A DNA stretch of 37,547 nucleotides, taken from contig SXYR01000066.1 of NCBI GenBank assembly GCA_005788265.1, positions 1 through 37,547 on the forward strand, given 5' to 3'. This stretch comes from Bacteroidota bacterium. GTDB lineage: Bacteria; Bacteroidota; Bacteroidia; Chitinophagales; Chitinophagaceae. Numbering within the stretch: position 1 is the first letter of the stretch; every line of letters starts with the position of its first letter. Shown here one piece after another: positions 1 through 37,547 of the stretch. A model generated the notes under the pieces. That model saw nothing but the letters and a program-made list of their open reading frames with translations. It had not been told where the DNA came from and made no database searches. The position numbers and the translations under genes are program-made.

Positions 1-1
1 G

Positions 2-715
2 GAAGTCAGTCTTCAAAATATCTTTAGACAAATTGCTGCAACAAAAGCAAGTTTGAATAATTTATTAAAAAGAGATCCCTCTCAACCGATTTATGCAAAA
101 GAGGAACAATTTAGAATCCCCACAATTAATCTAGAAGAAGTTTATAAAAAAATTGATGAGCAGAATTTTCAAATGCTCATGGCCCAGCAGACCAAATTGA
201 ATTTAACAAACGAAAGAAAAATTATTTATTCTCAGAAATTACCTACCCTCACATTAAACTCTGCTGCTTTTTTAAACAGAACCATTTCAACTGCAGGATT
301 GTTCCTGACCAACCAAACTTATGGCCCGAACGTTGGACTAACTGTTGGAGTCCCCATTTTCCAGGGCAATGTCAATAAAACCCAACTGAGGGTAAACACA
401 GCTCAACAGAAACAGCAACAATTGGAGATTGAAGCATTGAGAGCAAGAATTCAGCGAGATCTCTTCATTGCATACCAGGAATACCAAAATGCAATCGAGG
501 CAGCAAAAATTGAAGAAAGCAATGTGAAGTTGGCAGAAGAGAACAATAAAATATCTACTGAAAGATTCAGAAAATTACAAAGCAATTCTATTGAGTTGAG
601 ACAAGCGCAATTGAGTTTGAATGAAGCACAAGACCGTTACATCAATGCCCAATACAGGGCTCATATCGCTGCTACTTCCATCTTGTTTATCATTGGAGAG
701 ATCAGTAATTTCTGA
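2..715 (+). CDS. TolC-family outer membrane efflux protein, C-terminal part (5' end lies outside window)
   Basis: The frame is open from base 2 (EVSLQNIFRQIAATKASLNNLL...). It has a TolC-like helical repeat region (LTVGVPIFQGNVNKTQLRVNTAQQKQQQLE, LRARIQRDLFIAYQEYQNAIEAAKIEESNVKLAEENNKISTERFRKL). Confidence 0.85.
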   Translation, partial: EVSLQNIFRQIAATKASLNNLLKRDPSQPIYAKEEQFRIPTINLEEVYKKIDEQNFQMLMAQQTKLNLTNERKIIYSQKLPTLTLNSAAFLNRTISTAGLFLTNQTYGPNVGLTVGVPIFQGNVNKTQLRVNTAQQKQQQLEIEALRARIQRDLFIAYQEYQNAIEAAKIEESNVKLAEENNKISTERFRKLQSNSIELRQAQLSLNEAQDRYINAQYRAHIAATSILFIIGEISNF

Positions 716-1204
716 TCAATTTATGAGATTTTTTTTCTTGAATGCCATGGGCAATAAATCAGAAACAGAGTCAAATTCAAAAATTTCACCTGACTGTCCT
801 GTCAATAATAAGCGTATGGGTTCATTGAACCTGGATTCAAATTCCACAAGTGATTGTCGACAAATTCCACAAGGAGCAATGGGAACAGCAGTAGATTGCT
901 TTTCGCTGATATAGCTGATGCATATGGTTTTGATGATAGCATCTGAAGCTATGGAAGAAATAGTGGCCAACATCACCCTCTCTGCACACAATCCAATGGG
1001 GTAAGATGCATTTTCCTGGTTGGTTCCATGAATAAAAATTCCGTCAATTGTTTGTGCGACGCTTGCGACTTTGAATCCAGAGTAAGGTGCATATGCAAGG
1101 GAAGCAAGCCTTCTGGATTCATGGATGATTTTCTGATCATCTTGACTCAATTCTGCAGCATCCTTGTATTTCTTGTATGGGATATCAAAAGCAGCATGCA
1201 ACAT
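716..1204 (-). CDS. cdd: cytidine deaminase
   Basis: Zinc-deaminase motifs: AYAPYSGFKVA, CAERVML and PCGICRQSLVEF. Confidence 0.95.
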   Translation of the reverse strand: MLHAAFDIPYKKYKDAAELSQDDQKIIHESRRLASLAYAPYSGFKVASVAQTIDGIFIHGTNQENASYPIGLCAERVMLATISSIASDAIIKTICISYISEKQSTAVPIAPCGICRQSLVEFESRFNEPIRLLLTGQSGEIFEFDSVSDLLPMAFKKKNLIN

Positions 1205-1213
1205 AATAGTTAT

Positions 1214-2740
1214 TTATTTAATTGATCTAAAGATCCTGTTCCATCGTGGACCCTTTTGCCAGCTGAACCAAATCAGCGATGCTTTACCTACAATGTGATC
1301 TTCAGGTACAAATCCCCAAAACCTGGAGTCCTGCGAATTATGCCTGTTGTCCCCCATCATCCAATAGTAATTCATTTTAAAAGTATAGGATTGAGCAGGA
1401 CTTCCATTGATAAAAATCTTTCCATCTTTTATTTCAAACTGGTTGTTTTCATATACCTGGATTGCACGTTGGTAAATGGCAATATTTTTCTCGTTCAATT
1501 CAATTGCATCCCCTTTTTTTGGAATCCAAATGGGTCCGAAATTATCTTCACTCCATTTGTAATTGGCGGTATCATATGGAAAGGTATTCCCATAACCGCT
1601 GGTATTCAACTCTGGCATGATCATGGACGATAAAACAAATGGAAAGGATTTCACCTTTTGGAGTTGTGAAGCAGTGAGGATGATGCGATAGGTATTCTGC
1701 ATGCCTTCCAACTGCATGAAATCCCTTTGCTCCGGATCCTGCAAGTCGATATTCAATTCATCTGAAATAAATTCTTCTGAGAAGAAACCCTTTCCATCCA
1801 ATACTACTGTATAAGGCATTTCGGCATCTGCCGGATATTCGCTGATCTTGCCGTTCACATACACCATTCCATCCTTGATACTCAGGGTGTCCCCCGCTAT
1901 GCCAACACATCGCTTGATAAAATTTTCTCTTTTATCGACAGGCCTGGTGATGATATCATCACGTTCAGCAAACAACATATCTCTGGTTCCGCTTCTTGAT
2001 TCGTAAGCTCTCAGGTAATCGTAATAGTTGATTTCTGACTGGAATTCACGAATAACTGTATCTCCCACAGGATAATTGAATACCACAACATCATTGCGCA
2101 TGATGGGTTGTGCAAAAAATCTCTTGTAAGGAAGTTTGATCCATTCCAAATATGATTGTGCGGTACTTAAAGGCAAAGTATGGTGGACAAAAGGAAAAGC
2201 AAGTGGTGTATTCGGCACCCGTGGACCATATGATGTTTTACTGACAAAAAGGAAATCGTTTACCAGCAATGTTTTTTCCATCGAACCTGTTGGAATAACA
2301 TATGCTTCAAATACAAAAGTTCTGATAATGGTAGCAGCGACAACTGCAAAGACCGCAGCATCAACCCATTCCCTGGCAGCTGATTTTATGTAGTTCTTTA
2401 CGACGGACAATCCGCCAAATCTTTCGTTTTTTGAGAATCCCAGGTATGGGAAATATAGGAAAGGAACCAATACAGTAGCTGCGTGGTGAATCAGGTGAAA
2501 ACGGCCAAAATGTTCAACAAATTTTATTCCAATCCAAATGGTTACAAATTGTCCTGCGATGGGTATGAATTGAAAAAAGAACCAATAAGTCTTCAGGTCC
2601 ATTTTCTTTACCATCAACCAAGTATTGTATACAGGCACCAATGCTTTCCAACCTTCAATGCCTGCTTTTTTAAACATACCGAATAATCCTGCATGCAATC
2701 CAATCACTGCCAATAGAAAAAATATCCATACAATGCTCAT
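1214..2740 (-). CDS. lepB: signal peptidase I with N-terminal multi-pass membrane extension
   Basis: SPase I boxes: PTGSMEKTLLVNDFLFVSK (Ser) and KRENFIKRCVGIAGDTL (Lys), plus GDNRHNSQDSRFWGFVPEDHIVGKA. About 110 aa of hydrophobic sequence precede the catalytic domain. The ATG at 2740 is preferred over the TTG at 2746. Confidence 0.93.
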   Translation of the reverse strand: MSIVWIFFLLAVIGLHAGLFGMFKKAGIEGWKALVPVYNTWLMVKKMDLKTYWFFFQFIPIAGQFVTIWIGIKFVEHFGRFHLIHHAATVLVPFLYFPYLGFSKNERFGGLSVVKNYIKSAAREWVDAAVFAVVAATIIRTFVFEAYVIPTGSMEKTLLVNDFLFVSKTSYGPRVPNTPLAFPFVHHTLPLSTAQSYLEWIKLPYKRFFAQPIMRNDVVVFNYPVGDTVIREFQSEINYYDYLRAYESRSGTRDMLFAERDDIITRPVDKRENFIKRCVGIAGDTLSIKDGMVYVNGKISEYPADAEMPYTVVLDGKGFFSEEFISDELNIDLQDPEQRDFMQLEGMQNTYRIILTASQLQKVKSFPFVLSSMIMPELNTSGYGNTFPYDTANYKWSEDNFGPIWIPKKGDAIELNEKNIAIYQRAIQVYENNQFEIKDGKIFINGSPAQSYTFKMNYYWMMGDNRHNSQDSRFWGFVPEDHIVGKASLIWFSWQKGPRWNRIFRSIK

Positions 2741-2857
2741 AAGCAATTATTATGCTTTCAAAAGTAATATAAAATGAGAGAAATGCACCACACTTGCTTA
2801 TAAGCGAGTGTTAAAAGGTATAATCGGTAAAAATGGTAAAAAACAATGAAGAAGAGA

Positions 2858-3358
2858 TCAAATGGCAGTTCCTATTTTGGTTGACCTGCGGGTCGATTTA
2901 ACCCTCGCCAAATCTTTAACAGTTGCATCGATATCCAACATTTCAAGTGCATCTTCATTGCATGACAATTCAATTGAGGAAGTACAAAAACGCATGGCAA
3001 TCCATACATGGTCAATTACAACCTCATCGATCTTTTGAAAACCCATCGACATGAGGCAGTCCCAGTTTAAATCCCTGTTCAAGTCACTGACAATTTTAGA
3101 GGTGGGTTTGGGATAAGCAATCCACAGTTTACCCTTTTCTTTCAATGCAGGAATGACATCCTTTAGAATACCAGATAACTGATTGTAGTTCACAGCAAAT
3201 ACCAGTGCAAAATCAATTTTTCTGCTCTTCAGCAGTGGGGTAACATTTTTCGCAAAGGATAACTTGGTAAAATACTTTTCAAGTGTCGAAGGGATGCCTT
3301 GAACAAGAAGATTTTTCTCTTCACAAAGCTGAAGCTTGTCAAAAATGTTTATGAGCAT
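2858..3358 (-). CDS. conserved hypothetical protein (DUF3052-like)
   Basis: 166-aa ORF with ATG start and coding-like composition (KEKGKLWIAYPKPTSKI...DLNWDCLMSMGFQKIDEVVIDHVWIAMRF). Family assignment is tentative. Confidence 0.7.
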   Translation of the reverse strand: MLINIFDKLQLCEEKNLLVQGIPSTLEKYFTKLSFAKNVTPLLKSRKIDFALVFAVNYNQLSGILKDVIPALKEKGKLWIAYPKPTSKIVSDLNRDLNWDCLMSMGFQKIDEVVIDHVWIAMRFCTSSIELSCNEDALEMLDIDATVKDLARVKSTRRSTKIGTAI

Positions 3359-3428
3359 TCTACAGTCAGATTTGATTTGGGAGAGTTAAATTAACACTTT
3401 TTCCACAAAATTGGGACAGAAAGCTTGT

Positions 3429-4073
3429 TTAAATGCCGTTTTTTCTGCGGTCCCTGTGTTTGAAAATGGGAGCTTTGTTCTCACTTCCTGAGAGCAATCG
3501 GCCGATATTCTTTTGGTGGGTCATGATAACCAATAAAGCAACAGCTATGGCAAATACCCGGTATGCGTTGTTATCGACATTAAAAATGATAAGAATAAAA
3601 ATTGGGAAAGCGATGCTAGCCAGAATAGAACTCAATGATACAAAGCGGGTTAGATACAAAACGAGTAAAAATACACCTATGCAGCTCAATGCTGTCCATG
3701 GTGAAACAGCAATAATGAGTCCAAAAAGTGTTGCAACTCCTTTTCCGCCCCTGAATTCAGCCCAAATTGGAAAAATATGGCCTATAACTGCTGCCAGTCC
3801 GAGTCCAATTTGAAAATTGGTCCTTTCGAACTCATTTTGAACATAAAAAGGGAGCAATAGAGCCAGTTTTACAGCAATAAAGCCCTTCAGGATATCCATG
3901 AACATTACAATGGACCCCCATTTGCTTCCCAAAACCCGAAAGGTATTGGTTGCGCCGGCATTTCCACTGCCATAGTCTCGGATATCAATGTTGAACTGTG
4001 ATTTGCTGACAATGACAGAACTAGGAATTGAACCAATCATGTAGGATGCAATGATCAAGAAAACTTCATTCAT
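3429..4073 (-). CDS. plsY: glycerol-3-phosphate acyltransferase PlsY
   Basis: PlsY motifs: GSIPSSVIVSK, DIRDYGSGNAGATNTFRVLG, GHIFPIWAEFRGGKGVATLFG. ATG at 4073. Confidence 0.95.
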   Translation of the reverse strand: MNEVFLIIASYMIGSIPSSVIVSKSQFNIDIRDYGSGNAGATNTFRVLGSKWGSIVMFMDILKGFIAVKLALLLPFYVQNEFERTNFQIGLGLAAVIGHIFPIWAEFRGGKGVATLFGLIIAVSPWTALSCIGVFLLVLYLTRFVSLSSILASIAFPIFILIIFNVDNNAYRVFAIAVALLVIMTHQKNIGRLLSGSENKAPIFKHRDRRKNGI

Positions 4074-4148
4074 GCCTCTTTGCAAAATTGATGAACATCA
4101 AAATTAATGAAAATATAATAAAAGAGGTTTCTGGTTGAGGCTTTTGGA

Positions 4149-4961
4149 TTATCTCTTAAACGCAAGTGCCATCCATCCTGATTCCTGAATCTGTTTAAAA
4201 TTAGGTCCAAATAATGGATCATATTTTAAACAAATATCTTCATAATCAAATGATAACAAACCACTTAAGATTAATATACCGTTTCGATTCAATAAAGCGG
4301 ATAGTCCCGATGCATGATCTGTTAAAATGTTTTTATTGATATTGGCAAGTACAATATCGAATAAACCTAAACCATTCAATTGATCTTTTAACTCTACAGT
4401 AATCTTCCTTGTTTCATTGTGGCGGAGATTTTCAGATGCGTTTTCATAGCTCCATTGGTCATTGTCGATGGCCAATACTTCGGAAGCTCCCATTTTTTCA
4501 GCTAAAATTGCCAGTATCCCCGTTCCTGTACCAAAATCCAATACTTTTTTACCAGTAAAATCAATTTCAAGCATGGCTTCCATCATCATTTTAGTGGTAG
4601 CATGGTGCCCTGTTCCAAAACTCATTTTGGGGGTTATGATAATATCATAAATAACATTTTTCTTGGCTGGATGAAAATCAGCCCTTACCAAAATTTTTTC
4701 GGGAATCTCTACTGGTTGAAAATTGGCCTCCCAACTTGCGTTCCAGTTGGTTTCCTGAATAGTTGAGATTTCGAATGACAAAGACTGATCCTTCATCCAC
4801 TCCTTCAATGCTTCCAAATTTGCATCGGTTGATGCAGCATAAGCTTTGACATCTGTTTCCAATTCTTCAAATTGACTGAACCCAAATGAAGGCAAGTATG
4901 CAAAGACCCAATCTCTTTTCTCTGGGACAATATCTTTGATATGGATTTCTAAGTATTGCAT
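4149..4961 (-). CDS. prmA: ribosomal protein L11 methyltransferase
   Basis: SAM-MTase motif VLDFGTGTGILAILAEKMGA plus TPKMSFGTGHHATTKMMM and VLANINKNIL, typical of PrmA. Confidence 0.95.
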   Translation of the reverse strand: MQYLEIHIKDIVPEKRDWVFAYLPSFGFSQFEELETDVKAYAASTDANLEALKEWMKDQSLSFEISTIQETNWNASWEANFQPVEIPEKILVRADFHPAKKNVIYDIIITPKMSFGTGHHATTKMMMEAMLEIDFTGKKVLDFGTGTGILAILAEKMGASEVLAIDNDQWSYENASENLRHNETRKITVELKDQLNGLGLFDIVLANINKNILTDHASGLSALLNRNGILILSGLLSFDYEDICLKYDPLFGPNFKQIQESGWMALAFKR

Positions 4962-4985
4962 AAAAAAAGCCGGAATTACCCGGCT
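4962..4985 (-). terminator. intrinsic terminator downstream of pnp
   Basis: Minus strand AGCCGG-GTAATT-CCGGCT followed by a run of T (plus-strand taaaaaaagccggaattacccggct). It lies between the pnp stop (4992) and the prmA ATG (4961). Confidence 0.8.
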
Positions 4986-4991
4986 GATTCT

Positions 4992-7148
4992 TTATTGTGC
5001 AGAAGATTGATCGTCCTCTGGTTTTTTAAATTCAGGTTTTGGAATCAATGCCTTTCTGCTCAATTTGAATTTACCTGTTTTGTGGTCAATTCCAATCAAT
5101 TTGACTTTAACAACATCACCTTCATTCAAAATACCATCGAGGTTTTCCAAACGCTTCCAACTTACTTCGCTGATATGCAATAATCCTTGCTTGCCCGGCA
5201 TGAATTCAACAAATGCACCATATGGCATGATGGATTTTACGGTTGATTCGTATTCTTCTCCAACTTCAGGGATAGCCACAATGCCTTTGATCCATGCAAC
5301 TGCTTTATCAAGTCCTTCTTTCGCTGGACTGAAAACGCTCACTTCACCGTATTTGCCAACTTCTTCAATGTTTACTGTAGTTCCAGTTTCACGTTGAATT
5401 TCTTGGATAATTTTTCCTTGGGGCCCGATCACTGCACCAATGAACTCTTTATCAATGATCAGCTTCTCCATTCTTGGCGCATGTGGCTTCACTTCTTCTC
5501 TTGGTGTCTCAATGCACTGATACATTTCTTGGAGGATATGCAATCTGCCTTTTCTGGCTTGCTCCAATGCTTCACGCATGGTTTCCATACTGAGTCCATC
5601 AATCTTGATATCCATCTGAATTCCGCAGATGCCATCCCGTGTACCGGTTACTTTGAAGTCCATATCACCCAAATGATCTTCATCACCTAGGATATCTGTT
5701 AAAATAGAATACTTGCCATCTGATGGACGTGTAATGAGTCCCATTGCAACACCACTTACGTGTTTGGGGACAGGTACCCCTGCATCCATCAATGCGAGGG
5801 ATCCAGCGCAAACAGTTGCCATGGATGAGGAACCATTGGATTCCAGAATATCAGATACAATTCTCACAGTGTATGCATATTCATTTCCTGGCATCATTTG
5901 TTTCAATGAACGCAAAGCGAGGTTTCCATGTCCTACCTCTCTTCTACCAGGGCCTCTCATCGGTTTAACTTCACCTGTAGAAAAGGCAGGGAAATTATAA
6001 TGAAGGATGAATTTGCTGTAATCTGATTTGGCTGCACTTTCAATCAATAACTCATCGAGTGGTGTACCGAAAGTAACCGTTGTGAGTGATTGGGTTTCAC
6101 CTCTTGTAAACAAGGCAGATCCGTGTGGAGCAGGAAGCACATCGACTTCCATATTCAGAGGTCTAACTTGATCGAGTGATCTTCCGTCGAGACGGATTTT
6201 GTCATCCAAAATCATATTCCTTACCACGTCCCATTTCAGATCCTCGAAATATTTTTTGGCTAATTTCTTTTGTACATCGGTTGCTTCTGCACCAAGTGAT
6301 TCAATCACTTCTTTTTTCAATTCATCGTATGCCTTAGAACGATCTGCTTTGTTGGTGCCGCTTTTTGAAATGGCATATACTCTTTCAGTTGCGAGTGCAT
6401 TCACTTTTTGTTGGATGGCATCGTCTGTCAATGGTTTTGTATAATCTCTCTTGCCCTGAACACCAACTTTTTCACGGAGTTGTTCCTGTGCAGCAATTTG
6501 GGCTCTGATGGCATCATGGGCCACTTCCAAAGCTTTGATGAAATCAGCTTCAGAACACTCTTTCGATTCACCTTCGACCATCATCAGGTTCTTATGTGTT
6601 GCACCAATCATGAAATCCATGTCAGCACTTGCCAATTCAGTTCTGGTTGGATTTACAATAAAATTTCCATTTACCCTTGCAACACGTACCTCTGAAATGA
6701 TTTCCTTGATGGGAATATCTGATACTGCCAATGCAGCAGAAGCAGCTAGACAGGCCAGCGCATCTGGCATGATCTCTGGATCGCTGGAAACAAGCGTTAT
6801 CAGTACCTGAACATCGCACAAGTAATCTTCAGGAAACAAAGGACGAAGTGCACGATCTATCAAACGACTGGTCAAAATTTCATAGTCGTTCAATCTTGCC
6901 TCACGTTTGAAAAACGAACCCGGAATTCTTCCAGCAGACGCAAACTTCTCCTGATAATCTACCGAAAGAGGAAAGAAATCCTGTCCCTCTTTTGGTTCTT
7001 TGTTCGCGCAAACAGTTGCAAGTAAAATACAGTTTCCCTGACGGACTGTTACAGCGCCATCAGCTTGACGCGCGAGGCGTCCGGTTTCTATGGTTACAAT
7101 TCGACCATTACCAAGGTCGAAACTTGATTGAAAAGGTTGTGATAACAT
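4992..7148 (-). CDS. pnp: polyribonucleotide nucleotidyltransferase (PNPase)
   Basis: Two RNase PH-like repeats (AGRIPGSFFKREARLNDYEILTSRLIDRALRPLFP; FNFPAFSTGEVKPMRGPGRREVGHGNLA-type region), KH (IGAVIGPQGKIIQEIQRETGTTVNIEE) and S1 (GEEYESTVKSIMPYGAFVEFMPGKQGLLHISEVSW). The ATG at 7148 is preferred over the TTG at 7172. Confidence 0.98.
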   Translation of the reverse strand: MLSQPFQSSFDLGNGRIVTIETGRLARQADGAVTVRQGNCILLATVCANKEPKEGQDFFPLSVDYQEKFASAGRIPGSFFKREARLNDYEILTSRLIDRALRPLFPEDYLCDVQVLITLVSSDPEIMPDALACLAASAALAVSDIPIKEIISEVRVARVNGNFIVNPTRTELASADMDFMIGATHKNLMMVEGESKECSEADFIKALEVAHDAIRAQIAAQEQLREKVGVQGKRDYTKPLTDDAIQQKVNALATERVYAISKSGTNKADRSKAYDELKKEVIESLGAEATDVQKKLAKKYFEDLKWDVVRNMILDDKIRLDGRSLDQVRPLNMEVDVLPAPHGSALFTRGETQSLTTVTFGTPLDELLIESAAKSDYSKFILHYNFPAFSTGEVKPMRGPGRREVGHGNLALRSLKQMMPGNEYAYTVRIVSDILESNGSSSMATVCAGSLALMDAGVPVPKHVSGVAMGLITRPSDGKYSILTDILGDEDHLGDMDFKVTGTRDGICGIQMDIKIDGLSMETMREALEQARKGRLHILQEMYQCIETPREEVKPHAPRMEKLIIDKEFIGAVIGPQGKIIQEIQRETGTTVNIEEVGKYGEVSVFSPAKEGLDKAVAWIKGIVAIPEVGEEYESTVKSIMPYGAFVEFMPGKQGLLHISEVSWKRLENLDGILNEGDVVKVKLIGIDHKTGKFKLSRKALIPKPEFKKPEDDQSSAQ

Positions 7149-7178
7149 GATATGATTTTTGGTGTTGCCCAAAAAGGA

Positions 7179-7205
7179 CTATTCCCAACATGCAGTTGGG
7201 AATAG
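7179..7205 (-). promoter_or_regulatory. perfect stem-loop in the rpsO-pnp intergenic region / pnp leader
   Basis: CTATTCCCAAC-ATGCA-GTTGGGAATAG: 11-bp perfect stem, 5-nt loop, between the rpsO stop (7223) and the pnp start. Confidence 0.85.
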
Positions 7206-7222
7206 AACCAATGAGTTGTAAT

Positions 7223-7495
7223 TTATTTTCTTAAACCGAGTTTCTCAATGAGAGCACGGTAGCCTTGAAGGTTGTGCTTGCTGAGGTAAATAAGCAATCT
7301 TTTGCGTTGACCTACCTTTCTCATCAAACCGCGGTTGGAGGAGAAATCTTTCTTGTTAGATTGCAAATGATTGGAGATTTCGTTGATCTCTTCTGTTAGC
7401 AGAGCAATCTGTGCATCGATAGAACCAGTGTTCTTTGCATTGCCCCCAAATTCTGATACGATGGAGGACTTTTTTTCTTTTGTTACGCTTGACAT
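7223..7495 (-). CDS. rpsO: 30S ribosomal protein S15
   Basis: 90 aa, S15 signature: NTGSIDAQIALLTEEINEISNHLQSNKKDFSSNRGLMRKVGQRKRLLIYLSKHN...YRALIEKLGLRK. Confidence 0.98.
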   Translation of the reverse strand: MSSVTKEKKSSIVSEFGGNAKNTGSIDAQIALLTEEINEISNHLQSNKKDFSSNRGLMRKVGQRKRLLIYLSKHNLQGYRALIEKLGLRK

Positions 7496-7545
7496 CTCAA
7501 TAATTTTTTTAATTCATCTCAATTTATACATCTCGAAATTGGACG

Positions 7546-7575
7546 CAAAGGTAATGAAATAAAATAAATACCCAA
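7546..7575 (-). promoter_or_regulatory. Bacteroidota-type promoter for rpsO
   Basis: Minus strand TTG (7575-7573) - N19 - TACCTTTG (7553-7546), matching the TTG/TAnnTTTG (-33/-7) consensus, about 50 nt upstream of the rpsO ATG. Confidence 0.7.
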
Positions 7576-7605
7576 GAAAAGGGGTCTAAATAAGGCGATT
7601 CGCAC

Positions 7606-8115
7606 CTATTGCATGTATTTGATTTTCAATGCATAGAGAACTGTAAAGAGACCTCCGGTCATCCCCGCAAAAATAGCATATGAAAACCCAAGAAAGTTAT
7701 CGGAGCCGAATACAAGCAGTGGGGCCACAACTGCGATGATATTACCGAGCAGGTAAAAATGAAAACCCTTTTTTCTCAATCTTAACATCATCCAGGCGCC
7801 TATTAGAGTTAATAGATTGGAAATCATTGAAAAAAAGCTGTTGTCTCGCATATTACTTGAAGTATTTGCATTCGACAAATCGGTAAGTATTTCCTCAAAT
7901 TTTTGCTCAGCTTGAGGATCAGATTGCATTGATTTTTGAAAGATATCCTGCCAGCTTTCCATGCTTTTAGTCATGGCTTGCGTGACTGTCTCAGGACTTG
8001 AAATTGCTGAAACGGAGGTAAAAATCATGTAAATGCTTCCGAAAATAGTCAGGTAACAAATTATTTTCAGAAATCGAGGTACCAAGGTTGGTGCTGACTC
8101 ATTATTTTCTAACAT
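7606..8115 (-). CDS. hypothetical membrane protein
   Basis: 169-aa ORF with four predicted hydrophobic segments, 2 bp from the upstream ABC ATPase gene. Confidence 0.75.
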   Translation of the reverse strand: MLENNESAPTLVPRFLKIICYLTIFGSIYMIFTSVSAISSPETVTQAMTKSMESWQDIFQKSMQSDPQAEQKFEEILTDLSNANTSSNMRDNSFFSMISNLLTLIGAWMMLRLRKKGFHFYLLGNIIAVVAPLLVFGSDNFLGFSYAIFAGMTGGLFTVLYALKIKYMQ

Positions 8116-8117
8116 GT

Positions 8118-8804
8118 CTAGACATTTAAACTCACATTATCAATCACTTTTCCGCCTTCTGTTTTGATCGTGCGCGCAGGGAATTTATTGATGACCAAAT
8201 AATCATGGGTGGCCATTACAACAGCTGTGCCGAGTTCTTTTGCAATCTGGAACAGTAGATTCATGATTTCTTCGGTAGTCTCCGGATCCAAATTTCCAGT
8301 TGGTTCATCCGCAAGTATTAATTTGGGGGAATTGAGCAAAGCCCTGGCGATATCGACTCGTTGCTGCTCTCCACCTGAAAGTTCATAAGGGAATTTAAAG
8401 CCCTTTGTTTTCAATCCCACTTTCCCCAATACTTCATCTATTTTGTGTTCAATCTCCCGGGCATTGGTCCAGCCGGTTGCAAGCAAAACAAACTTTAAAT
8501 TATCATGTACATTTCTGTCGGTCAATAATTGAAAGTCCTGAAAAACAATTCCAATATTGCGCCTGAGAAATGGAACTGTTTTCCAAGTGAGGTCTTTCAA
8601 ATTGAAACCTGCCACCTGAGCAGTGCCCTCCCTCAATGGAAGTTCCCCGTACAAGGTTTTGAGTAAACTTGATTTACCAGTCCCTGTTTTACCAACCAAG
8701 TAAACAAATTCACTTTTGGATACACCGATGTTGACATTGCTCAAAATCAAAGAATCACCCTGGTATATATTGGCATTTTTAATCTCAAGTACGGTTTCAT
8801 TCAT
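8118..8804 (-). CDS. ABC transporter ATP-binding protein, FtsE-like
   Basis: Walker A VGKTGTGKSSLL, signature LSGGEQQRVDIARALLNSPKLILADEPTGNLDPETT, H-loop MATHDY; FtsE/LolD-type length. Confidence 0.88.
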   Translation of the reverse strand: MNETVLEIKNANIYQGDSLILSNVNIGVSKSEFVYLVGKTGTGKSSLLKTLYGELPLREGTAQVAGFNLKDLTWKTVPFLRRNIGIVFQDFQLLTDRNVHDNLKFVLLATGWTNAREIEHKIDEVLGKVGLKTKGFKFPYELSGGEQQRVDIARALLNSPKLILADEPTGNLDPETTEEIMNLLFQIAKELGTAVVMATHDYLVINKFPARTIKTEGGKVIDNVSLNV

Positions 8805-8813
8805 ATGGATCAG

Positions 8814-9989
8814 TTATGCTGTAAAATGATATATCTCTTTGTTGTGATGGATTTCAACCGATTTGGAATCAGCTGCTTCTACCCTTCCTATAATTTGCGC
8901 GTCGATATTGAATGATGAAGCGATTTGGATGAATCGAGCAGCTGCGATTTCGTTGGTATATACCTCCATCCTACACCCCATGTTGAACACCTGAAACATC
9001 TCTTTGAAATCCGCTCCACTGGCCTCTTTGATCAGTTCAAATACAGGTGGGACTTCCAGAAAATTATCTTTGATGATTTTATAATTGCCAGGTAAATATT
9101 TCAAACATTTGGTTTGACCTCCACCGCTGCAATGAATCAGTCCGTATACATCTTGAAAATGTTCAGTGAGGATTTTCTTGAGCAAAGGAGCATATGTTCT
9201 AGTGGGACTCAATACGAGCTTTCCAGCATCGATATTGGTTCCGTTGATATTAACCTTGTCAGTCATTCGATGTTTTCCAATGTATACAACTGAAGCATCA
9301 ATATTGGGATCAAAGGACTCAGGAAATTTCTCTGCATACCATTTGGAAAACATGTCGTGACGGGCACTGGTGAGTCCGTTGCTGCCGATACCGCTGTTAT
9401 ATGCGGACTCATAGCTTGCTTGACCGGCACTTGACAATCCAACAATGACATTTCCAGGTTTGATTTTCTCGTTGGTAATCAATTGACTCTTGGGCCATCT
9501 GCAAGTCATGGTTCCATTCACAGCCACCGTTCTTACGACATCACCCACGTCAGCAGTCTCCCCACCGAGATAATGAACATTCACACCAACATTTTTCAAA
9601 AAAGAAAAAAATGTCGCTGATCCATCAATGATTTCCTTGAGCACATCACCTGGTATGAGATGTTTGTTTCGATCAATGGTTGAATTAAATACTATACGAT
9701 CATGAACTCCTATGCACAATAAATCATCTAAATTCATCACGATGGCATCCTGTGCAATGCCTCTCCATACGCTCAGATCTCCCGTCTCTTTCCAATACAT
9801 GTAGGCAAGAATGCTCTTTGTTCCTGCACCATCGGCATGCATTATATTTACATGTGAGGCATCTCCTGTGAGATAGTCTTCATATACCTTGCAAAATGCA
9901 TAAGGATACAATCCGGCATCCAGGTTTTCAATGGCCTGATGCACCTCCTCTTTTTGTGCTGAAACGCCTCTCTGATTGTATAAGCTCAT
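8814..9989 (-). CDS. purM: phosphoribosylformylglycinamidine cyclo-ligase (AIR synthase) family protein
   Basis: AIR synthase features: MHADGAGTKSILAYMYWKETGD, QDAIVMNLDDLLCIG, LGGETADVGDVVRTV, IVGLSSAGQASYES. ATG at 9989 (MSLYNQRGVSAQKEEVHQAI). Confidence 0.9.
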   Translation of the reverse strand: MSLYNQRGVSAQKEEVHQAIENLDAGLYPYAFCKVYEDYLTGDASHVNIMHADGAGTKSILAYMYWKETGDLSVWRGIAQDAIVMNLDDLLCIGVHDRIVFNSTIDRNKHLIPGDVLKEIIDGSATFFSFLKNVGVNVHYLGGETADVGDVVRTVAVNGTMTCRWPKSQLITNEKIKPGNVIVGLSSAGQASYESAYNSGIGSNGLTSARHDMFSKWYAEKFPESFDPNIDASVVYIGKHRMTDKVNINGTNIDAGKLVLSPTRTYAPLLKKILTEHFQDVYGLIHCSGGGQTKCLKYLPGNYKIIKDNFLEVPPVFELIKEASGADFKEMFQVFNMGCRMEVYTNEIAAARFIQIASSFNIDAQIIGRVEAADSKSVEIHHNKEIYHFTA

Positions 9990-10006
9990 TTCGTTGGATG
10001 GAGTTA

Positions 10007-10036
10007 CAAAGCTAAACCAGAACGCATTAAATACAA
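10007..10036 (-). promoter_or_regulatory. Bacteroidota-type promoter for the purM-like gene
   Basis: Minus strand TTG (10036-10034) - N19 - TAGCTTTG (10014-10007), ending 17 bp before the ATG. Confidence 0.65.
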
Positions 10037-10066
10037 TGATTTCCAACCATTCTTATCAACAGGATG

Positions 10067-10093
10067 TTGATTTAGGCATTTCAAGTAAATTTG
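10067..10093 (+). promoter_or_regulatory. candidate promoter for ribF
   Basis: TTG (10067-10069) - N16 - TAAATTTG (10086-10093), only 8 nt before the ATG at 10102. Spacing is slightly short. Confidence 0.45.
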
Positions 10094-10101
10094 CACCCGA
10101 T

Positions 10102-11055
10102 ATGCAGGTACATTTCCAGATTGATCAGCTCCCCAAATTCAAAAATGCTGTTACAACCATTGGTGCTTTTGATGGTGTTCATGCAGGACACCAATCCATC
10201 CTGGAAAGTCTCAAAAACCATGCAGAAAGGATACAAGGCGAAACCATTGTCATCACCTTTCACCCACATCCCAGAAGAATTCTACACAATGTGGACGTAC
10301 CCTCCATGTTGACAAGTTTGGAAGAAAGAATCGAACGTTTTCAATCGCTTGGAATAGACCATCTGGTGATTGTGCCTTTTGATCATGTATTTGCAGAACT
10401 CAGCGCAGAAGAATATGTACAAAAGTTTTTGATTGAATTGTTCCATCCCAGCGTCATTGTAATTGGATTCGACCACCGATTTGGCAAGGATAGAAGAGGA
10501 GATTTTGAATACCTCCAAAAAATATCTACCGCTGGTGGATTCGAAGTTGTTGAAATATCAGAGAAAGTAGTTGAAGCCTCAAGGGTAAGTTCCACACAAA
10601 TAAGAACTTTTCTTTTGAACGGAGAGATTGAACAAGCCAATCAATTGCTTACCTATCCTTACCAACTGCATGGTGTGGTCATAGAGGGTGACAAGCTTGG
10701 CAGAACCCTTGGCTATCCAACGGCTAATTTATCGATGATAGACAGCGACAAGCTGATCCCCTCCTCTGGTGTTTACGCTGTCGAAGTAAAACTTTTTCAA
10801 GATGGAAGAATAAGATTGGAAAAAGGCATGATGAACATTGGCTATCGTCCTACGGTCAACGGAAAAGAAAGAAGAATCGAAGTCCATATTTTCAACTTTG
10901 ACGAAGACATCTACCATCAGCAAATGAAAGTATCATTGATCAGACATACGAGAAAAGAAATGAAATTTTCCGGTCTCGATGCGTTGATTGCACAGCTCAA
11001 TAAGGACAAAGAGGAAATTACTGCAATCCATTCCGCGGCTAATCCTTCAAAATAA
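10102..11055 (+). CDS. ribF: bifunctional riboflavin kinase / FAD synthetase
   Basis: NAVTTIGAFDGVHAGHQSIL, VIGFDHRFGKDRRGDF, VSSTQIRTFLLNGEIEQANQLLTYPY, GDKLGRTLGYPTANL, GMMNIGYRPTVNG. The start at 10102 (MQVHFQIDQLPKF) fits the family N-terminus. Confidence 0.95.
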   Translation: MQVHFQIDQLPKFKNAVTTIGAFDGVHAGHQSILESLKNHAERIQGETIVITFHPHPRRILHNVDVPSMLTSLEERIERFQSLGIDHLVIVPFDHVFAELSAEEYVQKFLIELFHPSVIVIGFDHRFGKDRRGDFEYLQKISTAGGFEVVEISEKVVEASRVSSTQIRTFLLNGEIEQANQLLTYPYQLHGVVIEGDKLGRTLGYPTANLSMIDSDKLIPSSGVYAVEVKLFQDGRIRLEKGMMNIGYRPTVNGKERRIEVHIFNFDEDIYHQQMKVSLIRHTRKEMKFSGLDALIAQLNKDKEEITAIHSAANPSK

Positions 11056-12046
11056 TTTTAGCAACCAACTCTTTCATCAATTCTGCATCTGTCGTTTCAT
11101 TGATCTTGGAAATACCCACACTTTTAAGGTTGTAGTGATGCAAAAGCAAGAGAGCTTTTTCGATATCAGCATAACTGTATACCTGCAGTGCCTGAATATA
11201 TTGTTTTGCAAAAAAACCCTTCAATCCAAGCAGCCCAGCAATGGTATTTTCATCTCTTGCATTGCTGGAAGCCGCAATATATAACTTGCTGAAATACGCA
11301 TACAATGTAGGCAACACTAGTTGAATTGGTGCAGCTTTGGGATTGGCTTCAAAAAACTGTATGATGCGAAGCGAAGATGACATGTCTCTTTTCCCCACAG
11401 ATGCCTGCAGTTCAAAAATGTTGAACTCTTTGCTCACGCCGACAAATTGCTCGATGTCATCTTCAGTGATTTGTTTTCTGTTTTGAAGATTGACAGTGAT
11501 TTTGTCAATTTCGTTTTCCAGTCTTTGCAAATCATTCCCAATATGATCCACCAACATGTGCAAAGCCTTGGTTTGGATATCGAGTCCTTTGCTGTTCACC
11601 ATTTGACTGGTCCATTCTGGTAATTCATTGTCATACAACTTTTTGGTAGAGAGCAGTACTGTTTTTTGTTTCAATTGCTTGGCTAATTTGCTTCTGCCAT
11701 CAATCTTTTTTTCTTTGTGCCCAACAATGAAAATGGTTGAACCAAGGGGGTGTTCAATATAGGACTCCAGTTTTTCTACGTCTTTCATTTGCTGCGCCTC
11801 TTTTAAAATAACCACCTGTCGTTCAGCTAACATTGGATATCGCTTGCATGCATTTACAACATCGTCCAACCTTGCATCTCTTCCATAAAAAATTGAAAGA
11901 TTGAAAGAGGCCTCACTTTCACTCAAAATATTCTTTTCAGCAAATTCAATCAGTAAATCTATGTAATAAGGTTCCTCCCCTTCCAGCCAATATACTGGAT
12001 GAAAAACACCTTTCTTCCACTCTAATAAAATTTGATCCGGAGACAT
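11039..12046 (-). CDS. holA: DNA polymerase III subunit delta
   Basis: HolA-like N-terminus GVFHPVYWLEGEEPYYIDLLI, with MLAERQVVILKEAQQM and GNDLQRLENEIDKI. ATG at 12046 (ORF opens with TTG at 12070). Confidence 0.9.
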   Translation of the reverse strand: MSPDQILLEWKKGVFHPVYWLEGEEPYYIDLLIEFAEKNILSESEASFNLSIFYGRDARLDDVVNACKRYPMLAERQVVILKEAQQMKDVEKLESYIEHPLGSTIFIVGHKEKKIDGRSKLAKQLKQKTVLLSTKKLYDNELPEWTSQMVNSKGLDIQTKALHMLVDHIGNDLQRLENEIDKITVNLQNRKQITEDDIEQFVGVSKEFNIFELQASVGKRDMSSSLRIIQFFEANPKAAPIQLVLPTLYAYFSKLYIAASSNARDENTIAGLLGLKGFFAKQYIQALQVYSYADIEKALLLLHHYNLKSVGISKINETTDAELMKELVAKIILKD

Positions 12047-12170
12047 TGAATCAGGACTTATTTTGATCAAATTTCCTCTAAAAAAGCCATATTCACAATT
12101 ATTAACAGCCTTGTTTAAGGTATTTGAATATAAAATTCCTTCCTTTGCCTGAAGTCAAATAAAAATTAAC

Positions 12171-13127
12171 ATGAGCACTAACTATCCATCCTCTGTAAGC
12201 ACGGGGGGTACATCAAAAAACAACAAAAACAATCTCGTAATCACGCTGGTGGTTATTTTGATCGCATCGTGGGCTTATTTCTTTTATGCTAGAAATGAGG
12301 CCAACAATGTCATTGCAATGAAAGATGCAGATATCGCGTCTCTGGATTCAACTAAAAATGCAGTTCAGAAGGAATATGACGACGCGATGGTGCGCCTTGA
12401 ACAAATGACCGCGACCAATACAAGCCTTGACAGTTTGGTTAAATCACGTGACGAAGAATTGAATCAACTCAAATCAAAATTCAAGGGCCTTGTCAATAAG
12501 CAAAACGCAACGGCATCTGATTTGAATGCAGCGAAAAAGCTGGTTGGAGATCTGAATGGAAAAATCGATGATTATATTAAAGAAATTGCTCGTTTGCAAA
12601 AAGAAAACAAGCAACTGACTACTGACAAGGAGAATCTCACTACTGAAAATAAAAATTTATCGACAACCTTGGTCACCACTGAAAATGCAAAAAAAGAAGC
12701 AGAAAACAAAGTGGATGTCGGATCAACGTTAAATGCATCTTCGTTCAATATTGTTGCCATCAATGAAAAATCATCCGGAAAGGAAAAATCAACTGCCTCT
12801 TCCAAAAGAGCAGATAAACTTCGTATTTCTTTCAATCTGGATGCAAACAGGATCAGCACTTCAGGCACCAAACAACTTTATATTGTTGCAAAAGATCCAA
12901 CAGGAAACACCATCAAAGAGCAGGCACTTGCTTCGGGCAGCCTTTCAACAAGAGAAGAAGGTCAAGTTCAATATACCACCAAGCTTGATGTTGATTATAA
13001 GCAGGGTGAAACAAAATATGTAAGTTTTGATCTGAGACAGACTGATAAATATGCCAAAGGTTCTTACTCGATCAGCGTGTATCAAAATGGATTTAAGATT
13101 GGTCAAGGAACAGCAAGTTTGAAATAA
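12171..13127 (+). CDS. membrane-anchored coiled-coil protein of unknown function
   Basis: 318 aa: N-terminal TM helix (NLVITLVVILIASWAYFFYA), a long coiled coil (about residues 50-170), then a C-terminal beta-rich domain (LRISFNLDANRISTSGTKQLYIVAKDPTGN...). Confidence 0.8.
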   Translation: MSTNYPSSVSTGGTSKNNKNNLVITLVVILIASWAYFFYARNEANNVIAMKDADIASLDSTKNAVQKEYDDAMVRLEQMTATNTSLDSLVKSRDEELNQLKSKFKGLVNKQNATASDLNAAKKLVGDLNGKIDDYIKEIARLQKENKQLTTDKENLTTENKNLSTTLVTTENAKKEAENKVDVGSTLNASSFNIVAINEKSSGKEKSTASSKRADKLRISFNLDANRISTSGTKQLYIVAKDPTGNTIKEQALASGSLSTREEGQVQYTTKLDVDYKQGETKYVSFDLRQTDKYAKGSYSISVYQNGFKIGQGTASLK

Positions 13128-13146
13128 AAACACAATGACATCAACT

Positions 13147-13179
13147 AAAAAAACCACTGGATTATTCAGTGGTTTTTTT
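13147..13179. terminator. bidirectional intrinsic terminator
   Basis: AAAAAAACCACTG-GATTATT-CAGTGGTTTTTTT: symmetric stem with A-tract and T-tract, between convergent genes (stops at 13127 and 13178). Confidence 0.85.
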
Positions 13180-16100
13180 ATAACAATGCCCTGATCTGTG
13201 CTCTCCCCAAATGAATTGGATTTATTCCAACTGATTTTCTTCCCTCATAGACAATATTCAGCTCAATAAATTTTGACAATCGCTTGGTTAGATCCATTAC
13301 CCATATTCCATTGTTTCCCGTACGCAATCCATCCAACATGACATATGCTGTGGTTGAATTGATTGTACCATTGTATTGAATATTGGAGAGATTGAATTTT
13401 AAGTTGATGGCAGCATTGGAAACCAAATTATATTTCGCCTCGGTGATGAATGAAAAAACAGAGGCATCTTCATTATTTTGATTGCGTTTTTTTTCAAATT
13501 TCAAACTGGTAGCCACTCTCCAAGATGTAAGTCTTGTATACGTTATTCTTGGCTCAAATGAATGAGATGATATGTCATAATTTCTGTTTGAAAATGTGGG
13601 AGTTGATAGATATGACTTGTTTTTCCTGGAGGTTAAATCGAAGGTCCATGTTCGCTTAAAATTGATCCTGCTCCTGATGATATAATCTGAATAATACCTG
13701 GATTCCGGACCATAACTTAAAAAAGCTGTTTGGAAATTTTGATTGAGATTCAAGTCCAACCCCCATATTTGACTGAATTTATTGAAGGAGAGCGCATAGG
13801 TGGAAATTCGATCTGAACTGATGACAGTTGAATCAATCCCCGTTTTCTTCAGCGGATTCAATTTTCTGCCATAGGTTGCAAACATTCTGTCATTTACCTG
13901 GAAGTTCGATTGGAAATAAAGTCTCTTTAAAAATTTGGATACAGGGCCAGTAGACAGAAACGCTTTGGAGGGATCGATACTGACCTGATAATTGAATTGC
14001 AGGTAATTGGATTTTACAAAATCGTTGGTCGGTGTAAATATTTTGAAAAACTTGGCTTGATCTCTGAACCTGGCAACTTCAAATTCATTCAATTGTTGGA
14101 TATTGTCATTGTTGTAGTCAATCCAAGCATATTCACCCTGGCCAATCGGTACTTCAAAAAATGAAAATGTTTTTTTAGGTTCTTGCCCAGATCCGATTTC
14201 ATAGAGGGAGGTACCACTGATAGCTCCTTTCAAATATTTAGCAAAATATTCTATCCTGCCCAAGAGACTTCGCTCTTTGTTACTACCTGAAGCCCGTTGG
14301 AAATACTCCAATGTTCTGTAATGAGCACTGGCCCTGAGTTGGTGAAACTCATTGGACATCCATTCATATTGCAGATTGTAATTCTGGCTCTTGTCAACTC
14401 GTTTCATTTCTTTCCCCCCCGGAAGCTCATCAGCACGTGTAAAATATTTAAAAGCCCACTTATTCAATTTATTTTGATCTGAGCCAGTGGAAAATTGAAA
14501 TGTATTAAATGAAAAGCTGGAGGCAGTTACAGAATCCGTTTTGATGTACCTGGCTACTGAATTTTCTTTTGAATACTTCAACCCAATTGATTGATTGGAG
14601 AGAAATGGCATGATTTTCATGATATCGATATTGGGACGTATAAAACCTCCTTTGATAGTATTGTCTTTGAAAGAAGTAAATGAAACCTCATTGTTAACGA
14701 CCCAATTGTTTCTTTGAAACTGTTGATCAAATTGATGCCGATCCCCCTTGTATTCAATTCCTCTTTCATACCTGGTAAATCCATATTTCAGAAAAACCGA
14801 TGTTTTATCAACAATACCTGTTGAAAGATTTACAATCTTCTCGTCTGCAGCAATAGGTATAAAATCTAAGCCCCAGTCCCGCATGAATTCAACTGTCCGC
14901 AATCGCTCTACAGGCTTAAAATCCGCATCGGCAAATTCAACAAATGCGGCAGATTTCAATTGAATTTCTTTTCTACTGTTGAGTGATTTTTGATGCAAAA
15001 GTTGAAGTTTTGCTGCTGCACCCAGATCATTTTTTTTATCTTTTTGCGAAAATGAATTAAGATCAAATTTGCTCAAAGCCATGTCTGATTTGATTTGCAT
15101 GGACTGAGTCAGGTCCCATGTAGAGGAGAGGCTATAGATTTGTTGTGATTTTGGCGCAACCAGCAGTACATCTGCATCATATCTTCCATGCATTTTCCCA
15201 GTTACAAGATCGGGTGCAATCCATTTATATACCTTGCCATTAAGTTGGGCGGAAGTATCGAGTATGTATTGGCCATTGCCTTCACCCTTGTCAAAAAATG
15301 ATACAGCATATAAGTCAGTTGAAGGACTTTGACTGTACACATATACGGATTGTTTTAAATTAGGACCAATGATAGTATCAACTTTTCTGTAGAGTATTTT
15401 TCCATTTCCACTAATTTCTGGCATGGCAGTTGAATAAAAAGCTTTGTTAACCTGATCACCCAATCCAGATAAGAACATTTTTTCTGCAGATCCAAGTGAT
15501 TGATTGATGGGAGAATTTTTTGCATCTGTATTATTGAAATATCCAAATGCGAGCGTGAAATTTTTACGATTGGAGATGGTATTGCTGAGGAACAACTGAG
15601 AATTCAAATAGTTGCGATCTGCATATTCAAATTCGACTTGAATTCTCTTGTCTTTTGTAATCATTTGCTTGGGCATGAAAGTAATTTCTGCCGTATTGTA
15701 GTTAATGATATAATCTTGGTCTTCTCCTCTTTGCATCATGATCCCATCAATGAAGACACGCTCCGTGCCTGCCAATACGATAAAAAACAATTCTTGATTG
15801 GCCCCCTTTAAACGGTAGGGTCCCTGGTTTCCTTCGAGTCCTTGAAAAATATTCCTGGTAAATTTTCCCCTCGCCACTGCCCCACTGACGAGCAGATCAT
15901 TGCTCAGTCGCGGACTGATTGCGTACTTTCTTTGAAAATAAAGACCCTGCAGACGCTTGTAAAAACTTAAATAATTTTGCTGGTGACGAATATCGAAATC
16001 ACCTACTTGCAGTTTCCAATCTTGTTTGGAGAACTGAATGGACACACGATCAATTTCATTTAAATTCTGTGTAGAGCCATCTGGTTGTATTGGAAGGTTG

Positions 16101-16624
16101 TTATCTGAGATAGCAGCTGAGAGGTAGATGCTGTCGGCCAGGTATCCATTCATTTGCAAATTGAGGCTTGAATTCAAAACAGCATCCTGCCGATTGCCAA
16201 AGGATAACGAGCGGCCCAGGCTGCCTGCAGTTGAAATTTTCCCAAAATCAATAGGCTTGTTATTGAATTTATCAGAGGAAACTTTTTGGGGCGTTGTACC
16301 AAATCGATAAAAAATGCTGTCATAAGAAAGTCGTCTGTACGCCCTCTGATTCGAAAATGGAAAAACCCTGTATTCAATTTCAATGCTTGGGGTTGTAGGT
16401 TTTCTTTTCCAGATGATCAGGGATTGTTGGAAATCGATTGTAAAATCAGGTTGACCAACTGATTTGATCAGCACTGAACCGGGTACAATCGAGAGCGAGT
16501 CGATTTTAGTTGAGTCACCAGAAAGAAGAATGGTCTTTTTTCGAACATTTGAAAGTTGTTGTGAAAATATGGGGACACTGAAATACAGCAGTCCCCATAC
16601 CATCAAAACCCTTTTGATCAACAC
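13178..16624 (-). CDS. large uncharacterised outer-membrane beta-barrel protein
   Basis: 1148 aa with signal peptide (MLIKRVLMVWGLLYFSVPIFSQQ). The soluble N-terminal part includes GTERVFIDGIMMQRGEDQDYIINYNTAEITFMPKQMITKDKRIQVEFEYADRNYLNSQLF. A long alternating beta-barrel-like C-terminal region ends HLGRAQIRALL. Confidence 0.8.
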   Translation of the reverse strand: MLIKRVLMVWGLLYFSVPIFSQQLSNVRKKTILLSGDSTKIDSLSIVPGSVLIKSVGQPDFTIDFQQSLIIWKRKPTTPSIEIEYRVFPFSNQRAYRRLSYDSIFYRFGTTPQKVSSDKFNNKPIDFGKISTAGSLGRSLSFGNRQDAVLNSSLNLQMNGYLADSIYLSAAISDNNLPIQPDGSTQNLNEIDRVSIQFSKQDWKLQVGDFDIRHQQNYLSFYKRLQGLYFQRKYAISPRLSNDLLVSGAVARGKFTRNIFQGLEGNQGPYRLKGANQELFFIVLAGTERVFIDGIMMQRGEDQDYIINYNTAEITFMPKQMITKDKRIQVEFEYADRNYLNSQLFLSNTISNRKNFTLAFGYFNNTDAKNSPINQSLGSAEKMFLSGLGDQVNKAFYSTAMPEISGNGKILYRKVDTIIGPNLKQSVYVYSQSPSTDLYAVSFFDKGEGNGQYILDTSAQLNGKVYKWIAPDLVTGKMHGRYDADVLLVAPKSQQIYSLSSTWDLTQSMQIKSDMALSKFDLNSFSQKDKKNDLGAAAKLQLLHQKSLNSRKEIQLKSAAFVEFADADFKPVERLRTVEFMRDWGLDFIPIAADEKIVNLSTGIVDKTSVFLKYGFTRYERGIEYKGDRHQFDQQFQRNNWVVNNEVSFTSFKDNTIKGGFIRPNIDIMKIMPFLSNQSIGLKYSKENSVARYIKTDSVTASSFSFNTFQFSTGSDQNKLNKWAFKYFTRADELPGGKEMKRVDKSQNYNLQYEWMSNEFHQLRASAHYRTLEYFQRASGSNKERSLLGRIEYFAKYLKGAISGTSLYEIGSGQEPKKTFSFFEVPIGQGEYAWIDYNNDNIQQLNEFEVARFRDQAKFFKIFTPTNDFVKSNYLQFNYQVSIDPSKAFLSTGPVSKFLKRLYFQSNFQVNDRMFATYGRKLNPLKKTGIDSTVISSDRISTYALSFNKFSQIWGLDLNLNQNFQTAFLSYGPESRYYSDYIIRSRINFKRTWTFDLTSRKNKSYLSTPTFSNRNYDISSHSFEPRITYTRLTSWRVATSLKFEKKRNQNNEDASVFSFITEAKYNLVSNAAINLKFNLSNIQYNGTINSTTAYVMLDGLRTGNNGIWVMDLTKRLSKFIELNIVYEGRKSVGINPIHLGRAQIRALL

Positions 16625-16629
16625 ATTTT

Positions 16630-18018
16630 TTATTTAATCAGTTTCATTGCAATCGGGTCCCAGTTGACAATCTTCTTTTTTTCATAACTGAGATTGCTGG
16701 CAAGTGCCGGTCCAGCAGCCCTGAGTCCAAATGTGGGATCTTCCACCACTGTTCCATTGGTTCTGATTGCTTGAAAAAAGTTGGCGAAATGGTCAACGCG
16801 TTGATCGTACCCGACAGGTGCTGCATATTTAAATTCTTCTGCAGGAAATACTTTGCGATCGTTCTCAGAGTACTTTTCGTTGTACCATTTGATATAGGCA
16901 TTTTTTTGTTCCTCTGAGAAGTTGATATGTGCGTCATAGGTGCCCAATGGCTCAGCTTGTGGAAGTTTTTGTTTTTTGAGTGTAAACTTGTTATTGCCCC
17001 ATTCAATGACACCTTCAGATCCAACTATTCGGGTTCTATTGCTTCCACCTGAACCATCTGCAAAGTTCACACGCAATTGCATTTGAAAAGCAGCATGTTG
17101 GTCGGTTTTTGGATAGTCCATGACTGCAGCCAACACATCAGGGACATCTCGACCATCTTTCCAGTAGCTCAATTGTCCGCTCGAGAAAATCCTTGTTGGT
17201 CCGTTTGAATCCAGTGCATGATGAACTGCTGAAATCAGGTGGATGAACAGGTCTCCTGCAACACCAGTTCCATAATCCCTGTAGTTTCTCCATCTGAAGA
17301 ATCTTGTAGGATCAAAAGGTCTTTTGGGTGCATCACCAAGGAATTGCTCCCAGTCAACTGTTTCAGGAGAAGCATCCAGTGGAATGGCGTATTGCCATGC
17401 TCCATTTGAGCTGAAACGATCATTGATAGCTTCTACCAGATTGATTTCACCAATATCTCCATTTTTTATTCTTCGTTTTGCTTCTGCAAGTGTAATGCTG
17501 CTTACACCTTGGGAGCCAACAATCATTACTTTGCCAGTCTCTTTTTGTGTTCTGATAACAGCATGGCCTTCATCCAGGTGTTGTACCATCGGTTTTTCGC
17601 AGTAAACATGCTTTCCCGCTTTCATGGCGGCAATTGAAATATGATCATGCCAGTGGTCAGGTGTAGCAATGATAACTGCATCAATGTCTTTGCGTTGGAG
17701 GATTTCACGAAAATCTCTTGTTGTAAAAAGATCTTTTCCATAAAGTTCCTTGGCACGGTCGAGATGCCCCTGATACAAATCACAGACTCCGGCAATTTCC
17801 ACACCCGGCACTTTCAGTGCTGCGCGCATGTCACCAAATCCCATGATCCCCATTCCAATACCGGCTACTCGTATGGTATCATTGGACATATGCCTTTTTT
17901 CAGGTTGAAGGACGTGTATTTTTTCTTCATCCATTGAAAAGGCACCCATGGTACCACCGGTAAAAAGTGCTGCCGTTCCACCGAGTTGACGCAAAAATCT
18001 TCTTCTGTTAGATGACAT
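16630..18018 (-). CDS. Gfo/Idh/MocA family oxidoreductase with Tat-like signal
   Basis: RRRFLRQLGGTAALFTGG twin-arginine-like signal; Rossmann IRVAGIGMGIMGFGDM; DAVIIATPDHWHDHISIAAMKAGKHVYCEKPMV. Confidence 0.92.
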   Translation of the reverse strand: MSSNRRRFLRQLGGTAALFTGGTMGAFSMDEEKIHVLQPEKRHMSNDTIRVAGIGMGIMGFGDMRAALKVPGVEIAGVCDLYQGHLDRAKELYGKDLFTTRDFREILQRKDIDAVIIATPDHWHDHISIAAMKAGKHVYCEKPMVQHLDEGHAVIRTQKETGKVMIVGSQGVSSITLAEAKRRIKNGDIGEINLVEAINDRFSSNGAWQYAIPLDASPETVDWEQFLGDAPKRPFDPTRFFRWRNYRDYGTGVAGDLFIHLISAVHHALDSNGPTRIFSSGQLSYWKDGRDVPDVLAAVMDYPKTDQHAAFQMQLRVNFADGSGGSNRTRIVGSEGVIEWGNNKFTLKKQKLPQAEPLGTYDAHINFSEEQKNAYIKWYNEKYSENDRKVFPAEEFKYAAPVGYDQRVDHFANFFQAIRTNGTVVEDPTFGLRAAGPALASNLSYEKKKIVNWDPIAMKLIK

Positions 18019-18042
18019 ATGACAATCGTTTTAATGTTGATT

Positions 18043-18072
18043 TAAAGTTAGTCAATTGATGAAAGGGGACAA
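18043..18072 (-). promoter_or_regulatory. candidate promoter for the Gfo/Idh/MocA gene
   Basis: Minus strand TTG (18072-18070) - N19 - TAACTTTA (18050-18043); one mismatch to TAnnTTTG. Confidence 0.5.
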
Positions 18073-18100
18073 AAAATAATGCGCGCCCAAAGGGCGCGCA
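18071..18100 (-). terminator. intrinsic terminator of the sdhCAB operon
   Basis: Minus strand TGCGCGCCC-TTT-GGGCGCGCA followed by TTATTTTTT: 9-bp perfect GC-rich stem, 3-nt loop, 30 bp past the sdhB stop. Confidence 0.88.
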
Positions 18101-18130
18101 TCAAAAACATTTGATAGATGGTGCCTGCTA

Positions 18131-18892
18131 TCAGTCAGCAGACAATGTAGCATCTAAATACTCCCGGTTCAATCTGGCAATATTCAGCACTGAAATCTCT
18201 TTCGGGCACTCTGCTTCGCAAGCATAAGTGTTGGTGCAACTTCCAAAGCCTTCTTTGTCCATTTGAGCGATCATATTGACCACCCGCTGCTTTCTTTCAG
18301 GCTCTCCTTGAGGCAACAGGGCCAGGTGAGAAACCTTGGCAGAGACAAATAACATGGCAGAGGCATTTTTACATGCTGCCACACATGCCCCACATCCAAT
18401 ACAAGCTGCAGCTGCAAATGCGTCATCTGCTTTGTCTTTTTCAATGGGAAGGGCATTGCCATCTACTGCATTGCCTGTATTTACAGAAACATAACCTCCG
18501 GCCTGTATAATTCTGTCAAAAGCACTGCGGCTTACCATCAAGTCCTTGATTACAGGAAAAGCGTTTGCCCTGAATGGTTCTACAGTAATCTTGTCTCCAT
18601 CCTTGAATGCACGCATGTGCAATTGACATGTAGTTGTTCCTTTCCATGGACCGTGTGGTCTTCCGTCAATCACCATGGAACACATTCCACAAATTCCTTC
18701 ACGGCAATCGTGGTCAAATGCAATGGGTTCGCCACCTTTTGCTATCAATTGCTCGTTCAAAACATCAATCATTTCAAGAAATGACATTTCTGAAGAAACG
18801 TTCTCAACATCATAGGTTTCAAAATGACCCTGCTCATTGACGTTGCGCTGACGCCAAACTTTTAACTTCAAATTCATTGAGTAGTGTTGCAT
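18131..18892 (-). CDS. sdhB: succinate dehydrogenase/fumarate reductase iron-sulfur subunit
   Basis: Fe-S motifs: [57 protein letters not shown]. Confidence 0.96.
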
Positions 18893-18913
18893 ATGTCAAC
18901 TTGTTAACAGTGA

Positions 18914-20884
18914 TTATTTATAACTTCTTTGACTTGGTTTTACAATTTCATAATTGAGCGGTTCTTTGTGCAGCTGCCAATTGTCATCTTTCATCTCCCA
19001 TGCCGCTACATACATGTATTTTTCATCATCTCTCAATGCTTCTCCGTCTGGCGTTTGAAATTCCTCCCTGAAATGTCCGCCGCAGCTTTCATTCCTTTCC
19101 AAGGCATCCAAACACATCAATTCACCCAATTCAATAAAATCAGCTACCCTGCCCGCTTTATCCAGCTCAGGATTCATTTCATTGATTCCACCTGGTATGC
19201 GAACATCTGACCAGAATTCTTTTTTCAATGCACGTACTTCTTCAATGGCCTGCTTCAACCCTTTTTCACTTCTGGCCATTCCGCATTTGTCCCAGATGAT
19301 TTTTCCCAATCTCTTGTGAAAACTTTCTACGGTTTGCTTTCCATTGATAGAAATCAATTTATTGATTCTGTCACTTGCATTCTTTTCTGCTTCCACAAAT
19401 GCAGGATGATCTGTTGGAATGTTGTTGGTTCTGATCTCATCTGCCAAATAATTACCCAAGGTGTATGGAATGACAAAATATCCATCAGCCAACCCCTGCA
19501 TCAATGCAGATGCACCCAATCTGTTGGCACCGTGGTCGCTGAAATTGGCTTCTCCCAGTGCATACAAGCCGTCAATGGTTGTCTTTAATTCATAATCTAC
19601 CCACAATCCACCCATGGTGTAGTGAACAGCAGGGTAAATGCGCATGGGTACTTCATACGGATTCTCGCCCGTAATCTTTTCGTACATATTAAACAAATTG
19701 CCGTATTTCTCCTTCACAACCTCTTTTCCCAATTGTGTTATTGTATCAGGCGAAACATTGCCGAGGTTTCTTTTGCTGACCTCTGCCTTGCCATAACGCT
19801 GAATGGCAGCTGCATAATCTAAGTATACCGCTTGCTTAGAGGTGCCAACACCAAAGCCTGCATCGCATCTCTCTTTCGCAGCTCTGGATGCAACATCTCG
19901 GGGCACAAGATTGCCAAAAGCTGGATATCTTCTTTCGAGATAATAATCTCTTTCTTCTTCGGGAATTTCGTTGGGTGGACGTTGATCTCCTTGCTTTGCG
20001 GGCACCCATATTCTTCCATCATTTCTGAGTGACTCAGACATCAATGTCAACTTGGACTGATGATCTCCCGAAACTGGAATACAGGTTGGATGAATTTGGG
20101 TGAAACATGGATTGGCGAAATGGGCTCCTTTTCTGTGTGCCTTCCATGCTGCGGTAACATTAGAACCCATTGCATTGGTTGACAAATAAAAAACGTTGCC
20201 ATATCCACCCGTACACAGAAGTACTGCATGTCCAAAATGTCTTTCCAATTCACCGGTAACAAGGTTCCTGGCAATGATTCCTCTTGCCTTGCCATCGATG
20301 ATGACCAATTCAACCATTTCATGTCTTGCATGCATTTGAACAGTACCCAATGCAACCTGACGCTCCAATGCCTGATACGCACCTATCAATAATTGCTGAC
20401 CTGTTTGGCCGGCAGCATAAAAGGTCCTTTGAACCTGTGTGCCTCCAAAGGAGCGGTTGCTGAGCAATCCGCCATATTCCCTGGCAAATGGAACCCCTTG
20501 AGCAACACACTGATCTATGATATTGGTACTTACCTCCGCGAGACGGTGAACATTTGCTTCACGTGCCCTGTAATCTCCACCTTTGATGGTGTCATAAAAC
20601 AGCCTGTATGTTGAGTCGCCATCATTCTGATAGTTTTTCGCTGCATTGATTCCACCCTGTGCTGCAATGGAGTGCGCACGACGGGGAGAATCCTGAAAAC
20701 AAAATGCTTTTACTTTGTATCCCATTTCACCCAAACTGGCTGCAGCAGAAGAACCAGCCAAACCTGTTCCAACAACGATGATTTCAAGTTTTCTTTTATT
20801 GGCTGGATTTACCAATTTGACTGAACCTTTGTACTTGGTCCATTTTTCTGATAAAGAGCCTTGAGGGATTTTTGCATCAAGCAT
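18914..20884 (-). CDS. sdhA: succinate dehydrogenase/fumarate reductase flavoprotein subunit
   Basis: FAD motif [92 protein letters not shown]. Confidence 0.97.
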
Positions 20885-20905
20885 GGTATGTTGATTTAAA
20901 AATGT

Positions 20906-21616
20906 TTAGAATAACAATGATACTCCGCCAGTATTGATTTGCCATCCGAAATGAACAAACAAAGGCATCAACGCAAATAGGAGTGGTACTACAATGGAGA
21001 AAACGATTCCAATCGTTTTGATCGTTCCAAAATAATTCTTGGAGCTAATCCCCAAAGTTTGAGCGGCACTTTGTACGCCATGGAGCAAATGCCACGAAAG
21101 TGAAAAACAACCGAGCAGGTAAACAACTACCACCCAGGGTACAGCAAAGATATCTTGCATCTGCGCATATAAATTGTGGTAAGTCTTTCCATCGTATTGA
21201 ACATCTGTGAGTCCGCCAAAGCGTGAAGGAACCCAAAAATGAACCAGATGCAAAACCAAAAACAATAAAATCAATGTCCCCAAAAGGGCCATGGATCTTG
21301 AATACCACTTGGAGGTTTTATTGCCAGCTGTCACTGCATAACGACTTTTACGAGATGACCTGTTTTGCAATTCCAATTTGTACCCTTGAACAATATGTAA
21401 AATGAATCCAAGAAACAATCCAATCTCCATGATGCGGATTAAGATATTGCTTCCCATAAAATGAGCGGCACGATTGAAATTTTCTTCAGGATTTGAAAAG
21501 AGTACATTGGCATTTATGTAGCAATGCACCAAGAGAAAGACAACAAGAAAAAAACCGGTCATTGCCATCACCAATTTTTTCCCAATAGAAGAGGTGAAAA
21601 TTTGACTCCAATTCAT
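20906..21616 (-). CDS. sdhC: succinate dehydrogenase cytochrome b subunit
   Basis: About 237 aa from the ATG at 21616. Hydrophobic with conserved histidines (VHCYINANVLF, FILHIVQGYKLE, LHLVHFWV, SLSWHLLHGVQSA); upstream of sdhA-sdhB. Confidence 0.92.
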   Translation of the reverse strand: MNWSQIFTSSIGKKLVMAMTGFFLVVFLLVHCYINANVLFSNPEENFNRAAHFMGSNILIRIMEIGLFLGFILHIVQGYKLELQNRSSRKSRYAVTAGNKTSKWYSRSMALLGTLILLFLVLHLVHFWVPSRFGGLTDVQYDGKTYHNLYAQMQDIFAVPWVVVVYLLGCFSLSWHLLHGVQSAAQTLGISSKNYFGTIKTIGIVFSIVVPLLFALMPLFVHFGWQINTGGVSLLF

Positions 21617-21666
21617 AGACAGGGTTTTCAAAATTTATAGGTGCAAAGTTACGTTACAAACTTTAT

Positions 21667-22233
21667 TTATTCACCCAAACGTTTGATTATCAGATTGTCG
21701 ACTTTGTTGAACAAGTTGATGGGTGTGAAAGGCCTCCAGTTGTTCAGGTCTAAAAGTTCAACAAACCTGTGAATACCCGTCCTTTTGAAATCATAGGCTG
21801 ATTGCTGGGGCAGTCCCAGCATGACAATCCACCCCCCTTTTTCCTCCACATCTTCGCACCATTCTTCATAATAACACTCATCACTGCTGTGAAAATTCAA
21901 TACATTTTCTCCAATTAAGATGAATTTGCTGATGCCATGAACCAACATTTTGTCAATCAACTCCCTTTTCAAAGTCATGATGTCATTCTCAATGGCATCG
22001 TTCCATTCACCAATAAACTCAATGATTGCGAAACCGATTTCGTAATCAGCATAAAGCACCTTTAGGTACAATGTTTGAGATCCAATATCATCCCACTGGG
22101 GATGGATGTAATAGTTGTATACTGTTTGGGTAAATTCAAATTCAGAATAGGTTCTGCCAAAAAAAGGAGATTTGGGATCTTCTTCGGCTGTATAAAGATG
22201 CCTCCAGTTGTAATATGGTTCTATCTCATGCAT
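21667..22233 (-). CDS. conserved hypothetical protein
   Basis: 188-aa ORF with ATG start overlapping the 3' end of murQ by 8 bp; acidic and aromatic-rich, no recognised domain. Confidence 0.75.
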   Translation of the reverse strand: MHEIEPYYNWRHLYTAEEDPKSPFFGRTYSEFEFTQTVYNYYIHPQWDDIGSQTLYLKVLYADYEIGFAIIEFIGEWNDAIENDIMTLKRELIDKMLVHGISKFILIGENVLNFHSSDECYYEEWCEDVEEKGGWIVMLGLPQQSAYDFKRTGIHRFVELLDLNNWRPFTPINLFNKVDNLIIKRLGE

Positions 22234-23059
22234 TGTTGCGATTCAACCACATATCCATAGCCTTTTTCACACTGCCATGTTTCAACAACAAATTTTTTGC
22301 TTCCTCGGGTGAATCCAGGTGTATCTTTTCCATCAACATCTTGGTTCCGCGTGCAATCAGTTTTTCATTTGTCAATTGCATATTGACCATTTTATTGTCT
22401 TCCACCCTGCCCAATTGAATCATTACAGCGGTAGAAATCATATTCAAAATCAATTTTTGGGCAGTACCACTTTTCATTCTTGTACTCCCTGTTACAAACT
22501 CAGGCCCCAGTTCCACTTCGATGGGAAAATCAGCTTCCTTTGATATTGCTGCGTTGAAATTGCAGGATATAGATCCTGTAACAATCCCTTCTTCTCTGCA
22601 ATTTCTGAGTCCGCCTATTACATATGGAGTTGATCCGCTCGCTGCGATGCCTACAACCACATCATTGACATTGATATCATATTCTCTGAGATCCTTCCAT
22701 GCCTGTTGAAGATCGTCTTCTGCAAACTCTACAGCATTGAACATGGCATTTCTTCCACCTGCAATGATGCCTACCACCATTCCTTCTGGAACACCATATG
22801 TTGGTGGACATTCAGAAGCATCTACCACACCCAATCTTCCGCTGGTTCCGGCCCCAATATAGAACAACCTCCCACCTGCCAGCATTTTATCAGCGATGGC
22901 CTCAACCAGTAATGTAATCTGGGGAATGGCTTTGGTTACCGCCTCTGGTACTTTCCGATCTTCTTTGTTGATATTGGATAAGATGTCCTTAACCGGCATC
23001 TTCTCCAAATGACGGTAAAGCGAAACTTCTTCTGTTGTCTTATTTCTTTTTTCTTGCAC
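22226..23059 (-). CDS. murQ: N-acetylmuramic acid 6-phosphate etherase
   Basis: SIS-domain MurQ motifs: GGRLFYIGAGTSGRLGVVDASECPPTYGVPEGMVVGIIAGG, GIAASGSTPYVIGGL, EVELGPEFVTGSTRMKSGTAQKLILNMIST. GTG start. Confidence 0.96.
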   Translation of the reverse strand: MQEKRNKTTEEVSLYRHLEKMPVKDILSNINKEDRKVPEAVTKAIPQITLLVEAIADKMLAGGRLFYIGAGTSGRLGVVDASECPPTYGVPEGMVVGIIAGGRNAMFNAVEFAEDDLQQAWKDLREYDINVNDVVVGIAASGSTPYVIGGLRNCREEGIVTGSISCNFNAAISKEADFPIEVELGPEFVTGSTRMKSGTAQKLILNMISTAVMIQLGRVEDNKMVNMQLTNEKLIARGTKMLMEKIHLDSPEEAKNLLLKHGSVKKAMDMWLNRNNA

Positions 23060-23906
23060 TTTTCTTCAGATGAAAGTGAGTGAGTCCATCGATGGGATTC
23101 TGAAAAACTTGACCCAAATGGAATCCGTATACCTTACAAAGTTCGTCAATTTTATCCTTAAAATGAAATGCAATGCTGCCTACGAAATGGATGGGAACTT
23201 CCCTCGCTTGGGGATAGCTCAACAGGTGTGTGCCCATGAATTCACGAAGTCCATCCTCTATGATATTCTCAATGATGTAATGACCTCTGTGCATAGATAA
23301 AAATATTGCAAATCCAGCCAGGTACCTGTTTGGAAAGGGCTCCTTGTATACTTGATGTAAAATTTCCTCCTTGTTGGTATTGAAAACCTGTATGAATGAT
23401 TTCTCAAGTGCTTTATCCAACTTCTTGTAAAGAAAATGCTGCACCAGTACTTTCCCAAAATAAGCACCGCTGGCCTCATCACCCAATACATATCCAAGCC
23501 CGGGCGAGTTGGCCATGAGTCTGCTACCGTTGAAATAACAAGAGTTTGATCCGGTTCCCAATATGCATGCAATTCCTTTTTTGTTTCCGCAGGTAGCTAT
23601 GGCGGCACCCATTAGATCATGTGTTACATGTATGGAGGATGTTGGATATATTTCTTTGATGGCCCTCAAAACAATATTTGCCTTGGAGGTGGTTTTACAG
23701 CCTGTACCATAATAATACACTTCGTCAATTGACTTGGAGCGCATTTTTTTGGGGAATTCCTTTTGAATCAACCGCTGAATTTCATCTTTGGTCATGTAAT
23801 AAGGACTGATGCCACTGGTATAAAAAGTTGACTTCTTACCATTTTCCAATAACCTCCACGCGGTTTTGGTTGCACCACTGTCAGCTATTAAAATTGAAAT
23901 TGCCAT
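23040..23906 (-). CDS. BadF/BadG/BcrA/BcrD ATPase family amino-sugar kinase (GlcNAc or MurNAc kinase)
   Basis: ADSGATKTAWRLLENGK phosphate-binding loop, CILGTGSNSCYFNG, GLGYVLGDEASGAYFGK; overlaps murQ by 20 bp. Confidence 0.88.
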   Translation of the reverse strand: MAISILIADSGATKTAWRLLENGKKSTFYTSGISPYYMTKDEIQRLIQKEFPKKMRSKSIDEVYYYGTGCKTTSKANIVLRAIKEIYPTSSIHVTHDLMGAAIATCGNKKGIACILGTGSNSCYFNGSRLMANSPGLGYVLGDEASGAYFGKVLVQHFLYKKLDKALEKSFIQVFNTNKEEILHQVYKEPFPNRYLAGFAIFLSMHRGHYIIENIIEDGLREFMGTHLLSYPQAREVPIHFVGSIAFHFKDKIDELCKVYGFHLGQVFQNPIDGLTHFHLKKSARKKK

Positions 23907-23956
23907 ATCTCGTTTGAATTCAGGAACTTTGTGAAAAGGATTTATTGCATACCAAT

Positions 23957-25525
23957 ATGAACAAGCAAAAAATACAGGTTTTTGTTCCGATTTTATTCTC
24001 TGTTGCCGTGATCATGGGCATGTTTATTGGATACAAATTACACAGCAATATGCCAAATACGAAAAGTTTTTTTGGAGCAATTGCCACTCAACCGCAAAAC
24101 GAAATATTGCATATCATTCAACAACGGTATGTTGACTCTGTTGACAATGCCAAATTATCAAAAGCATCCATCGATGCCATATTGAATGAACTCGATCCCC
24201 ACAGCATGTATATTCCCAGTCAACAACTAAATGAAATCAATGAAGACCTGGATGGCTCCTTCCAAGGGATTGGCATTGAATTCAACATATTGAAAGATAC
24301 CGTTCATGTACTGCATGTAGTAGAAGGAGGTCCATCGGAAAAAGCTGGCATCAAAACCGGAGATAAAATATTACAAGTAGATAAGTACAATGCTGTTGGA
24401 ATAAAAAATACCGAAGACTTCAAAAAATGGGTCAAGGGTCCAAAAGGCACAACAGTTGAAATCCAAATCATGACTGGGGGGAAAAAAATATCTAAAAAAA
24501 TAAAACGTGATTTCATACCACTGCCCTCTTTGGATGCTTTTTACATGATTGATAAAAACAAAGGATATATCAAATTGAACAGGTTTTCAAATAATACCTA
24601 CAAAGAATTTTTCGATGCATTGGAAAACCTGACCCAAAAAGGAATGAATCAACTCATCCTTGACCTGAGAGACAATGGCGGAGGCATTCTTGAAGAGGCC
24701 ATTGACATCATAGATGAATTGGTGGGCGGTGACAAAATGATTGTGTATACCAATGGACTTAAAAACCCTAAAAAAGAATACAAGGCAAAACGCAAAGGTA
24801 TTTTTGAAGAAGGCACAATCATCGTCTTGCTCAATGAAAATTCAGCATCTGCAAGCGAAGTCATTGCTGGAGCCCTGCAAGACCTTGACAGGGCAACAAT
24901 CGTTGGAAGAAGAAGCTTTGGAAAAGGCCTGGTTCAGGAACAATTTTCTCTATCAGACGGTTCAGCACTCCGGCTGACAACAGCAAGGTATTATACTCCA
25001 TTGGGAAGAAGCATCCAAAAGCCCTATGACAGGGGAATTGAGGCATATGCATCAGAAGTCATGAATCGTTTCCATCTTTCTGGGAATGCTGATAGCAGCA
25101 AAAATAATAACTTAGAAGTATACACTACTTCCAAAGGAAAAAAGTTATACGGAGGAGGTGGAATAACTCCAGACATTGTCATTCCATTCAATCGATTCTT
25201 ACTTGACACCAACTTGAATGTATTGTATAAAAACAACCTCCTTGGTTTTTTTGCATACAATTATTACATGAATCATCGTGAAGAAATCAAGTCATTTGGC
25301 AATGCCGAAACATTCAATGCCCAATTCAATTTAGATGCAAATACTTTGAGCCTGCTGATAAAAAGCGCTCAATCAACTGCCCAGTTCAATGATGTACAAC
25401 GGCAGTTTATCAAACAGCGATTCAAGGCTTTGCTGGGCAAAATGGAATGGGGTCAATCAGCATCAACCCTTGTGCTCAATACACTAGATGAAACATATCT
25501 GAAAGCAGTCCAATCTCTCAATTAG
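23957..25525 (+). CDS. S41 family carboxy-terminal processing peptidase (CtpA-like)
   Basis: N-terminal TM; PDZ (GIGIEFNILKDTVHVLHVVEGGPSEKAGIKTGDKILQVD); catalytic region LILDLRDNGGGILEEAIDI, NENSASASEVIAGALQDLDRATIVGRRSFGKGLVQ. ATG at 23957. Confidence 0.94.
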   Translation: MNKQKIQVFVPILFSVAVIMGMFIGYKLHSNMPNTKSFFGAIATQPQNEILHIIQQRYVDSVDNAKLSKASIDAILNELDPHSMYIPSQQLNEINEDLDGSFQGIGIEFNILKDTVHVLHVVEGGPSEKAGIKTGDKILQVDKYNAVGIKNTEDFKKWVKGPKGTTVEIQIMTGGKKISKKIKRDFIPLPSLDAFYMIDKNKGYIKLNRFSNNTYKEFFDALENLTQKGMNQLILDLRDNGGGILEEAIDIIDELVGGDKMIVYTNGLKNPKKEYKAKRKGIFEEGTIIVLLNENSASASEVIAGALQDLDRATIVGRRSFGKGLVQEQFSLSDGSALRLTTARYYTPLGRSIQKPYDRGIEAYASEVMNRFHLSGNADSSKNNNLEVYTTSKGKKLYGGGGITPDIVIPFNRFLLDTNLNVLYKNNLLGFFAYNYYMNHREEIKSFGNAETFNAQFNLDANTLSLLIKSAQSTAQFNDVQRQFIKQRFKALLGKMEWGQSASTLVLNTLDETYLKAVQSLN

Positions 25526-26402
25526 TGTTTTGCCTATAAATATAAATTTGAGAACTGCACTTTCCAGGTTGAAACAATGCAAAAAAGTTGGAGATTATGC
25601 CGTTTAAAATAGCAGGAACCATATTGATGCTGCCGCTTTTATATTTCTCGCTCAACATACTTACATAGAAAGAATCAAACCACATTGGCCTCATTGCAAT
25701 TTTGAAAAATCCTTTCTCGGTTAACAACTGATGCATGGATTGGGGTGTAAAATGATGTAAATGTCTTGGCACATCGTATGCTGCCCAAAATTGCTGATAA
25801 TGTTGCGCATCCCATGAAGTATGATTGGGAACTGCAATCACCAAAATTCCATTTTCCTTCAAGATGCTTTTGAAAGCATCCAGCGTTTCATGCAACGCAT
25901 GTACATGTTCCAATACATGCCACAATGTAATTGCATCAAATGTTTTTGGAATAAGTTCATTTAAGGCCGAAGGGGATAAAACAGATGATCCAATAGCACC
26001 AGAAGCTTTTGCTCTGGCTGCTTCATCGGGTTCCATCCCCATTACTGTCCATTTCTTTTGTTTTGCAAATTTTAGAAAAGCGCCTGTACCACAACCATAA
26101 TCAAGCAAATGACCGGATTTCAAATTCGAATAAGAACCAATGAGGTTGAATTTTTGGGCGACTGAAATATTTCTGACAAACTGATATACCTTATTGAAAA
26201 TACCTTTGCTGCTGTCAGTATGTGAAATATAATCAGATGAATCATAATACCTGCCTATTTCCTGCATGGTGGGAGGATGATCTGTATAGACATACCCACA
26301 ATGATCACAACGCATTAAATGAAAGGTCTCATTGGATACAGTGTAATCCTTCACATGAAGAAAAGAACTGGCATGGTCATGCGAACAAATTGTACAATTC
26401 AC
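25518..26402 (-). CDS. class I SAM-dependent methyltransferase with N-terminal zinc-ribbon
   Basis: CTIC-(X)n-CDHCGYVYTDHPP zinc ribbon; motif I LLDYGCGTGAFLKFAKQKKW; FDAITLWHVLEHVHALHETL. The ORF opens at 26564, but the first plausible start not overlapping the upstream gene is GTG at 26402. Confidence 0.85.
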   Translation of the reverse strand: MNCTICSHDHASSFLHVKDYTVSNETFHLMRCDHCGYVYTDHPPTMQEIGRYYDSSDYISHTDSSKGIFNKVYQFVRNISVAQKFNLIGSYSNLKSGHLLDYGCGTGAFLKFAKQKKWTVMGMEPDEAARAKASGAIGSSVLSPSALNELIPKTFDAITLWHVLEHVHALHETLDAFKSILKENGILVIAVPNHTSWDAQHYQQFWAAYDVPRHLHHFTPQSMHQLLTEKGFFKIAMRPMWFDSFYVSMLSEKYKSGSINMVPAILNGIISNFFALFQPGKCSSQIYIYRQNTN

Positions 26403-26407
26403 AGGTA

Positions 26408-27067
26408 TTATTTTTGCAAAGTATATGTGCTGATGGCATGTTTCACATGAACAGGATCGTAGCGTGCATCCAAAAAGGAGAAACTTCCCAAAAAGAAACG
26501 AATAACAATGGATGTCGCAGCAATTGAAATCAAAAGGACAGAGGCGATTTTCCACCTTTGCCATGCTTGTCCCTTTCGCTGATCCACAAAATATTGGTGC
26601 AAATCATCAGATGACTGTAGCTTATCGCCCGTCAATACATCATGCGAATAAATTTCTCTTACAACATGTTCATAACCTAATTTCCCAGATAATATTTCCA
26701 GTTCATTTAGGGGTATGAATTCAACTTTTTTTGCCTCATTCAATGAAAAAGAGCCAACACCTTCCCACTCTACTTTGCCGTTGGACTGAAGCAGTTGATT
26801 CGCTTGAACGGAAAATGTTCGATACAACTCATCTAACTCATTGTCGGATATATTCAATTGAGATTTCAAATAAACATTGAGGGACTCATCCGAGGCTTCG
26901 TCGGTTGGTTCAAAATGAAATCGAAATACTGGCGAGTACAATACCTTGTTTGCAAAATCATTGGTTGATGGAATCCTGATCAAGGACAATACACCCAATC
27001 CAGGTAAAGCAATATTGCCATTGATTGAAAAATATTTGTATAAATATTTAGAAAAATCACTGTTCAT
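26408..27067 (-). CDS. HU-CCDC81-like domain protein with C-terminal TM segment (no SPOR domain seen)
   Basis: N-terminus YLYKYFSINGNIALPGLGVLSLIRIPS and a second module NQLLQSNGKVEWEGVGSFSLNEAKKVEFIPL fit the Bacteroidota CCDC81-like HU domain pattern; TM helix WKIASVLLISIAATSIVIRFFLG. Confidence 0.75.
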   Translation of the reverse strand: MNSDFSKYLYKYFSINGNIALPGLGVLSLIRIPSTNDFANKVLYSPVFRFHFEPTDEASDESLNVYLKSQLNISDNELDELYRTFSVQANQLLQSNGKVEWEGVGSFSLNEAKKVEFIPLNELEILSGKLGYEHVVREIYSHDVLTGDKLQSSDDLHQYFVDQRKGQAWQRWKIASVLLISIAATSIVIRFFLGSFSFLDARYDPVHVKHAISTYTLQK

Positions 27068-27069
27068 CG

Positions 27070-28725
27070 TTATTGTTTTACCGGTTTACCCAATACATAT
27101 TTGATGCCTCCTATAAAATTAAATCCATATGCAGTGTATTGGTTCCATCGCTGGTATTGGACATTCGCAATATTATTCAAATCAAGCCAAAATCCCCACT
27201 TATCATTCAAATTATATTTGAATGATAAGTTGATATCAGCGACAGTGCTTAGTTTGACGTTAGAAACTGAGTTAGTTGCATATGAACCAGTCCAAAAGCT
27301 GCTGTTGAACAGAAGAGTCAGCTTTTCAATTGGTTTCCAGGTTGTTTTTACCCCCCATTGAAATGGGAGCATGCCAAATGGTTTTTCATACATCACCTGT
27401 CGTTGAAAAGATGTCCATTTCAAATCTGATGAAAAAGTTAGTCTTTGATTGAGAAAATAAGTGAAGCTGGATTTTACATCAATGGTTCTAAGAGATGATT
27501 CAAAAATTGTCAAAAAATCTTTACCAATCAACCCATTGTTGATGAAAAGGGGGATGTTTTTATGTTGTGTTGCCCCGGTTTCAATATCAATAGAAAATCC
27601 ATTTTCGCTGTGCAGATCGAACCCGGCAAATAAATAATGTTGCTCATATACCGGAGATATCAAGTTGAGCACTGGGTGGACAAATGGATTTTGAAGTAAA
27701 ATTTTATAGGGTGAATTGATTTCATATATGGATTGAAATCCTCCTTTTAGGTGCCATTTCCCATCATTCAATATATGTTTCAAAAAGATATTTGGCATGA
27801 ATTTCAATTGCTTGTTAAAATAAGCAGGCAATGCGGTTAAATTAAAAACCCAATTTTGATGAATCATTTCAGCACTAACCGGTAGTTTTAGTAGAAAGAT
27901 ATCATCAACAAATGAACGCTGAACAGCATTCACGTGCAGCCAAGAAAATGAAGGAACTGATTTGAATGTGAACCCTTTTTTCCAATTAAAGTAAGTAGGC
28001 ATCTCTATCGAAGAACTGAGGGTATTGTACTTGCGATTGGTTGTGAGAAAATCCAATGCAAAAGTTGGATTGACATTGATTTTTCCCTCTTCACCAGCAA
28101 CATTATTAAGTGCTGCATTTACATTGAAATTGGTATACTTCTGTTTCAGTTCCTCTAACGGAACATTGACATAGATCGTCCGGTCATAGCCATAGTTCCT
28201 GTAATTAAAATTCTCTACCCTGGCTCCTAACTTGTACTGATAATTTTCGGAAATTCTTTTCTTATAAGATGCCCCAATGGTGCCTATGGCGTGTTGTTGA
28301 TAAGGCAACTTGCCTTTCATTGAAAAATAGTCAGCATTGATCTGCAGGAATTGATCAACATTGCTTGATGCGTAAGACAGCGAACCAAATGGTGATTTTA
28401 AATTACCATATCCTATTTGGGCAATAAATTGATTGCCGTCAATTTCCTTTGTTGGAGCAGCATAAGCCAGGGGCTTGATTGTAAATCCACTCATTGGTGT
28501 GGAAAATGATAGTTTAACAGGTTCGTATGAAAATTTATAACGTGTGGTATCGCGTAAAATTGCATCTGGACGAAATTCCAACTTGGGAGATTTAACAATG
28601 CTTGGCTTAAAACTAGAAGTAATATTGATTTCCTCTTTTTGCTGTTTATTGATTTGTGCATGTACATTTTCCAATGCCAATTGGATAAAGAGAATGATGA
28701 ATGTTATGTGTAAATGAAATTTCAC
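27070..28725 (-). CDS. outer-membrane beta-barrel protein (TonB-receptor-like barrel)
   Basis: 551 aa with signal peptide (LHITFIILFIQLALENVHAQ) and repeated amphipathic beta-strands. GTG start overlaps the upstream TGA stop (GTGA). Confidence 0.78.
   Translation of the reverse strand: MKFHLHITFIILFIQLALENVHAQINKQQKEEINITSSFKPSIVKSPKLEFRPDAILRDTTRYKFSYEPVKLSFSTPMSGFTIKPLAYAAPTKEIDGNQFIAQIGYGNLKSPFGSLSYASSNVDQFLQINADYFSMKGKLPYQQHAIGTIGASYKKRISENYQYKLGARVENFNYRNYGYDRTIYVNVPLEELKQKYTNFNVNAALNNVAGEEGKINVNPTFALDFLTTNRKYNTLSSSIEMPTYFNWKKGFTFKSVPSFSWLHVNAVQRSFVDDIFLLKLPVSAEMIHQNWVFNLTALPAYFNKQLKFMPNIFLKHILNDGKWHLKGGFQSIYEINSPYKILLQNPFVHPVLNLISPVYEQHYLFAGFDLHSENGFSIDIETGATQHKNIPLFINNGLIGKDFLTIFESSLRTIDVKSSFTYFLNQRLTFSSDLKWTSFQRQVMYEKPFGMLPFQWGVKTTWKPIEKLTLLFNSSFWTGSYATNSVSNVKLSTVADINLSFKYNLNDKWGFWLDLNNIANVQYQRWNQYTAYGFNFIGGIKYVLGKPVKQ
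27198..27230. repeat. perfect 15-bp inverted repeat (intragenic)
   Basis: ACTTATCATTCAAAT-TAT-ATTTGAATGATAAGT, inside the 3' part of the barrel CDS. Confidence 0.9.
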
Positions 28726-31700
28726 TTTTTCTTGCTATTGGATTTTTCTTTGTTCTCAACCGATTTCAACAATTCATTTGCCTCCGTCGTCAATGAGGTA
28801 ATTGAACAATGTTCAATGATGCTTTTCAGGGTGGCTTTCGCATTGAAATAATCTTCCTGAACAATGAATATTTCGGCCAATAGTAAATAGGATTTGGTAA
28901 TCCATTTTTCATAGGAACCAGATTGTTCAATTGTACGAATTGCTTCCTTCTCTGCATATTGATAATCGGTCATTAAAAAATAGTTTCGGGCGACCTGGTA
29001 CCTCGACTCTGCCCCAATTGCATTGGAATTAGACGACGACACGAATTGAAAATATTCGATTGATTTTTTATAATCATTATTCAACTGGGCAACATAGCCA
29101 AAAATTGAATACGACAACATGGAGTCTTCTATTGTTGCGGATGATTGATCGATTAATTTTTGAGCCCAAGGATGTGCGTCAGTGAACTGAGCAAGATGAT
29201 AGTATGACTTTACAATACCTCTTAATACATCCAACTGAGCAATTGGATAAGCAGCAATTTCATTTAGCTGCAAATAACACCTCAATGAAGAAACATAATC
29301 GCTCAATTCATTGTAATAGATTTTCGCTGCGTTTTGAAGTGATTTTTCCTGTAAAGCAGTAACTCCCTTCGTTGCAATGGATTCAAAAACTGTAGCAGCT
29401 TCCTTGAATTGCTTCGATTTTAACAAGACGTCTCCTTTGAGGGCAAGGACATTGGCAATGTACAAACCGTTGGGAAATTGTGCAATGTATCCATCCAACG
29501 TGTTGACAATGGACAGGGAGGGATCGATGGAATATGCGTTCTGTATAAACCGATACATCAAAGAATCTTTTTCGACCTGTGTGATTGATTTTCCAGCAGA
29601 TTCCAGGAATTGTTGGTAATCATTGATTTTACCATTTTCCAAAAACATCAATTTGGCATTTTCCATCGCCTCAGAGGTTTGAGGCGTGCTTGGGTATTCT
29701 TTGATGAGTATATTGTATTGCTTGATGGCATCCTCTGCCTGATCAATATTGAAATAAGCTATTCCCATCTTTAAAAAGATTTGTGGACGGAGTTCATCAC
29801 GTTGATCAGTCAAATCGAGCATTTTTTTCAGAAGGAGAATGGCATTTTCAAAATCTTCCTCAGACATATAGGTATCTGCCAATTCCATATACATCAAAGA
29901 GATGTAGGACGATTGTGCGAATCGAGTGACCGCATCTTTTAACAAGTTAATCTTCGATACGGGTGATCGCATACCTTCAATCATTGCCAACTGAAAAACG
30001 GCATAATCTGTTCCAAATCCAATGGATTCAACAACACGCGAATACAACGCCTTTGCTTTGGAAAAGTTTTTATCCATGAAACTGCAGTCAGCAGCACGAA
30101 GGATTGATTCGCGTATCTTTTGATCACTGATATCATTGTCGATCAAAAAGACCTTTTCAAAATAAGCATGTGCTTTTTTATAATCTTCTAATTCATAAAA
30201 GCAATAACCAAGATTGTAATTTGCATTGATTTCATTGGCATCCCCGTTTGCATAAGATGGATTCGATAAGTATTGCTGAAAAAACTTAGCAGCACTTCCA
30301 AAACTATTTTTCCTAAAAGAGATTTCTCCCAGCCAAAAAATGGAAAGACGATAATAATTTGACAACGGATAAGCGCTTAAATATTTAAGCACTTGTTCTG
30401 CGCTTTCATACTGCACATCATAAAGCAATTCCAGTCCGCGTCCGTAATAAATTCTTGGAATTAAATTTTTCACAACTGGATTTGATAAATCTACTTTATC
30501 TAAAATCTCAAGTGCAGCTTTGAAGTTATTTGTTTTGGCATAGTATTGTAGCAGAATCCCTTTTACCTCTTGATTGAATTTTGAATTTGGATACTCGTCC
30601 AAAAAAGCTGCCATTGTTTTAAAGGCCTGGTCTTCGAAACCTAACTCAAATGATAACTTGCCATCTAAAAAAGCTGCCATCTCCTTTTTATCCGGATCCA
30701 GATTGGATACCGTACAATATTGGAAAGAAGTTCTGGCATTGGATTTGTCACCCAGGTCGAGGTATGAGAGTCCGAGTACGAACATGGATTCAATCGCAAT
30801 ATCATCTTTTCCAACCGACAAAGGTTTGAGTTGATCAATTGCCTTTGTATATTTCTCGAGATGATAATAACTGGTCCCCCACTCAAATCGTTGAACAGGA
30901 TTCAGTGAAACGCCACTGGATATAATTTTTTCATACAGAGATGCAGTTTTGGAATATTCATCCTGATTGAAATATATCGATGAAAGCAATTGCATCATTT
31001 CAACCAAATGAAGCGCCTCAGGATTGGTTAAATATGCCTCGCCGTATTCAAGTGCTTTGCTCTCCATGCCTTTGTCATGGTAGATATAAGCCAGATAAAA
31101 AGGAATGGCTTTAGCATACTGAAGATCTTTTTCAATAGCGGTAAAATGAGTCAATGCCTCATCATAGTTGTTTTCAGAGAAAGCGATAAATCCCAAATAA
31201 TATAGGACATCTGTCTTGTAAAGTGAATTTTCCAACTGAACCAAACTTTTGAAATATGGCTTGGCATTGTCAAACTTTTTTTCAGAAAAATAAGAGACAG
31301 CCTTTTGAAACTGGACTTGTTCTTGCTGTATGTTGTTCATATAAGCCAGATCTATCTTCTCCAGATATGACAATGCTTCATTGAACATGGATAATTCAAA
31401 GTAATAATCTGCCAGAAGAAAAGCCAGTTGGGATTTATATGGAATATGGAAGGATGATTGAACGTATGCAATGCCATTGTTTATAAAATAAGATTCACGT
31501 TGAATAATTCCAATTTGCATTCGCTTGAAATCAAGTGCCTCCTTTATGTCGCCTGATGCAAACTTGTCAATTTTGGACTGAATATTTTCAATGTAATCTA
31601 CGGCAGAAATGTATTGCTGATGGGCAATCAGTTCATCCAGCTGTTTCAACCATCTGTTCTGCAACAAATGACCCTTGTTTTCCTGAGCAGTGCCTGAGAT

Positions 31701-31763
31701 GTTTAAAAAAACGAGGGCAAGCAGGGCCAACACAGAAAAAAATGAACGTTGGAGGTGAATCAT
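28722..31763 (-). CDS. large secreted tetratricopeptide-repeat protein
   Basis: About 1013 aa from the ATG at 31763 (MIHLQRSFFSVLALLALVFLNISGTAQ signal peptide). Many TPR units, e.g. YNLGYCFYELEDYKKAHAYFEKVFLID and QIFLKMGIAYFNIDQAEDAIKQYNILIKEYP. Confidence 0.9.
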   Translation of the reverse strand: MIHLQRSFFSVLALLALVFLNISGTAQENKGHLLQNRWLKQLDELIAHQQYISAVDYIENIQSKIDKFASGDIKEALDFKRMQIGIIQRESYFINNGIAYVQSSFHIPYKSQLAFLLADYYFELSMFNEALSYLEKIDLAYMNNIQQEQVQFQKAVSYFSEKKFDNAKPYFKSLVQLENSLYKTDVLYYLGFIAFSENNYDEALTHFTAIEKDLQYAKAIPFYLAYIYHDKGMESKALEYGEAYLTNPEALHLVEMMQLLSSIYFNQDEYSKTASLYEKIISSGVSLNPVQRFEWGTSYYHLEKYTKAIDQLKPLSVGKDDIAIESMFVLGLSYLDLGDKSNARTSFQYCTVSNLDPDKKEMAAFLDGKLSFELGFEDQAFKTMAAFLDEYPNSKFNQEVKGILLQYYAKTNNFKAALEILDKVDLSNPVVKNLIPRIYYGRGLELLYDVQYESAEQVLKYLSAYPLSNYYRLSIFWLGEISFRKNSFGSAAKFFQQYLSNPSYANGDANEINANYNLGYCFYELEDYKKAHAYFEKVFLIDNDISDQKIRESILRAADCSFMDKNFSKAKALYSRVVESIGFGTDYAVFQLAMIEGMRSPVSKINLLKDAVTRFAQSSYISLMYMELADTYMSEEDFENAILLLKKMLDLTDQRDELRPQIFLKMGIAYFNIDQAEDAIKQYNILIKEYPSTPQTSEAMENAKLMFLENGKINDYQQFLESAGKSITQVEKDSLMYRFIQNAYSIDPSLSIVNTLDGYIAQFPNGLYIANVLALKGDVLLKSKQFKEAATVFESIATKGVTALQEKSLQNAAKIYYNELSDYVSSLRCYLQLNEIAAYPIAQLDVLRGIVKSYYHLAQFTDAHPWAQKLIDQSSATIEDSMLSYSIFGYVAQLNNDYKKSIEYFQFVSSSNSNAIGAESRYQVARNYFLMTDYQYAEKEAIRTIEQSGSYEKWITKSYLLLAEIFIVQEDYFNAKATLKSIIEHCSITSLTTEANELLKSVENKEKSNSKKK

Positions 31764-31786
31764 GCTCTTCGGGATGATATACTTAC

Positions 31787-31816
31787 CAAAAATAAACCTT
31801 AAATAATCAGAATCAA
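31787..31816 (-). promoter_or_regulatory. Bacteroidota-type promoter for the TPR/barrel operon
   Basis: Minus strand TTG (31816-31814) - N19 - TATTTTTG (31794-31787), 23 bp before the ATG at 31763. Confidence 0.65.
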
Positions 31817-31870
31817 TCATTTTGTAGCTTTGTAGCCTCGATATTAACATTGAGTTATACACATTATACA

Positions 31871-33121
31871 ATGAATGTGAACAATCACATACAAGCTACG
31901 ATCATAACAATTGGTGATGAGTTGCTAATTGGACAGACCATTGACACCAATAGTGCATGGATGGCATCCTCTCTGAACAAGATAGGTATCAACATTAAAA
32001 GAAGGGTCGCCATTGGGGATGATTGGGATGCCATTTGGCGAACGCTGGAAGATGAGGGGCAGCATGTACAAATTATACTTATCACGGGTGGATTGGGACC
32101 AACATCTGACGATATCACCAAGCCGCTTTTATGTAAATTTTTTGGAGGTGCCCTCGTAACCAATCAGGGTGCGCTGGATAATGTAGTAGATATTTTTACC
32201 AACAAATTAAAAAGGCCACTGTTGGAGAGAAACTTAAAACAGGCCGAGGTACCTGATAATTGTACTGTCATACAGAACAAGAGAGGGACCGCTCCAGGAA
32301 TGTGGTTTGAGAAAAATGAAGTAATCTACGTAAGCATGCCTGGTGTACCTCATGAAATGAAAGGCATGATGGATGACTTTATCATCCCTGCTTTGCTGAA
32401 AAAATTCAATGTGCGTCCCGTGGAACATCGAACCCTGCTTACCGCAGGAATCGGCGAGTCGTTTCTTGCAGAAAAGCTGACAGATTTTGAATCAGAACTT
32501 CCAGAAAACATTAAACTCGCCTACCTGCCCAATTATGGTATGGTAAGATTGCGACTGACGAATCTGCATCCAACAAACAATGCAAATGTTATAGATGAAT
32601 ATTTTCATATACTTCAATCAAAGGTGCAGGAGTTCATGGTTGTCAATGATGATTTAACCATGCAAGAAGTCATTGCTAAAAAATTATTGGAATCGAACAC
32701 CACACTTGCAGTAGCTGAAAGTTGTACAGGAGGTTATATTTCACAGTTGATTACACAAATGGCAGGCAGCAGTCAATATTTCCTGGGAAGTGTTGTGAGC
32801 TATTCAAATGAAATGAAACAGTATGCATTGCAGGTCCCCAATGAAACCATTAACCAATTTGGAGCTGTCAGCACGCAAACCGTCGAAGCCATGGCGGAAG
32901 GTGTGAGAAAATTATCAAAGGCGGATTTCGGTTTGGCCACGTCGGGTGTCATGGGGCCAGGAGGTGGATCTGAGGAGAAGCCAATAGGATTTGTTTGCGT
33001 GGGTTTTAGCTCCAAGCAAAAAACAATCAGCACAAGTTTTCAGTTCCGTTTTGACAGAAGAAGAAATATTGAATTGACCGCGATCAGCGCACTTGATTTT
33101 CTGAGGAAAAATATGGGATAA
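31871..33121 (+). CDS. cinA: CinA family protein (MoCF-like domain + nicotinamide-nucleotide amidase domain)
   Basis: ATIITIGDELLIGQTIDTNSAWMASSL, ITGGLGPTSDDITKPLLCKFFG, TAPGMWFEKNEVIYVSMPGVPHEMKGMM; C-terminal AESCTGGYISQLITQMAGSSQYFLGSVVSYSNEMK and ATSGVMGPGGGSEEKPIGFVCVG. ATG at 31871. Confidence 0.95.
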   Translation: MNVNNHIQATIITIGDELLIGQTIDTNSAWMASSLNKIGINIKRRVAIGDDWDAIWRTLEDEGQHVQIILITGGLGPTSDDITKPLLCKFFGGALVTNQGALDNVVDIFTNKLKRPLLERNLKQAEVPDNCTVIQNKRGTAPGMWFEKNEVIYVSMPGVPHEMKGMMDDFIIPALLKKFNVRPVEHRTLLTAGIGESFLAEKLTDFESELPENIKLAYLPNYGMVRLRLTNLHPTNNANVIDEYFHILQSKVQEFMVVNDDLTMQEVIAKKLLESNTTLAVAESCTGGYISQLITQMAGSSQYFLGSVVSYSNEMKQYALQVPNETINQFGAVSTQTVEAMAEGVRKLSKADFGLATSGVMGPGGGSEEKPIGFVCVGFSSKQKTISTSFQFRFDRRRNIELTAISALDFLRKNMG

Positions 33122-33186
33122 GTACTTCAGAAAGATAGTTTTACGCATCCAATTAAAGAGTAACTTTGTACTGAAATTATTTTCTA

Positions 33187-34497
33187 TTGGCAATAGCGAA
33201 TGTCATAATGCCCAAGCTCGGTGAGAGCATCGTGGAAGCTACTGTTCTGAAAATCCACAAAAAAGTCGGAGATGCAATCAGCGTTGATGAAACTTTGATG
33301 GACATTGCCACCGACAAAGTTGACAGTGAAGTTCCCTCAACAACAGAAGGAATCATTGAAGAAATGCTCTGCAAAGAAGGCGACATCGTCAAAATAGGAA
33401 CGGTCTTAGCCAAGATAAAAACAAACAAAGAAATACCCCTCACAGAAAAGTTGCCTCCGCCTGAAAATCATCCCATTCAGGTGAATGGAATGCACCAAAA
33501 GGCGGATGATGATTTGGTTATCCCCTATACCCCATCTCCAACTGTAAAAAGAACTGAGGGTGCAAAGTTTTATTCCCCCCTTGTGATGAATATCGCGAGC
33601 AGTGAAGGAATCGAATTGAGTGAGTTGGAGGATATAACAGGCACAGGTGCCGATGGCAGGGTTACCAAAAATGATATTCTTGGCTATGTGGCAAGTAAGA
33701 AAGGAAGTGTTGGACATTCCTCATCTGCTTCCATCGAGTCCGGCAATCAACCCGGTTCATCTATTCCTTCTGCTGTTAACAAACCAGGAAATATTGAAAT
33801 CATTGAGATGGATCGCATGAGGCGCTTGATAGCTGATCACATGACGAAAAGCAAGTCAACAAGTGCGCATGTAACAAGCTTTGCAGAAGCCGATGTAACC
33901 AACCTGGTTCAATGGAGAGAAGCAAATAAAAAAGTATTTGAAAAAAGAGAAGGTGAAAAAATCACTTTCACACCCCTTTTCATTGAAGCAATTGTAAAAT
34001 GTCTGAAGAAATATCCGCTGTTGAATTCAAGTGTTGTCGGAAATGAGATTCACGTGAAAAGAGAGATAAATATTGGCATGGCAACTGCCTTACCCAACGG
34101 AAATTTGATCGTTCCTGTTATTCATCATGCCGATCAATACAATATCATTGGTTTGACAAAGCAGGTAAATAGACTTTCAAACCTTGCAAGAAGCAGCAAT
34201 CTTAAACCTTCAGATACTCAGAGCGGCACATTCACATTTACCAATATTGGCACATTTGGAAGCATCATGGGCACTCCTATAATCAATCAACCCCAGGTTG
34301 CAATTCTAGCCATTGGAGCAATCAAAAAGAAGCCTGTAGTGATCGAGACTGAGCAAGGTGACAGTGTGGGAATCAGACACATGATGTTCATATCCATGTC
34401 ATACGATCACAGAATTATTGATGGTTCCCTTGGATCCATTTTCTTGAATGAATTTGTGAAAGCGCTGGAGTTATTTGATCCCTCCAGAGACATTTGA
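33187..34497 (+). CDS. 2-oxo acid dehydrogenase E2 (dihydrolipoamide acyltransferase)
   Basis: Single lipoyl domain (DETLMDIATDKVDSEVPSTTEGII), peripheral subunit-binding domain (FYSPLVMNIASSEGIELSELEDITGTGADGRVTKNDIL), catalytic SMSYDHRIIDGSLG. Probable TTG start. Confidence 0.93.
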   Translation: MAIANVIMPKLGESIVEATVLKIHKKVGDAISVDETLMDIATDKVDSEVPSTTEGIIEEMLCKEGDIVKIGTVLAKIKTNKEIPLTEKLPPPENHPIQVNGMHQKADDDLVIPYTPSPTVKRTEGAKFYSPLVMNIASSEGIELSELEDITGTGADGRVTKNDILGYVASKKGSVGHSSSASIESGNQPGSSIPSAVNKPGNIEIIEMDRMRRLIADHMTKSKSTSAHVTSFAEADVTNLVQWREANKKVFEKREGEKITFTPLFIEAIVKCLKKYPLLNSSVVGNEIHVKREINIGMATALPNGNLIVPVIHHADQYNIIGLTKQVNRLSNLARSSNLKPSDTQSGTFTFTNIGTFGSIMGTPIINQPQVAILAIGAIKKKPVVIETEQGDSVGIRHMMFISMSYDHRIIDGSLGSIFLNEFVKALELFDPSRDI

Positions 34498-34498
34498 G

Positions 34499-37444
34499 CT
34501 ATTGCTCATCAAGGTCTGTTTCCAACCCCCAACTGATTCCTTTCTCAACTGCAGGCAAACCCTTTGTAATCCAAATCGGAGGCTTCTCACCTTTTAATTT
34601 CCAATCAAAAAACTGTTGCTCTCTGATCTGGATATCCTTTCTGTTTTTTCTTTCAACAAGATTATGCGCTTCTCCATTGTAGTTCAACATCCATACTTTT
34701 TTTCCCAATCTCCGCATGGCAGTGAACATTTCAATTCCTTGGTACCAGGGAACAGCACCATCTGCATCATTTGCCATAATAACAAGTGGTGTTGTGACTT
34801 TAGGCAAAGAAAATAGAGGAGAGTTATCGAGGTATGATTTGGTATTCTCCCATAGTGTTGCTCCTATTCTACTCTGACTTTTTTCATATTGAAACTGACG
34901 GTTCATTCCGCTCTCCCATCTGATACCACCGTATGCACTGGTCATATTGGCAACTGGTGCACCAGCCCATGCAGCCGCGAATAATTTGGTCTTTGTAATG
35001 ATATAAGCAGCTTGGTATCCACCCCAGCTTTGTCCCTGCAATCCCATTTTCGTACTGTCTACCCAACCTTTCTTAACCAACGCTCTTGCTCCACTTACAA
35101 TATAGTCATAAGCTGATTTACCAGGTAAGGCATTGGCATAATAGATATCAGGCGCCAATACGATATACCCTCTGCTTACAAAAAAGGGAATATTCAAACG
35201 GCTGGGTGTAGGTGCAGGTGCAAGGTAATTATGCAAACCATCTGAAAGTGTTTCATAGAAATAAACAATCAATGGATATTTCTTTCCAGCTTGAAAATCC
35301 TCTGGCTTGTACACAATACCCGTAGCTTCTTTCCCATTGTATGCTTTCCACTTAAACAACTCAGCTGTCATCCAATTGTATACAGCTTGCTGTGAGTTGA
35401 TTGCACTCAATTGCTTGTTGCTTTTAAAATCGGCCGTATGAAACAAAGTAGGTGATTGATTGAAATTTTCTTTTGTATAAATGAATTGATCAGCACCTTT
35501 TGCTTTTGTTACAAACCCAGTAGCGTATGAACCCATTTCCATGTGTTGAACGGGATCATTTGAACCAATGGTTAATTTTCCTATACCGGATTGTTTGTTT
35601 TTTTCATTGAATAGACTCAAATAAATAGTCTGACCATTGGAAAGATATTTTTTATCCGCATCGGTTTCAATATACCTGTATCGAATGGTTGATTTTCGAC
35701 CCAATCCTTTGGTGATGGATACCGGATCCTGTTTTCCGTCTGGACTCAATTTCCAAATATCAAATCGATCGTATACCAACAATGCATCATCATTTTCCAT
35801 CCATTTTACAATTCCGTATGGTGTAGGTTCAGATGGCATATCATACTCCTCATCATATAATTTAACTGATACTTTTTTGCTGATGGGAACTACTTTAAGA
35901 TCCGCATACGTAAAGTAAGCTTTTTGAATCATGTCGTACCAGTAGATGTACTTGCCATTTGGAGACAATTGTGCTTGTCCCGAAATATTAGATGCAACAA
36001 TTGCCCGTTGACCATTTACAGGATTTACTGCATAAAAATCCTTCTTCGTTCCTCCCTCCCATTGCATCGCAATTCGTTTGCCTTTATCTGTCATTCCAAG
36101 AAACAAAGAACCATCGCCCTCTTTAGAAACCATAACAGCAGGAACATCTTTGTCGGCAAGTTGCATAAATTGTTTCGTCTCGATGTCAACAAGGGACAGG
36201 TAGGATCTCTTTTTTTCCAGATCGAGATTTCTCAATTGATAAGGCTGTAAATAATCATCATTGTAATGCCAAATATCCAGCCTTACCAAATCCATTTCAA
36301 CCAATGATGTGTCTTTTACAGGGGGAATAGGCATGGTACCCAGAAACAATCTTTTACCAGACTTGCTGAAATAAGGCATCGCATGTTCACTGATGGTCCA
36401 ATTGGCTTTCATACCAATGGTGTATTTATCAGCAATAACAGCAGCTTCTTTGTCTCCATTTTGCCAAAAATATAATTTAAAAAATCTCTGCGAAGATCGG
36501 ATCGCAGTATCAACTTCCGCATGAAAGGCAACCTGATAGCCGTTTTCATCAACTGCTATATTCTTAATGATATTTGCTTTTCGAAAAATCGTATCCAACT
36601 TTTTTTCAGCGGATCTAAATACAATAACCTGGGGATGGATTGATCTGTCTTTTCTCAAATGCGTTGAAGCTGCCACAAGGATTTTTCCTTTTTTACTCCA
36701 GGTATATTCCGACACCATTTTGATAACTTTTTTATACCCGGTTCCCAACTGAATGATGACAAGATCTGTTCCCTCTTTGGACATGGTGTTTTCATCAGGG
36801 CCATTATCAGCATCTTGTTCTGTCCAATTGTCATCACCTTCCTTGGCAGTCAATTTTCGCTTTTGCTTTTTATCGGGCGTTTGCTCTATGATGATTGGTA
36901 TTTTCATTTTAGATGAATCAGTAGACTTAACTGATGCAGAATCTTTTTTTATTAATGGCTTAGTGGAATCAACTGCATTCAATGCTGATAAATATGCCAA
37001 GAACTTGTTATCCTCATTTAGCTTATAAGAAATAACGGAAGGGGTTTTTTCTACAGACAAGTTTTCAAGGGTTAAAACACCTAGAGAATCCTTAGGCATC
37101 TCATCGGATTTTTTCTTTTTTATTTTGGCATCACGGACATCTTTGTAGTGGGGTTTGATTTTAAAAATTAAAAAATGATTGTCATTTGAAAAGCTGGCAT
37201 TGTAGCCACGGTCAATGATCAATTCGAGTGACTTAGATGGATTTTTAACAACCAGTTTCCCATCTCCTTCCTGCAGTTCAATGGTATAACAGACCCAATC
37301 GCCGTTGTCAGATATTTTCTTCTCTCCCAGCGTCTCCCAAGCATCATACACAGTATGATCCAATGGTTTTTTTTGAGCCGACACATGAGCAACCATGAGG
37401 GTTAAACATAAAAAACCTGCAAGAAAATAGAAACGAATTTTCAT
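34499..37444 (-). CDS. S9 family (prolyl oligopeptidase-type) serine peptidase
   Basis: Signal peptide; C-terminal alpha/beta hydrolase with GLQGQSWGGYQAAYIIT nucleophile elbow, ANDADGAVPWYQGIEM (Asp) and NGEAHNLVERKNRKD (His). Confidence 0.93.
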   Translation of the reverse strand: MKIRFYFLAGFLCLTLMVAHVSAQKKPLDHTVYDAWETLGEKKISDNGDWVCYTIELQEGDGKLVVKNPSKSLELIIDRGYNASFSNDNHFLIFKIKPHYKDVRDAKIKKKKSDEMPKDSLGVLTLENLSVEKTPSVISYKLNEDNKFLAYLSALNAVDSTKPLIKKDSASVKSTDSSKMKIPIIIEQTPDKKQKRKLTAKEGDDNWTEQDADNGPDENTMSKEGTDLVIIQLGTGYKKVIKMVSEYTWSKKGKILVAASTHLRKDRSIHPQVIVFRSAEKKLDTIFRKANIIKNIAVDENGYQVAFHAEVDTAIRSSQRFFKLYFWQNGDKEAAVIADKYTIGMKANWTISEHAMPYFSKSGKRLFLGTMPIPPVKDTSLVEMDLVRLDIWHYNDDYLQPYQLRNLDLEKKRSYLSLVDIETKQFMQLADKDVPAVMVSKEGDGSLFLGMTDKGKRIAMQWEGGTKKDFYAVNPVNGQRAIVASNISGQAQLSPNGKYIYWYDMIQKAYFTYADLKVVPISKKVSVKLYDEEYDMPSEPTPYGIVKWMENDDALLVYDRFDIWKLSPDGKQDPVSITKGLGRKSTIRYRYIETDADKKYLSNGQTIYLSLFNEKNKQSGIGKLTIGSNDPVQHMEMGSYATGFVTKAKGADQFIYTKENFNQSPTLFHTADFKSNKQLSAINSQQAVYNWMTAELFKWKAYNGKEATGIVYKPEDFQAGKKYPLIVYFYETLSDGLHNYLAPAPTPSRLNIPFFVSRGYIVLAPDIYYANALPGKSAYDYIVSGARALVKKGWVDSTKMGLQGQSWGGYQAAYIITKTKLFAAAWAGAPVANMTSAYGGIRWESGMNRQFQYEKSQSRIGATLWENTKSYLDNSPLFSLPKVTTPLVIMANDADGAVPWYQGIEMFTAMRRLGKKVWMLNYNGEAHNLVERKNRKDIQIREQQFFDWKLKGEKPPIWITKGLPAVEKGISWGLETDLDEQ

Positions 37445-37547
37445 AGAAAAATCTTTGAGATGAAATTACTGATTTTATAAGTTATCCGGGGGCTCTATTT
37501 TGTGCTGGCTTGTTTATATACCCTTAAAGTTTGCAATACTACCGTTA

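Follow-up and report, generated by a model that had tools for sequence, protein, structure and literature searches.

A sequence-conserved hairpin between rpsO and pnp in Chitinophagaceae as a putative attenuator of polynucleotide phosphorylase expression

Introduction

In E. coli and Streptomyces, the rpsO gene is directly followed by an intrinsic terminator, formed by a perfect short stem and a U-tract and located upstream of pnp. Readthrough is known to occur at the E. coli terminator, and in both bacteria pnp promoters are present within the gap (PMC5872136). When the E. coli gap (246 nt) is folded, a 12-bp rpsO terminator appears right after the stop codon and is followed by a separate, long and interrupted hairpin, where the RNase III site (position 3311286) is located (PMC5371410). 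Another kind of cis-acting RNA of the rpsO operon is represented by the S15 leaders (e.g. Rfam RF00114), which act in the 5' UTR of rpsO via pseudoknots or three-way junctions (PMC10931766).

PNPase, the product of pnp, is a central RNA-decay enzyme, and post-transcriptional regulation is poorly known in the Bacteroidota, where the gaps that we examined lack an E. coli-type pnp leader. Here, we analyze a hairpin located between rpsO and pnp in a 37,547-nt contig of a Chitinophagaceae bacterium (hereafter, the window), a concrete, small and testable element for which the original prediction proposed either an RNase III/PNPase autoregulatory site or a partial terminator. It appears to be of a known kind, an rpsO-pnp intergenic terminator or attenuator, and resembles the E. 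coli and Streptomyces terminators in structure and position. In contrast to these, neither a recognizable pnp promoter nor a second RNase III hairpin was seen in the gap studied here, and the sequence of the stem is locked across the family. This evolutionary lock is the surprise of the locus; our literature search found no description of a locked rpsO-pnp hairpin.

Results and discussion

The rpsO-pnp hairpin of the window

Both genes are encoded on the minus strand, rpsO (ribosomal protein S15; Pfam PF00312, E 2.7e-29) at 7223..7495 and pnp (Pfam RNase_PH twice, PNPase, KH_1 and S1) at 4992..7148, with its ATG at 7148, leaving a gap of 74 nt as originally reported. The nearest named relatives are Chitinophagaceae and Bacteroidetes MAGs, with a best PNPase identity of 98%. 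The predicted stem-loop, CTATTCCCAAC-ATGCA-GTTGGGAATAG, is present at 7179-7205, its arms being 100% complementary over 11 bp around a 5-nt loop. In the transcript, 17 nt separate the rpsO stop codon from the hairpin, which is composed of the 5' arm CTATTCCCAAC (7195..7205, minus strand), containing the family-wide core TTCCCAAC, the loop TGCAT (7190..7194, minus), variable in the family, and the 3' arm GTTGGGAATAG (7179..7189, minus). The T run noted after the stem was also recovered: directly after the 3' arm there is an interrupted, terminator-like U-tract, TCCTTTTTGG (7169..7178, minus), with five U, the first of which lies 3 nt past the stem. The ATG of pnp is found 30 nt from the stem.

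With 11 bp, a loop of 5 nt and a stability of -16.0 kcal/mol, the hairpin has the stable stem (at least 5-6 bp) and small loop that characterize intrinsic terminators, and a terminator scan of the window also listed it as terminator-like. A folding energy of -25.4 kcal/mol (z = -4.7) was predicted for the RNA of the gap, and such a stem appeared in none of the 3000 sequences obtained by dinucleotide shuffling of its 74 nt; shuffling the whole window gave a mean of 0.2 such stems against five observed. The U-tract is offset from the stem and many relatives have a stronger one; in the genus of the window it begins with UCC or UGC, which would weaken termination. Gap length and U-tract strength showed only a slight correlation. 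A second, weak hairpin was predicted in the MFE fold (TTTTTGG-GCAACA-CCAAAAA, 7 bp, 7156-7175, minus), pairing the U-tract with an A-rich stretch before the pnp start. The corresponding TTTTGG..CCAAAA is found in 23 of the 24 genus loci and was seen in this genus only; if formed, this second hairpin could make either the U-tract or the region of the pnp start inaccessible.

The hairpin shares with the RNase III/PNPase hairpin of the E. coli pnp leader its location between rpsO and pnp, upstream of the latter gene, which it plausibly affects. Nevertheless, homology to this E. coli hairpin was not supported. E. coli has the rpsO terminator and then a separate hairpin containing the RNase III site (PMC5872136, PMC5371410), and this second hairpin, 3' of the terminator, is far longer (PMC5872136). 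The 74-nt gap of the window contains a single 11-bp stem with its U-tract and no second long stem, so that the hairpin matches the first E. coli hairpin in place and shape, not the second. In addition, a stem of 11 bp would be a short substrate for RNase III. We therefore regard an E. coli-type processing hairpin as improbable at this locus. An autoregulatory role exerted by means other than RNase III is possible and is considered below.

Distribution and sequence conservation in the Chitinophagaceae

A similar hairpin was found 3' of rpsO in almost every relative examined, so absence from orthologous gaps does not count against the original prediction. Terminator-like hairpins are present in all 138 distinct Chitinophagaceae rpsO loci and in 54 of the 55 loci of other Bacteroidia; the rpsO-pnp gap itself was taken from 135 distinct Chitinophagaceae loci. 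In this family, TTCCCAAC and GTTGGGAA are nearly always kept while the loop and flanks differ: 109 distinct loops, 4-19 nt long, were counted in 119 loci. When the stems of 132 loci, a set deliberately enriched for genomes without the pattern, were classified, 87 were canonical, 31 related and 14 of other types, spread over the whole tree. The 14 replaced stems mostly retain an adjacent pnp, showing that the lock is not absolute.

The hairpin sequence is single copy in the genome of the window, and in each of the 28 genus genomes that contain the exact motif there is one copy, adjoining rpsO (a duplicated fragment of rpsO accounts for one extra copy). Among the genus genomes lacking the exact motif, those for which the locus was retrieved have near variants such as CCCAGC/GTTGGG. 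A genome-wide repeat or uptake-signal terminator is thus ruled out. A shorter pattern was found in 124 of 150 family genomes, representing 81 of 95 genera, but this tally includes some chance matches and the locus-anchored counts are therefore preferred. Outside the family, matches to the exact pattern were not at rpsO and were attributed to chance. One genome of the class sample (G076) has 68 copies of TCCCAAC-N-GTTGGGA as a dispersed palindromic repeat, and the stem of its own rpsO terminator differs.

An inverted repeat with conserved arms could also be a DNA-level element, that is, an operator, a recombination site or an uptake site. However, the spacing between the arms ranges from 4 to 19 nt, the U-tract and strand polarity are kept, and each genome has one copy, leaving this explanation very little probability.

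Terminators are normally free to vary in sequence provided that pairing holds, and other terminators of the family do so. When the rpsO stems of 76 loci were compared in pairs, the longest identical run averaged 8.3 nt and reached at least 6 nt in 89% of pairs, compared with 3.4 nt and 8% for the pnp terminators of the same loci. In 30 Chitinophagaceae genomes for each gene, the corresponding values were 3.3 nt and 6% for rpsT terminators and 3.2 nt and 5% for those of rplT. The pnp terminator of the window, AGCCGGGTAATTCCGGCT-TTTTTT (4968-4985, minus), belongs to the control group that turns over freely in the family. At 132 loci, the stem bases have a consensus frequency of 0.80-0.90, compared with 0.51 for the fourfold sites of rpsO and 0.89 for its second codon positions. 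Such conservation is unusual for a terminator.

The covariation check proposed with the original prediction gave a positive result for the outer pairs. The five outer pairs are altered on both sides in 17, 11, 2, 9 and 4 loci, therefore supporting pairing at the RNA level. In the core, CCCAAC/GTTGGG, we found mainly G-U wobbles on the 5' side and four compensated cells; the invariance of the core is partly by construction, because the loci for pair counts were picked by a core-shaped pattern (the 14 loci of other types were counted separately). Along the 3' arm, not one 3'-side wobble was present in 118 loci. A stronger constraint on the 3' arm than on the 5' arm was seen in the Chitinophagaceae but not in a second family (that of genome G079), and fewer 3' positions can wobble; this asymmetry was therefore not used as an argument.

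Part of this picture would be expected of an ordinary rpsO terminator whose stem evolves slowly since compensatory changes need two steps: the hairpin appears terminator-like, its outer pairs covary, and the stem has been replaced in some lineages. Nevertheless, within this family the terminators of rpsT, rplT and pnp change freely, and rpsO terminators not adjacent to pnp diverge as well, which makes slow evolution alone an unlikely explanation.

Other locked stems and the adjacency of pnp

In other Bacteroidia, a hairpin is found in the same place with a different stem. The stem AAAGGCAAT is present in ten flavobacterial-type families and others, and at the level of the class the rpsO terminator stem AAAGGCAAT/ATTGCCTTT was observed to be common to many families (six loci serving as examples). 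A third locked stem, AAGCCAT/AAGCCGT, characterizes the family of G079; along its loci (L326-L371) the stem reads AAGCCAT(C)/GATGGCTT and has diverged in most loci without a downstream pnp. The rpsT terminators of 21 genomes, mostly of the AAAGGCAAT type at rpsO, vary freely (mean run of 3.5 nt). Therefore, several groups have such a lock where rpsO meets pnp, and each of them uses its own key.

The family of G079 also links the lock to gene order. Where pnp follows rpsO, GCC[AG]T is kept in 38 of 39 loci, compared with two of the seven loci with no pnp within about 1.5 kb (Fisher 9e-5, uncorrected for kinship), and the mean shared run is 7.4 nt in adjacent and 3.9 nt in non-adjacent loci. The tree contains only about five independent changes of adjacency, which leaves a phylogenetic sign test without power; the direction of the association is consistent. 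In the Chitinophagaceae, both non-adjacent genomes have diverged stems. In this small sample, the pattern fits a constraint imposed by the expression of pnp rather than by the need to end the rpsO mRNA, and the preservation of the stem sequence mainly where pnp follows rpsO indirectly supports a link to pnp expression. A stem at one conserved locus, which apparently stays fixed mainly as long as pnp lies downstream, points to an unrecognized control of PNPase, and suggests that the hairpin may regulate the amount of this enzyme rather than merely end a message.

Promoters of the rpsO-pnp unit

The -7 box of Bacteroidota sigma-A promoters has the consensus TAnnTTTG (PMC6847099, PMC9723704). In the window, the sole strong promoter candidate for rpsO-pnp contains the -7 box TACCTTTG (7546..7553, minus), upstream of rpsO. 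Within 200 nt upstream of rpsO, TAnnTTTG is found in 88% of the family loci, usually at a distance of 40-70 nt from the start codon, versus 12% of mononucleotide shuffles, and it is near chance in the rpsO coding sequence. In the rpsO-pnp gaps, this sigma-A motif is rare (1.5% versus 10.5% in shuffled gaps). The abundance of the box upstream of rpsO and its rarity in the gap point to transcription across the hairpin as the probable source of pnp mRNA; the argument for an attenuator would be weakened by a promoter within rpsO or by one of another sigma class. An antisense RNA across the hairpin, as is E. coli SraG, was also considered and rejected, the opposite strand showing no enrichment in sigma-A boxes.

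A putative attenuator of pnp

We consider it probable that the hairpin is a leaky, terminator-type attenuator within the operon that controls pnp. Transcription would begin upstream of rpsO and, at the hairpin and its U-tract, most RNA polymerases would be expected to stop, leaving a stable end on the rpsO mRNA, while a fraction would read through to produce the pnp mRNA. The hairpin would in this way set the rpsO:pnp ratio, because no recognizable pnp promoter lies between the two genes. Of the two roles originally proposed, the partial terminator is thus the better supported, as the position, the U-tract and the lack of a recognizable promoter in the gap all fit it. We infer termination, readthrough and attenuation from the sequence and its comparison among relatives.

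The hairpin probably does more than a generic terminator would, because the sequence of the stem, and not only its pairing, is kept family-wide and mainly where pnp follows. This could reflect either a hairpin strength held in a narrow window for the needs of pnp or the recognition of the hairpin by a trans-acting factor. The second option is modestly favored, since wobbles that lower stability are tolerated while base identity is kept. From the evolutionary side, the lock would make the hairpin more interesting than first claimed, and the E. coli-type interpretation is partly supported.

Recognition would be central if the stem were a sequence-specific autoregulatory site, in which PNPase, S15 or another RNA-binding protein binds the stem or one of its strands and alters the readthrough, processing or stability of the pnp message, in convergence with the autocontrol of PNPase in E. 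coli. The core, nearly invariant over the sampled genera despite tolerated wobbles that reduce its strength, agrees with such a site, as does the association of the lock with pnp adjacency; moreover, three different locked stems in three groups are what would be expected if site and factor co-evolved. However, a perfect A-form helix provides proteins with few base-specific contacts, the hairpin has no S15-type three-way junction or pseudoknot, and it has no match in the 16S rRNA of the genomes checked. Therefore, we regard this explanation as possible but clearly less likely than the attenuator. It can be extended, equally tentatively, to the Bacteroidota as a whole: their PNPase could be controlled by a lineage-specific attenuator recognized by its sequence, in which TTCCCAAC/GTTGGGAA, AAAGGCAAT and AAGCCAT would each have a trans-acting factor as an evolutionary partner, the lock being released once pnp leaves rpsO. 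If true, this autoregulatory circuit would have arisen independently of the RNase III-based circuit of E. coli and would be convergent with it.

Searches for partners and other RNA elements

Several candidate partners of the attenuator were rejected. For an antiterminator in the rpsO 5' UTR, its coding sequence or the pnp leader, complementary 6-8-mers were not above shuffles. Mimicry of 16S rRNA was discarded: in the five genomes for which a 16S match was obtained, the 16S stretch contains neither arm, and the few arm matches of this search are located in the flanks of the fetched loci. The U-G/C-G motif of S15 is present at the loop end in many long-gap relatives but was dropped because the window does not have it. 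As for a second conserved element of the pnp leader in species with long gaps, their alignment gave no consensus beyond the hairpin.

Conserved RNAs 3' of ribosomal protein genes are known, as exemplified by L17DE. The window hairpin resembles such downstream elements in its position, but no Rfam family reaches its gathering score on it. Apart from a chance snoRNA, a permissive Rfam scan retrieved only a weak S15-leader match in the 5' region of rpsO. The S15-leader match (7436-7543, minus) is below threshold, with 17.4 bits against a gathering score of 39.5, and may represent a divergent autoregulatory leader. The hairpin is, like the S15 leaders, a cis RNA element of the rpsO operon, but differs from them in being simple and located 3' of the gene.

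Two further hairpins of the window were observed away from this locus. At 18077-18103 (minus), a strong terminator-like hairpin, TGATGCGCGCCC-TTT-GGGCGCGCATTA, is followed by T6, and an AT-rich perfect hairpin of 15 bp with a 3-nt loop (ACTTATCATTCAAAT) is found at 27198-27230.
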